Shown in pieces: positions 1 through 64,000 of a DNA stretch of 64,000 nucleotides (position 1 is its first letter; the number at the start of each line of letters is the position of its first letter). Both the position numbers and the translations under genes were made by a program. The stretch spans positions 1 to 64,000 of the forward strand of contig NZ_MLHL01000015.1 of NCBI RefSeq assembly GCF_002000545.1. The letters run 5' to 3'. This stretch comes from Rodentibacter trehalosifermentans. Lineage in GTDB: Bacteria > Pseudomonadota > Gammaproteobacteria > Enterobacterales > Pasteurellaceae. A model generated the notes under the pieces. The model saw only the letters and a program-made list of their open reading frames with translations. It was not told the origin of the DNA and made no database searches.

Positions 1-219
1 TCAGCCCCTTCTATTATTATCCGCCAAGATATTCGGCTGATTATCCAAGACAACGGCAAGGGATTTGACCCGACAAAGGTCAAACAGGGTTTTGGCTTGA
101 AGGGAATGCAGGAACGTGTGGATATTTTATGCGGCACATTTCAGCTAATTTCCCGTGAAAAAGCCGTTTCGCCGAAAAAACACGGCACCACAATTAACAT
201 CATTTTGCCGAGGATTTGA
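1..219 (+). CDS. uhpB: UhpB-like sensor histidine kinase, C-terminal end (partial)
   Basis: The 5' end lies outside the window; an open frame runs from base 1 to TGA at 217-219. The 72 visible residues form the end of a HATPase_c domain: DNGKGFD (G1/N-type ATP box), then GFGLKGMQERV (G2 box typical of NarL-type kinases) and a terminal GTTINIILP strand. UhpB with UhpA and UhpC makes up the hexose-phosphate sensing system of enteric bacteria. The assignment to UhpB rests mainly on the uhpC-like gene beginning one base after the stop; the domain alone would fit any NarX/UhpB-class kinase. Confidence 0.75.
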   Translation, partial: SAPSIIIRQDIRLIIQDNGKGFDPTKVKQGFGLKGMQERVDILCGTFQLISREKAVSPKKHGTTINIILPRI

Positions 220-220
220 T

Positions 221-1495
221 ATGACAATATTCTCTCCCAAAATTGACCGCACTTACCGTTACTGGCGTTTGCATTTGATGATCGCAATGTATATTGGCTA
301 TGCGGGGTTTTATCTCACCAGAAAGAGTTTCCATTTTGCCGTTCCGGAAATGATGACGGATTTAGGCATTGAGAAAAGTGATATTGGGTTAATGGCAACA
401 CTATTTTATATCACTTATGGATTATCAAAATTTATCTCAGGGATTTTTTCGGATCAATCGAATCCCCGTCATTTTATGGCAATAGGGCTCATTATGACGG
501 GCGTACTCAATATTTTCTTCGGGTTTTCAAATTCTGTGCTGTTTCTGACCGCACTTTGGATCGCAAATGCGTGGTTTCAAGGATGGGGCTGGCCGGCGTG
601 TTCCAAATTATTGACGAGTTGGTAGTCCCGAAATGAGCGGGGACATTGGTGGGCGGTTTGGAACACCGCACATAATGTCGGGGGCGCCTTGATTCCTTTG
701 CTGATTGGCTATGTGACATTGCATTATAGCTGGCGTTATGGTTTTGCCGTGGCAGGGGGATTGGCGATTGCAATTGGATTTTTTCTACTGTGGCGATTGC
801 GTAATACGCCGGAATCAATGGGGCTGCCCAGTGTCGGATATTGGAGAAATGACGAATTGGAACTCAAGCAAGAGTCCCTTGCGCCTCGGCTAAATTGGCG
901 GGAAATTTTGCGCCGTTATGTTTTTTTGAATAAATATATTTGGCTATTGGCGTTAAGTTATACCCTCGTTTATGTGGTGCGAACGGCGATTAATGATTGG
1001 GGCGATATTTATCTTACGGAAAAATATCATTACGATTTGGTCTCCGCCAACAGTGCATTGGCGTTGTTTGAAATGGGCGGATTTTTCGGTTCGCTGGTGG
1101 CAGGCTGGGGATCGGATCGGCTGTTTTCCAGTAACCGTGGCCCTATGGCATTGCTTTTTGCCATTGGTATTTTCTTTTCCATCACGGCGTTATGGTTGCT
1201 GCCAAAAGAAAATCCCATTTTATTGACCGCACTTTTCTTTGTGGTGGGCTTTTTTGTGTTTGGTCCGCAAATGCTCATTGGTATGGCGGCGGCAGAATGT
1301 GCTCATAAAAAAACACCCGGCACAGCGACCGGGTTTGTGGGGTTATTTGCCTACCTCGGCGCAGCAATTGCAGGCTATCCCTTAGCCCTCATTGTGCAAC
1401 AGTTCCACTGGACGGGCTTTTTTATCCTCGTGGCGTGTTGTGCCGCCGGGATTGGGCTTTCGTTATTGCCGTTTTTGAAGGCGCAGGGGAATTAA
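221..1495 (+). pseudogene. uhpC: uhpC, hexose-phosphate sensor/transporter, interrupted by an in-frame amber codon
   Basis: A major facilitator protein of the organophosphate:phosphate antiporter family that in E. coli senses external glucose-6-phosphate for UhpB. The ATG at 221 follows the uhpB stop by one base. Codon 135 (623-625) is TAG, in the sequence LLTSW-stop-SRNERGHWW; family members have Tyr there (WYSRTERG-like). The frame is otherwise open to the TAA at 1495, giving about 424 codons against 439 residues in E. coli UhpC, so only one base is changed. The 134-residue product holds only the first membrane helices. Translation restarting near 689 is possible but would not give a full carrier. 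No uhpT follows. Confidence 0.85.
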
Positions 1496-1500
1496 TGTAT

Positions 1501-2208
1501 TCACTCTTTGTTGGGGCTATTATATAGAAATTTGATCAGATCGGATTTTTCATAGTCAAGTATGTCGCGCTGTGGGAATGGATTTTTTGGTATTTCCTTT
1601 TTAAAAAGTGCAGGATCGATATAGTTGTATGATGGTTGATATAAATTTTGTGAGAATTTATCAGGACATTTTGTGAATTTCCAATAATCACGATAAATCC
1701 CAAGGAATGACGTTCTATATTGAATTTCTACACATTGCTTAATTTGAGCTTTCTCATAGCTTTCCCTACTAATACGCAGACTTGGGAGTAAATTATTATA
1801 AAGATACAGGTAATAAGAGGATCCTCCCTTTCCGCCTGTGATTTTTTCTTTATCTGTTATTTGAGCGATAGATATTGGCTCTAATTTTCCATAATTGCCC
1901 GTATAGTAGATTGCAATGCTGTTTGCTAACATATACCCTTCCAAAATAGGAAGTCCCCAAAAAAGTAAGAAATTCACAATAAAACGAAAGGAATATTTGG
2001 GAGCTGATGTGCTATAAGGATTATTGGAGAACAGAAAAATAATTAGATAAATAACATAGATTAATAAAGTACAAGTAACAATGAGAGGTATATTTGTGAT
2101 TTTTTCAAAGATACCTTGCTCAAAGTGAAAAAAATAGAAGTAGGATGTAACAGTAAAAATTGCTATAAATACAGCAAATACATAGGGATTTTCTTTATCT
2201 TTTTTCAT
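1501..2208 (-). CDS. Hypothetical membrane protein
   Basis: 235 residues, not recognised as any family. The first half has three hydrophobic segments (about residues 10-27, 38-60 and 76-98), suggesting an inner-membrane protein. The second half is hydrophilic, rich in Tyr, Lys and Asp, with two Cys (KQC near residue 159 and KCPDKF near 180). It is convergent with uhpC, whose stop lies five bases away. It is more AT-rich than its neighbours and contains no uptake signal, which would fit an accessory gene. No functional assignment is possible from sequence alone. Confidence 0.6.
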   Translation of the reverse strand: MKKDKENPYVFAVFIAIFTVTSYFYFFHFEQGIFEKITNIPLIVTCTLLIYVIYLIIFLFSNNPYSTSAPKYSFRFIVNFLLFWGLPILEGYMLANSIAIYYTGNYGKLEPISIAQITDKEKITGGKGGSSYYLYLYNNLLPSLRISRESYEKAQIKQCVEIQYRTSFLGIYRDYWKFTKCPDKFSQNLYQPSYNYIDPALFKKEIPKNPFPQRDILDYEKSDLIKFLYNSPNKE

Positions 2209-2287
2209 TTTTATTCCCTTATTTATACAAAAGTATGCAGCTAAATCGGAATGATTTCACTGCATAATTTTATAGATTTATATCTCG

Positions 2288-2785
2288 CTAAACATCATAA
2301 CTCCCCATCACTACCGCTTGATCCAAAATATGTCCCTGCATGGCAAAGTGGAGATCGTTGAAACGGAAGCCCGGTTTGAGATCGAGGTTGGTGTCGAGGG
2401 CATAGACAATCAATTCATAACGGTGTAGGCAATTTGGCGGTGCCATACCGCCATAGGCGGAGGCTTCGTCAAGTTCAAATTTGCCTAACACACTCGCCCA
2501 AGAGTTTGCCCCTTGCACATAATCGGTGGCGGTTTGGCTTTCATTTTCTTGCACGCTGGTGCGTTCAAGATTGGCGATAAGCCAATGAATCCACACAAAA
2601 CCGCTGGCGGTGATGGCATCTTTATCTTCCAACACGACGGCGAAAGATTTTGTACCTGCAGGGGCATCTTTAATTTCAAAAGGAATGGAATAAGTCGGCA
2701 TTCCGTTTGGGCTGAATTGGCTGCCACGTTTGCCGTATTTGTCTTCAAATGCACCGTTTTTAATAGCTGAACTGATGACGATCAT
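2288..2785 (-). CDS. YbhB/YbcL family (PEBP, Raf-kinase-inhibitor-like) protein
   Basis: 165 residues of the phosphatidylethanolamine-binding protein fold. Typical markers are FSPNGMPTYSIPFEI, then the SFAVVLEDKDA strand with the conserved ligand-pocket Asp, WIHWLIAN, YGGMAPPNCLHRYELIVYALD and a C-terminal GHIL helix. Bacterial members are cytosolic or periplasmic with no firmly known ligand. The start at 2785 is chosen because AAGGAGG lies 8 bases upstream; an 18-codon longer frame exists to 2839 but has no ribosome site. It stands alone between treC and a hypothetical gene. Confidence 0.9.
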   Translation of the reverse strand: MIVISSAIKNGAFEDKYGKRGSQFSPNGMPTYSIPFEIKDAPAGTKSFAVVLEDKDAITASGFVWIHWLIANLERTSVQENESQTATDYVQGANSWASVLGKFELDEASAYGGMAPPNCLHRYELIVYALDTNLDLKPGFRFNDLHFAMQGHILDQAVVMGSYDV

Positions 2786-2864
2786 AATGTTTTCCTCCTT
2801 AATAAAAAACGATGGGAAGATATTAGCACATCTTTCCATCGCTTTTGATATTGAGCTTATAATT

Positions 2865-4490
2865 TTAGCTTAGTAAATAAACGCTCTGATATGGCATTAA
2901 GATGACTTCTTTTTCGTCTAATGCCAGATCATTGTAGTTGTTCATCAATACCTCGCCTTTAACATTCAACGCCACGGTTTGCGGTTGGTCGCTTAAGTTT
3001 GTCAACACGGTTAAGGTTTGTCCGTGGGCTTGGCGTTGGTACGCCCAAACGGAAGCGTGATTTGGCAGTAAATCCCGGTAATCGCCTTCGGTTAGAATCG
3101 GTAATTCTTTGCGAAGTTTGATTAAGGCTTGATAGGTGTAGAATGTTGAATTTTTATCTGCCAAAGCCTGTTCTACGTTAATTTGCGGATAGTTTTTTGC
3201 CACATCAATCCAAGGTTTACCGCCGGAAAATCCTGCATTTTCGGTTGCATCCCATTGCACCGGTGTGCGGGAATTATCACGGGATTTTTGTGCCAAGATT
3301 TTAATAATCAGATCCTCATTCACGCCTTTTTCTTTCAATTCATCGTAGGCATTTAAACTTTCCACATCACGATATTCTTCAATGGTGGTGAAATTTGGAT
3401 TCGTCATTCCGATTTCTTCGCCTTGATAAATATAGGGTGTGCCTTGCATTCCGTGGAGTAACATTGCCAGCATTTTGGCGGAAGTTGTGCGAAGTTCGCC
3501 CTCATCACCGAAGCGGGAAACAATGCGTGGCTGATCGTGGTTGCACCAGAATAGTGCATTCCACGCCTTGCCGTGCATACCTTGTTGCCAATAGTTAAAA
3601 ATGGATTTTAACTCTACAAAATCGGGCTTGGCATACGTCCATTTTTCGCCGTTCGGGTAATCCACTTTGAGGTGGTGGAAATTGAAGGTCATCGACAATT
3701 CCGTGCCGTCCAAATTGGCATAGCGTTGGCAATGCTCAAGTTTGGTGGAGGACATTTCACCTACGCTCATCAAACCGTAAGGAGTGAGAGCATTTTGGTT
3801 GAGCATTTGCAGGTATTCGTGGATTTTCGGCCCGTCCGTGTAAAAACGGCGGCCATCGCCCTCAAAGTCATCTTCAAAATGTTCGGGTTTGGAAATCAAA
3901 TTCACCACGTCCAAACGCAAGCCGTCTATGCCTTTTTCCGCCCAAAAACGGCAAATCTCGAACAATTCCGACCGCACTTTTGGGTTTTCCCAGTTTAAAT
4001 CCGCCTGTTCCGGGGCGAATAAATGGAGGTAGTATTTTTGTGCTTTATCCGACCATTTCCACGCCGAACCACCAAATTTCGATTTCCAGTTAGTCGGTGT
4101 TTCACGCCAAATGTAGTAGTCGTGATATTCGCTTTGCGGGTCTTCGCCTTTGTCAAACCAGCGATGGAAAGTGGAGCTGTGATTGAACACCATATCCATC
4201 ACAATATGAATATTGCGTTTGTGGGCTTCGGCAATCAATTGCTCGAAATCTGCCATTGTGCCGTAACTTGGGTCAATTTCACGGTAATTGGCAATATCAT
4301 AGCCATTGTCGATTTGTGGTGAAACGTACATCGGCGTAATCCAAATGCCATCAATGCCGAGAGTTTGTAAGTAATCCAAACGTTTGATAATGCCTTGAAT
4401 ATCGCCCGTGCCTGAGCCTGTAGTGTCTTGGAATGATTTTGGGTAAATCTGATAAATTACCCCGTTTTTCCACCAGTTTTTATTGTTCAT
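2865..4490 (-). CDS. treC: Trehalose-6-phosphate hydrolase (alpha,alpha-phosphotrehalase)
   Basis: 541-residue glycoside hydrolase family 13 enzyme, close to the length of E. coli TreC (551). It splits trehalose-6-phosphate, formed by TreB during uptake, into glucose and glucose-6-phosphate in the cytosol. Visible family motifs are MDMVFNH (region I), GLRLDVVN with the nucleophile Asp near residue 194, the acid/base Glu in SVGEMSS near 245, and WCNHDQPR with the transition-state Asp near 319. It is the last gene of treB-bla-treC, nine bases after the beta-lactamase gene, so probably cotranscribed under TreR and CRP control. Confidence 0.95.
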   Translation of the reverse strand: MNNKNWWKNGVIYQIYPKSFQDTTGSGTGDIQGIIKRLDYLQTLGIDGIWITPMYVSPQIDNGYDIANYREIDPSYGTMADFEQLIAEAHKRNIHIVMDMVFNHSSTFHRWFDKGEDPQSEYHDYYIWRETPTNWKSKFGGSAWKWSDKAQKYYLHLFAPEQADLNWENPKVRSELFEICRFWAEKGIDGLRLDVVNLISKPEHFEDDFEGDGRRFYTDGPKIHEYLQMLNQNALTPYGLMSVGEMSSTKLEHCQRYANLDGTELSMTFNFHHLKVDYPNGEKWTYAKPDFVELKSIFNYWQQGMHGKAWNALFWCNHDQPRIVSRFGDEGELRTTSAKMLAMLLHGMQGTPYIYQGEEIGMTNPNFTTIEEYRDVESLNAYDELKEKGVNEDLIIKILAQKSRDNSRTPVQWDATENAGFSGGKPWIDVAKNYPQINVEQALADKNSTFYTYQALIKLRKELPILTEGDYRDLLPNHASVWAYQRQAHGQTLTVLTNLSDQPQTVALNVKGEVLMNNYNDLALDEKEVILMPYQSVYLLS

Positions 4491-4499
4491 TTTGAATCC

Positions 4500-5357
4500 T
4501 TAATTTTGTCTTTTTAAATGATCAAAAATTGTTTTTCCAATTTCTGCGATGGCTTGGTTGCGTTGCGCCATTGTTGCTTGGGTATTAGTGAGATAAACGG
4601 AAAGCAGATAAGCCGTACCGTCAGGTTTCCAAAAAACGCTAATAATCGATCTCGCCCCATTACTTCCTGCTCCCGTTTTATCGGCAATTTTCCAACCTTG
4701 CGGTAAGGTTGAACGCAGTAAATCATTCGCTACTTGATCGTCGAACATCCATTGGATAAATAATCGTTTTGAGCTGTTGCTGAGCAAATTGCCAAAGGTA
4801 AATTGCTGAAGCAACTGAGCCGCTTCAATCGGAGTGGTAAGATCTAAACCTTTTTTGAGATTATCTCGGTTCATATCCGGTTCTGGGCGATCAAGACGGG
4901 TTTGATTTAACCCTTGTCGTTTAAAATAGTCCGTTACCGCTTTAATACCACCAATCTGTTTCACAATCAGATTGGCGGCGGTATTATCGCTATAACTCAC
5001 CGCTGCTGAACAAAGTGCGGTCAAATTCATTTCTGTTTTGTGTTGGGTAATCGGGGAGTAATTGACAATTTCCTTAGGCAAAATAGGTAATTTTTGTGTG
5101 AAGGATAAACCGTTGTTGTCTGCCAAATCTAATGCAATGCCACAAATGAAGGCTTTATGGGTACTGTTGAGCGGAAAAGGGCGATGCCCCTGATATTCAA
5201 ACAGCACTTTTCCATCAGCGGCAAGCAATGCCACGCCAATATTGGCTTTTAATTTTTGTTCTTGCTGTGTAATGGCTTGTTGCCAATCCGCTTTTGGCAT
5301 TGCCACGAGAGGCAACGCCAAAAGTAAACCAAAGATGAAAATTCCTTTATTCCACAT
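4500..5357 (-). CDS. Class A serine beta-lactamase, CARB/PSE-like
   Basis: 285-residue precursor with an N-terminal signal sequence (GIFIFGLLLALPLVAMPKA), so periplasmic. All class A elements are present: S65-T-H-K68 (Ambler S70-K73), S123-D-N (SDN loop), E159 in DRPEPDMN (E166 of the omega loop), K227-T-G (KTG triad), and Arg 236 matching R244. Cys72 and Cys116 match the C77-C123 disulfide of TEM-type enzymes. Segments such as GARSI and the region near 250-275 look closest to CARB/PSE carbenicillinases from memory, but with Lys where those have Arg at 234. It lies inside the trehalose operon, 10 bases after treB. An uptake signal at 5012-5021 lies within the gene, suggesting long residence. 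The start at 5357 gives the signal peptide; a 16-codon longer frame reaches 5405. Confidence 0.93.
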   Translation of the reverse strand: MWNKGIFIFGLLLALPLVAMPKADWQQAITQQEQKLKANIGVALLAADGKVLFEYQGHRPFPLNSTHKAFICGIALDLADNNGLSFTQKLPILPKEIVNYSPITQHKTEMNLTALCSAAVSYSDNTAANLIVKQIGGIKAVTDYFKRQGLNQTRLDRPEPDMNRDNLKKGLDLTTPIEAAQLLQQFTFGNLLSNSSKRLFIQWMFDDQVANDLLRSTLPQGWKIADKTGAGSNGARSIISVFWKPDGTAYLLSVYLTNTQATMAQRNQAIAEIGKTIFDHLKRQN

Positions 5358-5367
5358 TTTGATGTTC

Positions 5368-6782
5368 TTATAAGGTTCCCAATTTCTCTTTACGTTTATA
5401 AACAAGGGTTGTTAATACAAATGGGATCACGATTGCCGCAAGCATTGCGAGAGCGAAAACGCCCCAGTATTGATGTTGTACCGAGAGAATACCCGGTAAG
5501 CCGCCTACACCGATACTGCCTGCCAATACACCCGATAAACCGCAAATTAAGCCGGCAACCGATGCACCGATCATCGCACATAACATCGGGAAGCGATATT
5601 TGAGGTTAATCCCATACATTGCCGGTTCGGTTACGCCTAAGTAGGCGGAGAGTGCCGCAGGAATGGCAACTTCACGGGATTTTGCGGTTTTGTTCACATA
5701 GATAATAGCGACTACCGCAGAAGCTTGTGCAATATTGGAAAGGGCTATGATTGGCCATACCGGTGTACCGCCGATACTTTGGATCATCTGCATATCAATG
5801 GCAAGGGAGGTTTGATGTACACCTGTCACCACAAGCGGTGCATAAAGGAAACCGAATAATGCCGCACCAATCGGAGCGAAATTGCCCGTCATCGCATATT
5901 TCACCACGAATGCCACGCCATTACCGATTTCACGCCCGATAGGCCCGATAATCGTATGAGCTAAGAACACTGCCAAAATAATTGAAGTGACAGGCACGAT
6001 GATTAAATTTAGGAAATCCGGCACGATTTTTGTCATAAAACGCTCAATGTAAGAGAGCGTTAAACCTGCCATAATTGCCGGGATCACTTGTGCTTGATAA
6101 CCTACTTTTTCAATACTGAACAAGCCAAAATCCCACGCTTCCGGGATTTGTGAGCCTAAGCCGTAAGAGTTCATCAATTGCGGAGAAACCAGAGTAATCC
6201 CAAGTACAATACCCAAAATCGGTGACGTCCCCATTTTACGTGCAATCGACCAACAAATTCCCACCGGTAAGAAATGGAAAATCGCTTCGCCAATCAACCA
6301 CAAGAAACTATGCATACTGTTCCAGAACGGGCTGATTTGGGTCAGCGTTTTGCCATCAAACATCGCAATATCGCCAATCACATTACGGAAACCTAAAATC
6401 AAACCACCGCTGATTAACGCAGGTAACAGAGGAATAAAAATATCCGCCATATGTGAAATCAAACTTTCATACCATTTTTGATTTTGGCGTGCGGCAGCTT
6501 TCACCTGCTCTTTATCCACGCTTGCCAACCCCGTTTTGTTGAGCAAAATTTTGTAATAATCCCCCACTTCCTGACCGATTACTACCTGGAACTGCCCCCC
6601 GTAGAAATGGTGGCTTTGACCATTGATAATTCATCAATTGCCGCTTTATCTGCTTTACTCTCATCATTTAGCACAAAGCGTAATCGGGTGATACAGTGGG
6701 TCACAGCGGAAATATTTTCTTTTCCACCAACTAATTGGATCAGTTTATCCACATTTTGCGGATCAATTTTTTGTTTAGCCAT
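5368..6782 (-). pseudogene. treB: treB, trehalose PTS permease IIBC, frameshifted
   Basis: Encodes the trehalose-specific IIB and IIC domains that import and phosphorylate trehalose. The IIB part (from ATG at 6782, ribosome site AGAAGG) has the phosphocysteine motif THCITRLRF and runs to STGGSSR-stop at 6582. The remaining IIB end and the whole multi-helix IIC domain (GLTLSYIERF, GVTEPAMYGINLKY) continue in another frame to 5368. One extra base at the run of six C at 6595-6600 (G on the coding strand) would restore GGQFQVVIG, as in the E. coli protein. With the correction the product is about 471 residues (E. coli 473). Either a real mutation, slippage at a short tract, or a sequencing error. 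Confidence 0.88.
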
Positions 6783-6816
6783 AAGAAAAACCTTCTTTTC
6801 GTATAAAAATTAAACC

Positions 6817-6905
6817 GAAGCGGATTATACGCTTTCGAAAAATAAAGTAAATGGGAACGTTCCCATTAAAAGGGAATATATCAAGAAAATGTGAGGTAGA
6901 TCACG
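6817..6905 (-). promoter_or_regulatory. treB promoter with TreR operator and CRP site
   Basis: Three elements lie in order upstream of treB. The minus-strand TATAAT -10 box is at 6824-6829, with a TTTACT -35 candidate 16 bases away. A perfect 18-bp palindrome, AATGGGAACGTTCCCATT at 6850-6867, has the central CG and symmetry of a LacI-family operator and fits TreR; it overlaps the -35 edge. A CRP-type site TGTGAGGTAGATCACG is at 6890-6905, centred about 81 bases before the predicted start. Together they suggest trehalose induction by relief of TreR plus cAMP-CRP activation. Confidence 0.8.
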
Positions 6906-7001
6906 GAATTGGAGGGGGAAGCAATTTTGATAATAGAAAGACACAATGATGTCGGCTTTATCAAATTTTGTTGAAAGCCGATATTCTGGCGAGAATACTT
7001 T

Positions 7002-8084
7002 TTACTCGACATTATCCTTAAGCCATTGCCCAAACAATCCGCTCGTTAGGATGAATTTTCCATTGGGTTGCTTTGTCAATAATTCTTTATTTATTAACTT
7101 TTTGATGTTGGTTTGTACACTGCTGGTAGAAATGGCTTTTTCAAGTCCAAGTGCATCGGCAAGTTTTTGACGAATATCTTGTTTATAAAATCCCGATTCG
7201 CCACGATGAACAAACAATAGGATTTGCTGTTCAAGTGCGGTCAAATTTTGCCAATCTTTTACAAAATCCGATTGATCGTGAATTTGATGTAAACGGGATT
7301 CGGCCGCCTCTTCCAATGTCATCGTTGGATCGATAATCATATCTTGCGTAATTGCACGCAAATAAAGGGGCGTAAATTGAAGTTTTTCAAATAAGGTAAA
7401 AAATTGATGTTTATCCAGCTTATTCCCTGTTCGTTGAGTATAAATTTCAGCGAGATAGTCGGTGAATTTCTGATCCAAATTCGGAAATTTAATCGTATGC
7501 GAAAAATGAAAGAAAGGCGCTTTAATATCATCAAAAATTTTACGCAAACCATTTGTGGAAGAACCGGTAAAAATGACTTTTACTTGATTTTTGTTCGTGT
7601 CCAAGCCCGTTCTGAGAGAACGAATTAAGCCTTCAGTTTTTGGAATGCGTGCAAGTTCTTGCACTTCATCAAGCAACATTAGGGTGGGTTTTTTATCTTT
7701 GGCAATTTCATCAATCAGCACATTTATCGGTAATTCTTGGGTTATTTCTTCATTTTTCTCAATGCTCACGCCTAAAATTTCCACACTTTTAATTTGTTTT
7801 AAGGCAGATGTCGGGCTAATTTCTGTTAAGAATTTCATTAATGCTTGCCGAAATTCCCCTTGAATTGTCGCTCTGTTTTCATTCATAAAACTGAAGTAGA
7901 ACACATTAAACCCCAGTTGTTCTGCCGATTTCGTGATGTCATTGAGTAAGAATTGGGTTTTTCCCATTCGGCGGGGGGCAAATAACGTGAAGGCAGAACT
8001 AATTCCCTCAGCTAGGTTACGCACAAGTAAATCAGCGAGTTCTACTCGAGGATAATAGAGAGGATCGGATTTAGTTATGGTCAT
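7002..8084 (-). CDS. AAA-type ATPase (archaeal-ATPase/STAND-like) with C-terminal winged helix
   Basis: 360 residues. A Walker A of the RRMGKT type (FTLFAPRRMGKTQF, about residues 33-46) and Walker B LMLLDEVQ (about 154-161) are followed by a sensor strand VIFTGSS and, after residue 280, a winged-helix-like tail (ALEQQILLFVHRGESGFYKQDIRQKL). This arrangement is that of ATPase_2-family proteins, whose roles are mostly unknown; some are regulators or defence NTPases. It sits between treB and treR but has its own spaced upstream region containing an unusual palindromic array at 8097-8154. An uptake signal lies inside the gene near 7224. It is not expected to act in trehalose use. Confidence 0.75.
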   Translation of the reverse strand: MTITKSDPLYYPRVELADLLVRNLAEGISSAFTLFAPRRMGKTQFLLNDITKSAEQLGFNVFYFSFMNENRATIQGEFRQALMKFLTEISPTSALKQIKSVEILGVSIEKNEEITQELPINVLIDEIAKDKKPTLMLLDEVQELARIPKTEGLIRSLRTGLDTNKNQVKVIFTGSSTNGLRKIFDDIKAPFFHFSHTIKFPNLDQKFTDYLAEIYTQRTGNKLDKHQFFTLFEKLQFTPLYLRAITQDMIIDPTMTLEEAAESRLHQIHDQSDFVKDWQNLTALEQQILLFVHRGESGFYKQDIRQKLADALGLEKAISTSSVQTNIKKLINKELLTKQPNGKFILTSGLFGQWLKDNVE

Positions 8085-8096
8085 TTTTTATACCTT

Positions 8097-8154
8097 TTAT
8101 GTAAAATTATGTAGGTTGAGCATAATTATGTTTTGGTTGCATAATTTTACATAA
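8097..8154. repeat. Palindromic array upstream of the lone ATPase gene
   Basis: Two perfectly complementary 15-bp arms, TTATGTAAAATTATG at 8097-8111 and CATAATTTTACATAA at 8140-8154, flank a 28-base spacer that holds a further 10-bp palindrome CATAATTATG at 8121-8130. The motif (G)CATAATT is therefore present several times in alternating orientation. It lies 12 bases before the ATPase start codon, so an operator, perhaps autoregulatory, is plausible. It has no T-tract typical of a terminator. Confidence 0.6.
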
Positions 8155-8171
8155 TTTTTGAGGAAGTACAA

Positions 8172-9116
8172 TTACGATAGCAGAAATGATACTAACTGTT
8201 GTTGTATGGTTTTATTGCCGTGAATTTGTTCAAGAAGTAACGCTACAGCCCGGTTTCCGGTTTGTTCATAGCCGAAATCGAGGCTGATTAAATTTGGTAC
8301 GAAATGTTCCAACAGGGAATTTTGTCCGATGTAGGCAAGGGGAAGCATTTGTTGGCTTTCCTGAAAATGTTTCACCGTACCGATTGCAAGACTGGTGGTG
8401 GCGCATAACACGGCATCTAACGGTTGTGCCAGTTTGGCGTAATGCTGATAGCCGGCTTCGATATCAAGTTCGGTGAGAGCAAAATTGGGGACGAGGTGGT
8501 GTTGGAGACAGAAATTTAAATAACTTTGTGTACGTAATCGTCCTGTGGTTTCGTCTTGATTATGGATGCCGAGATAACCGATGTGGCGATATCCTTGGGT
8601 GTACAGTTTTTCCATTAGGGCGTTGATTGCGCCTTGATCATCATAATAAACGCAAGAAATATCCTTAAAATAACGGGCGATCACGACCATATTTCCCTGC
8701 CATTGTTGCAATATTTCTTCTGAAAGCGGAGAAAATCCAAAGACAATAACACTATCCACTTGGCGTTGTTTGAATAAATTGAGATGCCGGGCGACCTGTT
8801 TTTCGTCAAACTGACTTTCAACGATAATCGGGGTGATTTTTTGTCGATAAAGTTCGGTCAAAATTGCCCGTAATGTTTGAGATTCGCCGCTTGAGTTGAA
8901 TTTTGAGACGATAATCCCCACCACGGGGTTTTGTGCACCGCGCATTGCACGGGCGGAACGATTCGGCTTGAACCCAACGGAATCAATGACCGCTTGGACT
9001 TTTTTTCGAGTCTCTTCGCTGACTTTGGGATCGTGGTTTAATACGCGGGACACCGTGGATTTTCCCACTTGACATAGTTTTGCAATATCCTTAATCGTAT
9101 AATTTTTTTCCATCAT
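8172..9116 (-). CDS. treR: Trehalose operon repressor TreR, LacI family
   Basis: 314 residues. The N-terminal helix-turn-helix TIKDIAKLCQVGKSTVSRVL and hinge PNRSARAMRG are those of LacI-family repressors, and the remainder follows E. coli TreR (315 residues) closely: PIIVESQFD, VIVFGFSPLSEEIL, CVYYDDQGAI, HIGYLG, ALDFGYEQTG-like end. TreR binds trehalose-6-phosphate as inducer. The predicted target is the palindrome at 6850-6867. It starts four bases after the rsmC stop on the same strand, with no clear ribosome site; ATG at 9113 is an alternative start. Confidence 0.94.
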   Translation of the reverse strand: MMEKNYTIKDIAKLCQVGKSTVSRVLNHDPKVSEETRKKVQAVIDSVGFKPNRSARAMRGAQNPVVGIIVSKFNSSGESQTLRAILTELYRQKITPIIVESQFDEKQVARHLNLFKQRQVDSVIVFGFSPLSEEILQQWQGNMVVIARYFKDISCVYYDDQGAINALMEKLYTQGYRHIGYLGIHNQDETTGRLRTQSYLNFCLQHHLVPNFALTELDIEAGYQHYAKLAQPLDAVLCATTSLAIGTVKHFQESQQMLPLAYIGQNSLLEHFVPNLISLDFGYEQTGNRAVALLLEQIHGNKTIQQQLVSFLLS

Positions 9117-9119
9117 GGA

Positions 9120-10112
9120 TTAATTTTTTACCGAATAAACCTTAAATTTTGAAGTTTGAGCCAATACCTCAAATTCGCCAAAATGCTGTTGCAATAAATC
9201 AGGGTAAGGCAGGAACGCATTGGCGACAATGCGCAATTCGCCCCCTTGATTTAGATGCCATTTGGCTTGGGTAATCAGTGTTTTTACCGCTTGATAAGCG
9301 GTATCAATTCCATCGTGGAAAGGAGGATTGGAAATGATGAGGTCAAATTTTCCTTTCACATCAGAAAACACATCGCTTGCGAAAACCTCGCCTTCCAATT
9401 GATTTTCCGAAAGGGTTTTACGGGCAGATTCCAACGCCATTGCGTGAATATCGGTCATCACAATAGCCGATTTAGGATTTGTTTTTTTGATTATTGAGCC
9501 GATTACGCCGGCACCACAACCGAGATCAAGCACTTTGCCTTTTATTGGGTGATTGAGTGTTGAAAGCAAAAGTGCCGTACCGGCATCCAATTCATTGGCA
9601 CTAAACACGCCCGGCAAACTATGGATGGTTAGACCTTGCAGTTGAGGATGATGATAGGTTTTCCAATAGGTATGGAAGGAAAAGTGCGGTCGTTTTTTTA
9701 GAGAAAAGTGATATAGCCCGCAACGGCGTGCAGAATCTATTTTCGCAATATCGCCGAAAGGGGCGAGCATTTTTTCCACCGAACGAACACCGCAACGGTT
9801 TTCACCGATAACAAGCATTTCCTGCCCTTCTTGTGCATTCGCAAGAAGTTGCATTAGTTGAAATTGTACCTCTTGTTTGTTTTTTAGCCAATAATAAAGG
9901 ATAAGATCCGCATTGCCTTGAAATTCAACGGAAAAATTGACCGCACTTTGGCTCCGGGCATAATCAAAATAGCTACTCCAAATTTGAATGGATTGACAAT
10001 GTTGCATCAATTTCTGTGGAAATTGATCCTTTATGCCGCCGGCAAGAAGAATTGATTTTCCGTGGAAAAGGGGGAAGTGGCGCTCTAAAACTTCGCTTTC
10101 AAGAGAAATCAC
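9120..10112 (-). CDS. rsmC: 16S rRNA m2G1207 methyltransferase RsmC
   Basis: 330 residues (E. coli 343). An N-terminal degenerate methyltransferase-like domain (GENRCGVRSVEKML) is followed by the catalytic domain with the S-adenosylmethionine loop VLDLGCGAGVIGS near residues 194-206 and the NPPF catalytic motif in IISNPPFHDGI near 260. It methylates guanosine 1207 of 16S rRNA in the small subunit. The start is a GTG at 10112 preceded by AGGATTC. It is divergent from the lipoprotein-holD-rimI operon and followed closely by treR. Confidence 0.95.
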   Translation of the reverse strand: MISLESEVLERHFPLFHGKSILLAGGIKDQFPQKLMQHCQSIQIWSSYFDYARSQSAVNFSVEFQGNADLILYYWLKNKQEVQFQLMQLLANAQEGQEMLVIGENRCGVRSVEKMLAPFGDIAKIDSARRCGLYHFSLKKRPHFSFHTYWKTYHHPQLQGLTIHSLPGVFSANELDAGTALLLSTLNHPIKGKVLDLGCGAGVIGSIIKKTNPKSAIVMTDIHAMALESARKTLSENQLEGEVFASDVFSDVKGKFDLIISNPPFHDGIDTAYQAVKTLITQAKWHLNQGGELRIVANAFLPYPDLLQQHFGEFEVLAQTSKFKVYSVKN

Positions 10113-10224
10113 GCTTTGAATCCTATGAATTATTGGTTTAAAATTATGCGCTATTTTAGCAAATATAGTGTAGATAAAAAATTATTTCATGGCATTGTGC
10201 CATTTTACCGTTAAGGAATGTTTT

Positions 10225-10803
10225 ATGAAAAAAATCGTGTTAGCAACAACCGCAGCAATGTTGTTGTCAGGTTGTCAATTAATTGAACAATTACAAGGCA
10301 AACCTCAAGCGCCTTCCAAAATAGAGGAAACGCCGGAAAAATCGGAGCAGTTCAAAAAATTAGATGCGCAATTTGAACGTATGAAACAGGCCGGCATTGA
10401 AATTGAATTTAACGGTGAAAAATATGTAAAACAAACGCAAGCAGTGAAAAGTGAAGAGCCTCGTTTTGTAAGCGGTGCGGCGAGTGTGGATCGCACTAAT
10501 CGTAAATTTATTCTCAGTGAAACCTTTTACCTCAAAAATCTCAGCCACGAGCCAACGCTTGTTTCAAAATATTTAGAAGGCAATAAAAAAGTATGTGATT
10601 TACAAACATTGAGTGATGGAAATTCCTCTTACTATGCTTGTAACGGCAGGGATTTCCAACGTTTTATCGCCGTGGTACATAAAGAAAAAAATATTTTGTC
10701 ATTTCGTAGCCTAAAAGCCTATCAACAAAAACCGACGGATGCGGAAGAAAAAGCCATTGTGAAAGGTTTGATTGGCTATCCGTTTGATTCTATTTCCCGT
10801 TGA
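10225..10803 (+). CDS. Putative lipoprotein of unknown function
   Basis: 192 residues with a classic lipoprotein signal: MKKIVLATTAAMLLSGC, lipobox LSGC with Cys17 as the lipidation site. The mature part has a charged linker (about residues 22-45) and a globular region with two Cys (KVCDLQ, YYACNG) that could form a disulfide in the periplasm. No family was recognised. The start at 10225 is chosen because TAAGGA lies just upstream and the signal begins there; an upstream in-frame start at 10189 would bury it. Its stop overlaps the holD start (TGATG), so the three genes form one operon. Confidence 0.8.
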   Translation: MKKIVLATTAAMLLSGCQLIEQLQGKPQAPSKIEETPEKSEQFKKLDAQFERMKQAGIEIEFNGEKYVKQTQAVKSEEPRFVSGAASVDRTNRKFILSETFYLKNLSHEPTLVSKYLEGNKKVCDLQTLSDGNSSYYACNGRDFQRFIAVVHKEKNILSFRSLKAYQQKPTDAEEKAIVKGLIGYPFDSISR

Positions 10804-11219
10804 TGACTAATATGGACAGACGCAGTCTTCTTCTAAAAGCAATGGGTATCACTCAATGGCAGTTGCACCGCCCCGAAGTATTACAAGGTGCGGTGGGAAT
10901 TACTGTGGCGGAACATATCCGGCTTATTGTGGTGTCTGATGAAAATTTGAGTCAGTCACCTTTATTGGCGGATGTATTGTTAAGCCTGAGAGTGAAAAAA
11001 GAAGATTGTCTTTGTTTGAATTATGATCAAATCCAACACCTTGAATTAAATCATCCCGTGCAGTATTGGTTGTTAGCGAAAAACGCAGAAAAAATTGACC
11101 GCACTTTGCCCTATTGTTTGCAGGCAGAGCGCATTTACCGCTCACCAAACTATACCGACTTCCTTTCCTCACCGGCAGCAAAGCGCGCGCTTTGGCAGCA
11201 AATTCAGCGGATTAACTAA
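10803..11219 (+). CDS. holD: DNA polymerase III psi subunit HolD
   Basis: 138 residues. The N-terminal segment RRSLLLKAMGITQWQLHRPEVLQG matches the conserved HolD start that binds the chi subunit, and the end AKRALWQQIQRIN is also typical (E. coli ALWQQI). Psi links chi (HolC) to the clamp-loader complex of the replicase. ATG at 10803 overlaps the previous stop; ATG at 10812 (MDRRSLL) is an equally possible start and is nearer to the form I recall from H. influenzae. An uptake signal lies within the gene near 11099-11107. Confidence 0.93.
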   Translation: MTNMDRRSLLLKAMGITQWQLHRPEVLQGAVGITVAEHIRLIVVSDENLSQSPLLADVLLSLRVKKEDCLCLNYDQIQHLELNHPVQYWLLAKNAEKIDRTLPYCLQAERIYRSPNYTDFLSSPAAKRALWQQIQRIN

Positions 11220-11671
11220 TGCCTCAAATTTTGACCATTGAAGAATGTGATTTTCAGCGTTTATACGAAATTGAACAACAAGCCCATCTTGTGCCTTGGT
11301 CTTTGGGAGCATTGAAAAATAACCAAGGCGAGCGTTATTTGAATCTGAAACTGGTTAAAGATAATCAAATTATCGGCTTTGCCATTTGCCAAACCGTGCT
11401 GGATGAAGCAACCTTATTTAATATCGCCATTGAGCCCGCGATGCAGGGGAAAGGATGGGGTAAATTGCTTTTGAATGAATTAATGGCTCGTCTGAAAGAA
11501 AAGGGTATTCAAACTCTTTGGTTGGAGGTGCGAGAGTCTAATCCGGCACGTCGGCTTTATGAAAAACAGGGATTTAACGAGGTGGATATTCGTAAAAATT
11601 ATTATCCGTTGCCTGATGGTAGAAGAGAGAACGCTGTTGTGATGGCGTGTTATTTGTATTCGGGCTTCTAA
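11219..11671 (+). CDS. rimI: Ribosomal protein S18-alanine N-acetyltransferase RimI
   Basis: 150-residue GNAT-fold enzyme that acetylates the N-terminal alanine of ribosomal protein S18. The acetyl-CoA-binding motif A reads NIAIEPAMQGKGWGKLLL (about residues 71-88), with Q/RxxGxG/A recognisable in QGKGWG, and is followed by LEVRESNPARRLYEKQGF and RKNYYP, both RimI signatures. It overlaps holD by one base (TAATG), and the holD-rimI order is conserved in gammaproteobacteria. It is the last gene before the inserted Zorya system. Confidence 0.95.
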   Translation: MPQILTIEECDFQRLYEIEQQAHLVPWSLGALKNNQGERYLNLKLVKDNQIIGFAICQTVLDEATLFNIAIEPAMQGKGWGKLLLNELMARLKEKGIQTLWLEVRESNPARRLYEKQGFNEVDIRKNYYPLPDGRRENAVVMACYLYSGF

Positions 11672-11765
11672 ACCTTTATGACCATTCTAATATGAATACA
11701 TTGAACTTATAAGTACGGACTTAGATTTTTACAAATAAAGACAATTTCTTTCAGGGTTACTGCTA

Positions 11766-12638
11766 CTATATAAGTTGTTTTTGCCTTAATAATTGAATAG
11801 TCGCACTATATTTTTGTGCTTCTTCTTTCATATGTTGGTGCATGGGTTGTTGGCTGTGGCACTCAATACAAAGAGGAATCAGATTTTCGGGGCGGTTATC
11901 TTGTTTTACACCATTGATATGATGAACGTGGAGCAAATTTGGATGTAAGTTTAAATCTAACTGACATTTCTGGCAGCAATAGTTGGCACGCTTTTTTACT
12001 TTATTTGCGATTTCTTGCCAATTTTCAGCGTAGCCTATTTTAGTTTGTCCTATATCATCGGGGATATCTGCAAAAATCGCAGAATAATATTCAAAAAATT
12101 CAGCATTATTGAAATTATTAAAAATTTCATTCTTTTTCTTCCAATCGCCAGAACGACTGTATCCCTTGTACTTAAGCATATCTAAACAGTTTTTACAAAC
12201 TTGTAAAGAAACATCATCTTCTTCGCCTTTATCATTATGAATATGAAATAAATTATTGAGATTGGCTTGAACGTGATATTTATCGATACGATTATTTAAA
12301 CGCATATCTTGTAGAGTTTTACAATCAGCAATATGATATTTATTACCAAGAGCCGGATTCCTTTTAATATCACTAATGGATTTACCATTTTGATTACAAA
12401 CATAAGTATTATCAGGCATAAATAATAAAACGTGTCTTCCTTTATAGGTAAGTAGTCCCCTTTTAATTTCAATATCACTTAATTTAACTTCAATACCTTT
12501 TGATGAGCTTAAATTAGTATCAAAATTATCTATTTGTAATGTTTTTATGGGGAGCATATCGCCTGTAAAAATATCCTGAATATCACTTATCTTTTTAACG
12601 GCTTGATAAAGATCAGAAAAGTCCACGGAAAGTTTCAT
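11766..12638 (-). CDS. zorE: ZorE-like HNH endonuclease of a type II Zorya system
   Basis: 290 residues. A C-terminal HNH nuclease module with zinc ligands is clear: C221-x2-C224, the catalytic HVHHINGVKQDNRPENL (H239-H240, N near 250), then C257-x2-C260-H261. A further pair VCKNC lies near 148-151. The rest of the protein has no recognised domain. It starts one base after the zorB stop. In type II Zorya systems the third gene, zorE, is an HNH nuclease thought to attack phage DNA after ZorAB senses infection at the envelope; gene order zorA-zorB-HNH here fits that. ATG at 12638 is used because it follows the zorB stop; a longer frame to 12677 overlaps zorB. Confidence 0.85.
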   Translation of the reverse strand: MKLSVDFSDLYQAVKKISDIQDIFTGDMLPIKTLQIDNFDTNLSSSKGIEVKLSDIEIKRGLLTYKGRHVLLFMPDNTYVCNQNGKSISDIKRNPALGNKYHIADCKTLQDMRLNNRIDKYHVQANLNNLFHIHNDKGEEDDVSLQVCKNCLDMLKYKGYSRSGDWKKKNEIFNNFNNAEFFEYYSAIFADIPDDIGQTKIGYAENWQEIANKVKKRANYCCQKCQLDLNLHPNLLHVHHINGVKQDNRPENLIPLCIECHSQQPMHQHMKEEAQKYSATIQLLRQKQLI

Positions 12639-12639
12639 A

Positions 12640-13290
12640 TTAATTCTCCAAAATCTGCTTAATTTTGATATCTGCATTGGTGATAATGCGGAATGTCACT
12701 CGGCGAGATTTTTCCTGATTTTCACTGTTGTTTTCGATAATCGGTTTTGAAGAAGATAACCCTACCGCAGCAATATGGGATTTGATCCAAGCGTGATATT
12801 TGCTCGGCAAATTATCTAAATGATAGATATATTGTAATACCGCACGAGTTCTGTCTTGGGAAAGTTGCATATTATAAAAATAGGCTTGATCTTCGCTCAC
12901 TTTAGTATTCCAAATACTACTTGTATGCCCTTCAATGCGAATTTCGCTAATTGAGTCTTGATATTGATAAATCGTATTCATATAGCGAGGAAAAAAATCG
13001 CGCAATATCATTTTATATTGCTCGTTCAGTGCATATTTGCCCGTTTCAAATAAAACATCGGGGGATTTAAACACGAAAGTGAGGGTATCTTGCTCAATAT
13101 CGGCATTCCACTTGGCTAAATCCTGCTCAAATTCTTTCATTAATACTTGGTAAATTGCGACTTGGTTTTCCTGATAAGCAATGGCAACTTCTTTGACTTT
13201 ATCCCGTTCTTGAAAGGCATTACGCATTAAACTGACTGCAATGAAGAGAAAGAGGATCATCAAGCCAGACATTAAATCGGAAATTGGCAA
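12640..13290 (-). CDS. zorB: ZorB-like membrane subunit (MotB/OmpA domain) of Zorya
   Basis: 216 residues in the listed frame. The N-terminal transmembrane helix ISDLMSGLMILFLFIAVSLM contains the Asp that in MotB/ZorB proteins carries the ion current, followed by a periplasmic linker and a peptidoglycan-binding OmpA-like domain (IRIEGHTSS, LSQDRTRAVLQYI, SRRVTFRI). ZorB pairs with ZorA as an ion-driven envelope motor. The listed start is a TTG at 13290, immediately before the helix, which leaves almost no cytoplasmic tail. A better start, ATG at 13343 with GAGG upstream, is one base out of frame; see the entry at 13291-13343. Terminates one base before zorE. Confidence 0.85.
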   Translation of the reverse strand: MPISDLMSGLMILFLFIAVSLMRNAFQERDKVKEVAIAYQENQVAIYQVLMKEFEQDLAKWNADIEQDTLTFVFKSPDVLFETGKYALNEQYKMILRDFFPRYMNTIYQYQDSISEIRIEGHTSSIWNTKVSEDQAYFYNMQLSQDRTRAVLQYIYHLDNLPSKYHAWIKSHIAAVGLSSSKPIIENNSENQEKSRRVTFRIITNADIKIKQILEN

Positions 13291-13343
13291 CCATTGGGAA
13301 TCTTCCTCTTTTTTGAGCGTATTAACGTAGAGAGATTGATCAT
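13291..13343 (-). other. Probable true N-terminal codons of zorB, displaced by a one-base shift in an A6 tract
   Basis: The ATG at 13343 (with GAGG 9 bases upstream and 16 bases after the zorA stop) opens MINLSTLIRSKK and then runs out of frame. If the A6 tract (T6 at 13309-13314 on the plus strand) had seven bases, the reading would pass into EEDSQWLPISDLM and join the zorB frame, giving a protein about 18 residues longer. An acidic cytoplasmic tail before the helix is what MotB-like subunits normally have. Causes may be mutation, slippage or sequencing error. Confidence 0.55.
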
Positions 13344-13359
13344 TTTCACTTAGCCTCGT

Positions 13360-15309
13360 TTAATAGCGGTTTTGTCTGTGGGCATTTATCACTTTCTGCA
13401 TTTCATTTACCAAGGTGGTATAATCATTAGTGAATTGTCTAGTAATTGTCGCAAGGGCATTTCCCATCTGTTGCATAGTACGATTAATCTCTTCTTGCAT
13501 GGATTTATCAATATTACCCAGTTGTTTAGCCATACTCTCAGTGGTGGCTTTTAGAGCGTTTTCACTCTCGCTTGTTAAGCCACTCATTAATTTTTTACTG
13601 CTCTCGATCTGCTCTTTAATCATTTTATCCATTGAGCCAGTAAAGCTATTGTGAACTTGCTTAACGGAGGTATCAAAATCCTCTGTCCAACGCTGTATGC
13701 GTTTTTCTAACTCTTTAACTGAATTATCAAGATTTTTACTCATTTCATCATTGCGTTGTTTAATGGTTGTTGCGGTATCCGCTAAAGAGCGGTTATTTTG
13801 TTGAATGGATTCATTGAGCGTATTGGTTGAGTGCTCAATACTTTGAGTGAGTTTTGCACTGCTTTCATTAATGCCAATCATTAAATTTGCGGTCGAATTT
13901 TCGAGAGATTTTGCAAGATGTTCACTGCTTGCACTTAATCCATTGGTTAAATTTTGTGTCGCATTGCTCACATTCTCAAGCATTGTCTGAATATTTTGCT
14001 GAATCTCTGGCACGGCTTTAACTGCATTTTCTTTTAATTCGCTAAAGGCATTCAAATGATTAGCCAATTCGCTAATCTGGTGCTGATTAACCGTCATTAC
14101 TTCACTTAATGCAGCCATTGTGGTTGGAATAGTTTGGCTAGATTGCTCTATATGTTGAACTGATTTTTCAGTATCTGAAATAGCTTTGATGCCTAATTGA
14201 TACTGTTCGATCATTTGTTCAAGTTGTTGACGATAACGCTCTTGCCAATCAACCAATGCCATTACCGCACGATTTAATTCTTTGAAATTTTCGCCAAACT
14301 GTTCGGTAAGTTTTTGGTTAAATTCAGTAATCACCTCTTTTAAAGCATTAATCACTTGCTCGGTTGCCGATTTTGATAACATTTCAGCAAAGCTTTCCAT
14401 TTGTTTTTTAAGTTCTAATCTGAAGCTCTCAAAATTATTTTGCTGATTTTCAATAATTACTTTTATATTCGTTAAGGTATTGATAGGAGTAAGTAAATTT
14501 TCGAGCTGTTTATGACGATCAGAAAAATCAGTTCTTAACAATTTCAATTGACCGAGTAAACTCCCTTCTGTATCTGAACCCATTATATTTAGCAATTTTT
14601 GGTTTGCGTCAATAATTTCTGTTTTAAATGTATTTATTTGTGATAAAAGGCTATTAGGACCCTGCCCGGTAATACCTTCTTTTAATGCTTCAATATGTTT
14701 ATGCTGATCAGAAAAATCAGTTCTTAACAATTTCAATTGACCGAGTAAACTGCCTTCTGTATCTGAACCCATTATATTTAGCAATTTTTGGTTTGTGTCA
14801 ATAATTTCTGTTTTAAATGTATTTATTTGTGATAAAAGGCTATTAGGACCTTGCCCGGTAATACCTTCTTTTAATGCTTCAATATGCTGAGCTTGAGTAT
14901 TAAATGTATTGAGTAAATCCTTGCTATCTGTTGAACCTTTATTATGCTTTTTTATGGAAATGGAGAAGACAACTTTTAATAAAAGGGATAGCGTAATTCC
15001 TATGACGCTGGTTAAGAATGCTGTTTTCATTCCCCCTAATAATTGGCTAATACTGCCGTCAATATCGTTAATATCGAAATTTAATAAACCTGAAACAATT
15101 CCCGTGAATGTACCTAAGATACTTATTGAGGTTAAAAATGTAGGAGAATAGTCTGTAAAATTTTTCCATTTTCCGAGAAAATGAAAAATAAGTGCTATAA
15201 AAAAGAGGATAATTAAAATTGCAAAGAATATATTGGTAATATCATTGCTTGAACTTTCTGTTAAAAATTGTTCAATATTATTTACGATAGGCTGTATAAT
15301 CGAAAGCAT
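13360..15309 (-). CDS. zorA: ZorA-like motor subunit (MotA/ExbB family) with a long coiled-coil tail
   Basis: 649 residues. Three hydrophobic helices (about 26-48, 56-75, 93-116) include FLTSISILGTFTGIVSGL and GGMKTAFLTSVIGITLSLLL, the pore helices of the MotA/TolQ/ExbB/ZorA family. Residues 140-649 are a long, Gln/Asn/Ser-rich predicted coiled coil facing the cytoplasm. In Zorya this tail is thought to transmit the envelope signal to the effectors. Residues 142-204 and 205-267 are a near-perfect 63-residue tandem duplication. First gene of the zorA-zorB-zorE operon; no uptake signal lies anywhere in the three genes, supporting acquisition from outside. Confidence 0.87.
   Translation of the reverse strand: MLSIIQPIVNNIEQFLTESSSNDITNIFFAILIILFFIALIFHFLGKWKNFTDYSPTFLTSISILGTFTGIVSGLLNFDINDIDGSISQLLGGMKTAFLTSVIGITLSLLLKVVFSISIKKHNKGSTDSKDLLNTFNTQAQHIEALKEGITGQGPNSLLSQINTFKTEIIDTNQKLLNIMGSDTEGSLLGQLKLLRTDFSDQHKHIEALKEGITGQGPNSLLSQINTFKTEIIDANQKLLNIMGSDTEGSLLGQLKLLRTDFSDRHKQLENLLTPINTLTNIKVIIENQQNNFESFRLELKKQMESFAEMLSKSATEQVINALKEVITEFNQKLTEQFGENFKELNRAVMALVDWQERYRQQLEQMIEQYQLGIKAISDTEKSVQHIEQSSQTIPTTMAALSEVMTVNQHQISELANHLNAFSELKENAVKAVPEIQQNIQTMLENVSNATQNLTNGLSASSEHLAKSLENSTANLMIGINESSAKLTQSIEHSTNTLNESIQQNNRSLADTATTIKQRNDEMSKNLDNSVKELEKRIQRWTEDFDTSVKQVHNSFTGSMDKMIKEQIESSKKLMSGLTSESENALKATTESMAKQLGNIDKSMQEEINRTMQQMGNALATITRQFTNDYTTLVNEMQKVINAHRQNRY
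14509..14886 (-). repeat. 189-bp in-frame tandem duplication within zorA
   Basis: Two adjacent 189-bp units, 14698-14886 (first in translation) and 14509-14697, differ at only about five positions, giving 63-residue repeats beginning HIEALKEGITGQGPNSLL and ending SDQHK or SDRHK. The very high nucleotide identity indicates a recent duplication that lengthens the ZorA tail by exactly 63 residues without breaking the frame. Confidence 0.95.
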
Positions 15310-15687
15310 TGTAAATCCCTATTAGAAGCTAATAAGTTATAAATTGAAGCGCGATATTATATATTTTTTAGATTATGTTGTTAATAGAAACGGTATAGCT
15401 AAAATGATTTATCAAGGTAAGATTGAGTATATTAATAAGTAGGCTGTTTGGGGGAGGTTGATGAGTAAGTTTAAAGCTCATTGACTAAGGAAAAGCGCGG
15501 TCAATTGTGGTAAATAATCGGCATTATGTTGAAATGCAATTGACTTTTTTAACGCCATACGAGCTGTATGGCGTTTATTTATCAGGACCATTTTGCGGTT
15601 TTACAAGCTGGGAGTAACCACATTCAAGTGAGCTAAAAATGGTTTATGCAACGGTGACATAATCCTGTAAATAATGACCGCACTTTT
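15310..15687. other. Gene-free spacer between zorA and fdhE
   Basis: About 380 bases without a credible gene. It contains the zorA upstream region and a 10-bp perfect hairpin (AACGCCATAC / GTATGGCGTT with loop GAGCT) at 15551-15575. The hairpin lacks a proper T-tract on either strand (TATTTAT one side, AAAAAA the other), so it is only a weak terminator candidate. A partial uptake signal occurs at 15493-15500 and a full one, ACCGCACTT, at 15678-15686, just after fdhE. This is one edge of the Zorya insertion; no direct repeat or integrase was seen. Confidence 0.6.
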
Positions 15688-16599
15688 TTAAGCCTCTTGC
15701 GCCGGGAAAAAGAACGGGTTGATTCCACTTCGGGCAAAGCCTTTTTCTTCCATTTCCACATCTAAGAAAATTGAAGCGAGATCGTCGGCGATAGATTCGA
15801 CGTTAGGATTTTTCTCTTGAAACATGATTTTTAGATAGCTTTCGCAACTACCGCAGGTTTCAGCTCGAATGAGGGCTAGTTCTTCATCAAGTGACCACGT
15901 TTCTAACTTATCGTGTCCGTCACAATTGGTACATTGAGCACGCACAAGATTCCATTCACTTTCACATAACGAACAATGTAAATAACGTAAACCTTGTGAT
16001 GTGCCAATATGAACCATACTGGATACAGGCAGAGAACCACAAACAGGGCAGTGGTGTAAATTTTCAGCATTTTCGAGCCGGCTATGATGGGGGATTTGTT
16101 GGGCTAATTGGAGCCAGTAGAGTGAGAGAGCCGCCCAAACAAACACCGCTTTATCAGCACTGACTAAATGGAATTCTTGCGAAAGTAAATGCGTTGCCAC
16201 TTCTTCAAGTTCGGTTGTTGAGGCTTTTTCTAACATCTCAATTGTTGCTGAGACTTGTTCGTTCGCTTTGGGTTTAATGGCATATAAAATTTCATTAAGA
16301 TATTCCCGCCAAATGCCATCTCGTTTGAAATTTTTCGCATTGAGGGGTTCAACACCGGTTAAATTTTCTAACGTTTGCTTCGGTAGCGGATTTTTTTCTA
16401 ACGTATTGAGTTGGGTTTCCACAATATCGGCGGCAAACAGTAGGTAATCTGAAAGGGGATGTGAATCAGCCAATTCTCTTAAGCGTTTTACCCGGCGTTG
16501 ATAAAGGTTTTTCGGATTGGCAAAAAGGATTGCCGGTGCTTCATAGGAATTGGTTTTTTGTTGTTTAATTTCCGATTCGGATAGGATTTTGATACTCAT
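15688..16599 (-). CDS. fdhE: Formate dehydrogenase accessory protein FdhE
   Basis: 303 residues (E. coli FdhE 309). The C-terminal half has the family's four Cys pairs that bind iron: CPVCG, CSLCE, CTNCDG and CGSCE (about residues 184-253). FdhE is a cytoplasmic factor needed for activity of respiratory formate dehydrogenases. The start follows a GGAATATT-type ribosome site. It lies downstream of fdxGHI on the same strand, separated by a USS-type terminator and a dispersed palindromic repeat, so it may have its own promoter in that 220-base gap. Confidence 0.94.
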
Positions 16600-16657
16600 A
16601 ATATTCCTTCAATAATCCATATTATGTCGCAGTTACACAAATTTGATTTCGAGGCTA

Positions 16658-16720
16658 TGTAGGGACAGACTGTGTGTCAGCTATAGGTTGTTATAAACGG
16701 ACACATAGTGTACCCCTACA
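16658..16720. repeat. Dispersed palindromic intergenic repeat, copy 1
   Basis: The element begins TGTAGGGACAGACTGTGTGTC and ends GGACACATAGTGTACCCCTACA, forming an imperfect inverted repeat around a short AT-rich core. The same end sequences recur at 59256-59340 with a different, longer core. Such small non-coding palindromes are typical of miniature repeats mobilised in trans or of RNA-hairpin elements; no coding capacity is present. It sits between fdxI and fdhE. Confidence 0.6.
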
Positions 16721-16772
16721 TTTCATTAAAATTTCTCGTGTTGTGCAATCGCAATATAACGTTATTAATAAT

Positions 16773-16803
16773 AAAAAGTGCGGTCATTTTTAACCGCACT
16801 TTT
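16773..16803. terminator. USS-dyad terminator after fdxI
   Basis: AAAAAGTGCGGT at 16773-16784 and ACCGCACTTTT at 16793-16803 form an inverted pair of DNA uptake signals with a short loop. On the minus strand the hairpin ends in a T-run, as in other Pasteurellaceae terminators. It lies 18 bases after the fdxI stop. Confidence 0.8.
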
Positions 16804-16820
16804 ATGAGTTAATTTCAGGC

Positions 16821-17531
16821 TTAGTCTGCAAAACCTTTGAATAAGGCTTTGGTTTTTTCACCTTTTGCTTCACGTTCTCCGTCTTTTTCTAATTCAGGGA
16901 GAATTTCTTCACGATACCATTTCGGATGGTGTTTTTTCGCCCAACGAACGGTTACCCAACCCTCAATGATGCCGCGAATCGAACCTTTCACCCAAAATGC
17001 CATATAGATATGCACCATGATACCGGTGAATAGCATAAATGCACTGGCTGAGTGAAGAAGAATGGCAAATCTTAGTACGGGAATCGAAAAGTAATGCGAG
17101 AAAAACTGACGCCACATAATGATACCCGTTACTGATAAGGTAAACATAGCAAGAATCAGGGTCCAAAATAACATTTTTTGACCAAGATTATATTTCCCGT
17201 TATAGGCAACAGCATGCTCATTGCCTTTCAGTACTTCAACAATACCTTTTAGCCAACGAATATCGTTTTTCTCCGGAATGTTGTGATGCCAATATAATGA
17301 GCACAAGAATACAAAGGCAACAAACATTAAAAGCCCGGTGAATGGATGAACGGCTCTTGCCAGCTGTGGTGTCCCTAAAATATCCGTTAACCACGCAAAA
17401 TCAGGAAAGAAGAAAGCGATCCCGGTAAACATGGTGAGAAAGAATGTGATCACCAAAAACCAGTGGCTTAAGCGGGCAGGGATTCGATGACGAACGATAC
17501 GGGTATCATTGGTAATTTCAAATTTACTCAT
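16821..17531 (-). CDS. fdxI: Formate dehydrogenase cytochrome b556 (gamma) subunit
   Basis: 236 residues with four membrane helices (about 28-49, 61-82, 118-140, 156-178). Heme-b ligand His residues are visible in [24 protein letters not shown] and MVHIYMAF, as in E. coli FdnI. It anchors the periplasmic FdxG-FdxH complex and passes electrons from formate to the quinone pool. The start at 17531 (ribosome site GAGGAAAAAAAG) overlaps the end of fdxH by eight bases; a longer frame to 17588 lies inside fdxH. The C-terminal extension of about 20 residues is Lys/Glu-rich. Confidence 0.95.
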
Positions 17532-18447
17532 CTTTTTTTCCTCCCTGTTTATCCTCGCTTTCAAATTTTTCGTGGTGATCTTCCACATCTGTCTCGGTAT
17601 TTGGACCTACGGTTAAGTAATGCCCTAGTTCGGCTAAGGCCAAACCACCCATTGCCACAGCGGCAACCGGTTTTAGCACATCTTTCCATAAGGTGACAGT
17701 GAGGTCAATTTGCGGATCTTTAGGAAGACCATTGTAAAGCTCGGGTCTGTCTGCGTGGTGTAGTACATACATCACATGAGTTCCGCCCACACCCGGTGGA
17801 TCGTAAAGTCCGGCATTTTCATAGCCACGGGATTTTAAATCTGCCACACGTTGTTCCGCGTAGATTTTCATCTCTTCTTTTGAACCGAAACGAATCGCAC
17901 CTGTCGGACAGGTTTTGACACAAGCCGGTTCTTGACCCACAGAAACACGATCAACACAAAGGGTACATTTATACACACGGTTATCATCTGGGTTCATTCG
18001 AGGAATGTTAAACGGACAACCGGCAATACAGTAACCACAGCCGATACATTTGTCGGATTGGAAATCCACAATCCCATTTTTGTATTGGATGATCGCCCCT
18101 GGTGCAGGACAGGCTTTTAAACAGCCCGGTTCGGAACAGTGCATACAACCGTCTTTACGAATTAACCATTCTAAGCGATCGTTTTCTTCCACTTCATTAA
18201 AGCGCATCACCGTCCATGCTTTAGCGTTAAGATCAACCGGGTTATCATAAATACCCACGCATTGTGCATTGACATCGGAGCGGATGTCATTCCACTCCGA
18301 ACAGCCCACCTGACAGGCTTTACAGCCGATACAGGTGGAAACATCAATCAGTTTTGCAACTTCTACTTTATGATCTCGCGCATGGGGTGCAGGGGTCAGC
18401 CCTGAGGTGGCGGAGATCTTAATAATATCTTGAGATTGTACACTCAT
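17524..18447 (-). CDS. fdxH: Formate dehydrogenase iron-sulfur (beta) subunit
   Basis: 307 residues (E. coli FdnH 294). Four ferredoxin-like Cys clusters bind four [4Fe-4S] centres: [35 protein letters not shown] and [22 protein letters not shown]-terminal membrane helix ([20 protein letters not shown]) attaches it to the periplasmic face, followed by a charged tail. It relays electrons from the molybdenum site of FdxG to the heme of FdxI. Starts three bases after the fdxG stop. Confidence 0.96.
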
Positions 18448-18450
18448 CGC

Positions 18451-21400
18451 TTATGCCTCCGCTTTCTCAATATTGACCAAGAATGTTTTATATTCCGGTG
18501 TTTGTGTATTGGCTTCACCCCAAGATGGTGTGAGGGTATTGGTGGAGAATCCACGATTACCTTTACCGTTTAAGGCTTTCATATTCCAGTGAATTGGAAT
18601 ACCAACGTGGTGAACGGTTTTACCGTCAATTTCCAATTCTTTTAAGCGTTTGGTGACCACGGCAACGGCCTTGATATAACCCCGTTTTGAGGTAATTTTC
18701 ACTAGATCGCCTTTTTGGATGCCTTTTTCTGCGGCTAATTTTTCGCCTATTTCCACAAATTGTTGTGGTTGGGCAATAATATTCAGTGCAGATTGTGCCG
18801 TCCAACTGTGGAAATGCTCGGTTAAACGATAAGTGGTTGCCACGAATGGGAACTCTTTGTTTGAACCGATAAATTCACGGTCTTCTTGGTAAATACGCAC
18901 GGTTGGATCCACGACGACATTTGAATGGAGTGGGTTAGTATCAATCGGGCTTTCAACCGGTTCATAATGCTCAGGCATTGGGCCGTTATTGATTTTATCC
19001 ACCGCAAATAAGCGTCCTACCCCTTCAGCAGACATAATAAATGGACCCGCATCAGAACCCGGTGGTTGCGTGCCGTAGTCGGCAATGTCAAACCAGTTCC
19101 AGTTTTTACCGTTCCATTTGATTAACTGACGGTGTTTATCCCATGGATTACCGTTAATATCTAAGGATGCACGGCTATAGAGGACACGACGGTTTGCAGG
19201 CCATGCAAAGCCCCACCCCACGGTACAGCCTAAACCGGACGGATCCGAATTATCCCGATTGGCGGTTTGGTTACCTTTTTCTGTCCACTGACCGACGTAT
19301 ATCCAGTTACCCGATGTCGTCGTACCGTCATCACGCAAGTGAGCGAACCCATTGAGTAATTGGCCTTTTTTATACATCAGATTACCGTTTGGATCATACA
19401 GATCCTCAAGGGCATAACCATTTAATTCTTTTGCCAACTCTTCTGCTGTTGGAGAATGAGGTTGGGCATAATTCCAAGTCATCGCCTCAAAGGATTCAAT
19501 ACCACGACCACCCTCTTTTTTATAGAGTTCGTGCATTTCTTCACGGAGCATGGAAAGAATATCCACATCCGGTAAGGCTTCACCCGGTTGATCACAACCT
19601 TTCCAGTGCCATTGTGCCCAACGACCGGAGTTGGAAATTGAGCCATCTTCTTCGGCAAAACAGGTGGTTGGTAAACGGAATACTTCGGTCTGAATTTCAG
19701 CTGGATTCACATCGTTTGATTCACCAAAGTTTTTCCAGAATTCAGAACTTTCTGTTTGAAGCGGGTCAAGCACGATTAAGTATTTTAATTTACTCATACC
19801 GGCAAGGGTTTTGTTCTTATTCGGTAATGAGTTTAATACGTTAAAGCCTTGTAAAATCCAACCGTTCATTTGACCGTCATTCATTAATTTCACATGTGTG
19901 ATCGGGTCATAGAAACGATCGGTTTTTGGTAAGAAATCGAAGCCCCAGCCATTTTCTTTGGTGGCTTTATCACCATAGAAAGTTTTCATCATACTCACAA
20001 AGAATTTTGAGGTATTACGGTAATAGTTAATTTGACCGGGAACGATATCTTTTGGCGTAATCGCATTGATATACTGCTCATAAGAGGTGTCTTTATCGTT
20101 TGGTAAACGCATGTAGCCCGGTAGGGAAGTTGGTAATAACCCCATATCGGTTGTACCCTGTACGTTTGAGTGTCCACGTAATGCGTTAATACCACCACCT
20201 GGCATCCCCATATTACCTAATAGCAACTGAATCATTGCCATTGAGCGGATATTTTGTGTGCCGATAGTATGTTCTGTAAAACCTAATGCATATAAATGCG
20301 TCATGGTTTTGTTCGGTGCGGAGGTTTTACCGATTTCTTCACAGATTTGTAAAAACAGTTTTTGTTTTACACCGGTTACACGCTCGACCATTTCAGGTGT
20401 GTAACGAGAAACATGATCTTTTAATACATTAATCACACAACGTGGATTTTGTAAGGTCATATCACGTTTAGCCTGACCATTCTCATCAAACTGGTAATTC
20501 CATGTTGATTTATCATAGCTGCGTTTATCTGCATCGTAACCTGAGAATAACCCATCTTCAAATTTAAAGCCTTCATTAACTAAGAAAGAGGCATTAGTGT
20601 AATGTTTAACATATTCGTGCTGAATCTTATCGTTTTCCAATAGGTAACGAATCACACCCATTAAGAATGCAATATCAGAACCTGAACGAATAGGAGCATG
20701 AAGATCAGCGACAGAGGCTGTACGGTTAAAGCGTGGATCGATAACGATAATTTTTGCACCGTTTTTCTTAGCTTCAATTGCCCAACGGAAACCAACAGGG
20801 TGGGCTTCGGCAGGGTTACCGCCTTGAACGATAATTAAATTGGCATTTTTGATGTCAACCCAGTTATTTGTCATGGCACCGCGACCAAATGATGGAGCAA
20901 GACTTGCTACCGTTGGTCCGTGTCAAGTATTCGCTTGGTTACATACCGGTACCATCCCGAGCATCCGAATCCATTTTTGCGTTAGTAACGCAGCTTCATT
21001 GCTCATGGCGGATGCGGTCATAATCCCTGTGGTTGCCCAACGGTTTACGGTTTTCCCGCTTGCATCGGTTTCGATAAAGTTAGCATCGCGATCATCTTTC
21101 ATTAAGCGGGCAATACGTTTGATTGCATCCTGCCAAGAAATACGCTCCCATTTGTCAGAACCAGGTGCACGATATTGAGGATATAAAGAACGGCTTTCAC
21201 TGTTAATATAATCAAGAGCGCCTGCACCTTTTGGACAAAGGGCACCACGGCTAATCGGATGGTCAGGGTCGCCTTCAAGGTGAAACAATTTTGAACGGGT
21301 ATTTGTACCGGTATAGCTGCTTAAGCCGGTATGAGGTTTGCCTGTACTATAAAGCAACATACCGCAGCTGACAGCACAATATGTACAAGTGTTACGGGAT

Positions 21401-21534
21401 TCATAAGCGCGCAATAATTTGTATTCACGCGGTGCTGCTAAGGCATTTGCCGGCGCAAAACCTAACATCGCAGCAGAAGTTCCTGCCATACCACCTGCAC
21501 AGATCTTAAAGAACTTTCTTCTTGAGACCTGCAT
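18451..21534 (-). CDS. fdxG: Formate dehydrogenase alpha subunit, selenocysteine-containing, Tat-exported
   Basis: 1027 residues when the in-frame TGA at 20923-20925 is read as selenocysteine (residue 204). The surrounding sequence NQANT-Sec-HGPTVASLAPSFGRGAM matches FdnG of E. coli, where Sec196 ligates molybdenum. Starts with a twin-arginine signal (SRRKFFK, residues 4-10). The [4Fe-4S] Cys set is CTYCAVSCG and GALCPKG; the remaining length is the molybdopterin-guanine-dinucleotide domain. It oxidises formate in the periplasm as the start of anaerobic respiration. ATG at 21534 has AAGGAGTGATT upstream. A SECIS hairpin follows the TGA. Naive gene calling would split this gene into two. Confidence 0.97.
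20894..20925 (-). promoter_or_regulatory. Selenocysteine TGA codon and bacterial SECIS hairpin
   Basis: Immediately after the TGA (20923-20925) the coding strand reads GGTAGCAAGTCTTGCTCC (20894-20911), which folds into an AGCAA/TTGCT stem with the GUC(U) loop and a bulged U next to a GG/CC pair. This is the arrangement recognised by SelB in E. coli fdhF and fdnG mRNA. selA, selB, selC and selD are not in the window. Confidence 0.85.
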
Positions 21535-21802
21535 AATCACTCCTTTCAACAAAAAATTGTTGAGATATTATTGGATAGTAAAGAAATTCATCTAGAAAAT
21601 TGAGTTGATTTCGTTAGAATAATGCGAATCAACGGATTAAATTGAGTATGGAAAAACATCAATTTATGTGGCGTAGGATACCGACTTTTTAACGATAAAT
21701 CCATAATCAAAATACATTATATCCACGAAAATGCGTGACCAAACTCACGAATTTATCAAATAATTAACATTGTTGTTACATAAGGCAATAGGCAGGTTAG
21801 TA

Positions 21803-22615
21803 ATGAATGGCGCAATGGAACAATCCATTGATTTTTTTAAAAAATTAAAAACATCGGAAAAATTAACCGCACTTTTACAACAAAAAAGCGATCTTCTTGC
21901 AGTTGAAACTCCCGTTTCTTTGGTTTATAACGGCATTTCTCATGCGGTGATGATGTGCTCACCACAAGATTTGGCGGATTTCGCCCTCGGTTTTTCCCTC
22001 TCGGAGGGGATTATTGAAAAGCCTTCGGATATTTATGGGATTGATGTAATTGAAGGAAGCAACGGTATTGAAGTACAAATTGAGCTTTCCAGTCGTCAAT
22101 TTATGGCACTTAAAGCACACCGCCGTAATCTTACCGGGCGTACGGGGTGTGGTATTTGTGGCACAGAGCAACTTAATCAGGTTTATAAAAATTTGCCGAA
22201 ATTAGACCGCACTTTTCAGTTCGATCTCCACTTACTGGATGATTGTCTTTCGACCTTACAAACTCACCAACAGCTTGGTAAAAAAACGGGCGCAACGCAT
22301 GCCTGTGCCTTTTTTGATTTACAAGGCAAAATGCTTGCGATTCGTGAAGATGTCGGCCGCCATGTAGCGTTGGATAAATTGATCGGCTGGTATGTCAAAG
22401 CGGACAAACCTCAAGGTTTTATTATCGCTTCAAGTCGGGCAAGTTATGAAATGGTACAAAAAGTGGTTTCTGCCGAGATTGAGTTACTTGTTACAATCTC
22501 TGCAGCAACAGATTTGGCAGTAAAAATGGCAAAAGAACATCATCTGACATTGATAGGATTTGCAAGGGAAGGCAAGGGAAATATTTACACCGGAAAAGAG
22601 CGGTTGATTTTTTAG
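21803..22615 (+). CDS. fdhD: Formate dehydrogenase sulfurtransferase FdhD
   Basis: 270 residues. FdhD passes sulfur from IscS to the molybdenum cofactor of formate dehydrogenase. The sulfur-carrying Cys pair is in [13 protein letters not shown] (about residues 113-125), and the cofactor-binding region [10 protein letters not shown] and [14 protein letters not shown] is typical. It is divergent from fdxG, with a 268-base shared upstream region in which I found no convincing FNR or NarP palindrome. The ATG at 21803 has AGG-containing sequence upstream; an 11-codon longer frame starts at 21770. Confidence 0.95.
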
Positions 22616-22646
22616 ATGTTTTTACCGTTAGCCTATTGAGGTAAAC

Positions 22647-22680
22647 AAGACGAGGCGGGGGATAAGCCGCCCCGTCTTTT
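22647..22680. terminator. Bidirectional terminator between fdhD and the TPP-controlled binding-protein gene
   Basis: AAGACGAGGCGG at 22647-22658 pairs with CCGCCCCGTCTT at 22667-22678 (one mismatch), GC-rich, with loop GGGATAAG and a TTTT run on the plus side. It separates the convergent genes. Confidence 0.8.
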
Positions 22681-22690
22681 CGTTAGATCT

Positions 22691-23734
22691 TTATTCGCCT
22701 TTCACTTCTTTCATCCAGCGGTCAATTAAGCGTTTCGCTTCTTGATCGTGACCAAATCGAATGAAATCAATATCAATTAATTTTAATTTCATCGGATCAG
22801 GAAGGTTAGGGTGTGATTTTGCATGAATATTTGTCGGTAATTGATAAGAATCGGCTTCACGCCATGGAATTTCTTGTGCTTCGGCAGAAAGCACAAAATC
22901 AATAAAGCGTTTCGCATTGTCTAGATTTCGTCCATTTTTGATAATGCTTGCCGCACCTAATGTGTAGCCCACGCCTTCACAAGGGAGGATACCGACAACC
23001 GGTGCCCCTTTATCTTTTTCACGCACATAAGCATGCATAAAGCTAATATTCACCGCGGTCGCACCTGTTGAAAGATGGCTGGTTGCCATACCGGTTTTGG
23101 TATATTGGGAAATATTTTTATTGAGTGCTTTTAGATAATCAAAGGCTTTATCTTCACCCATAGTTTCAATGAGGGTGGTAAGAATACTATATCCGGTGCC
23201 GGATACACGAGGGTCGGGGTATTGCACCAAATCTTTGAATTCCGGTTTGACTAAATCCGAATAACATTGTGGTGTCTTGATGTTTTTTTCGGCAAGCAAT
23301 TTTTCATTGACTCCGATACCCAGTTCCATCAAATAAATAATTGAGGTGGTATCACCACGTTGCTCAACCAAATTTTTGAACTGAGGCAGGATATTTTTTT
23401 GTTCAGGCGAACGATAAGTGGCAAGCAAACCTGCATCTCGAGCTTGCAGGTGCGGTTCGAAAGTTCCCCCATACCAAACATCCGCTTGGGGATTGTCTTT
23501 TTCCGCTTTCAGTTTACCCAACACTGTGCCGGTGCTATGACGAACAAATTGGGTTTCAACATCATATTTTTTACTAAATGCTTGTGAAACTTTCTCACAG
23601 GTCGTGTTTTGAACGCTACAATAAATAACGAGTTTGCCTTGTGCTTCCGCGTGTTTGGGTAAACTGAAACCTAAAAGAGCACAAAGTGCGGTAAATTTTA
23701 AGATGTTTTTTAAATGCGCATAATGGCTCATCAT
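22691..23734 (-). CDS. AfuA/FbpA-type periplasmic binding protein under TPP riboswitch control
   Basis: 347 residues with a signal peptide (about 1-31, FTALCALLGFSLPKHAEA). The mature protein is a COG1840-type binding protein: LVIYCSVQNTTCEKVSQAF, ADVWYGGTFEPHLQA, GTGYSILTTLIETMG, and a C-terminal DRWMKEVKG. It is a clear paralogue of AfuA at 37681 (which has YCSATNVLCE and ADVWFGGTFDPQ at the same places). AfuA relatives are known or suggested to bind iron or sugar phosphates. No permease or ATPase gene is adjacent. A TPP riboswitch lies immediately upstream, so the ligand may be a thiamine compound, perhaps a phosphorylated one; that is inference. ATG at 23731 is an alternative start with better ribosome-site spacing. 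Confidence 0.85.
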   Translation of the reverse strand: MMSHYAHLKNILKFTALCALLGFSLPKHAEAQGKLVIYCSVQNTTCEKVSQAFSKKYDVETQFVRHSTGTVLGKLKAEKDNPQADVWYGGTFEPHLQARDAGLLATYRSPEQKNILPQFKNLVEQRGDTTSIIYLMELGIGVNEKLLAEKNIKTPQCYSDLVKPEFKDLVQYPDPRVSGTGYSILTTLIETMGEDKAFDYLKALNKNISQYTKTGMATSHLSTGATAVNISFMHAYVREKDKGAPVVGILPCEGVGYTLGAASIIKNGRNLDNAKRFIDFVLSAEAQEIPWREADSYQLPTNIHAKSHPNLPDPMKLKLIDIDFIRFGHDQEAKRLIDRWMKEVKGE

Positions 23735-23794
23735 GAATCCTTACTTATTTATGAATCAAAGAAAAAAGTAAGTCAGCCCTTGAGGAAGAGAAGA

Positions 23795-23865
23795 TTAGTT
23801 TCCTACGTCAGTGCTAACTGCTTCAGGTTCACGGGTATTTCTCAGCGATCTTGCACCCCGACTAA
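23795..23865 (-). promoter_or_regulatory. TPP (THI-box) riboswitch
   Basis: On the minus strand, just before the binding-protein gene, the conserved THI elements appear in order: CGGGGTGC, CTGAGA, ATACCCG, ACCTGA, then GACGTAGGAA, closed by a P1 stem TTAGT/ACTAA (23861-23865 with 23795-23799). An outer stem TTGAGG/CCTCAA may extend it. Downstream, CTTACTT/AAGTAAG (arms at 23766-23772 and 23740-23746) could hide the AAGG ribosome site, suggesting translational control in which bound thiamine pyrophosphate turns the gene off. Confidence 0.93.
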
Positions 23866-23988
23866 CCGACCTCAAACTATAAGTGCTTGCCCGATTTTTG
23901 TAAAGTCGGATCTGTTTGGAATCTTTCCGTTGTGGTATTGAAAAATAATGTCTATAATACCTGTAAATTTAAACAGATAAATAACGCT

Positions 23989-26169
23989 ATGGATATTTCT
24001 GAATTACTTGACGGTTTGAATGATAAACAACGTGAGGCAGTAACCGCTCCGCTTGGCAATTATTTAGTATTAGCCGGAGCGGGAAGTGGAAAAACCCGGG
24101 TGCTGACGCATCGTATAACCTGGTTGGTGGCTGTGGAAAATATTTCTGAAGGCAGCATTATGGCGGTGACATTTACCAATAAAGCGGCAGCAGAAATGCG
24201 TCATCGTATTCAGGCTACCTTAAGCCAATATTCCAACTCAAATTTATTTGGTATGTGGATTGGTACTTTCCACAGTATTGCTCATCGTTTATTGCGGGCG
24301 CATCATTTAGATGTAGGGTTGCCGCAAGATTTTCAAATTTTAGATTCAGAAGATCAACTTCGTTTAGTGAAACGTCTGTTGAAATTACATAACTTTGATG
24401 AGAAAGCCTTTCCACCGAAACAGGCTTGTTGGTATATCAACAATAAAAAAGATGAAGGTTTACGCCCACAAGAGATTGAGCATTTCAATGATCGCCAAGA
24501 GCGTGAATGGATTAAAATTTATCAGATTTATCAAGATACTTGTGATCGTGCAGGTTTGGTGGATTTTGCTGAATTGTTAATTCGTGCCTATGAGTTATTG
24601 GTAAAAAAACCGCTGATTTTGCAGCGTTATCAACAACGTTTCCAACATATTTTGGTGGACGAATTCCAAGATACCAACAAAATTCAATATCAATGGCTTA
24701 AAATTTTTGCAGGACAAACAGGCAAAGTGATGATTGTGGGCGATGACGACCAATCTATTTACGGCTGGCGTGGTGCACAAATTGAAAATATCCAAAAATT
24801 CCTCAAGGATTTTAATGGCGAAACTATCCGCCTTGAGCAAAATTATCGCTCGACGGCCAATATCTTAAATAGTGCCAATGAATTAATCGCCAATAATTCG
24901 GATCGCCTCGGTAAAAATTTATGGACGGAAGGGGAAAAAGGCGAACCGGTAGGGATTTATGCCGCATTTAATGAATTAGATGAGGCTAAATTTGTGGCCT
25001 CACAAATCCAAGATTGGGTTGAAAACGGCGGAAAATTAGACGATTGTGCGGTACTTTATCGGAGCAACAGCCAATCCCGTGTGATTGAAGAAGCCCTCAT
25101 TCGTAGCCAAATTCCTTACCGTATTTACGGTGGTATGCGCTTTTTTGAACGTCAAGAAATTAAAGATGCATTGGCCTATTTACGGTTGATCAATAACCGA
25201 CAAGATGATGCTGCCTTTGAACGGGTAATTAATACCCCACCTCGTGGTATTGGTGATCGCACCTTAGATATTTTGAGAAACTTAACCCGTGAGCGCCAAA
25301 TTACCCTATGGCAGGCGATACAGCTTGCTATACAAGAAAATAGGCTTACAAGCCGAGCCGCTACTGCTTTGTTACGTTTCCAAGAACTGATTAACTCCTT
25401 GTCATTGGATACATCAGAAATGCCGCTTTTTGCTCAAACGGATTTTGTGATTAAACATTCCGGCTTGTATGACATGTATAAACAAGAAAAAGGGGAAAAA
25501 GGTGAAGTACGGATCGAAAACTTGGAAGAATTGGTCACCGCGACCCGTGAATTTGTAAAAACTGACGACGCCGATGAGATGACGGAGCTGACCGCCTTTT
25601 TAACCCATGCCTCTCTTGAGGCGGGGGAAGAGCAGGCATCGCCACATCAATCTTGTGTCGAAATGATGACATTACATTCCGCCAAAGGATTAGAATTTCC
25701 ACGGGTATTGATGGTGGGGGTAGAAGAAGGATTATTTCCAAGTTTCCGCTCTTTTGAAGAACCGGGGCGTTTGGAAGAAGAGCGACGTTTGGCTTATGTG
25801 GGCATCACCAGAGCGAAGCAAAAACTCACGATTTCTTATGCGGAAAGCCGCCGTTTATATGCAAAAGAAGAGCGGCATTTACCTTCCCGTTTCATTGCAG
25901 AATTACCGCAAGACTGTATCCAAGAAATTCGCCTGAGAGGAACAGTAACCCGTGCGATGAATTTAGCCAAAGTCGGCTCATTGACAGCTTCCGGTGATGC
26001 TGAAAACGGCTGGAAAATGGGACAAAAAGTCAAACATGAAAAATTTGGCTTAGGCACGGTGATCAATGTAGAAGGAAGCGATAATAACACGAGATTACAA
26101 ATTGCCTTCCAAGCACAGGGCATAAAATGGTTGATTGTTCATTTGGCAAAATTGGAAAAAGTGCGGTAG
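23989..26169 (+). CDS. uvrD: DNA helicase II UvrD
   Basis: 726 residues (E. coli 720), superfamily 1A 3'-5' helicase of nucleotide-excision and mismatch repair. Motifs in order: Q-motif LNDKQREAV, Walker A AGAGSGKT (about residue 30), Ia TFTNKAAAEM, II VDEFQDTN, III GDDDQSIYGWRGA, IV LEQNYRS, V MTLHSAKGLEF, VI VGITRAKQKL, and a C-terminal KVKHEKFGLGTV Tudor-like fold. The start at 23989 (MDISELLDGLN) is used; an upstream 34-codon frame is unlike the family. The last 30 bases, including an uptake signal, are repeated at 29829-29858 beyond the restriction-modification island. Confidence 0.97.
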   Translation: MDISELLDGLNDKQREAVTAPLGNYLVLAGAGSGKTRVLTHRITWLVAVENISEGSIMAVTFTNKAAAEMRHRIQATLSQYSNSNLFGMWIGTFHSIAHRLLRAHHLDVGLPQDFQILDSEDQLRLVKRLLKLHNFDEKAFPPKQACWYINNKKDEGLRPQEIEHFNDRQEREWIKIYQIYQDTCDRAGLVDFAELLIRAYELLVKKPLILQRYQQRFQHILVDEFQDTNKIQYQWLKIFAGQTGKVMIVGDDDQSIYGWRGAQIENIQKFLKDFNGETIRLEQNYRSTANILNSANELIANNSDRLGKNLWTEGEKGEPVGIYAAFNELDEAKFVASQIQDWVENGGKLDDCAVLYRSNSQSRVIEEALIRSQIPYRIYGGMRFFERQEIKDALAYLRLINNRQDDAAFERVINTPPRGIGDRTLDILRNLTRERQITLWQAIQLAIQENRLTSRAATALLRFQELINSLSLDTSEMPLFAQTDFVIKHSGLYDMYKQEKGEKGEVRIENLEELVTATREFVKTDDADEMTELTAFLTHASLEAGEEQASPHQSCVEMMTLHSAKGLEFPRVLMVGVEEGLFPSFRSFEEPGRLEEERRLAYVGITRAKQKLTISYAESRRLYAKEERHLPSRFIAELPQDCIQEIRLRGTVTRAMNLAKVGSLTASGDAENGWKMGQKVKHEKFGLGTVINVEGSDNNTRLQIAFQAQGIKWLIVHLAKLEKVR

Positions 26170-26170
26170 A
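26141..26170 (+). repeat. Direct repeat, left copy: uvrD 3' end with uptake signal
   Basis: The last codons of uvrD, ATTTGGCAAAATTGGAAAAA followed by GTGCGGTAGA. The right copy at 29829-29858 differs at two of 30 bases and would also encode NLAKAEKVR-stop in a uvrD-like frame. The pair brackets the restriction-modification island. Confidence 0.85.
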
Positions 26171-26201
26171 TTTTTGGGAATTTTTTAAGGGGCTGAGAGT
26201 T

Positions 26202-27320
26202 ATGGCAACAACACACGTTTTTATTGTAAACAGTAAAACATTTAAAATTCATCTTGAATATATGTTTGCTGGTACTGGTGTGAGAACTGAGTATATTGAT
26301 TTTAATGCACAGGGTAAATCTAGACTTCACCATACAACGGAGAATAACATTGTTGGTATGATTGCTGATATTAATAGAATTAGAGTTGATGATTTTGTTA
26401 TTTTTTATTTACAACAAAGTAAGCAAGATAACATTTTAGAAGGTAAGTTTTATGGCATTTTTAGGGTCGCTAGTAGTGTTTTTCTTGATAATTATGATGA
26501 AAAACAATATCTAACTTCTGAATTGGGGAAATCACTAACATTTCGAGTGCAAATAAAGCCTTATGAAGTTTATCAAGAAGGAATCACAGAATGGGAAGCA
26601 TTAGATGAAATAAAAAATATAATATCACCTAATCAAATGCTATGGAGTTTAATTTACCGAAAATTAAAAGGAAATCGTGGCAATACAATGATTACCATTT
26701 ATGAATTTGAACGGTTGCGACAACTCCTGAGAAATAAAAATAATAAAAATATATTATATAGTGATGCATTTTCATTTGATTTGTCTAATCAAAAGATTTC
26801 TTCAATATTGTTATCTAAAAAATATGAAGGCAGAAAAGAACATATAGATTTACTACCAAGGCTACTTGATAAATATCATTCAAATAATCAGTTTGAGTTT
26901 CATTTACAGGCTTATATCATCCAAAAAATAGAATATTATTTAGGCTCATCTATTGAATGGATTGGTAATGAGGTATCTTGTGGTGTTGGTATGCAACGCA
27001 TAGATATTTTGATTTCAAAGAAGAAAGGAATTAATAGAGAATGTTTGCCTATTGAGCTAAAATCAACAGAAGCATACTCAGGGATAACAAGTCAAATTCA
27101 GCGTTATATTGATTGGCTTAATCAATATTATCTCCCTAATCATCCTTCTGATTTATCACCTATATTAATATCAAGAAGAATCAATATAAAAGAATCAGAA
27201 TTGTTTTCTAATCTAATTAATGAATTTAAGTCTTTTAATAAATTAAATAAGATAAAATTAAGATATATTGAGTTCTTTATAGAAAATGAAGAATTAAAGT
27301 TAGAGGAATATGAGTATTAA
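26202..27320 (+). CDS. Putative PD-(D/E)XK restriction endonuclease with N-terminal EVE/PUA-like region
   Basis: 372 residues. The C-terminal part has a PD-(D/E)XK core: GVGMQRIDILI with Asp268, then LPIELKS with Glu285 and Lys287, and QIQRYIDWL, resembling NucS-like nucleases. The N-terminal 110 residues (THVFIVNSK, VDDFVIFYLQQ, EGKFYGIFRV) look like a PUA/EVE-type domain used by modification-sensing or DNA-recognising proteins. It is followed nine bases later by a methyltransferase, so it is likely its restriction partner. The start at 26202 has AAGGGG upstream; the frame extending into uvrD is not used. Strongly AT-rich codon use compared with uvrD and dppB. Confidence 0.7.
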   Translation: MATTHVFIVNSKTFKIHLEYMFAGTGVRTEYIDFNAQGKSRLHHTTENNIVGMIADINRIRVDDFVIFYLQQSKQDNILEGKFYGIFRVASSVFLDNYDEKQYLTSELGKSLTFRVQIKPYEVYQEGITEWEALDEIKNIISPNQMLWSLIYRKLKGNRGNTMITIYEFERLRQLLRNKNNKNILYSDAFSFDLSNQKISSILLSKKYEGRKEHIDLLPRLLDKYHSNNQFEFHLQAYIIQKIEYYLGSSIEWIGNEVSCGVGMQRIDILISKKKGINRECLPIELKSTEAYSGITSQIQRYIDWLNQYYLPNHPSDLSPILISRRINIKESELFSNLINEFKSFNKLNKIKLRYIEFFIENEELKLEEYEY

Positions 27321-27328
27321 TATTTAAT

Positions 27329-28123
27329 ATGAGGAAAATTATTGTGAAAATAAATGATCTTGATTTGAATAATTGGAGGGAATTAGATATTAATACGAAT
27401 AGTCTATGGTTAATTAATGAACGTAACAAAACAGGAAAACATAAAAATATTTACCATGGTAATTTTATTCCGCAGATTCCAAATCAATTAATCAAACGCT
27501 ATACAAGAGAAAATGAAGTCGTCTTTGAACCATTTATGGGTAGTGGTACAACATTATTTGAGTGTGAAAATCTAAATAGGCAGTATATTGGCTTTGATAT
27601 AAATAGAGAAATTATCACTTATGTTGATAATATGATGAGGGATTCTGGATTTAATGATTTTCATATAATGCATTGTAACTCAATGGATTTTTTGAAAACG
27701 GAAAGAATATTTTCTAAAATTCAGAAAACTGTGCAGTTTATTTTAATGCACCCACCATATATGGATATAATAAAGTTTACGAATGATTGTAATGACCTCT
27801 CTCAAATTAGCAATATTAATGAATTTATAAATAAGTTTAAAATTGTTTGTCAGAATGTCTTAAGATATTTAGATAAAGGTCGATACTTTGCAGTTGTTAT
27901 TGGTGATGTTTATAAAAATAGTGAAGTGTTGCCTTTGGCTTTCTATTGTATGGATATGATAAAAAGAAACTTTAAGGTTAAATTAAAAGGTATTGTTGTT
28001 AAAAATATTGAAGGTAATCGTGGAAAGTTTGGTACGCAAGGAATATGGCGTTATCGGGCATTATCAAGTGATTATTATATTTTTAAACATGAATATATTA
28101 TGGTATTTAAAAAGGAGTTTTAA
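27329..28123 (+). CDS. DNA methyltransferase (amino-methylating, FxGxG then xPPY order)
   Basis: 264 residues. Motif X-like HGNFIPQIPNQLIKRYT is followed by motif I VFEPFMGSGTTLFEC (residues 64-78) binding S-adenosylmethionine, then the catalytic motif IV LMHPPYMDIIKF (141-144 HPPY). Enzymes of this layout make N6-methyladenine or N4-methylcytosine; target cannot be read from sequence. HPPY in place of DPPY/NPPY/SPPY is uncommon. ATG at 27329 lacks a ribosome site; the in-frame GTG at 27344 has GAGG upstream and may be the true start. It overlaps the next gene by one base. Confidence 0.8.
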   Translation: MRKIIVKINDLDLNNWRELDINTNSLWLINERNKTGKHKNIYHGNFIPQIPNQLIKRYTRENEVVFEPFMGSGTTLFECENLNRQYIGFDINREIITYVDNMMRDSGFNDFHIMHCNSMDFLKTERIFSKIQKTVQFILMHPPYMDIIKFTNDCNDLSQISNINEFINKFKIVCQNVLRYLDKGRYFAVVIGDVYKNSEVLPLAFYCMDMIKRNFKVKLKGIVVKNIEGNRGKFGTQGIWRYRALSSDYYIFKHEYIMVFKKEF

Positions 28124-28812
28124 TGACTAAAAAGACAAAAATGCAACTTTTCCTAGAATTAGCAAATCCTGATAGTAATGGTTTCTCACGCTGGGTTGAT
28201 TCGGCAGAATTTAGCGGAAAGTATGAAGTATTAAAATTAGGTAATGGAGGAAGTTGGTGTAGAGCAAGCTCTCAACTCGCTAAACAATATATTATAGAGC
28301 TTGATAAGACGAAAACAAAAGGGAATTCTATCGATGCTATTCGTCTTGTTGGATTTAACCAAAGAAAGACCTTTAACCAAAATATTAGACAAGATATTAA
28401 AAATCATTATAAAAATAAAAGATGTGTAATGTTAGGGGTTAATGGCAATTCTGAAAATACCAAAATAGAGATAGATCATAAAGATGGAAGAAAAAATGAT
28501 CATAGAGTCAGTAATATAGAAACTCAGAAATTAGAAGATTTTCAACCTTTATGTAAAGCAGCAAATGATATAAAACGCCAAATATGTAAATCTTGTAAAG
28601 AAACTAATAAAAGGTGGGATGCGAAGAATATTTTAGGTAATCCCTATTCATTTTATAAGGGAGATGAAAATTATACTCAAGAATTAGGTTGTGTAGGGTG
28701 CTATCAATACGATCCCGTTCAATATCGTAAAAGTTGCGTAAAGAGAATATCTAATGAAGCATCTAAGCATGCGACAAATTTTATTTTAAATAAATTATAT
28801 CCGGAAGAGTAA
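28123..28812 (+). CDS. HNH-type restriction endonuclease
   Basis: 229 residues. A beta-beta-alpha-metal core reads KIEIDHKDGRKNDHR (Asp118-His119) with DFQPLCKAANDIKRQICKSCK, an HNH variant with zinc-type Cys pairs (ICKSC, GCVGC). Several type IIS restriction enzymes use such a fold. It lies between two methyltransferase genes and overlaps both by one base (TAATG junctions), so it is translated with them. Recognition sequence unknown. I recognise the fold class rather than a specific enzyme. Confidence 0.75.
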   Translation: MTKKTKMQLFLELANPDSNGFSRWVDSAEFSGKYEVLKLGNGGSWCRASSQLAKQYIIELDKTKTKGNSIDAIRLVGFNQRKTFNQNIRQDIKNHYKNKRCVMLGVNGNSENTKIEIDHKDGRKNDHRVSNIETQKLEDFQPLCKAANDIKRQICKSCKETNKRWDAKNILGNPYSFYKGDENYTQELGCVGCYQYDPVQYRKSCVKRISNEASKHATNFILNKLYPEE

Positions 28813-29816
28813 TGAATTATATTGGCTCAAAATTTAAATTATCAAATTGGATAAAAAAAGAAATCCATAGTGTTGTAGGGAAGGACTTATCTAATAAAGT
28901 TTTTGCTGATCTTTTTGCTGGAACTGGGGCTGTTTCTAGAACATTGAAGAAAGATGTTAGCCAGGTTATTGCGAATGATCTTGAAAAATATAGTTATATT
29001 CTTAACCGAAATTATATTGGTAATTATCAAATAATAGATTCTACTTCAGAAATTATCGATGAATTAAATAATTTGCCATTAGAAGATGGATTTATTTTTA
29101 AAAATTACTGCTTAGGTGGTGGACAAGGACGCCAATATTTTAAAGATAATAATGGACGAAAGATTGATGCTATTAGAAACGCAATCAATAAATTTATGAC
29201 TAATAAAGAAATTACAGAGGATTGTTACTATTTTTTGCTTGCATCATTGCTTGAAAGTGCCGACAAAGTTGCCAATACAGCATCAGTTTATGGTGCTTTT
29301 CTAAAGCAAATCAAAAAATCAGCAGAGAAAGATTTGATCCTTGAACCTGCTAATTTTGATTTAACGGAAAATGCTCACCAAGTTTTTCAGAAAGATGCAA
29401 ATAAACTTATTAAAGAAATATCAGGTGATATTTTGTATCTTGACCCGCCATATAATAGCCGTCAGTATGGTGCTAATTATCATCTTCTCAACACTATTGC
29501 TGAGTATGATAGTTTTATGCCAAAAGGCAAAACGGGGCTAAGAGAATATTTGAAGTCTAAATATTGCTCAAAAGTGATGGTAGAACAAGAGTTTGAGGCA
29601 TTGATCCGACAAGCTAATTTCAAATATATATTTTTAAGTTACAATAATGAAGGCTTAATGTCTGAGTCAAAAATTAGACAAATTTTCTCCCAGTATGGGA
29701 AATACGACCTTGTGACGACTGGTTATCAGCGGTTTAAAGCTGATCGAACTGAAAATAGAAATTACAAAGCAAGTTCAACAACAGAATATTTACATATTCT
29801 CGAAAAGAATGAGTAA
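28812..29816 (+). CDS. D12-class DNA adenine-N6 methyltransferase
   Basis: 334 residues. N-terminal MNYIGSKFKLSNWI is the motif X of Dam/D12-class enzymes, FADLFAGTGAVS (residues 31-42) is motif I, and LYLDPPYNSRQYGANYHLL (DPPY 211-214) is motif IV. The DPPYNSRQYG form resembles, from memory, the methylases of FokI- and NlaIII-type systems. With the upstream methyltransferase it may protect the two strands of an asymmetric site, or belong to a second system. Last gene of the island; its 3' end lies 13 bases before the second copy of the uvrD end. Confidence 0.9.
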   Translation: MNYIGSKFKLSNWIKKEIHSVVGKDLSNKVFADLFAGTGAVSRTLKKDVSQVIANDLEKYSYILNRNYIGNYQIIDSTSEIIDELNNLPLEDGFIFKNYCLGGGQGRQYFKDNNGRKIDAIRNAINKFMTNKEITEDCYYFLLASLLESADKVANTASVYGAFLKQIKKSAEKDLILEPANFDLTENAHQVFQKDANKLIKEISGDILYLDPPYNSRQYGANYHLLNTIAEYDSFMPKGKTGLREYLKSKYCSKVMVEQEFEALIRQANFKYIFLSYNNEGLMSESKIRQIFSQYGKYDLVTTGYQRFKADRTENRNYKASSTTEYLHILEKNE

Positions 29817-29828
29817 TAACTGTTGGTA

Positions 29829-29858
29829 ATTTGGCAAAAGCGGAAAAAGTGCGGTAGA
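29829..29858 (+). repeat. Direct repeat, right copy: relic of uvrD 3' end with uptake signal
   Basis: ATTTGGCAAAAGCGGAAAAA followed by GTGCGGTAGA, 28 of 30 bases identical to 26141-26170. In the uvrD-like frame it reads V-G-N-L-A-K-A-E-K-V-R-stop, against V-H-L-A-K-L-E-K-V-R-stop in uvrD. It is followed by the terminator expected after uvrD. Confidence 0.85.
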
Positions 29859-29893
29859 ATCCAAGCTCATTTTTAGGTTATCGGCTTTAATTC

Positions 29894-29923
29894 AAAAGTG
29901 CGGTCATTTTTCACCGCACTTTT
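29894..29923 (+). terminator. USS-dyad terminator before dppB
   Basis: AAAAGTGCGGT at 29894-29904 and ACCGCACTTTT at 29913-29923 form a hairpin of inverted uptake signals followed by CCTTTTC. It probably was the terminator of uvrD before the island was inserted and now ends the island transcript. Confidence 0.8.
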
Positions 29924-29968
29924 CCTTTTCGACTCCTTCGATTTTCTGATATTGAGTAGAGTGGTTGA

Positions 29969-30970
29969 ATGTTTAAATTTATCTTCAAACGAATTTTAAT
30001 GGTGATTCCAACCTTTATCGCCATCACTTTTGTTACCTTTGCCCTTGTGCATTTCATTCCGGGGGATCCGGTGGAAATTATGATGGGTGAACGAGGATTA
30101 ACGCCTGAAGTCCATCAGCAAATGATGCACCAATTAGGTTTAGATCTTCCCCTCTATCAGCAATATTTCAACTATATCGGCAACGTGCTTCAGGGGGATT
30201 TTGGCGCATCATTTCGGACACAACAACCGGTTCTTCGGGAATTTTTTACCCTGTTTCCCGCCACTGCCGAGCTGGCATTTTTTGCCTTGCTTTGGTCGCT
30301 ACTTGGTGGGGTAATGCTTGGCACAATTGCTGCCGTAAAAAAAGACAGCTGGATTTCCCATACCGTTACCACCATTTCATTAACCGGCTATTCCATGCCC
30401 ATTTTCTGGTGGGGACTCATTCTCATTTTATATGTTTCGCCTTCCTTGGGGTTACCACAAGGTGGGCGCTTAGAGAACGATTTTTGGATTGATACGCCAA
30501 CCGGCTTTATGCTGATTGATACTTGGCTTTCCGGTGTGCCAGGCGCGTTTGAAAATGCGGTGAAATCTCTGATTTTGCCTGCCATTGTTTTAGGCACAAT
30601 ACCGCTTGCGATTATTACCAGAATGACCCGCTCTGCTATGTTGGAAGTATTAGGTGAAGATTATATTCGCACTGCAAAAGCGAAAGGGCTAAGTAATATA
30701 CGCATTGTCATTGTGCATGCTTTGCGTAATGCGTTGATTCCTGTGGTGACTGTAGTGGGATTAATTGTCGGTCAGCTACTTTCCGGTGCGGTATTAACAG
30801 AAACCATTTTCTCATGGCCGGGTATTGGCAAATGGATTATTGATGCTATTCATGCTCGGGATTATCCGGTGCTACAAGGTTCTGTTTTAATTATTGCCAC
30901 CATTATTATTGTGGTGAATTTAACCATTGATTTACTTTACGGCGTGGTGAATCCGCGTATTCGTCATTAA
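29969..30970 (+). CDS. dppB: Dipeptide ABC transporter permease DppB
   Basis: 333 residues, inner-membrane permease with six helices of the DppB/OppB family: MFKFIFKRILMVIPTFIAI start, HFIPGDPVEIMMGERG periplasmic loop, LGEDYIRTAKAKGLSN (the EAA-like loop that contacts the ATPases) and a VNLTIDLLYGVVNPRIRH end. With DppC it forms the channel for di/tripeptides and, in Haemophilus, heme-binding-protein-linked uptake. First gene of dppBCDF; no binding-protein gene is beside it. Confidence 0.95.
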   Translation: MFKFIFKRILMVIPTFIAITFVTFALVHFIPGDPVEIMMGERGLTPEVHQQMMHQLGLDLPLYQQYFNYIGNVLQGDFGASFRTQQPVLREFFTLFPATAELAFFALLWSLLGGVMLGTIAAVKKDSWISHTVTTISLTGYSMPIFWWGLILILYVSPSLGLPQGGRLENDFWIDTPTGFMLIDTWLSGVPGAFENAVKSLILPAIVLGTIPLAIITRMTRSAMLEVLGEDYIRTAKAKGLSNIRIVIVHALRNALIPVVTVVGLIVGQLLSGAVLTETIFSWPGIGKWIIDAIHARDYPVLQGSVLIIATIIIVVNLTIDLLYGVVNPRIRH

Positions 30971-30984
30971 TTGTGGGAGAAAAA

Positions 30985-31872
30985 ATGACAAGCACGACGT
31001 CAATATTAGCGCCTAAAACCCCTCTACAGGAATTTTGGTTTTATTTTAAGCAGAACCGAGGAGCGCTCATCGGGTTAATTTTTATATTAATCGTGGCGCT
31101 AATTAGTATCTTTGCCCCTTATATTGCCCCTTTTGATCCCGCTGAACAAAATCGCACTGCACTCTTATTACCTCCGGCTTGGTATGAGGGCGGCAATGCG
31201 GCCTATTTGCTTGGTACTGATGATATCGGTCGTGACATTCTCTCTCGTATTATTTATGGAACGAGAATTTCCGTATTTGCCGGGTTTATCATCGTCCTCC
31301 TTTCTTGTTTTTTGGGCACAAGTTTAGGCTTGATTGCCGGCTATTATGGTGGGGCATTAGATACCGTAATTGTGCGCTTAATTGATATTATGCTCGCCAT
31401 TCCTAACTTATTACTGACGATTGTCGTGGTGTCTATCCTTGAACCTTCTTTGGTCAATGCCACATTGGCTATTGCCGTGGTGTCTATTCCTAGTTATGTT
31501 CGATTAACCCGTGCTGCGGTGATGAATGAGAAAAATCGGGATTATGTCACCTCATCCAAAGTGGCGGGAGCCGGTGTTTTACGTTTGATGTTTATTGTGA
31601 TTTTACCAAATTGTTTAGCCCCGCTGATTGTGCAAATGACTATGGGGATTTCTAATGCCATTTTAGAGCTTGCCACCCTTGGCTTCCTTGGGATTGGTGC
31701 CAAACCGCCGACACCGGAATTAGGCACAATGCTTTCTGAAGCCCGCAGTTTTATGCAGGCGGCAAATTGGCTTGTGACCATTCCGGGGCTGGTGATTTTA
31801 TCTTTGGTCTTAGCATTTAATTTAATGGGCGACGGTTTGCGTGATGCCCTTGACCCAAAATTGAAGCAATAG
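30985..31872 (+). CDS. dppC: Dipeptide ABC transporter permease DppC
   Basis: 295 residues. N-terminal cytoplasmic segment and first helix ([27 protein letters not shown]), the loop [20 protein letters not shown] typical of OppC/DppC, the EAA-like region [14 protein letters not shown] and the end [14 protein letters not shown]. Partner of DppB. ATG at 30985, with GGGAGAAAAA upstream, is chosen over a GTG four codons earlier. Fourteen bases separate it from dppB. Confidence 0.95.
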
Positions 31873-31880
31873 GGGGCGCA

Positions 31881-32882
31881 ATGGCATTATTAGAAGTCAA
31901 GGATCTTTCTGTTCATTTCGGTGAGAAAAATACCGCTTTTAAAGCGGTAGATCGCGTGAGTTATCAGGTGGAAGAAGGGGAAGTGCTGGGTATTGTGGGC
32001 GAATCTGGTTCCGGTAAATCCGTCAGTTCTCTCGCTATTATGGGGTTAATTGATTATCCGGGAAAAGTCTCGGCAAAATCCTTAGCTTTTGAAGAGAAAG
32101 ATTTATTAACACTGAGTGATAAAGACAAGCGCGCTTTGATTGGGGCTGATGTGGCCATGATTTTCCAAGATCCGATGACCAGCCTCAATCCTGCCTATAC
32201 AGTAGGCTTTCAAATTATGGAAGCGCTCAAAATTCACGAAGGGGGAAGCAAACAATCACGCCGTGAACGTACTTTAGAATTATTACGTTTGGTGGGGATT
32301 CCTGATCCACAATCACGCATTGATGTTTATCCCCATCAACTTTCAGGTGGAATGAGCCAACGGGTGATGATCGCCATGGCGATTGCCTGCAGACCCAAAT
32401 TATTGATAGCAGATGAGCCAACCACCGCATTAGATGTCACCATTCAAGCACAAATTGTAGATTTATTACTCGATTTACAGAAAAAAGAAGGGATGTCGCT
32501 CATCTTAATTACACATGATCTTGCGCTGGTTGCCGAAGCAGCGCATCGCATTGTGGTGATGTATGCCGGTCAAGTGGTTGAAGAAGGGCTGGCTGAGGAT
32601 ATTTTCCGTGCGCCTAAACACCCTTATACCCAAGCTTTGTTGCGCGCTTTACCGGAATTTGCCGAAGGTAAATCACGTCTACAATCCCTGCCCGGTGTCG
32701 TGCCGGGACGTTATGACCGACCAAGTGGATGTTTACTAAACCCTCGTTGTCCTTATGCAACAGAATATTGCCGACAGGTTGAGCCAAAATTACATCAGTT
32801 TGGTGAGCGTAAAGTGAAATGCCACTCCCCACTTAATGCCAACGGGGAACCGGTTGCTGCTGTAAAGGAGGATAATCAATGA
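31881..32882 (+). CDS. dppD: Dipeptide ABC transporter ATP-binding protein DppD
   Basis: 333 residues. Walker A GESGSGKS (about 37-44), Q-loop [15 protein letters not shown], signature LSGGMSQR, Walker [15 protein letters not shown] and switch His in ITHDLA. The C-terminal [15 protein letters not shown] motif is the OppD/DppD extension that in relatives carries an iron-sulfur cluster or zinc. It pairs with DppF to drive transport. Eight bases after dppC, with GGGGG as ribosome site; overlaps dppF by four bases. Confidence 0.96.
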
Positions 32883-33862
32883 CAGATCTTAGCAAAGAGA
32901 ATGAGCCTTTATTGAATGCAATCGGGTTAAAAAAATACTATCCGGTGAAAAAAGGCTTGTTGGCAAAACCTCAGTTGGTAAAAGCCTTAGACGGTGTTTC
33001 CTTTCAATTAGAGAGAGGGAAAACCCTTGCTGTGGTAGGGGAGTCCGGTTGTGGTAAATCCACTTTGGGGCGTTTGCTTGCTATGATTGAACAACCTACC
33101 GAAGGGGAGTTGTATTACAACGGGCAAAACTTTTTAGAGAATAATTCAGAGACAAAAGCCCTACGCCGTCGGAAAATTCAAATTGTCTTCCAAAATCCTT
33201 ACGCCTCTTTAAATCCACGCAAGAAAATTGGCTCAATTTTGGAAGAGCCACTTATCATCAATACAAAACTTTCCGCTCAACAACGTAAGGAAAAAGTGCT
33301 TGCGATTATGGAAAAAGTAGGGCTACGTCCGGAATTTTACGCTCGTTATCCCCATATGTTTTCCGGCGGACAACGACAGCGCATTGCGATAGCCCGAGGG
33401 TTAATGTTAGATCCGGATATTGTGGTGGCCGATGAGCCGGTATCCGCATTAGATGTTTCCGTGCGGGCACAAGTGCTCAATTTGATGATGGATTTACAGG
33501 AGGAATTAGGGCTTTCTTATGTGTTTATTTCCCACGATCTTTCCGTGGTGGAACATATCGCTGATGAAGTGATGGTGATGTATCTGGGACGTTGTGTAGA
33601 AAAGGGCACAACTCAGCAGATTTTTTCTCATCCGCAACATCCTTATACACAAGCGTTACTTTCGGCTACCCCTCGTCTTTCCCCCCATTTACGTCGTGAA
33701 CGTATTAAACTAAGTGGGGAATTGCCAAGCCCGATTAATCCGCCAAAAGGCTGTGCTTTTAATCCCCGTTGTTGGAAAGCCACGGAGAAATGCCGTGAAG
33801 AGAAACCAAATTTATCCCTTTATCCTGATGGCAAGCTCATTGCTTGTTTTTATATTGATTGA
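32879..33862 (+). CDS. dppF: Dipeptide ABC transporter ATP-binding protein DppF
   Basis: 327 residues. Walker [10 protein letters not shown]-loop [15 protein letters not shown], signature FSGGQRQR (Phe for Leu, usual in this subfamily), Walker [15 protein letters not shown], switch ISHDLS, and the C-terminal [17 protein letters not shown] extension. Overlaps dppD by ATGA, indicating translational coupling. Its ribosome site is the AAAGGAGG within the dppD end. Terminated by the strong hairpin at 33876. Confidence 0.96.
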
Positions 33863-33875
33863 TAAAAATAAGATA

Positions 33876-33913
33876 AAAAAAGACCGCACTTTAGATAAAG
33901 TGCGGTCTTTTTT
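33876..33913. terminator. Bidirectional USS-dyad terminator between dppF and the MFS gene
   Basis: AAAAAAGACCGCACTTT at 33876-33892 and AAAGTGCGGTCTTTTTT at 33897-33913 are perfectly complementary (17 bp) around an AGAT loop, with T-runs on both strands. It serves the convergent genes on each side. Confidence 0.92.
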
Positions 33914-35092
33914 CTAAATGTTTTTCTGAGGATAACGAAGGTGGAAAACAATGAAAATGACTAACCCGATAATGCCCAGTGCAGCACCACTAAATCCGAT
34001 GTATTGCAATCCCACATAATTCATCATTTGGCTGCCGAATAATGCCCCAGCACCGATACCGGCATTAAATATGCCCGAATAAATGGCGGTGGCGACATCA
34101 GTGGCATCCGGTGCAAGTTTCAGCACTTGCATTTGTAACGCAAGCCCGATACAGGAAATGCCGATGCCCCAAAGAAAAGCGAGAATAAAGATGGTGGCGG
34201 CATAATGGGTTGCGTTGAGTAAAAATACGAGTGAAAGGGTAAATAAGATTATTGCGCTCAAAATAAATTTTGCGGGTGCAAAACGGTATAGTCGACTGAA
34301 AAGCACGCTTGCGCTAATGCCGGATAGACCAAACACGAGCAAAATAAGAGTAGCAAGGTTCGGATCAAATTGCCCAATTTGAATCATAAAAGGCTCAATA
34401 TAGGTGTAGGCTGTGAAATGCGCAGTAATGATGATGGCAGTGGTGAGATAAAGCCCGATGAGTAATGGGCGTTTGGCAAGTATCGGTAAACTTGCCAATG
34501 AGCCGGCATTTTTGCTGGGCAGACGGGGTAAAAGCCGGATAAGCAAAAACATTAGGGCAAGAGCGAGGAGGGCAATGATGCCAAAAGTAGTTTGCCAGCC
34601 CACAAGCTGCCCGACTAAACGCCCTAGGGGTAAGCCTAAAATGGTGGCAAGGGATGAACCAATTGCCAGCATACCGAGAGCTTGGGTTTTTTTATTTTTT
34701 GGAGCAACCCGCATCACAAGGGAGGCGGTTATTGACCAAAACACCGAGTGTGCCAAGGCAATACACATACGGGCAATCAGTAGCACCCAAAAATTCCATG
34801 CAATAATGGATAAAAGATGTCCGATAATGAAAACCCCAAAAAGTTTAATAAGTAAACTTTTTCGCTCCATTTTGCCTGTTGCCAGCATAGCGGGTAAGGA
34901 CATCAGCAGCACGGTCCAGGCATAGACTGTCATCATCAACCCGGTTTCAGAAGGCTGCATAGCAAAACTTTGTGCAATATCGCTGAGCAAGGCAACGGGA
35001 ATAAATTCCGTTGTGTTAAAGACAAAGGCGGCACAAGCCATGGCAATGACCCGCCAAGTTTGGATTTTTTCAGCTTGTTGATAAAAAGACAT
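33914..35092 (-). CDS. sotB: MFS sugar/drug efflux transporter, SotB-like
   Basis: 392 residues with 12 predicted membrane helices of the DHA1 family. FNTTEFIPVALLSDIA in the first helix and loop, ARMCIALAHSVFWSI, and LPLGRLVGQLVGWQTTF are typical of SotB/YdeA sugar efflux proteins. These export arabinose, IPTG and similar sugars in E. coli; the natural substrate here is unknown. It overlaps the AsmA-like gene by one base (TAATG), so is cotranscribed with it and probably with dcd and udk upstream. Confidence 0.85.
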   Translation of the reverse strand: MSFYQQAEKIQTWRVIAMACAAFVFNTTEFIPVALLSDIAQSFAMQPSETGLMMTVYAWTVLLMSLPAMLATGKMERKSLLIKLFGVFIIGHLLSIIAWNFWVLLIARMCIALAHSVFWSITASLVMRVAPKNKKTQALGMLAIGSSLATILGLPLGRLVGQLVGWQTTFGIIALLALALMFLLIRLLPRLPSKNAGSLASLPILAKRPLLIGLYLTTAIIITAHFTAYTYIEPFMIQIGQFDPNLATLILLVFGLSGISASVLFSRLYRFAPAKFILSAIILFTLSLVFLLNATHYAATIFILAFLWGIGISCIGLALQMQVLKLAPDATDVATAIYSGIFNAGIGAGALFGSQMMNYVGLQYIGFSGAALGIIGLVIFIVFHLRYPQKNI

Positions 35093-36282
35093 TACTTCAA
35101 TTTCTCTTTAATCAGATCTTTTAATTGTTTGCGAAAATCTTTGTTGATTTCCAATTTGTACTGAGGGGAATAGCAACTGCCGAAAAAGCGAATAGGGAGT
35201 TTTAGGCGTTGATATTTTTCATTCGTTGCGGAAAGGTTGAGATTAATATCACATTGCATCGTGTGTAAATCAATTGCCCCATGCCCTTCGCCTACAAGCA
35301 GTGGGGTTTTGAGCTGGAGGCTATTGACACTTAATAAATGATTTTTAAGGCTTAATGATGAGCGAAAGCTTTGATAAGCCGTATTCACACTTTTTCCTTT
35401 GAGCAGATCATCATTATAGTTAATTGGGAAATACTGCGCGGCAAGATCAAGTAAGTTGAGCCCTAAAAGCTCGCCATCCCGGGCATTAAAGTCAAATTTT
35501 CCTTGCATCAATTCTGCATTAAAAAAGGTGAGTTGAATGGTAAAATCTGTGGTACCGCTCATAGTATTAGGAAAACTGAGCAAGGTGAGTAAAGGTGCCA
35601 TTGGGAAATTTTTACCGGAAAATCTGACCGCACTTTTTTGTTCTAAGCTATTGAATTTTAACACCGCAAGACAATCTGTAGTGCAGACAGGGTTGATATA
35701 AGCCGCCAGCATTTTGTGAGGTTTAGAGAAATCAGCATGGACTTCGATATAGTCTAATATCTGCCCGTTTAAAGCGACATTATCCAGTTGAAGTAAAGAT
35801 TCCTTATCTTGATTGAGGGTAAGCTGCCCTTTATTAAAGCTTAAATGAAAGCTTTTATTTTTTCCATAAATGGGCTTTTCAAATTCAACGGTAATGCGGT
35901 TTTTTCCATTCAAGGAGAGATTTTTGGCGAATAATTTTTTCAGTAAAAAATCTGAAAAAACGAAGGTGATTTTTGCTGAATTAAGGGCATTTTCACTGAA
36001 TTTAACTTGATTGATTGCGAGCTGTTCAAGTTTTGGTTCGCCGATGATTAAGGGGAAAAAGGCAAGTTTTCCCTCAATTTGTTTGAGTGAAATCTCGTGA
36101 TAATTCAGTTGCTCAATCGTAAAAGTCGGTTGAGGAATCATGTTGAACTCAAGGGATTTCACATAAATATTGTGTTGGGCGAGTTGCGTTGTAAGCTGGT
36201 TTTTGGCTTGTTGAAGTTGAATGTAAAAAAAAGCAAAGATCGCCACAAGCACGATCAGCAGGCTTATTGCGATCTTTTTCAT
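35092..36282 (-). CDS. AsmA-family protein
   Basis: 396 residues. One N-terminal membrane helix (KKIAISLLIVLVAIFAFFYIQL) followed by a long beta-rich periplasmic part with repeated strands ending in LSVNSLQLKTPLLVGEGHGAIDLHTMQCDINLNL, the typical AsmA C-terminal signature. AsmA-like proteins bridge inner and outer membranes and affect phospholipid and LPS export. Three Cys occur (VCTTDC, SCYSPQ). It directly follows dcd (stop of one and start of other abut) in a udk-dcd-asmA-sotB run. Exact substrate unknown. Confidence 0.82.
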   Translation of the reverse strand: MKKIAISLLIVLVAIFAFFYIQLQQAKNQLTTQLAQHNIYVKSLEFNMIPQPTFTIEQLNYHEISLKQIEGKLAFFPLIIGEPKLEQLAINQVKFSENALNSAKITFVFSDFLLKKLFAKNLSLNGKNRITVEFEKPIYGKNKSFHLSFNKGQLTLNQDKESLLQLDNVALNGQILDYIEVHADFSKPHKMLAAYINPVCTTDCLAVLKFNSLEQKSAVRFSGKNFPMAPLLTLLSFPNTMSGTTDFTIQLTFFNAELMQGKFDFNARDGELLGLNLLDLAAQYFPINYNDDLLKGKSVNTAYQSFRSSLSLKNHLLSVNSLQLKTPLLVGEGHGAIDLHTMQCDINLNLSATNEKYQRLKLPIRFFGSCYSPQYKLEINKDFRKQLKDLIKEKLK

Positions 36283-36867
36283 TTATTTATCCTCATCAAT
36301 ACGGCTTGCCACCGCATTTTGTTGGTTGCGATATTTCGCATCTTTGCGGCGGTTATAAGGTCGGGCGGCATGGCCGCTTAACACTTCAAAACTCAGGGCG
36401 CCTATCACCATATTTGGGCGTAAGGCGAGGGGCAGTTTACCGGAGTTGTAAAACTCAAGGACGATTTTGCCCTCCCAACCCGGATCGATACGGTGGGCAG
36501 TGACATGTACCATTAACCCTAAACGGGCAAGGGAGGAGCGCCCATCTAACCAACCAATAATATTGGCCGGTAATTTGACGGATTCTAATGTGGTGGCTAA
36601 TGCCAGCACACCGGGGTGGAGAAAAAAGGCTTCGTTATCGGGAATGATAATTTCATCGCTCATCACCGATTCTAATTGTGCGGACACCTCTTCCTTCGGG
36701 CCGCTTAAATCAATATAAGGGGCAGAATGTTCACGAAAGACACGGAAGGAATTGCCTAAACGCACATCAATAGTGGCACCGTTAATTTTACTGTTATCAG
36801 GCCGAGGGGTTAAAGAAATAATGCCATCATCAAGATAGCGTTCAATATCGGTATCGCAAAGACGCAT
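36283..36867 (-). CDS. dcd: dCTP deaminase
   Basis: 194 residues (E. coli 193). Converts dCTP to dUTP, the first step of the main dTMP route in gammaproteobacteria. Conserved [25 protein letters not shown] start, [12 protein letters not shown] and the active-site segment [22 protein letters not shown] with catalytic Glu are all visible. Ribosome site GGAGAAATT precedes the ATG. Follows udk by eight bases, so both belong to one pyrimidine-related operon. Confidence 0.97.
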
Positions 36868-36875
36868 AATTTCTC

Positions 36876-37517
36876 CTATTTTTGATTGAGTAAATGAAGG
36901 ATTTGAGCTTTTAACATATTGATGGCAATACGGTTTTTACCACCTCGTGGGATCACAATATCCGCATATTGCTTAGAGGGCTCAATAAATTGTAAAAACA
37001 TTGGGCGAACCGTTGAGCGATATTGGTCAATCACCGATTGTAATGAACGGCCGCGCTCTTCCATATCACGCTGTAGGCGGCGAATAAAACAAATATCAAG
37101 TGGCGTATCCACAAACACGGAAATATCGGCTAACTGACGTACCCGTTCATCGGTGAGCAATAAAATACCTTCTAAAATGACGATACGTTTCGGGGTGAAA
37201 TGTGTGGTTTCTGCCGTTCGGGTGTGTTCTACATAGCTATAGACGGGAATATCCACCGCTTTATTGGCTTTGAGATCTTTTAAATGCTGAATGAGTAAAT
37301 CACGATCCATAGAGTTGGGGTGGTCGTAATTGGTTTTCACCCGTTCGCTCATTTCTAAATGGCTTTGGTCTTTATAATAGCTATCTTCTGCAATAATACC
37401 AATTTGCTGACAACCCAGTTCATTACAAAGTTCTTTATGAACGGTGGAGGCAATGGAACTTTTTCCTGAGGCAGAAGCGCCGGTGATAGCGATGATGATA
37501 CAAGATGAGTCTGGCAT
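36876..37517 (-). CDS. udk: Uridine/cytidine kinase
   Basis: 213 residues, the same length as E. coli Udk. Phosphorylates uridine and cytidine in pyrimidine salvage. Walker A is GASASGKSS (about residues 13-21), with [20 protein letters not shown], and the LID region [13 protein letters not shown]. The start at 37517 gives the family length; the longer frame to 37577 enters the upstream uptake signal and lacks a ribosome site. First gene of the udk-dcd operon, divergent from afuA. Confidence 0.97.
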
Positions 37518-37606
37518 GATATAACCTGAGGGCTGAAAAATTCCCTGAATTATAAAGAAAAGTGCGGTCAATTTCACCTTTATTTTTCAGTATCAATTGG
37601 CAAAAT

Positions 37607-37622
37607 TGTGAGGGGTATCACT
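37607..37622. promoter_or_regulatory. CRP site upstream of afuA
   Basis: TGTGAGGGGTATCACT matches the CRP consensus TGTGA-N6-TCACA at nine of ten half-site positions. It is centred 66 bases before the afuA start codon and about 97 bases from the udk start. I saw no Fur-box-like sequence in this spacer. Confidence 0.7.
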
Positions 37623-37680
37623 GTATTGTTTTTGATTTTATTCTAATATCTCGGCGTTAGTATTTAACGGAGTCTTAACT

Positions 37681-38721
37681 ATGAAAATCAATAAAATTTC
37701 GCTTTCTCTTTCAACCGCACTTTTAGCAGGCGGTTTAATGTTCTCTTCAGCCGTCAATGCAAAAGGGCGTTTGGTGGTTTATTGCAGTGCCACGAATGTG
37801 TTATGTGAAACCACTACAAAAGCCTTCGGTGAGAAATATGATGTGAAAACCTCTTTTATTCGAAACGGCTCGGGCAGTACCTTTGCTAAAGTGGAGGCGG
37901 AAAAAAATAACCCGCAAGCCGATGTTTGGTTTGGCGGCACCTTTGACCCGCAAGCACAGGCGGCAGAATTAGGGTTAATTGAGCCTTATAAATCTCAACA
38001 TATTCCTGAAATTGTCGAAGCCTTCCGTGACCCGGCAAAAACAAAAGGGCATTATGTCTCTGCCATTTATATGGGGATTTTAGGGTTTGGGGTCAACACC
38101 GAGCGTCTTGCTAAATTAGGGATCAGAGAGGTGCCAAAATGTTGGAAAGATTTAACGGATCCTAAGTTAAAAGGAGAAATTCAAATTGCAGACCCTCAAA
38201 GTTCAGGTACGGCTTATACCGCCATTGCAACCTTTGTGCAACTCTGGGATGAGGGCAAAGCCTTTGATTTCTTTAAACAACTTCATCCGAATGTTTCCCA
38301 ATACACCAAATCCGGTATTGCTCCATCACGCAATGCGGCACGGGGTGAAACCGCCATCGGAATTGGTTTCTTACACGATTATGCCCTAGAAAAACAACAA
38401 GGCGCACCGTTGGAATTAATCGTACCTTGTGAAGGTACCGGCTATGAGCTAGGCGGGGTGAGTATCCTTAAAGGTGCCCGCAACCTCGATAATGCGAAAT
38501 TGTTTGTCGATTGGGCGCTTTCGAAAGAGGGGCAAGAGTTAGCTTGGAAACAAGGCGAATCCCTACAAATTCTTACCAATACCACGGCAGAGCAATCCCC
38601 CGTTGCTTTTGATCCTACCAAACTCAATTTAATCAATTACGACTTTGAGAAATATGGCGCCACAGAAGAGCGTAAACGTCTGATTGAAAAATGGGTACAA
38701 GAAATTAAATTAGCGAAATAA
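37681..38721 (+). CDS. afuA: AfuA periplasmic substrate-binding protein
   Basis: 346 residues. Signal peptide MKINKISLSLSTALLAGG to about residue 27 (SSAVNA-KGRLVVYC). The mature protein is a COG1840 binding protein with ADVWFGGTFDPQAQAAELG, GTAYTAIATFVQLW and IVPCEGTGYELGG. Originally named a ferric transporter, but Actinobacillus pleuropneumoniae AfuA has been reported to bind hexose phosphates. A CRP site upstream fits a carbon source. Followed by a hairpin and then afuB and afuC; USS ACCGCACTT lies inside the signal-peptide codons. Confidence 0.9.
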   Translation: MKINKISLSLSTALLAGGLMFSSAVNAKGRLVVYCSATNVLCETTTKAFGEKYDVKTSFIRNGSGSTFAKVEAEKNNPQADVWFGGTFDPQAQAAELGLIEPYKSQHIPEIVEAFRDPAKTKGHYVSAIYMGILGFGVNTERLAKLGIREVPKCWKDLTDPKLKGEIQIADPQSSGTAYTAIATFVQLWDEGKAFDFFKQLHPNVSQYTKSGIAPSRNAARGETAIGIGFLHDYALEKQQGAPLELIVPCEGTGYELGGVSILKGARNLDNAKLFVDWALSKEGQELAWKQGESLQILTNTTAEQSPVAFDPTKLNLINYDFEKYGATEERKRLIEKWVQEIKLAK

Positions 38722-38728
38722 TATGCTT

Positions 38729-38767
38729 AAAGTGCGGTTGAAAATTCCCAAATTTTGACCGCACTTT
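38729..38767 (+). terminator. USS-dyad hairpin between afuA and afuB
   Basis: AAAGTGCGGT at 38729-38738 and ACCGCACTTT at 38758-38767 pair, followed by GATTTTG. It probably terminates part of the transcripts, giving more binding protein than permease. Confidence 0.65.
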
Positions 38768-38866
38768 GATTTTGTTTATCGTAGATATAAATACGGGAAT
38801 GAATTGGTAGCGTGGGTATTTCGTTTATACTATAAAAAAATGCCAAATAGCCTTTCGGAGGTATTA

Positions 38867-40918
38867 ATGAGAAAGCTGGCGCTTTTTAGCGGCAATGGGG
38901 TTTGGATTGCTATTGCTGTTATTGGATTTATTTGTTTGCCTTCTACGGCACTTTATTATGGTATCGCAGAATCTACCTCGGAGGAGGTGTTGGCGGCGAT
39001 GGGGTGGGCAACGCCTAATTTAACTTGGCTTTGGTTTGGGGCATTATTTTTAGTGCCGTTAGTTTCCCTTTTTTTCAAGCAAAAGGCGTACTCACAAGGC
39101 TTTATTGAGTTTTCACTCATTTGCGCAATTTTTGCATTTATTTTTATCTCTGCGACAATCGCCAAAATCAGTTTGGGTTATTCCATTTTTGTTTTGGTGG
39201 TATCGTTGATTGCCATGGCAACAAATGCGTTGGCGAAAATGAAAATCATGCAAGGTGATAAATTTATTATTGCCTCGCTTATCAGTATTGTGTTGATGAT
39301 TTTCTTTTTTATTGTCTATCCGACCTTCGCCATTTTTATCTCGATGTTTTATGACGGGTCGGAATTTGTGCCAATGCAGTTTTTAACCATCATTCAGCAG
39401 CCTTATATTGTTCGTATTATTGTCAATTCATTAAGTGTGGCGGCCACAATCGGTGTTTTAGCCACGCTATTTGGGTTAATTTTTGCCCTTTATACGACAC
39501 GCATTGCTAAGCGTACGGCGTTTATCGGTAAAATTTTCTCCATTTTACCTATTGTGACGCCCCCTTTTGTAGTGGGATTAGGGGTCACCTTAATGCTTGG
39601 GCGTTCAGGTTATGTGACCCAATTTTTAGTGGAATATCTGGGATTTAATAATAACTGGTTATATGGTTTTACCGGGATTGTGATTGCGCATACTCTTGCG
39701 CTGACGCCCATGTCTTTTATGATTTTAGAGGGGGCACTTAAATCCGTGCATCCTTCCATTGAAGAAGCCTCATACACCTTGCGGGCAAACCGTTACCAAA
39801 CTTTCTTCAATATCATTTTTCCATTGCTGAAACCTGCATTAGGCAATTCCTTCTTGGTTGTTGCCATTCAATCCCTCGCAGATTTTAGTACCCCTTTGGT
39901 GCTGGGGGGCAGTTTTGATGTGATTTCCTCGCAAATTTATTTCTTTATTGCAGGATCTCAGTTGGATTATGCTTCAGCCAGTACCTTGGGGAGCTTATTA
40001 CTGATTTTTTCACTCTCCATTTTTGTGCTCCAATATCTTTGGATTGGTAACCGTTCGTATGTGACGGTTTCAGGAAAATCCTATCGTGGTGAGGTGCAGG
40101 ATTTACCTCAATTAATGAAATATGCAGTCATGTTGATTTTAGGCGTTTGGGTGCTTTTCAATGTGGTGCTTTACGGCAGTATTTTCTATGGCAGTTTTAC
40201 CGCCAATTGGGGGGTGGACTACAGTTTAACGCTGAAACATTACCAGACGTTATTTGGTCAAGGTTTTAGTGATGGAGCATGGCCATCGCTTATTCAAACC
40301 GTTTTATTTTCAGCGGCAGCCGCACCGATTACGGCACTTTTTGGTTTGCTTATCGCTTATATTACGGTACGCCGTGATTTCAAAGGCAAGAAAACCTTAG
40401 AATTTTTAACCTTACTTTGCTTTGCTGTACCCGGTACGGTGGCAGGGGTATCTTATATTCTTGCCTTTAATAATGCGCCGATTTATCTCACCGGGACCGG
40501 GCTTATTATCATTCTTTCTATGGTGATGCGAAATATGCCGGTGGGAATGCGGGCTGCCATTGCAGGTTTAGGGCAATTAGATAAATCTCTCGATGAAGCC
40601 TCACTTTCACTGAAAGGCAGTTCCTTTAAAACCATTGTGTTTATTGTATTGCCATTGCTTAAACCGGCCTTGCTGTCGGCATTAGTCACCAGTTTTGTAC
40701 GATCTATGACAACGGTCAGTGCGATAGTTTTCCTCGTTACTGCCGACACCCGTGTTGCCACCTCCTATATTTTAAATCGTGTGGAAGATGGGGAATATGG
40801 TGTGGCGATAGCCTATGGCTCTATTTTAATTGTCGTGATGATGGCAATTATTCTCTTCTTCGATTGGGTTGTGGGCGAAACCCGTATTAGTCGCTCAAAG
40901 GCGAAAAAAATGAATTAA
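38867..40918 (+). CDS. afuB: AfuB ABC transporter permease (two fused permease domains)
   Basis: 683 residues, about 12 or more membrane helices. Two EAA loops, EEASYTLRANRYQTFF near residue 300 and DEASLSLKGSSFKTIV near 575, show that two permease domains are fused, as in FbpB/AfuB-type transporters. It forms the channel for the AfuA ligand. The start at 38867 has CGGAGG just upstream; a frame beginning at 38804 would precede this site and is rejected. afuC follows 60 bases later after a single uptake signal. Confidence 0.92.
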   Translation: MRKLALFSGNGVWIAIAVIGFICLPSTALYYGIAESTSEEVLAAMGWATPNLTWLWFGALFLVPLVSLFFKQKAYSQGFIEFSLICAIFAFIFISATIAKISLGYSIFVLVVSLIAMATNALAKMKIMQGDKFIIASLISIVLMIFFFIVYPTFAIFISMFYDGSEFVPMQFLTIIQQPYIVRIIVNSLSVAATIGVLATLFGLIFALYTTRIAKRTAFIGKIFSILPIVTPPFVVGLGVTLMLGRSGYVTQFLVEYLGFNNNWLYGFTGIVIAHTLALTPMSFMILEGALKSVHPSIEEASYTLRANRYQTFFNIIFPLLKPALGNSFLVVAIQSLADFSTPLVLGGSFDVISSQIYFFIAGSQLDYASASTLGSLLLIFSLSIFVLQYLWIGNRSYVTVSGKSYRGEVQDLPQLMKYAVMLILGVWVLFNVVLYGSIFYGSFTANWGVDYSLTLKHYQTLFGQGFSDGAWPSLIQTVLFSAAAAPITALFGLLIAYITVRRDFKGKKTLEFLTLLCFAVPGTVAGVSYILAFNNAPIYLTGTGLIIILSMVMRNMPVGMRAAIAGLGQLDKSLDEASLSLKGSSFKTIVFIVLPLLKPALLSALVTSFVRSMTTVSAIVFLVTADTRVATSYILNRVEDGEYGVAIAYGSILIVVMMAIILFFDWVVGETRISRSKAKKMN

Positions 40919-40978
40919 ATACCCCGCTAATCCATAAAAGTGCGGTATAAAAATGACAAGTTTTAAAAGGTAGTTAAG

Positions 40979-42025
40979 ATGAACAATGATTTTTTAGTAT
41001 TGAAAAACATCACCAAAGCGTTTGGTCAGGCGGTTGTGATTGATAATTTAGATTTAACCATCAAACGAGGCACGATGGTCACCTTGCTTGGGCCTTCCGG
41101 CTGTGGAAAAACCACCGTTTTGCGTTTGGTCGCAGGGCTTGAAAACCCAACTTCCGGTCAAATTTTTATTGATGGTGAAGATGTGACGAAATCCTCCATA
41201 CAAAATCGGGATATTTGTATTGTATTTCAGTCTTATGCGCTGTTTCCTCATATGTCAATTGGCGATAACGTAGGCTACGGCTTAAAAATGCAAGGGGTGG
41301 GGAAAGAAGAACGCCGCCAACGTGTGAAAGAAGCCTTAGCATTAGTGGATTTAAGCGGATTTGAAGACCGCTATGTGGATCAAATTTCCGGAGGGCAACA
41401 ACAACGTGTGGCCTTAGCGCGTGCCTTGGTGTTAAAACCTAAAGTCTTATTATTTGATGAACCCTTAAGTAACCTCGATGCGAACCTTCGCCGTTCTATG
41501 CGTGAAAAAATTCGTGAATTACAACAACGTTTAGGTATTACCTCTTTATATGTGACCCACGATCAAACGGAAGCCTTTGCCGTATCGGATGAAGTGATTG
41601 TGATGCATAAAGGTAAAATTATGCAAAAAGCCCCGGCAAAAGAGCTTTATCGTCGTCCAAATTCCTTGTTTTTGGCGAATTTTATGGGGGAATCCAGTAT
41701 TTTCGAAGGGGGATTAGAAAAGCATAGGGTAACGATTAATGGCTACCAAATAACCCTTTCTCACAGTGAGCAATTCGGTTTACCGGATGGCGAATGTTTA
41801 GTGGGCATCCGTCCTGAAGCGATTTATCTATCACCGGAAGGCACTGAGGCGCAACGTTGCGAAATAAAAAGCGCCGTCTATATGGGAAACCATTGGGAAG
41901 TGGTAGCTTGTTGGGGGGGGAAAGATTTACTGGTTAATTGCAAACCGGAAGATTTTAATGCCGATCTCAAACAAGCCTACGTCAACCTCTCAGAACAAGG
42001 CATTTTTCTCTTGAAAAAAGAATAG
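40979..42025 (+). CDS. afuC: AfuC ABC transporter ATP-binding protein
   Basis: 348 residues. Walker [10 protein letters not shown]-loop [20 protein letters not shown], signature ISGGQQQR, Walker [14 protein letters not shown] and switch THDQTEAFA. The C-terminal third is a TOBE-type regulatory domain ([20 protein letters not shown]). Energises AfuB. Ribosome site AAAAGGTAGTTAAG. Terminated by the hairpin at 42132. Confidence 0.93.
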
Positions 42026-42131
42026 GGAAATGATAGGTGTGGTGAATTTTTTATGATTTTTTTGATATTATGCGGTAATACTTGGGATTTAAATCTATAA
42101 ATTGTTCTAGGTCTTTCTTTCTCATAGAAGA

Positions 42132-42170
42132 AAACCGTATTTGATGATTCATCAAATACGGTTTATTTTT
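42132..42170. terminator. Bidirectional terminator between afuC and lyxK
   Basis: AAACCGTATTTGATGA at 42132-42147 and TCATCAAATACGGTTT at 42149-42164 are perfectly complementary, followed on the plus strand by TATTTTTTG. It separates two convergent operons. Confidence 0.9.
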
Positions 42171-42185
42171 TGTTGCAATAAAACC

Positions 42186-43643
42186 TCAAACTAAGGTTTC
42201 TAATGCTTGAACAAATTTCAAATAGCGTTGATATTTTTCCTGATAGGCGTTGAAGTTTGCTTTATTGGGTGTAAAGGTATTCATTGTTGAATTTAACAGG
42301 CGCTTTTTATCAATTCCCTCAATAGCCTCTATCGCTACGAGAGCCGCACCAAAGCAGCCGGTTTCTTCAACTAAGGGAATTTCTAATTGCATTCCCGTTA
42401 AATCCGCTAACATTTGCATCCACACTTTGGATTGAGTCGGGCCCCCTGTTACTCGAAGTTTTGTTGCATGAGGAAAACGCTGTGTCATTCGTTTTAAATG
42501 GTGCATGAGACTAAATAACACGCCCTCATAGACGGCTTGAAGTAAATGGATTTCCGTATGATGCGCTTGCAATCCGTAAAAGCCCGCTTGCATCCCTAAT
42601 TTCGCATTAGAACCATAGAGGAAAGGCACAAACAATACAGTGCTTGAGGCGGGAGGTAAGGCTTCAATTTCAGTATTGAGGGTTTGATAATCCAGTGGTT
42701 TAAAACGATTTAAAAACCATTCTAAATTGCCTGATGAGGTAGGGCTGGCTTCGTGTACAATAAATTGGTTTTTTTCTACATAACGCCCATAGACAAAAGG
42801 AATGGATTGTCGATTATCAATATGATCGGTGATCCCGCTGACAACAGACCAAGTCCCCAGTACCACGTTGAGTTTTTCTTCATCATCTAAACCGGCACAA
42901 AGTGCGGTTGAAACCACATCAAATAAGCCTCCAACAACCGGCGTGCCTGCTGCTAATCCGGTGATTTCAGCGGCTTGTGGAGTGACATATCCGGCAATTT
43001 CATTAGGTTTGATGATAGGCGGCAATTTATCAAAAACTTCCTCTATACCTAATAATTTTGCCAGTTCAATATCATATTGACCCGTTTCCATATTATAAAG
43101 ATTGGATTCGGAAATATTGGTTTCTTCACAAAATAATTGACCGGTGAGGCAAAAACGTAGGTAATCGTGAGACATTAAAATGCTACCGATACGATCGTAG
43201 CGTTCCCGCTCATGTTCTTTCAGCCAACGAAGAATAGAAACCGGGTGGCCTGTCCATAATGTTTGTCGGGTTAAAGGATAAAGTTTTTCCGGGATTTGGC
43301 AGGCTTGCCAGTTTTTGACGATTTCTAAGGAACGTTGATCCGAGGATAAAATGGCCCGCCCTAAAGGACGTTGATGCTCATCTAAAAAAAAGGCGCTTTT
43401 TCCTTGGGCTGAAATACCAACACCTTTAATTTGTTGAGCATCAACCGAGCTTTGTTCAATGACCGTTTTCACCACTTGTGCGGTGATTTGCCATAAGGTT
43501 TTCGGATCCCGTTCGGCATAGCCGGATTGTTCGCTAATCACCGAGACATTTTGGCGTGCCATACCCTGTAATTTCCCGGTGGTATCAAAGAGTGCGGCTT
43601 TTATAAAGGTTCCACCGCAATCAATACCTAAGTAATAATTCAT
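42186..43643 (-). CDS. lyxK: L-xylulose kinase (FGGY family)
   Basis: 485 residues. N-terminal phosphate-binding YYLGIDCGGTFIKAALFDTTG and the second ATP site LRVTGGPTQSKVWMQMLADLTG are FGGY-carbohydrate-kinase signatures; SAQGKSAFF and the SSDQRS region resemble LyxK. In the 2,3-diketo-L-gulonate pathway it phosphorylates L-xylulose (or the reduced product 3-keto-L-gulonate in the related SgbK role). It follows the yia genes on the same strand behind a terminator hairpin. The sgbH, sgbU and sgbE genes that follow it in H. influenzae, from memory, are absent here. Confidence 0.85.
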   Translation of the reverse strand: MNYYLGIDCGGTFIKAALFDTTGKLQGMARQNVSVISEQSGYAERDPKTLWQITAQVVKTVIEQSSVDAQQIKGVGISAQGKSAFFLDEHQRPLGRAILSSDQRSLEIVKNWQACQIPEKLYPLTRQTLWTGHPVSILRWLKEHERERYDRIGSILMSHDYLRFCLTGQLFCEETNISESNLYNMETGQYDIELAKLLGIEEVFDKLPPIIKPNEIAGYVTPQAAEITGLAAGTPVVGGLFDVVSTALCAGLDDEEKLNVVLGTWSVVSGITDHIDNRQSIPFVYGRYVEKNQFIVHEASPTSSGNLEWFLNRFKPLDYQTLNTEIEALPPASSTVLFVPFLYGSNAKLGMQAGFYGLQAHHTEIHLLQAVYEGVLFSLMHHLKRMTQRFPHATKLRVTGGPTQSKVWMQMLADLTGMQLEIPLVEETGCFGAALVAIEAIEGIDKKRLLNSTMNTFTPNKANFNAYQEKYQRYLKFVQALETLV

Positions 43644-43650
43644 AACACCT

Positions 43651-43687
43651 CAATAAAAAAGACAAGCAGCCATTTGTGGCTGCTTGT
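43651..43687 (-). terminator. Terminator between yiaO and lyxK
   Basis: ACAAGCAGCCA and TGGCTGCTTGT (43662-43687) make an 11-bp stem with a TTTG/CAAA loop; on the minus strand it is followed by CTTTTTT. It likely lowers lyxK transcription relative to the transporter genes. Confidence 0.85.
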
Positions 43688-43698
43688 GATAGATGATC

Positions 43699-44688
43699 TT
43701 ATTTGGCTAATGCATCAATTTGATTAACCAAGCTATCTCCGTGTTTATCGATGTAAGATTTGCGTACTTTTTCTTCAATAATGGCTTGAAATGGCGCAGG
43801 GTCGATGGTTTCAGTCACCTCAATCCCTTCTTTACGCAATTTAGCAATAATCTCTTGCTCATTTTTAACGTTTAAATCACGTTGGAATACCCCGGCTTCT
43901 TTTGCAGAATCGACAATGGCTTTTTGTAATTCCGGTGAAAGTGCATCAAATTTGGCTTTATTCATCACTACAATCAGTGGGGTGTAGCCATGGTTACTAA
44001 GGGTTAAGTATTTTTGCACTTCATATAATTTAGAAGACCAGAAAATACCAATCGGATGTTCTTGTGCATCCACGGCTTTGGTTTCTAGTGCAGTGTAAAG
44101 CTCGGCTAATGGCATTGGTACAGGGTTACCGCCTAATAGTGTGAACGCTTCAATATACATCGGGTTTTGGTTTGTGCGAACTTTTAAACCTTTCACATCT
44201 TCAGGTTTAGTCATAGTATGTTTAGAGTTAGAGAAGGCTCTAAAACCCACATCCCAAAACGCCAATCCTTTAAGGCCTTTTTCTTCAAGAGCTTTTAGCA
44301 GGTTTTCACCTATTTCGCCGTCTAACACTTTATAAACGTGTTCACGGTCTTTAAAAATAAACGGAATATCAATTACATTTAATGCAGGAACGAGCCCTGT
44401 GAAGTTTGGCGAGCCGGACATTTCAAGATCAATGGTGCCGCCACGAACACCGGCAATCATCGTTTGCGCATTACCTAGGGTGCTATCAGGGAATAATTTT
44501 AATTTAATTTCCCCTTTGGTTTTTTCTGCTAATAATTCATTAAATTTTTTTGCGGCAATATGTTGGGTATCACTACGCGGTGCTTCATACCCGAATCGTA
44601 AACTGGTTTCCGCTGAAACGGCTGAGGTTGTGAGTATTGCTGCACCGGCAACTAATGTGGCTAAAAATTTCATATTAAAATGCTTCAT
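43699..44688 (-). CDS. yiaO: TRAP transporter substrate-binding protein YiaO (DctP family)
   Basis: 329 residues with signal peptide (KFLATLVAGAAILTTSAVSA). Mature part has the DctP family markers FGYEAPRSDTQHIAAKKF, FRAFSNSKHTMTKPEDVKGLKVR with the carboxylate-binding Arg, and NPVPMPLAELYTALETKAVDAQE. Binds 2,3-diketo-L-gulonate in the periplasm in E. coli. Last gene before the terminator; high binding-protein expression is expected. Start codon preceded by TAGGAGAATATT. Confidence 0.94.
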   Translation of the reverse strand: MKHFNMKFLATLVAGAAILTTSAVSAETSLRFGYEAPRSDTQHIAAKKFNELLAEKTKGEIKLKLFPDSTLGNAQTMIAGVRGGTIDLEMSGSPNFTGLVPALNVIDIPFIFKDREHVYKVLDGEIGENLLKALEEKGLKGLAFWDVGFRAFSNSKHTMTKPEDVKGLKVRTNQNPMYIEAFTLLGGNPVPMPLAELYTALETKAVDAQEHPIGIFWSSKLYEVQKYLTLSNHGYTPLIVVMNKAKFDALSPELQKAIVDSAKEAGVFQRDLNVKNEQEIIAKLRKEGIEVTETIDPAPFQAIIEEKVRKSYIDKHGDSLVNQIDALAK

Positions 44689-44730
44689 AATATTCTCCTA
44701 AATTAAGAGTGGTTGAGAAGATAACTGTGT

Positions 44731-46008
44731 TTATAACATCCATTGTAATGGCACTAAAATCAATGATGGAAAGAAGATAAATAAAAACAATAAGATAACC
44801 ATCATTCCCAGATAAGGCAAGATGCCCTTTGCCGCTTGTTCAAAGGGTAATTTCGACACCCCGGTGATGACGTTTAATACATTGCCCACCGGCGGGGTAA
44901 TTAAACCAATGGAGGTATTTAAGATAAATAACACCCCAAAATACACAGGATCGATACCGGCTTCTTCCACTAACGGCATAAGTACCGGTGTTAAAATCAG
45001 CACGGTTGGGGTGAGATCCATCACCATACCAATAATGAAAACCGAAACCATAATGACGATTAACAATAGGGTTGGATTATCGATTAACGGTTCTAAAAAT
45101 TCCGTCATAATTTGTGGTAATTCCGCCACTGTGATAAGCCAACCGGTGACATTGGCGGCAGCCACCAAGAACATCACCACCGCCGTGGTTTTTGCCGCAG
45201 CGAGGATCACGCGGTATAAGTCTTTAATTTTAAGTTCACGGTAAACAAATAACGAAACGATAAGGGCATAGAATGCTGCCACAACCCCCGCCTCCGTAGG
45301 GGTGAAGATCCCGGAGCGGAACCCACCAATGATGATAACGGGGAGCAATAACGCCCAAATACTATTTTTGAAGGAAATACAGAGCTCTTCTTTTGTGGCT
45401 TTTGAAAACGTCATTAAATTTAAGCGTTTTGCCTGCCACCACCAAAGTAGTGCCAACATCACCCCCATCATCAAACCGGGGAAAATACCGGCTAAGAAAA
45501 GTTTTGTAATGGAAACACCACTTGCCACACCAAAGACAATAAAAGGAATAGAAGGCGGAATAATTGGGGCGATAATCCCTGCTGTACCGATTAAACCGGC
45601 AGACTTATCAACAGGATAGCCGGTGGTTTTCATCATCGGTAATAACATGGCGGCCACCGCAGCGGTATCGGCTACGGCAGAGCCTGAGAGGCTTGCCATA
45701 ATCATAGCAGCGATAATGGCGACAAAGCCGAGGCCACCCCGTTTATGGCCGACTAATTTCATCGGTAGGTCAATAATTCGTTTTGATAAGCCGCCTTCAT
45801 TCATAATCTCACCGGCAAGAATGAAGAAAGGAATCGCCATTAACGAAAAGCTATCGGCACCACTGATTAAATGCTGTGCCAAAATCTGAGAATCAAATAA
45901 ATCAAGTTGGATCATTAAGGCAATGCCGCAGACCAACAGTGAGAAGGCAACAGGAATGCCCAAAATAATGGCGGCAAGCAACACTGAGAGGAAAATAACA
46001 ACAATCAT
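44731..46008 (-). CDS. yiaN: TRAP transporter large permease YiaN (DctM)
   Basis: 425 residues, equal to E. coli YiaN. About 12 membrane helices; DctM motifs GIPVAFSLLVCGIAL, AIPFFILAGEIMNEGGLSKRII, SGSAVADTAAVAAMLLP and IIPPSIPFIVFGVASG. Couples Na+ entry to uptake of the YiaO ligand. The ATG at 46008 overlaps the yiaM end (ATGA) and matches the family length; a frame extended to 46197 lies inside yiaM. Confidence 0.95.
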   Translation of the reverse strand: MIVVIFLSVLLAAIILGIPVAFSLLVCGIALMIQLDLFDSQILAQHLISGADSFSLMAIPFFILAGEIMNEGGLSKRIIDLPMKLVGHKRGGLGFVAIIAAMIMASLSGSAVADTAAVAAMLLPMMKTTGYPVDKSAGLIGTAGIIAPIIPPSIPFIVFGVASGVSITKLFLAGIFPGLMMGVMLALLWWWQAKRLNLMTFSKATKEELCISFKNSIWALLLPVIIIGGFRSGIFTPTEAGVVAAFYALIVSLFVYRELKIKDLYRVILAAAKTTAVVMFLVAAANVTGWLITVAELPQIMTEFLEPLIDNPTLLLIVIMVSVFIIGMVMDLTPTVLILTPVLMPLVEEAGIDPVYFGVLFILNTSIGLITPPVGNVLNVITGVSKLPFEQAAKGILPYLGMMVILLFLFIFFPSLILVPLQWML

Positions 46009-46487
46009 GCTTTCTCTCCTTTCGTTAATAAAATAATTCTTGAAATCAGGCGGGCGATAAGCAATAGACCGATTAAAGTTCCTGCGACAACACTGGCAAG
46101 ATAAGTGATGCCTTGTGGTAAACCGGAAATTGGGGCAAGATTCGTCCAATTTAATTGGAACTGAATCCAGCTGCCATCCACAATCAAATAGCAACAATAA
46201 AGCATGATGCTATCTGTCACAACACCTAATATATTCCGTCTATTTGGGGAGAGCTTATCGGTTAAAATAGTGACGTTAACATGGCGATTTTCATTAAATG
46301 CCAAGACGGCCGCCAAAAAAGTGAGCCAGATAAACATATAGCGGGACACTTCTTCTGTCACGCTAATGCTGCTGTTAAAGCCGTAACGCAAGACGACATT
46401 AAGAAACACCAAAATCGACATCACCGATAAAATAAACACCACAAGGGCTTCTAATGCTTTTCCAACAAATTGAGCCAATGCTTTCAT
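46005..46487 (-). CDS. yiaM: TRAP transporter small permease YiaM (DctQ)
   Basis: 160 residues, four membrane helices, typical DctQ small subunit: LVVFILSVMSILVFLNVVLRYGFN, SVTEEVSRYMFIWLTFLAAVLAF, SPNRRNILGVVTD. Pairs with YiaN. Overlaps yiaL upstream and yiaN downstream by four bases each (ATGA), so the three are translationally coupled. Confidence 0.95.
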   Translation of the reverse strand: MKALAQFVGKALEALVVFILSVMSILVFLNVVLRYGFNSSISVTEEVSRYMFIWLTFLAAVLAFNENRHVNVTILTDKLSPNRRNILGVVTDSIMLYCCYLIVDGSWIQFQLNWTNLAPISGLPQGITYLASVVAGTLIGLLLIARLISRIILLTKGEKA

Positions 46488-46957
46488 TGTTCCTCCTCAA
46501 GGTCATCAAGGGCAATTTTAACGACCACTTTACGAATCGTTGAAAGTTCATTTTCTTTGCAAGCACTCCGATGAGCATCTTCCGGAAAGAAAACGGCAAA
46601 ATTACCCGGATGGCATAACAATTCTTGCTCATTTTCGACTTGGGTATAAAAAAGAATGTCACGCTCTGCATCATAGCTTTCAGCAACTTGATGATGGCCT
46701 CGATCCGTTGCAACTCTCATTCTCTCTATTCCGCTATGCCAATATTGCACATCAATATATTGACGATGCACTTCGGGTAAATGGGTTTCTTCGGGGGAGG
46801 GGATAAGATCAAGTACCTGCACATAAGATTTGCCTTTCAACGGATAGCGTCCGCTTTTCAGTTGATCAAAATCGGTTTGTTTGAGGTAGTTGAGTGCGGC
46901 AACAATCGCTTTGGGATAACGGTTTGCCACGATATGAGAAATATGACCGAAAATCAT
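46484..46957 (-). CDS. yiaL: YhcH/YjgK/YiaL family protein
   Basis: 157 residues of the YhcH/YjgK/YiaL (DUF386) cupin-like family. Metal-site residues are visible in EVHRQYIDVQYWHSG, FYTQVENEQELLCHPGNFAVFFPEDAHRSACKE and VVKIAL. Members are thought to act on sugar acids, perhaps as anomerases or lactone-opening enzymes. Starts with MIFGHI, typical of the family. Placed between yiaK and yiaM, supporting a role in 2,3-diketo-L-gulonate use. Confidence 0.92.
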   Translation of the reverse strand: MIFGHISHIVANRYPKAIVAALNYLKQTDFDQLKSGRYPLKGKSYVQVLDLIPSPEETHLPEVHRQYIDVQYWHSGIERMRVATDRGHHQVAESYDAERDILFYTQVENEQELLCHPGNFAVFFPEDAHRSACKENELSTIRKVVVKIALDDLEEEQ

Positions 46958-47010
46958 CAGCTCCCCCTAAAAATGTTTGGAAAATTATTCACAAAACGGC
47001 TTCCTTGTTT

Positions 47011-47029
47011 TTCCCCTCTTTGAGGGGAA
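47011..47029 (-). other. Hairpin between yiaK and yiaL
   Basis: TTCCCCTC and GAGGGGAA pair around a three-base loop. No T-tract follows on the minus strand (AAACAAGG), so this is more likely an mRNA-stabilising or processing structure between yiaK and yiaL than a terminator. An uptake signal ACCGCACTT lies at 47060-47068. Confidence 0.4.
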
Positions 47030-47067
47030 AGCGACCTTTAAAAACGCTATTTTTTATGACCGCACTT

Positions 47068-48066
47068 TTAAAGGGATTTGAGTTTTGCCCAAACTGTGTC
47101 ATCTACCGGAATACCATTGGCTTTGTTATCTGCCAAAATTTGCGTAAATTCATGTCCTGGTAAACGGATTTCAACATTCGGATCGGCACGTTCTGCGGTT
47201 TTCACATAGTCCATAATACGTTGAAGTTTTTCATCTTTTGTTTTACCGTCAATAAGACGATCTACTTCAATGGCAATAAACACTTGGGAAACACAGTATT
47301 CATCATCTTTATCTTCGGTGACGGCAACAGTGGATTCCCCATTGGAAAGCAGTGTGGCGATCATATCTAAGACAATGGATAAGCCGGAACCTTTCCAAAA
47401 GCCCATTGGCATTAAACGGCGATTTCTTTCCACGGTTGCCGGATCACGGGTTGGATTGCCCTCATCATCGAAGCCTGCATCAACAAGGGTTTGGCGACCT
47501 TGTAGGCGATGCACTTCTAACATGCCGTAAGAGTACATTGAGCAAGACATATCCACCATGGTAATAGGATTGGTGGGAACAGCGATGATTAACGGATTTG
47601 TACCGATACGACATTCTTTAGCACCCCATGGTGGCATTACCGCAAGGGCATTTGTCCAACAAATCCCAATATAGCCTTTTTCTGCCGCTTGCCATCCGTA
47701 AGAACCACCACGCATCCAATGGTTAGCGTTACGCAATGCCACCACACCAATTCCATTTTGAGCGGCAAGCGCCATGGCACGATCCATCATTTTTTGAGCG
47801 GTTAAATTCCCAATGGCTTGGTGGGCATCCCACTGTTCAATCGCACCCAATGAGAGTACTTTAGTAGGTTCGGCTTCTGGTACAATATCGCCATTTTCAA
47901 GTTGTTGAATAAAACGAGGGAAGCGATTAACCCCGTGAGAATAAGCCCCGGCTTGCGTGGTATCGGCAAAGACGGTGGCACATTCTTCCGCAATGTCCTC
48001 ACGAACATGACGGGAAAGGAGTACACGTTTGAATTCTGCTTTGAGATCAGAGTAAGAAACTCTCAT
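47068..48066 (-). CDS. yiaK: 2,3-diketo-L-gulonate reductase
   Basis: 332 residues (E. coli YiaK/DlgD 332). NAD(P)H-dependent LDH2/MDH2-family oxidoreductase: catalytic His in [12 protein letters not shown] (about residue 44), [42 protein letters not shown], and [14 protein letters not shown]. Reduces 2,3-diketo-L-gulonate to 3-keto-L-gulonate in the cytosol. First gene of the minus-strand yia operon, divergent from the IclR-type regulator. Confidence 0.96.
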
Positions 48067-48195
48067 GGAATACCTCTAAAATTTCAAATAGTAAAATCAT
48101 GTTTCACAATATACAATTAGTCTGAGATGAAGTCAATTTTAGAAATAAGATTAAATCTCTTTAAAATCAATTAGATATGAATGATTTTTTTGTTC

Positions 48196-48211
48196 TGTGA
48201 CAGAGATCCCA
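48196..48211. promoter_or_regulatory. CRP-like site in the yiaK/regulator intergenic region
   Basis: TGTGACAGAGATCCCA has a perfect left CRP half-site and a three-to-four-of-five right half (TCCCA against TCACA). It is centred 66 bases before the regulator start and about 137 bases before yiaK. Control of a sugar-acid operon by CRP would be expected; the match is imperfect. Confidence 0.45.
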
Positions 48212-48269
48212 TTTTTATGAAGAAGAATTCCACATTATGAAATATAATGCACAGAAAATGAGGAATGCT

Positions 48270-49058
48270 ATGACAAAAGAAAAATTAATGGGAAATCAAA
48301 GTCTAATAAGGGGGCTGAGACTTTTAGATATATTAAGCGATTTCCCCAATGGTTGCCCACTGGCAAAATTAGCGGATATTTCAGGGTTGAATAAAAGCAC
48401 TGTTCACCGTCTTTTACAAGGTTTACAAAGTGAGGGTTATGTGAAACCGGCTACCACATCAGGGAGTTATCGGTTAAGCATAAAATGCCTCAGCATCGGG
48501 CAAAAAATGCTCACTTCAATGAATATTATTCATGTGGTTTCCCCTTATTTAGAACAGCTTAATCTTACGTTGGGAGAAACGGTCAATTTTTCTCAAAGAG
48601 AAGAAGATAAAGCCATTATGATTTATAAGTTAGAACCCACTCACGGTATGTTAAAAACCCGAGCTTATATTGGCCAACATATCCAGCTTTATTGCTCGGC
48701 GATGGGAAAGCTTTATTTGGCGTATCCGAAGAAAGCGGATAACTTGTCGGATTATTGGCAAAGCCATCAACCGGTGATTCAACCACTCACAAAAAATACC
48801 ATTACTCAATTAGATCAAATGGAAGCTGAGTTGGAGGCTATCCGAGAAAATCAATTTGCAATGGACAAAGAAGAAAATGAAATCGGGGTGGTGTGTATCG
48901 CTTGCCCAATTTTTGATTCTTTTCATCAAGTGGACTACGCCGTTTCTGTTTCAATGTCGACATACAAATTGAAAAAAATAGGCATTGATTTTTTCCTCAA
49001 GGAAATTAGAAAAACAGCATTGGCGATATCACAAGAATTAGGCTACGCAGAGAGGTAA
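48270..49058 (+). CDS. yiaJ: IclR-family transcriptional regulator, YiaJ-like
   Basis: 262 residues. N-terminal winged helix with recognition segment LAKLADISGLNKSTVHRLLQGLQSEGYV, followed by the IclR effector domain (YIGQHIQLYCSAMGKLYLAY, DKEENEIGVVCIACPIFD). Divergently transcribed from yiaK, so it probably represses the yia operon as YiaJ does in E. coli. The ATG at 48270 with GAGGAATGCT upstream is chosen; in-frame ATGs at 48237 and 48258 lack a ribosome site. Confidence 0.9.
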   Translation: MTKEKLMGNQSLIRGLRLLDILSDFPNGCPLAKLADISGLNKSTVHRLLQGLQSEGYVKPATTSGSYRLSIKCLSIGQKMLTSMNIIHVVSPYLEQLNLTLGETVNFSQREEDKAIMIYKLEPTHGMLKTRAYIGQHIQLYCSAMGKLYLAYPKKADNLSDYWQSHQPVIQPLTKNTITQLDQMEAELEAIRENQFAMDKEENEIGVVCIACPIFDSFHQVDYAVSVSMSTYKLKKIGIDFFLKEIRKTALAISQELGYAER

Positions 49059-49147
49059 AGAGAAATCGTTTTTTACAGATGATAACAAAAAAGTTTATGC
49101 TATACTCTAGCGGTTTTTCACTCATAATCAATAACAGGAGTTATCTA

Positions 49148-49696
49148 ATGAAAAAATCATTATTAGCGTTAGTTATCGGGGCATTATCTGTTGCTTCAAC
49201 CGCAAATGCCGATTGGTATGTGCAAGGGGATTTAGGTGTATCAAAAACAAAATTCACATCTTATTCTGAACTTGATAAGACTAAAGTAGAACCTCGTATT
49301 TCGGTAGGTTACAAATTAGGAAATGTTCGTCTAGCGGCGGATTATACTTATCATGGAAAGTTTTCAGGAACTGATAGTTTTGGAGATGAAGTAGAGGCTA
49401 AAATTCAAGGTTTAGGTTTTTCAGCGATCTATGATATTGATCTCAATTCAGCGATAACACCTTATGTTGGGGCTCGTCTCTCTGCTAATCAATTCAAAAT
49501 TACGAATCGTGCAGCGAATATTTTTGAAGACAGATCAGAAACTAAATTTGGTTATGGTTTCGTTGCTGGGGCAAAATATCAATTAGGTGGAAATTGGTAT
49601 GTAAACGGAGGCGTAGAATACAATCGTTTGGGTTCTTATGAGGATACCAAAGTCGATAATTATGGCGCCAAAATCGGTATTGGCTATCAATTCTAA
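49148..49696 (+). CDS. Small outer-membrane beta-barrel protein (Opa/OmpX-like)
   Basis: 182 residues. Signal peptide MKKSLLALVIGALSVASTANA ends before DWYVQGDLG. The rest alternates hydrophobic and polar residues in about eight strands (RISVGYKLGNVRLAADYTY, GLGFSAIYDIDL, ITPYVGARLSANQF, FVAGAKYQLGGNWYVNGG) and ends in a terminal Phe (IGIGYQF), the outer-membrane assembly signal. Similar to opacity-associated-type porin-like proteins of Pasteurellaceae; a role in adhesion is possible but not shown. Ribosome site CAGGAGTT. The longer frame from 49079 precedes the signal peptide. Confidence 0.88.
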   Translation: MKKSLLALVIGALSVASTANADWYVQGDLGVSKTKFTSYSELDKTKVEPRISVGYKLGNVRLAADYTYHGKFSGTDSFGDEVEAKIQGLGFSAIYDIDLNSAITPYVGARLSANQFKITNRAANIFEDRSETKFGYGFVAGAKYQLGGNWYVNGGVEYNRLGSYEDTKVDNYGAKIGIGYQF

Positions 49697-49708
49697 TTTA
49701 TTTTCCCT

Positions 49709-49742
49709 AAAAGAGCGGTAAAATCAACCGCTCTTTTTTTTC
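49709..49742 (+). terminator. Rho-independent terminator after the beta-barrel gene
   Basis: AAGAGCGGT at 49711-49719 pairs with ACCGCTCTT at 49727-49735, preceded by A's and followed by a run of T. A USS-like hairpin in which AGTGCGGT is replaced by AGAGCGGT. Confidence 0.92.
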
Positions 49743-49817
49743 CCCCTTGAAAATCCCATTTTTACTCTTATATCTGTGAGGTTCAATTTTACCTATTTCA
49801 CTTTATAAGGAAAAACC

Positions 49818-51698
49818 ATGTCTCAAAACCAAGAAATCCGTGGCTTTCAATCGGAAGTCAAACAACTTCTCCAATTAATGATCCATTCTTTATATTCCAA
49901 TAAAGAAATTTTCCTGCGTGAGCTGATTTCCAATGCCTCCGATGCGGCGGATAAGCTTCGTTTTAAAGCGCTTTCTAACCCTGCGCTTTATGAAAATGAC
50001 GGTGAATTACGCGTGCGCATTAGTTTTGATAGCGACAAAGGCACATTAACCATCAGTGATAACGGTATCGGGATGACCCGTGAGCAAGTGATCGATCATT
50101 TAGGCACTATTGCCAAATCCGGCACTAAAGAGTTTTTAAATGCCTTGGGGAGCGATCAAGCCAAAGATAGCCAGCTTATTGGTCAATTCGGTGTGGGCTT
50201 TTATTCCGCCTTTATTGTGGCAGATAAAGTCACGGTGAAAACCCGTGCTGCAGGTGAACCGGCGGATAAAGCGGTCATTTGGGAATCCGCCGGGGAAGGG
50301 GAGTATTCCGTTGCGGATATTGAGAAAAAATCCCGTGGTACGGATGTGATTTTGCATTTGCGTGAAGATGAAAAAGAATTCTTAAATGAATGGCGTTTGC
50401 GTGAGGTGATTGGCAAATATTCCGATCATATTGGTCTTGCGGTGGAAATGCTGACCAAAGAATATGATGAGGAAGGTAAAGAAACCGGTGAAAAATGGGA
50501 AAAAATCAATAAATCCGATGCCCTTTGGACACGCAGTAAAAATGACATTTCCGATGAGGAATACCAAGAATTTTACAGACACTTAAGTCACGATTTTGCC
50601 GACCCACTGTTGTGGGCGCACAACAAAGTGGAAGGTAATCAAGAATACACCAGTTTGCTTTATGTGCCGTCCAAAGCCCCTTGGGATTTATTTAATCGTG
50701 AGCATAAACACGGTTTGAAACTCTATGTTCAACGGGTGTTCATTATGGATGATGCGGAACAATTTATGCCGAATTATCTGCGTTTTATGCGTGGTTTAAT
50801 TGATAGCAATGATTTACCGCTAAACGTTTCCCGTGAAATTTTACAAGACAATAAAATCACTGCAGCATTACGCAAAGCCCTAACCAAACGCTCTCTCCAA
50901 ATGTTGGAAAAATTGGCGAAAGACGACGCAGAAAAATACCAACAATTCTGGAAAGAATTTGGACTCGTGTTAAAAGAAGGCCCAGCGGAGGACTTTAGCA
51001 ACAAAGAAACCATTGCAAAATTACTACGTTTCGCCTCCACGAATAATGACAGCAGTGAGCAAACCGTTTCGTTGGAAGATTATGTATCCCGAATGAAAGA
51101 AGGGCAAAAAGCCATTTATTACATCACAGCCGATAGCTATGTTGCAGCGAAAAACAGCCCGCATTTGGAATTATTCAATAAAAAGGGCATTGAAGTCTTA
51201 TTATTATCCGATCGTATTGATGAATGGATGCTGAGCTACTTAACAGAGTTTGATGGCAAAGCCTTACAAACCATAACCAAAGCGGATTTGGATTTGGGTG
51301 ATTTAGCAGACAAAGAAGAAGCCGCACAAAAAGAGCAGGACAAAGCCTTTGAAAGTTTTGTAGAGCGCGTGAAAACCTTGTTAGGCGATCGGGTTAAAGC
51401 GGTGCGTTTAACCCACCGATTAACGGATACCCCTGCAGTGGTTTCCACCGATAACGATCAAATGACCACCCAAATGGCAAAACTCTTTGCTGCCGCAGGT
51501 CAGCCCGTGCCGGAAGTGAAATACACCTTTGAGCTTAATCCGGAACATCATTTGGTGAAAAAAGTGGCGGATATGGCAGACGAAGCAGAGTTTGCCGACT
51601 GGATCGAACTATTGCTTGAACAGGCCATGCTTGCCGAACGTGGTGCTTTAGAAAATCCGGTAGCCTTTATTAAACGGATTAATTCTCTATTAAGTTAA
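49818..51698 (+). CDS. htpG: Molecular chaperone HtpG (bacterial Hsp90)
   Basis: 626 residues (E. coli 624). GHKL ATPase markers: [29 protein letters not shown] and [17 protein letters not shown]; middle domain [21 protein letters not shown]-terminal dimerisation domain ending in NRINSLLS-like sequence. Cytosolic ATP-dependent chaperone. Starts after ATAAGGAAAAACC. A CCTTGAAA at 49745-49752 resembles a sigma-32 -35 box but no CCCCAT -10 lies at the right distance. Confidence 0.98.
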
Positions 51699-51706
51699 AT
51701 GTGAAT

Positions 51707-51765
51707 ATCAGACCTAATCTGACAAGTACATAATTTTAAATGGGAACTGTCAGATTGGGTTTGAT
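51707..51765. repeat. Palindromic repeat, copy 1 (after htpG)
   Basis: ATCAGACCTAATCTGACA pairs with TGTCAGATTGGGTTTGAT (16 bp with two G-U positions) around an AT-rich loop containing TAATTTTAAA. A related element, in the opposite orientation, is at 52523-52567. Could also serve as htpG terminator. Confidence 0.6.
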
Positions 51766-51878
51766 CTTCTACATAAGAATTCTATTATTGCTGGAGCAAA
51801 TCATCAAACCCGAATGATTTCATTTATTGAAGCAAAATGTTTCACTCCTACAAACTTTTCTACTATTCCAAATAAGAG

Positions 51879-52466
51879 TTATAAGCTCCAATCTCTTGTT
51901 TGGCATTTCTGTAATAGTGAATTTATTATATTCTGAGCCAGAATATCACCAGAACCTGCTTTATCTCTATTCAGTTTGTCTACCAAAGCTGCACTTGGAA
52001 TTACAACTAAATGTGAGTGTTTTCGGAAATCGTGTAAATTACTTGGATATGAGCCAAATTCATTTTTCAAGCTATCAAGAGCGTCAATATTTCCTCTAAA
52101 TCCTGCTTCCACTAAATAGTGTATTCCAAGTTGACAATTTCTCGGAGAAAGAGTTTGCATATAAAATTTGGCTAACTTGTAACCAGCAAATAAAAAGCCT
52201 CTGTCGTAGGCTTGTCGATAATAATATTCTTCTTGCTGTAAATTGCCTTGTTGGTGTGCAATTAAACCTAGCCCCACAATTCCTGCGGGATTGCCGTTTT
52301 TGGATGCTAAACGAAAACTCCTTTCCGCATTAACTAAATCATTTTGCCTTAAATATTCCTCACCTTCCGCAATAAAAGAATCTTGCTTTTTAGTTAGCTT
52401 AGATGATGGACTGGAACAACCTATTAAAATCACACTTAGCATTAAAATTGGGATGAATGTTTTCAT
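51879..52466 (-). CDS. Putative lipoprotein with TPR/Sel1-like repeats
   Basis: 195 residues. Lipoprotein signal MKTFIPILMLSVILIGC (lipobox LIGC, Cys17). Residues about 30-130 form helical repeats (LVNAERSFRLASKNGNPAGIVGLGLIAHQQG, EEYYYRQAYDRGFLFAGYKLAKFYMQ), typical of Sel1/TPR solenoids that bind peptides or partner proteins in the periplasm. No specific function recognised. It is bracketed by two inverted copies of a palindromic repeat, suggesting the gene could have moved as a unit. Confidence 0.8.
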   Translation of the reverse strand: MKTFIPILMLSVILIGCSSPSSKLTKKQDSFIAEGEEYLRQNDLVNAERSFRLASKNGNPAGIVGLGLIAHQQGNLQQEEYYYRQAYDRGFLFAGYKLAKFYMQTLSPRNCQLGIHYLVEAGFRGNIDALDSLKNEFGSYPSNLHDFRKHSHLVVIPSAALVDKLNRDKAGSGDILAQNIINSLLQKCQTRDWSL

Positions 52467-52522
52467 ATTTTATCCTTTAAGGTGGAAAATGAATTAATAA
52501 TATAAACTGCAGAAGAGCAAAT

Positions 52523-52567
52523 TCAATCTGACAGTCCTAACCTAAAATTACAGTGCTTATCAGATTA
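52523..52567. repeat. Palindromic repeat, copy 2 (inverted)
   Basis: The reverse complement reads AATTAATCTGATAAGCACTG then TAATTTTAGG and ends GGACTGTCAGATTGAA, matching the 51707-51765 element (TAATCTGACAAGTAC, TAATTTTAAA, GGAACTGTCAGATT). Lies upstream of the lipoprotein gene. Confidence 0.6.
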
Positions 52568-52594
52568 ATTTTAACTTAAATTCTTTTCTGCCTA

Positions 52595-52807
52595 TTATTG
52601 GCGACAAACAGACGAGCCGTATTTGCTACCACCAGGTAAGCACTCACAGGCTTCTCCATCACGATCTCCATCTAAATTATAAGCTCCATTTTGTTCCATA
52701 TATCGTTGGGCTTCAGCTTGAGTTGCAAAGTCAGAGCATCTAACCCTAGCGGCTAAAGAATCATAAGAGAGAGTCAAAAGTATTACACCTAGTAAGAATT
52801 TGTTCAT
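52595..52807 (-). CDS. Secreted Excalibur-domain protein
   Basis: 70 residues. Signal peptide [19 protein letters not shown] then a complete Excalibur motif: [15 protein letters not shown], followed by [14 protein letters not shown], a calcium-binding DxDxDGxxCE loop with paired Cys. Excalibur domains are extracellular calcium-binding modules. It follows the 51-residue gene at 52808-52963 with no gap, so both are cotranslated. Confidence 0.88.
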
Positions 52808-52963
52808 TTATCTGCCTCCAGGTCGACGATCTGCAGCACGATCACCACAGGCTGAACCATCTTTTGCGTATTGCCAACTGTGATCGCATCTTCCTGCATT
52901 TGCAAAAGATGAAAATGTGCTTAATGTAAAAGTTGCTAATAAAATCATAATGATTTTTTTCAT
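52808..52963 (-). CDS. Small secreted protein (51 aa) paired with the Excalibur gene
   Basis: 51 residues, missed by usual length cut-offs. Signal peptide MKKIIMILLATFTLSTFSSF (to ANA), leaving a 28-residue mature peptide, GRCDHSWQYAKDGSACGDRA then ADRRPGGR, with two Cys likely to form one disulfide. The ATG follows a GGAGTATAT-type ribosome site, and its TAA abuts the ATG of the Excalibur gene. A short secreted Cys-paired peptide of unknown function. Confidence 0.75.
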   Translation of the reverse strand: MKKIIMILLATFTLSTFSSFANAGRCDHSWQYAKDGSACGDRAADRRPGGR

Positions 52964-53139
52964 ATATACTCCAATGTAAATTTAACTTACGAATTATGCA
53001 CGACACTTTGATGACTTTAGGTTAAAATCGCAAAGTTCGAGCATCCTTTCGCATTATAAACGGATGTTTTTCATGAGAAAGATTGCAATAGTTACAATAT
53101 TCTATACTGTTTGTTACTTGACAACACGAGGAGGATAAA

Positions 53140-53541
53140 ATGGGGATAAATGAAAAAGTGCGATTATTTCGAGAATTGAATCATTGGTCGCAAGAAGAAA
53201 TGGCAGAAAGAATGAATATGTCTGTGACTGGCTATGCAAAAATTGAACGTGGTGAAACTAATCTTAGCCTGCATAAACTTAAGCAAATTGCTTCTGTTTT
53301 TCAAATTGACTTAATTGATCTTCTATCACCTAGTGATAATGGTGTGATATTGATTGGGGGAGAAAATAACCAAAATCACTTCCGTAACAATTATTATGGT
53401 AGTCAAGAGGCACAATTTACGATTGAAAAGCTAGAATTAGAACTTAAGTATAAAGATGAACTATTAGCCCAAAAAGATCATGAATTAGAAAATCTAAAGG
53501 AGTTAATGAATCTATTAAAGCAAAGCATAGGTGATTTATGA
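53140..53541 (+). CDS. XRE-family transcriptional regulator with C-terminal coiled coil
   Basis: 133 residues. Helix-turn-helix of the Cro/C1 type at residues 4-62 (VRLFRELNHWSQEEMAERMNMSVTGYAKIERGETNLSLHKL), then a linker with NNQNHFRNNYYG and a charged coiled coil (IEKLELELKYKDELLAQKDHELENL) for dimerisation. Ribosome site GAGGAGGATAAA. Overlaps the ArsC-like gene by four bases (ATGA). Regulated targets unknown. Confidence 0.88.
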   Translation: MGINEKVRLFRELNHWSQEEMAERMNMSVTGYAKIERGETNLSLHKLKQIASVFQIDLIDLLSPSDNGVILIGGENNQNHFRNNYYGSQEAQFTIEKLELELKYKDELLAQKDHELENLKELMNLLKQSIGDL

Positions 53542-53885
53542 TTATTGTTTACGGCATTAAAAACTGCGACACGGTGAAAAAGGCGTTGAAATGGCTGGCG
53601 GATCACCATATTGAGCATAAATTGCATGATTATCGTGTGGATGGGTTGGATAGTGATTTTTTAGAGCAGGCGGAAGCACAATTTGGTTGGGAAAATCTGG
53701 TGAATAAACGCAGTACCACTTGGCGGAATTTAGCCGATGAGGTGAAAAAAACATTGTCAAAAACGACCGCACTTTCTGTGCTTGCACAGAACCCAACGTT
53801 AATCAAACGCCCGATTATTATGCAGGAAGGAAAAGCATTGATTGGGTTTAATGAAAAAGAATATCAAGCGGCATTTGGTCAATAA
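53538..53885 (+). CDS. ArsC/Spx-family reductase-like protein (YffB-like)
   Basis: 115 residues with a thioredoxin-like fold: IIVYGIKNCDTVKKALKWL start with a single Cys (not CxxC), KLHDYRVDGLD, and the family's LIKRPIIMQEGKALIGF. Members resemble arsenate reductase but lack its arsenate-binding residues; YffB is thought to use glutathione. Translationally coupled to the XRE regulator. USS ACCGCACTT occurs within the gene at 53767-53775. Confidence 0.9.
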   Translation: MIIVYGIKNCDTVKKALKWLADHHIEHKLHDYRVDGLDSDFLEQAEAQFGWENLVNKRSTTWRNLADEVKKTLSKTTALSVLAQNPTLIKRPIIMQEGKALIGFNEKEYQAAFGQ

Positions 53886-53896
53886 TTTATTAAATT

Positions 53897-53932
53897 AATA
53901 AGCCCACGTTGGTTTAACATTGTGGGCTTATT
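53897..53932. terminator. Hairpin between arsC-like gene and pmbA
   Basis: AATAAGCCCAC at 53897-53907 and GTGGGCTTATT at 53922-53932 are perfectly complementary (11 bp). It sits between convergent genes but has no clear T-tract, so termination is likely but weak. Confidence 0.6.
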
Positions 53933-53938
53933 GATGGG

Positions 53939-55294
53939 TTAATTTCCTGAAACTTTCATTTTTTCCAATAAAATCGAGCCGGTTTGAATGTTAGAACGGG
54001 TTTCGATATCATCAGCGACCGCCGCCATATTTTTCAGCATATCGGGGAGTTGCCCAGCAATGGTGATTTCTGCCACGGGATATTGAATTTCTCCGTTTTC
54101 TACCCAAAAGCCCGAAGCGCCACGAGAATAATCACCGGTGACAATGTTCACCCCTTGCCCCATCACATCGGTGACTAACAAACCTGTTCCCATTTCCCGT
54201 AATAGTGCGGTTAATCCGCCGGTTAAATTCGGTTGAACCAGCCAGTTATGAATCCCCCCAGCATGACCGGTACTTTTCATACCCATTTTTTTGCCGCTGT
54301 AATGAGTGAGTAAATAAGTTTGTAACACGCCATTTTGTACGATTTCTAAATCTTGCGTACGCACGCCTTCACTATCAAAAGGGGTTGAGGCTAGGCGGCG
54401 GAGAAGATGAGGGCGTTCGCTGAGGTTAAACCAAGGGGGGAGCACTGCTTTGCCTAAATGATCGAGTAAGAAACTCGACTTACGGTATAAACTACTCCCA
54501 CTAATGGCGGCTGCAAAATGGGAGATAATGCCGGTTGCGACATCGTTTAAGAAAATCACAGGCACTTCTCGGGTGGTTAATTTTTGTGGATTTAAGCGTT
54601 TCACGACTTTTTGAGCCGCATTTTCGCCCACCCAAATAGGTGAGTGGAGCTTGTCAAATTCCCGTGAAACCGTGTATTCGTAATCATTTTCCAATGCGTC
54701 TTCCACACCGCCTATAACGGAGCAAGATAAGGAATAACGGCTGGATAAATAACTTTGTAACATTCCGTAGGTATTGCCATAAACACGGACACCGCAATGA
54801 GAATTAAAACTGGCGCCATTGCTATTGATAATACGTTTATCCGCCTCCAATGCCGCTTTTTCGGTTTGAAAGGCAAGTTCCATGGCTTTTTCAACATCAA
54901 TCTCTGCCGGGTGATAAAGTTCCAAATCCGGTGCATGAAATGCCATTAATTCTTTTTCCGCCAAACCGGCACAGTCATCCGGTGAGGTATATTTAGCAAT
55001 TGCCAATGCGGCATCTACGGCATTTTTAATGGCACTTTCACTTAAATCAGAAGTGGAGGCATTGCCTTTTTGTTGCCCTAAATAAACGGAAATACCCAAC
55101 GCGCCATCATTGGTAAATTCGACATTTTCAATTTCTTGTAAACGGGTTGAAACGGATAAACCGCTCACTTTGGTGACCCCCACTTCTGCACTGGCGCCGG
55201 CTTTTTGTGCCATTTCCAAGGCAAAGCTGACGGCTTGGCGTAATTCCTGCTCTTGTGTCTTTAAAAGTGCGGTCTGATTTTCTGTTGTTTTCAT
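53939..55294 (-). CDS. pmbA: PmbA/TldE metalloprotease-complex subunit
   Basis: 451 residues (E. coli 450). Matches Tld[68 protein letters not shown] and [24 protein letters not shown]. TldE lacks the HExxH metal motif, which is in TldD; the TldD/E pair cleaves peptides such as microcin precursors and CcdA. ATG at 55294 gives the family length; a ten-codon longer frame starts at 55324. Divergent from darP, as in related genomes. Confidence 0.95.
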
Positions 55295-55382
55295 TGTCTT
55301 TTTTCCGTTAAAAATTTTTCGCATTTTATCTTATTTTCAAAGTTTATGCTAAAATGCGCCCAAATTTTAGAGAAGGGATAAC

Positions 55383-55919
55383 ATGGCAAAGCGTAATAAA
55401 AAAGAAGTCTTTGACTGGGAAGATGAAGAACAAGAAGAGATCATTTGGGTCAGTAAAAGTGAAATTAAACGTGATGCACAAGAGTTAAAACAACTGGGTG
55501 AAAAGCTGGTGAATTTGACGAAAAATAATTTGTCAAAAGTGCCACTTGATGAGGCGTTGCTAGACGCCATTGAGCTTGCACAACGTTTTCAAAAAGAAGC
55601 TCGCCGCCGCCAGTTACAATATATCGGTAAATTGCTTCGGGGCATTGATGTTAGCCCTATCCGTGATGCCTTGGATAAAATTGAAAATAAACATCTTCAA
55701 CAACAAGCCATGCTCCATAAATTAGAAATATTGCGTGATGAATTGGTTGAAAAAGGCGATGTGGCATTGACCGAGTTATTTAATGAATATCCCTCGGTGG
55801 ATCGTCAGCAGTTGCGCAATTTAATTCGGGCAGCACAGAAAGAGCGTGCGCAAAATAAGCCCTCAAAAGCGTATCGTGAGATTTACCAACTGTTAAAAGA
55901 TCTCATTTTGTCAGATTAA
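55383..55919 (+). CDS. darP: Ribosome biogenesis factor DarP (YjgA)
   Basis: 178 residues (E. coli YjgA 183). Signature [53 protein letters not shown] and [28 protein letters not shown]. It promotes late 50S subunit maturation. Acidic start ([13 protein letters not shown]). Ribosome site AGAAGGGATAAC. Divergent from pmbA, before lptC. Confidence 0.95.
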
Positions 55920-56011
55920 AATAGTTTGTTTTTTAATCGCCTTTAGGGCTAGAACAAGGCTAAAATTATGGTATTATTCGCCCTCAAATTGACACAGGAC
56001 AAAACATTTTT

Positions 56012-56617
56012 ATGAATATTCGTTGGAATATTATTCTGGGTGCGGCGGCACTTTGTTTATTGGGCTGGTATTATTCGTTAAATCAAGATAACGGCGATTT
56101 ACAAAGTTTGTTGAAATCCCCGGATAGCCCTGATTATGTGGGTGAAAAAATGCAAACCACGGTTTTTTCACCGGAAGGCAAAAAGCAGTATTTCGCTTTG
56201 TCGGATCACGTTGAGTATTTTAATCAGGACGGTAAAACCAATTTTATTGCACCATTGGTTTATCTTTTTGATGTGGCAGAGCCTCATTCCTCGACAAAAA
56301 ATGATAAGGCAAAGGTGTTTGAAGCACAAAGTTGGAAGTTAAGTGCGAAAAAAGCCGTGCTGACAAAAGAGGAAATATTATATTTGGAAGGCGATGTTAT
56401 CGCTGAAAGTTTGGAGCCAACTTCCCGTCTTCAGCGGGTTGAAACTCAATCCGCCCAGGTCGATTTAAAAACACAAGATATCACCTCTGAAAGTTCGGTG
56501 AAAATTAACGGACAAAATTTTTATTCCACAGGATTAAAAATGATGGGAAATTTGCGTCAGCAAACGGCCACATTAAAAGAACAGGTAAAAACATACTATG
56601 AAATTAATAAACCATAA
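56012..56617 (+). CDS. lptC: LPS export protein LptC
   Basis: 201 residues (E. coli 191). One N-terminal membrane helix (WNIILGAAALCLLGWYYSL) then a periplasmic beta-jellyroll (PDYVGEKMQTTVFSPEGKKQYF, YLEGDVIAES, VDLKTQDITSESSVKINGQNF). LptC connects the inner-membrane LptBFG transporter to LptA. Overlaps lptA by 20 bases, indicating coupled translation. Confidence 0.94.
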   Translation: MNIRWNIILGAAALCLLGWYYSLNQDNGDLQSLLKSPDSPDYVGEKMQTTVFSPEGKKQYFALSDHVEYFNQDGKTNFIAPLVYLFDVAEPHSSTKNDKAKVFEAQSWKLSAKKAVLTKEEILYLEGDVIAESLEPTSRLQRVETQSAQVDLKTQDITSESSVKINGQNFYSTGLKMMGNLRQQTATLKEQVKTYYEINKP

Positions 56618-57113
56618 GCTTTTTCTTCTCACGACATTGGTGTTCACCTCTTTTTCGGCTTCGGCGTTGAAAGATGATACCAATCAACCCATTAATATTG
56701 TTTCCGATAATCAATCTTTAGATATGGAAAATAGTGTAGTGACATTTACCGATAATGTGGTGATTACACAGGGTTCAATTCTGATTAAAGCGAACAAAGT
56801 GGTGATTACCCGTCCGCCGGAAAATTCAGGTAAAAAAGAAACGGTGGAAGCCTTTGGTATGCCGGTGACCTTTCACCAGTTGTTAGATGATGGGAAACCG
56901 GTAGATGGTAAAGCCAATAAAGTCCATTATGATCTGGGGGCGGAATTTTTAACGCTGACAGGCAATGCAGAGTTAAAACAACTTGATAGCAAAATTAATG
57001 GCGAACGCATTACTTACGATGTGAAAAAACAACAGTTAAAAGCCAATGGGGGGAAATCACGCGTGAAAACCGTATTAATTCCTGCTCAGTTACAACAAAA
57101 AGGTAAAAAATAA
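56598..57113 (+). CDS. lptA: LPS transport periplasmic protein LptA
   Basis: 171 residues. Signal peptide to about SFSASA, then the OstA jellyroll: INIVSDNQSLDMENSVVTFTDNVVITQGSI, YDLGAEFLTLTGNAELKQL, NGERITYDV. Forms the periplasmic bridge for lipopolysaccharide between LptC and LptD. Part of lptC-lptA-lptB; three bases separate it from lptB. Confidence 0.95.
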   Translation: MKLINHKLFLLTTLVFTSFSASALKDDTNQPINIVSDNQSLDMENSVVTFTDNVVITQGSILIKANKVVITRPPENSGKKETVEAFGMPVTFHQLLDDGKPVDGKANKVHYDLGAEFLTLTGNAELKQLDSKINGERITYDVKKQQLKANGGKSRVKTVLIPAQLQQKGKK

Positions 57114-57116
57114 CCG

Positions 57117-57842
57117 ATGTCTGTTTTACATGCCGAATTTCTCGCAAAAAGTTATAAAAATCGTAAAGTCGTTTCTGAGGTAAGCCTTACGGTTAATTCT
57201 AACGAAATTGTGGGGTTACTTGGCCCTAATGGGGCGGGTAAAACCACGACTTTCTATATGGTGGTGGGATTGGTACGACAAGATCAGGGTAAAATCATCA
57301 TTGATGGTGAGGATATTAGCTTGTTGCCAATGCATAGTCGTGCACAGCGTGGAATTGGCTATCTCCCTCAGGAAGCTTCTATTTTTCGCCGTTTAAGTGT
57401 TTATGATAATTTAATGGCGGTGTTGGAAGTTCGCAAGGATCTCAGCCCGGAACAACGCCGGGAAAGAGCGGATGAATTAATTGAAGAATTTAATATCGGG
57501 CATATTCGTGATAGCCTTGGACAATCCCTTTCCGGTGGGGAACGTCGCCGTGTAGAAATTGCACGAGCCCTTGCCGCCAATCCTAAGTTTATTTTGCTCG
57601 ATGAACCTTTTGCCGGGGTTGATCCGATTTCTGTCACGGATATTAAAAAGATCATTACCGATTTACGCAACCGTGGATTAGGCGTGTTGATTACCGATCA
57701 CAATGTGCGTGAAACCTTAGATGTGTGTGAACGTGCTTATATCGTTGGCGAAGGCAAAATTATTGCCACTGGAACACCGCAAGAAGTGATGAATGATGAA
57801 CATGTAAAACGTGTTTATTTAGGCGAACAATTTAAGTTATAG
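57117..57842 (+). CDS. lptB: LPS export ATP-binding protein LptB
   Basis: 241 residues, equal to E. coli LptB. Walker A GPNGAGKT (about 37-44), Q-loop [19 protein letters not shown], signature LSGGERRR, Walker [14 protein letters not shown], switch [11 protein letters not shown]. Powers lipopolysaccharide extraction by LptFG. In E. coli rpoN and hpf follow; here ptsN follows directly, two bases on. Confidence 0.97.
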
Positions 57843-57844
57843 CG

Positions 57845-58348
57845 ATGAAATTAACCGAGCTTTTTCGCCCTGAAAATATCCGTCAGGGTGTCTGCTTTTC
57901 AAGTAAAAAGCGTTTATTTGAATCCATTGCCCACTTTGTTGTTGAACAATTACATTGCGACAAAGGCGAGCAAGCCTGTTTTGAATGTCTGTTTAATCGT
58001 GAAAAATTGGGTAATTCGGGATTAGGCAATGGCGTGGCGATGCCAAAAGCAAAATTACCGGCTGATGCAACGGATAAAGCTTTAGCGGTTTTTATGCAAT
58101 TGGAAACCCCTATTGATTATGATGCCCAAGATGGCAAGCCGGTGGATTTGGTCTTTGCGGTGCTGGTGCCGGAAAAACAGTGCCAAACCTATATTCCGGT
58201 GCTTTCTGCGTTAACGGAAAAACTGGCTGACAAAAATTTTCTCAAACAATTACGTTCGGCAAAAAGTGCGGAGGAAATTTGGCAAATTTTTGAGATTGTG
58301 GATCAAATGCCGGAAAGCACAGAGGCTTTGCCTGAGGATAACGCATAG
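57845..58348 (+). CDS. ptsN: PtsN-like EIIA-Ntr protein lacking the phosphorylatable histidine
   Basis: 167 residues, EIIA(fructose)-like fold. Recognisable family stretch LFNREKLGNSGLGNGVAMPKAKL and FMQLETPIDYDAQDGKPVDLVFAVLVPE. In E. coli PtsN the phosphorylation site is His73 in the sequence AIPHGKL; here the matching position is Lys68 in AMPKAKL, so it cannot be phosphorylated in the usual way. It may keep unphosphorylated-type regulatory binding (potassium transport, RapZ context). Lies between lptB and rapZ without rpoN or hpf, consistent with loss of the sigma-54 system. Confidence 0.9.
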   Translation: MKLTELFRPENIRQGVCFSSKKRLFESIAHFVVEQLHCDKGEQACFECLFNREKLGNSGLGNGVAMPKAKLPADATDKALAVFMQLETPIDYDAQDGKPVDLVFAVLVPEKQCQTYIPVLSALTEKLADKNFLKQLRSAKSAEEIWQIFEIVDQMPESTEALPEDNA

Positions 58349-58363
58349 TATTACGAGGTTTTT

Positions 58364-59218
58364 ATGGAAATTATCATTATCAGTGGTCGTTCAGGCGCGG
58401 GGAAATCCGTTGCATTGCGTGCATTAGAAGATATGGGCTACTATTGTGTTGATAATCTTCCTTTGGATTTACTCTCTCAACTGACGGAGATCTTGGCGAA
58501 AAACCACAGTGCGGTGGCCATTAGTCTTGATATTCGTAATTTACCCGAATCAAGCCATTCCCTCGATCAAATTCTGACAGCCATTCAACAACGCTATACC
58601 ACAAAAATTATTTTTTTAGAATCCGATCGCAGCACCCTTATTCGACGTTATAGCGATTCTCGTCGATTGCACCCGCTTTCGGTGAAAGATCTTGCCCTTG
58701 AAGCTGCCATTGATCAGGAATATCAACAACTTGAGCCTTTGCTTCAACATGCTAATTTCATTATTGATACCACCCATATTTCCACCCACAGCCTTGCGGA
58801 AAAATTACGCGAATTCTTAAAAGGAAATGCAGACAAAGAACTGAAAATCGTGGTGGAATCTTTTGGTTTTAAATATGGCATTCCCTTAGATGCCGATTAT
58901 GTGTTTGATGTGCGTTTTTTGCCAAATCCTCATTGGGATCCACAGCTTCGACCAATGACAGGGCTCGATGAACCGGTTGCCCGTTTTTTAAATAGTCACG
59001 ATGATGTTAACCATTTTATCTATCGCACACGCAATTACATTGAAACTTGGCTACCGATGTTAGAGCAAAATAATCGCAGTTATTTAACCATCGCCATTGG
59101 TTGTACCGGGGGGAAACATCGCTCCGTCTATATTGCCCAACAGCTTGGTGAGTATTTTAAAGCAAAAGGCAAAAAGGTCAAAATTCAGCATAAATCTTTG
59201 GAAAAGCATAAAAAATAG
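58364..59218 (+). CDS. rapZ: RNase adapter protein RapZ
   Basis: 284 residues, equal to E. coli RapZ. Walker [11 protein letters not shown] (residues 6-15), Walker B-like [11 protein letters not shown], and the C-terminal RNA-binding domain with [28 protein letters not shown] and [19 protein letters not shown]. In E. coli it senses glucosamine-6-phosphate and guides RNase E to GlmZ sRNA; whether GlmY/GlmZ exist here is unknown. Follows ptsN by 15 bases. Confidence 0.97.
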
Positions 59219-59255
59219 AAAAAGTGCGGTGATAAAAACGGACGTTTTAACAGAA

Positions 59256-59340
59256 TGTAGGGGCACATTGCCGGTGTCCAAATTTTAATTTTATTGAAAT
59301 AATTTAATTTTTATAAAGGACACAGGTTGTGTGTCCTACA
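59256..59340. repeat. Dispersed palindromic intergenic repeat, copy 2
   Basis: Begins TGTAGGGGCACATT and GGTGTCC, ends GGACACAGGTTGTGTGTCC then TACA, around an AT-rich core of about 45 bases. Its outer parts resemble those of 16658-16720 (TGTAGGG, ACA, GTGTC; GGACACA, CCTACA). Lies between rapZ and the M15 peptidase gene. Confidence 0.6.
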
Positions 59341-59386
59341 ACCGAATAAAAAACAATATGCAATGGCGATATGCTAGCCTACCTTG

Positions 59387-60067
59387 CTAAACGATAAAGC
59401 CCTTAAAAATCGCTTCAAAATGTGCGATGAGGGTTTCTTTCCCACCAATTTCTTCTCCTTGCCAAGCCTCTAATAATATCTCGGGTGAGAATTGTTCAGC
59501 CGCTTTCTTAGCCAAAGGGATATAACTGATATGCCAAGGCTCCCGCCCGATTTTTTTCTCAGGCGGCATCGCCATAAAGGGGCGTTCAAAATCAAAATGG
59601 GGGAGATTTTCACTGAGAAATTCACTCAGCTCAAAGAAATAGCCCCCTTTTTCATATTCCCAAGGCTCTAATTGCAATGTTTGACCTGTGGGAAGGCGAT
59701 TTGGGTCGAAAATATCAATCTCTGTTCCCCAGTGATGGCGGCTAGCGCCCGGTAGGGCTGACCAGCGCAAAATTGCTTGGCATTTTTGCCAATCGTCTAA
59801 TCGGGTTAAATCTAACCCATCACCTGTATCATCGTGGACTTTTCGTTCGCCGTTAAATTTACCATTCCAAATAAGTTGTTGGCGGGCAAAATCCCGAAAA
59901 CTACTTGCCGGTTGTAAATTAAAGCCATTTTTGACCGCACTTTGTTGCAGGCTTTGAAAGGCTTTCTTTGCCTGAGGTTGCAAAAAGTGATGGGCAGAGT
60001 GGGGCGTGGGGAGATTAACCAAATGTTCACGGGATTTTCCGGTGAGCATTTGTGATGTTAAACGCAT
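59387..60067 (-). CDS. M15-family D-alanyl-D-alanine carboxypeptidase-like peptidase
   Basis: 226 residues with the VanY/M15B zinc site: SRHHWGTEIDIFD (His and Asp ligands) and EPWHISY (catalytic Glu and third His ligand), plus ASSFRDFARQQLIWNGKF. Such enzymes trim peptidoglycan peptides. No signal peptide is evident, so it may act in the cytoplasm on recycled muropeptides, or be exported otherwise. One base after the dapE stop on the same strand; dapE makes diaminopimelate for the same cell-wall peptide. Confidence 0.9.
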   Translation of the reverse strand: MRLTSQMLTGKSREHLVNLPTPHSAHHFLQPQAKKAFQSLQQSAVKNGFNLQPASSFRDFARQQLIWNGKFNGERKVHDDTGDGLDLTRLDDWQKCQAILRWSALPGASRHHWGTEIDIFDPNRLPTGQTLQLEPWEYEKGGYFFELSEFLSENLPHFDFERPFMAMPPEKKIGREPWHISYIPLAKKAAEQFSPEILLEAWQGEEIGGKETLIAHFEAIFKGFIV

Positions 60068-60068
60068 T

Positions 60069-61202
60069 TCAGCCCTCCAATAGGTTAATTAACATTTGAT
60101 AATAAACTTGTCCGCATTTGGCAAGATCATTGACGTTTACACATTCGTTGACTTTGTGAATGGTGGTATTAAGCGGCCCAAATTCCACCACTTCCGCCCC
60201 CATCAGCGCAATAAAACGTCCGTCTGATGTGCCGCCGCCGGTTTCAAGGCGTGGCGTGATGCCCGTTACTTTTTGAAGGCTATCTACTAAAGCATTCACT
60301 AATTTTCCGGGTTGGGTTAAAAAAGGTTTGCCGGAAAGTTGCCAGTCGATACGATATTTCAAGGCGTGTTTTTCTAACATTTCCGCCACTTTTTGTTTGA
60401 TGATTTCATCGCTCACTTCAGTGCAATAACGTAAATTAAATTGCACATAAAGTTCACCCGGAATGACATTGTTACTCCCTGTTCCCGCATGAATATTTGC
60501 GATTTGTAAACTGGTTGGGGGGAAAAATGCATTACCCTTATCCCATTGATAAGTGGTTAATTCCTGTAAAAAGGGCGCGGCTTGATGAATGGGATTTTCT
60601 GCCAAATGCGGATAGGCAACATGACCTTGAATTCCTTGAATATAAAGGTTTCCTGTGATGGAACCCCGGCGACCATTTTTTACCACATCGCCTAACATTT
60701 CCGTGCTTGAAGGTTCACCCACCATACAGTAAGTGATCTTTTCATTACGCGCCATTAAGGTTTCAACCACCCGCACTGTCCCGTCCTTTGCTGCGGCTTC
60801 TTCATCCGAGGTAATCAAAAGAGCGATAGTGCCGGGATGATTTGGGTGGGCTTTCACATAGTCTTCTGCCGCGACAACCATCGCAGCCAGCGAGCCTTTC
60901 ATATCCGCCGCCCCTCGTCCATAGAGCATATTATCAATGATCGTGGCATCGAAAGGAGGAAATTTCCATTGGCTTTCATCACCTGTCGGCACAACATCCG
61001 TATGACCGGCAAAAGCAATCACAGGCTCACCACTACCGTGTTTGGCCCATAGGTTTAGGGTGTCGTTAAAAGGGAGCCATTCAATTTTAAAGCCCAGTTT
61101 TTCCAATCGGCTGGCAATGAGTTGTTGGCAACCCTCATCATTTGGGCTAACGGAAGGACGGCGAATCAACGCCTGAGCTAAGGAAACCACGTTTTCTTTC
61201 AT
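60069..61202 (-). CDS. dapE: Succinyl-diaminopimelate desuccinylase DapE
   Basis: 377 residues, the length of H. influenzae DapE. M20 dinuclear zinc peptidase: [12 protein letters not shown] (His ligand), [10 protein letters not shown] (Asp ligand), [14 protein letters not shown] (catalytic Glu), GRRGSITG dimer domain, GGTSDGRF and the last His in [10 protein letters not shown]. Releases succinate from N-succinyl-diaminopimelate in lysine and peptidoglycan precursor synthesis. Confidence 0.98.
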
Positions 61203-61244
61203 AAAAATACCTATAAAATGCGTTGTCGGATTGGCACACAGATC

Positions 61245-61272
61245 AAAGTGCGGTCAAATTTGACCGCACTTT
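61245..61272. terminator. Perfect 28-bp USS palindrome (terminator) between zapG and dapE
   Basis: AAAGTGCGGTCAAA directly abuts TTTGACCGCACTTT, forming a perfect loopless palindrome. On the minus strand it ends the zapG transcript just before dapE. Confidence 0.85.
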
Positions 61273-61277
61273 TGGGG

Positions 61278-61682
61278 TTATTGGGCTTTTTCCTCATGAG
61301 GTTTAAATAATCCCGATGAGCCTTCAGAATAATCCCGTGGCGGTTGTTCTTGAGGTTTATCGGTGGCGGTGATTAATTGCTGAGTGAATAAACCTCTTGG
61401 GCTTTTTCCTAATAAGGTATCGGAAGATTGGGCATAGTGACGATAGAGTTTTTGATAGTCACCAATGAGGGTTTTAAATAACTCTGCACTTTCGGCAAAG
61501 TGTTTTTCCAACTGTTCATTTTGGCTGTCAAGTTGAGCTTTAACACTTTTAAGCTCTGTTTCCGTTTTCAATTGTTGTTTAACGGAAGCTTTGGTTAAAC
61601 GTAAAATCAAATAGCCGAGTACCACACCAACAATAAGACCAATACCGGCCGCTTGCCACATTTCTGTTGTCCAAGTTTGCAT
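61278..61682 (-). CDS. zapG: ZapG/YhcB-family cell-division and envelope protein (DUF1043)
   Basis: 134 residues. One N-terminal membrane helix (WQAAGIGLIVGVVLGYLILRL) and a cytoplasmic coiled coil (VKQQLKTETELKSVKAQLDSQNEQLEKHF) followed by LIGDYQKLYRHYAQSSDTLLG, a YhcB/ZapG hallmark. In E. coli it links division and cell-wall synthesis. Ends in a short charged tail. Terminated by the USS palindrome at 61245. Confidence 0.93.
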   Translation of the reverse strand: MQTWTTEMWQAAGIGLIVGVVLGYLILRLTKASVKQQLKTETELKSVKAQLDSQNEQLEKHFAESAELFKTLIGDYQKLYRHYAQSSDTLLGKSPRGLFTQQLITATDKPQEQPPRDYSEGSSGLFKPHEEKAQ

Positions 61683-61770
61683 AATCTACTCCTTTTTTTA
61701 CTGTGTGAGAAAGTTTAAATTGTAAAATAAATGGGAAAAAATAGCTTTGCGATAAATCACAAATTGACGA

Positions 61771-62121
61771 TTAAACCGCCGCCGTGATAACGATTTCCAC
61801 CTTCCATTGCGGCAGGGCTAATGCGGCTTCAACGGTAGCACGACTTGGCGGATTTTCAACATCGACCCATTCATCCCATGCTTGATTGAATTGTGCATAG
61901 TCTTGCATATTTGCAAGAAACACCTGTGCATTGAGGATTTTGTTTTTATGAGAGCCGATTTTCGCCAGTAATGTATCAATCAGGGAAAGCACCTCTTTGG
62001 TTTGCTCGTAGGCATTTTTTTCCACTGTGGTTTCAGGCACTTGTCCGGCAAAATAGGCCACGCCGTTGTGAATGGAAACCTCACAAAAACGGTCGCTTGG
62101 TTGAATACGTTGAATTTTCAT
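61771..62121 (-). CDS. RidA/YjgF-family protein
   Basis: 116 residues of the RidA (YjgF/YER057c/UK114) fold. NGVAYFAGQVPE, AQVFLANMQDYAQFNQAWDEWVD, and PPSRATVEAALALPQWKVEIVITA include the conserved Arg (SRAT) and Glu (VEI) of imine deaminases. The sequence fits the YoaB-like subgroup, whose substrate is less certain than that of RidA itself. Ribosome site GAGGAGAAAGCG. Confidence 0.93.
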   Translation of the reverse strand: MKIQRIQPSDRFCEVSIHNGVAYFAGQVPETTVEKNAYEQTKEVLSLIDTLLAKIGSHKNKILNAQVFLANMQDYAQFNQAWDEWVDVENPPSRATVEAALALPQWKVEIVITAAV

Positions 62122-62231
62122 CGCTTTCTCCTCAATAATGATGTTGAGCTATTCTAAAGTGCGGTCGGTTTTTTGTAAATCTGACTTTAGCGGAGTAAAA
62201 TACCCGACAATTATTCTCAACTAAAATCGCA

Positions 62232-62948
62232 ATGAAATTATTAATTTCCAACCAGCACGGTGCCATTGTTATGGCATTGTTACCCTTTATTTACGGGATG
62301 TTATTAGCCCATCCTGTGTGGGCGCATAGTTTTTTATTTCTCGCTTGGTGTGCCCTTTATTTGATGTCTTATCCTTTTTTGAATTTGTTTAAAAACAAAA
62401 ATAACCCCCTATACCGAAATTGGACGATAATTTATGCCTCTGCCGCATTCATTTTTGCCCTCCCTGCCGTATTTTATAACGGACAAATTTTATATTTTAT
62501 GTTGGCGATGTTGCCTTTCGTTTGGGTGAATATTTATTACATCAAACAAAAAAATGAACGCCATTTATTCAATGATATTGCAGGTATTATCATCTTTGCC
62601 CTTGCCGGTATGGGCGCTTATTATTTTCCTGACCGCACGTTTGATACCAAAATTTGCTGGGTTGCCCTTTATCCCGCTTTGTTTTTCATTGGCACCACAC
62701 TTTATATCAAATCCATGATGCGGGAGCGAAAAAATCCCCTTTATCTGCGTGTTTCTATTTTGTATCATTCCTTCCTGATTGCCTATTTTGCCTTCACCGG
62801 ACAATTTTATCTGATGTCGGCATTTGGTGTGGGTTGGGTTAGAGCGATTTATTTGCCAAGAAAGAAACTTTCTGTCAAACAAGTAGGTCTAACGGAGTTC
62901 GTTATCACCGCTATTTTCTTTATTTTTCTTTTGCTCGGCACCTTATAG
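62232..62948 (+). CDS. YwiC-like membrane protein
   Basis: 238 residues, seven or so membrane helices. The N-terminal SNQHGAIVMALLPF is the QHGAW-type motif of the YwiC-like family. PLYRNWTIIYASAAF, NDIAGIIIFALAGMGAYYF and YHSFLIAYFAFTGQFYL follow. Function unknown; in some bacteria the gene is linked to nitrate or NO metabolism. Followed 24 bases later by a Sel1 protein. Confidence 0.82.
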   Translation: MKLLISNQHGAIVMALLPFIYGMLLAHPVWAHSFLFLAWCALYLMSYPFLNLFKNKNNPLYRNWTIIYASAAFIFALPAVFYNGQILYFMLAMLPFVWVNIYYIKQKNERHLFNDIAGIIIFALAGMGAYYFPDRTFDTKICWVALYPALFFIGTTLYIKSMMRERKNPLYLRVSILYHSFLIAYFAFTGQFYLMSAFGVGWVRAIYLPRKKLSVKQVGLTEFVITAIFFIFLLLGTL

Positions 62949-62972
62949 TTTACGTTTAGTAGGATAAATATC

Positions 62973-63632
62973 ATGAAAAAATTATGCTTCATTTTGACCG
63001 CACTTTTATCGCTTTCAACCTTTTCTCAGGGGGAAGAAATGAACCCCACAGCAAAATTGACCGACCAACAACGTTTGGATATGGCACAGGATTTTGCCAA
63101 TAAGCAGGATTGGAAATCGGTTTTTAATATTATGCAGCCTTTGGCTCTTGAGGGAAATGTGTTGGCACAAAGCAATTTGGGCATGCTCTATAACTTAGGG
63201 CGTGGCGTGCAAAAAGATCAAGAAAAAGCCTATTGGTGGTTTAGTGAAGCGGCAGAGCGGGGCAGTATTCGTGCCATTAATAATCTGGCGATGATGTATT
63301 ATCAAGGGGGGTATGTAAAAAAAGATATTCCGCAGGCGATTAAATTATTTGAAACCACCGCAAAATTAAAAGATTTGGACGCCATGATAATGCTTTCTGA
63401 AATTTACTTAAAACAAAAAAATGAAGCCAAAGCCTTTGAATGGGTGAAGAAAGCGGTAGATTTGAATAATCCTATCGCCAAATTGCGTTTAGGCATTTTC
63501 TATGAAGAAGGTATCGGCACCAAAGCCAATAAATTCCTCGCCTCAATGATGTATCGTGAAGTATTGATCTCAAAGGATATTCCCGATGAGGTGAGAAAAA
63601 CGGCAGAACAACGCTTATTGCGTCTTCATTAA
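62973..63632 (+). CDS. Sel1-repeat (TPR-like) exported protein
   Basis: 219 residues. Signal peptide [20 protein letters not shown], then Sel1 repeats: [73 protein letters not shown]. Helical repeats of this kind form protein-binding surfaces in the periplasm. Uptake signal ACCGCACTT lies in the signal-peptide codons. Specific role unknown. Confidence 0.88.
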
Positions 63633-63653
63633 TAAATTCGTGGCGTGAAAAAT

Positions 63654-63683
63654 AAAAGTGCGGTCAAAATTGACCGCACTTTT
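63654..63683 (+). terminator. USS-dyad terminator before metR
   Basis: AAAAGTGCGGTCAA at 63654-63667 and TTGACCGCACTTTT at 63670-63683 are perfectly complementary around AA, ending in T's. Ends the YwiC-Sel1 transcript. Confidence 0.85.
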
Positions 63684-63752
63684 GCCTTTCATTTTCATGG
63701 TTTTGGGGTATCATATCGCTCATTCATTTCCTAGGTTTTATGAATTGTTTTA

Positions 63753-64000
63753 ATGAAAGCCACTTTTCTTGAACTTCGACATCTGAAAACGTTGCTCGCC
63801 CTCAAAGAAACGGGTAGTGTTTCATCGGCAGCGAAACGGGTTTATCTCACCCAGTCCGCACTTTCCCATCAAATAAAACTGATTGAAGATCACTTCGGTT
63901 TGCCGTTGTTTGAACGCAAAAGCCAACCGTTACGTTTAACCGCTGCAGGGGAACGTTTGATTCGCCTTGCCAATGAGGTGATGCCTAAAGTGATTGATGC
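63753..64000 (+). CDS. metR: LysR-type regulator MetR, N-terminal part (partial)
   Basis: The 82 codons visible before the window ends. The start FLELRHLKTLLALKETGSVS, winged-helix SAAKRVYLTQSALSHQIKLIEDHFGLPLFERKSQPLRLTAAGERL is that of LysR proteins and agrees closely with E. coli MetR ([34 protein letters not shown]). MetR activates methionine-synthesis genes such as metE and metF in response to homocysteine. No ribosome site stronger than TTTTA is seen; 3' end outside window. Confidence 0.88.
   Translation, partial: MKATFLELRHLKTLLALKETGSVSSAAKRVYLTQSALSHQIKLIEDHFGLPLFERKSQPLRLTAAGERLIRLANEVMPKVID

Follow-up and report, generated by a model that had tools for sequence, protein, structure and literature searches.

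The window, by which we mean the whole stretch of 64,000 nucleotides analysed here, contains a class A beta-lactamase gene (bla) recognised by its frame, by profile and by alignment. The gene is a single intact open frame with an ATG start (4500-5357, minus strand) and encodes 285 aa. It lies between treB and treC, exactly where the original prediction had placed it, on the same strand as both and separated from them by gaps of 10 nt (treB-bla) and 9 nt (bla-treC). Downstream, treC (2865-4490, minus) encodes an intact alpha,alpha-phosphotrehalase of 541 aa that scores above its own profile cut-off, followed by a PEBP-family gene (2288-2839, minus) that anchors the locus on its right side in most members of the genus. 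Upstream, treB is present in two pieces: an EIIC part (5368-6567, minus; above the PRK11007 cut-off), whose frame is severed from EIIB, and an EIIB part (6582-6782, minus), identified by comparison with congeners as a 66-aa frame that ends at a TAG after a frameshift. Beyond them lie an AAA ATPase gene (AAA_14/ATPase_2; 7002-8084, minus), found between treR and treB in the window's genome only, the trehalose repressor gene treR (8172-9116, minus), assigned from its top profile match at 331 bits, below the cut-off of 357, and rsmC (9120-10112, minus), which locus comparison identifies, like the PEBP gene, as an anchor, here the left one in the genus. Among the genes immediately around bla, none was recognised as a transposase, in line with the earlier statement that the gene is free of mobile elements.

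The bla protein passes the Pfam-type profile PF13354 (142 bits, cut-off 22) and the class A beta-lactamase model NF033103 (262 bits, cut-off 200), and reaches the cut-off of none of the allele-family models listed. Its top named-family NCBIfam score, against the CARB/PSE/RTG model NF000481, is 238.6 bits for a cut-off of 430, and the TEM model NF000531 gives 182.5 bits for a cut-off of 625. In a search of solved structures, PSE-4 is the top match (E 2e-58), a strong homology. Ambler numbering, assigned through alignment to TEM-1-like and PSE proteins, places every expected residue: S70-T-H-K73, C77, Y105, C123, S130-D-N132, R164, E166-P-D-M-N170, D179, K234-T-G236, and R244. The S70-T-H-K73 motif (residues 65-68; 5154-5165, minus) conforms to the S70-x-x-K73 pattern, S130-D-N132 (residues 123-125; 4983-4991, minus) to that of class A, E166-P-D-M-N170 of the omega loop (residues 159-163; 4869-4883, minus) to the E166-x-x-x-N170 deacylation pattern, and K234-T-G236 (residues 227-229; 4671-4679, minus) to K/R234-T/S-G236. 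The catalytic motifs are thus intact, as had been claimed, and the signal peptide foreseen at the same time is recognisable by eye as a Sec-type leader with its cleavage site, MWNKGIFIFGLLLALPLVAMPKA, at about residues 1-19 to 1-23 (5289-5357, minus). A structure model of the protein, built from four orthologue sequences only, had a mean pLDDT of 58.7 and was left out of the fold comparison. The product is probably an active, secreted class A serine beta-lactamase of the penicillinase type. It is the only class A match above the NF033103 cut-off in the window's genome, and such matches occur in 4 of the 15 Rodentibacter genomes. Our search of titles and abstracts on resistance in Rodentibacter and Pasteurella pneumotropica, on a trehalose-operon beta-lactamase, and on STHK returned no description of the gene.

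The best promoter-like site upstream of the operon is a sigma-70-like sequence, TTTACT-16-TATAAT, ahead of treB (6824-6851, minus). Its -35 element adjoins a TreR operator-like sequence, AATGGGAACGTTCCCATT (6850-6867, minus), with the TreR operator-type palindrome GGGAACGTTCCC, and it stands 25 bases from a CRP-like site that reads GTGATCTACCTCACA on the gene strand (6890-6904, minus). All three sites are conserved in eight species; since shuffles yield promoter-like matches at least as often as the region does, this conservation is the stronger argument for the promoter. Closely spaced, on the same strand, and behind a treB promoter with TreR and CRP sites, bla has the attributes of an operon member, and the gaps of 10 and 9 nt make co-transcription of treB-bla-treC likely.

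The treB gene of the window is damaged. A run of six G on the gene strand (C6/G6; 6595-6600, minus), broken up by a different base in seven congeners, lacks one base relative to them, and this deletion separates the IIB and IIC parts; the original prediction had named treB as a neighbour, which is correct, but had not seen that the gene is broken. A bypass of the frameshift is conceivable, since the run holds G GGG GGC, at which -1 slippage could occur. In Rodentibacter sp. Ppn85 (NZ_MLHS01000011.1; G127), a Trp codon of treB close to the C-terminus is replaced by an in-frame TAG (L049 10716-11912), and in Rodentibacter genomosp. 1 Ppn416 (NZ_MLHN01000001.1; G126) treB is intact. The inducer of E. 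coli TreR is trehalose 6-phosphate, which is made by TreB. Because treB is broken in both the window and Ppn85, induction should fail in these two strains, and the inducer is probably not made there from imported trehalose, barring an assembly error or a frameshift bypass. Trehalose induction is therefore probably broken in two of the three species that have the operon arrangement. The translation signals differ as well: AGGAG precedes bla in Ppn416 and Ppn85, and the window has TTATAAGAACATCAAAATG instead. With AGGAG lost and treB frameshifted, bla of the window may be poorly expressed.

Orthologues of bla, at 75-80% identity, were confined to three further Rodentibacter species among the 140 Pasteurellaceae genomes searched, with one genome, in draft assembly, per species. 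In all four bla-bearing species the gene sits between rsmC and the PEBP gene. The order rsmC-treR-treB-bla-treC-PEBP is common to Ppn416, Ppn85 and the window, which has the AAA ATPase gene in addition. The fourth species (G120) has the order rsmC-bla-PEBP: treR, treB, and treC are lost and bla is intact, about 90 nt downstream of rsmC. The stretch between rsmC and bla holds no promoter-like site on the bla strand. We considered whether bla might have arrived in G120 before the tre genes and rejected this, since tre genes would then have had to insert twice, precisely on either side of bla, and rsmC directly adjoins the PEBP gene in the outgroups; loss of tre in G120 is simpler. A further species, G125, has lost both tre and bla and retains a decayed 3' stub of bla between rsmC and the PEBP gene (L106 7649-7814). 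Over 63 bp this stub is 84% identical to bla of Ppn416; it reads NTQATMAQRQAIAEIIGVIF where the C-terminus of bla has NTQATMAQRNQAIAEIGKTIF, and scores 58 bits against bla of G120, the best of 200 shuffles reaching 27 bits.

The clade includes at least five lineages without bla, so the gene is dispensable. No remnants of it were found in the 140-150 bp treB-treC junctions of two bla-free species (G118, G121), nor was a copy found elsewhere in the genome of G124. The G124 assembly breaks between treB and treC at the repeat GTGTGTCCCTACAAGATAAC, where both contigs end (L042 1-180, L103 1-190), and a similar sequence is present in the Ppn416 locus (L048). On the rpoB+gyrB tree, the bla-bearing species form two groups inside a ten-species clade, a pattern that requires four changes. 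The relic in G125 leads us to favour one old gain followed by several losses. The neighbouring gene trees conflict with one another, which indicates that recombination also occurs.

The bla gene of the window contains a DNA uptake signal core, AAGTGCGGT (5013-5021, plus), as the original prediction had reported. Its use as evidence of residence did not hold: the window contains 39 such cores, about one per 1.6 kb, and bla of the three orthologues has none, so the signal is not diagnostic and we rejected it as an argument. An inverted, uptake-signal-like pair capable of forming a hairpin, GACCGCACTTT ... GCGGTCAA, was seen at the treB-treC junctions of bla-free species (L043 7916-8064, L044 7003-7144).

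The divergence of the orthologues bears on the age of the gene. Between bla-bearing species, dS of bla is 0.92-1.62, and that of the flanking genes is 0.65-1.16 (treC), 0.53-1.05 (treB), 0.96-1.06 (treR), 0.70-1.10 (rsmC), and 0.73-1.17 (PEBP); values near or above 1 are close to saturation and thus indicate that the gene is old, giving no exact date. The dN/dS of the four intact frames, 0.10-0.16 (0.11-0.16 in pairs that include the window copy), shows that bla has evolved under purifying selection. Taken with a dS within the range of its flanks and the decayed stub in a fifth species, this ratio marks bla as an old gene. In the Ppn416-Ppn85 pair, dS of bla (0.92) exceeds that of treB (0.53) and treC (0.65), and some exchange of bla between species by recombination may therefore have taken place.

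The nearest relatives, for which a database search had been suggested, are the Rodentibacter orthologues themselves. Near-identity to a mobile enzyme, the result that the original prediction had singled out as fatal to its own reading, was not seen: among the best 5000 plasmid records, all are below 60% identity to the bla protein, with the top at about 43%. A tree built from 36 class A proteins unites the four Rodentibacter enzymes in one clade (100/100) on a long stem and groups them at 98/92 with the enzymes of Rms149 (P. aeruginosa), pEMB1, pPC9 (P. putida), Sodalis praecaptivus pHS1, and G634. Elsewhere in the Pasteurellaceae (140 genomes), the matches are TEM-1-like (40%) and ROB-1-like (31%) genes or fragments, which we take to be TEM-1 and ROB-1 from recognition of their sequences.

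Based on the above data, we consider it likely, with good confidence, that bla encodes a secreted and probably active class A penicillinase and has resided in the chromosome of one Rodentibacter clade from a time before the species of that clade diverged. Inferring from the family, the product would be exported by Sec to the periplasm, where Ser70 would be acylated by penicillins and Glu166 and Asn170 would activate the deacylating water. The gene would be read as the middle one of a treB-bla-treC message. Most likely bla benefits the cell by protecting it from beta-lactams whether or not trehalose is used, and its position in the operon would be an old landing site as opposed to a working regulatory link; both suggestions follow from the survival of bla where tre genes are broken or gone. 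The advantage that preserves bla must, at least in part, be independent of trehalose use, as G120 lost the operon and kept the enzyme. The claim that the gene is resident, unlike ROB-1 or TEM-1 in this family, is borne out by orthologues that share one address across four species, by their flank-like dS, and by the G125 relic. Alternatively, a mobile gene for resistance, be it ROB, TEM, CARB, or some other enzyme of plasmids, might recently have been captured and have landed in treBC by chance. This reading could appeal to the frequency of plasmid class A genes in the family and to the ROB-1-like and TEM-1-like copies in other Pasteurellaceae genomes. We rejected it as extremely improbable: the plasmid relatives of bla are at best about 43% identical among the best 5000 records, the orthologues occupy one site with dS like their flanks, a relic persists in G125, the GC content of bla (0.418) is close to that of the window (0.405), and no transposase was recognised nearby.

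The link to trehalose is only partly borne out. The original prediction tied expression to trehalose and cAMP, and a beta-lactamase so controlled might be kept for a useful co-induction, for instance if it gave early notice of fungi that are rich in trehalose and make penicillin. The short gaps, the conserved treB promoter with its TreR operator-like and CRP-like sites, the treB-bla-treC order in three species, and the intact treB of Ppn416 agree with this. However, treB is frameshifted in the window and interrupted by TAG in Ppn85, bla is intact in G120 with treR, treB, and treC gone, and several tre-bearing species have no bla between treB and treC, so that we regard control of this kind as unlikely; the link itself is possible in Ppn416 and doubtful in the window's genome. 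Trehalose is a fungal and insect sugar, and one can imagine that bla joined the operon so that trehalose would pre-arm the cell against natural penicillins, and was freed where trehalose use was lost, but this scenario seems very unlikely to us. Several independent gains, or a passage of bla from one Rodentibacter species to another through transformation with homologous recombination at treB-treC, are possible though not probable in place of one old gain with losses. The patchy distribution with its four changes, the sister pairs that differ (G127/G118 and G120/G124), the discordant neighbour gene trees, and the differing types of treB-treC junction all speak for them; the four copies nevertheless form a single clade with a long shared stem (100/100), the relic in bla-free G125 is a real loss, and no pair has a bla dS below 0.9, which argues against any recent exchange among the sampled species. 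Finally, bla of the window strain might be a dying gene that is hardly expressed, as TTATAAGAACATCAAAATG in place of AGGAG, the treB frameshift, and the decayed relic in G125 would suggest. We find this rather unlikely, given a frame and catalytic residues that are all intact at a dS of about 1 from relatives and the low dN/dS of pairs that include this copy.

A resident gene of this kind is of interest because most beta-lactamases known from Pasteurellaceae are encoded by acquired, mobile genes (ROB, TEM, CARB/PSE). Rodentibacter bla would be an intrinsic beta-lactamase that predates a set of species whose hosts are laboratory and wild rodents. It could account for a beta-lactam resistance limited to some species of Rodentibacter, and is a possible origin of a future mobile gene. 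Having outlived its operon, whole in G120 and in the form of a stub in G125, it would also offer a natural experiment on why animal commensals retain a beta-lactamase.

Comparison with known systems places the enzyme within its class. The best matches outside Rodentibacter, the plasmid-borne enzymes of Rms149, pEMB1, pPC9, and pHS1, are about 39-43% identical over the full alignment, the highest global identities (about 41-43%) being those of Rms149, pHS1, and pPC9; they have K234 as in the Rodentibacter enzymes and, together with the G634 enzyme, the same unusual N69-S-T-H-K73 motif, but differ in the omega loop and the 110-118 loop. Two of these NSTHK genes were located, on pHS1 (L140 2980-3834) and on pPC9 (L144 1501-2331); the latter lies beside a Tn3-family transposase, and the PLSDB table lists no gene for it. 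The PSE/CARB/RTG carbenicillinases (PSE-4; pJR2 of P. multocida) have the same general motifs at 37-39% identity, with R234 (RSG/RTG) in place of K234 and TSTFK in place of NSTHK. Owing to K234 and a score far under the family cut-off, the bla protein is not a PSE/CARB enzyme. TEM-1 (35-39% identity) has the same catalytic residues and C77-C123 pair, but is mobile and occurs in unrelated genomes of the family and the order. ROB-1, the class A enzyme well known in Pasteurellaceae, is only 28-31% identical, which places bla outside the ROB family; it is mobile and lacks the C77 that the bla protein has. Because relatives at 75-80% are confined to Rodentibacter and ROB-1, TEM-1, and PSE/CARB are all distant, bla is best read as a resident gene as opposed to a captured mobile enzyme. 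Intrinsic chromosomal class A enzymes of other gammaproteobacteria, such as SHV/LEN/OKP of Klebsiella, are likewise species-bound, resident, and under purifying selection; they belong to another sequence group and have another genomic address, whereas Rodentibacter bla lies inside treBC. Judged by its sequence, Rodentibacter bla is a new and distinct lineage of a well-known enzyme class at an unusual address.
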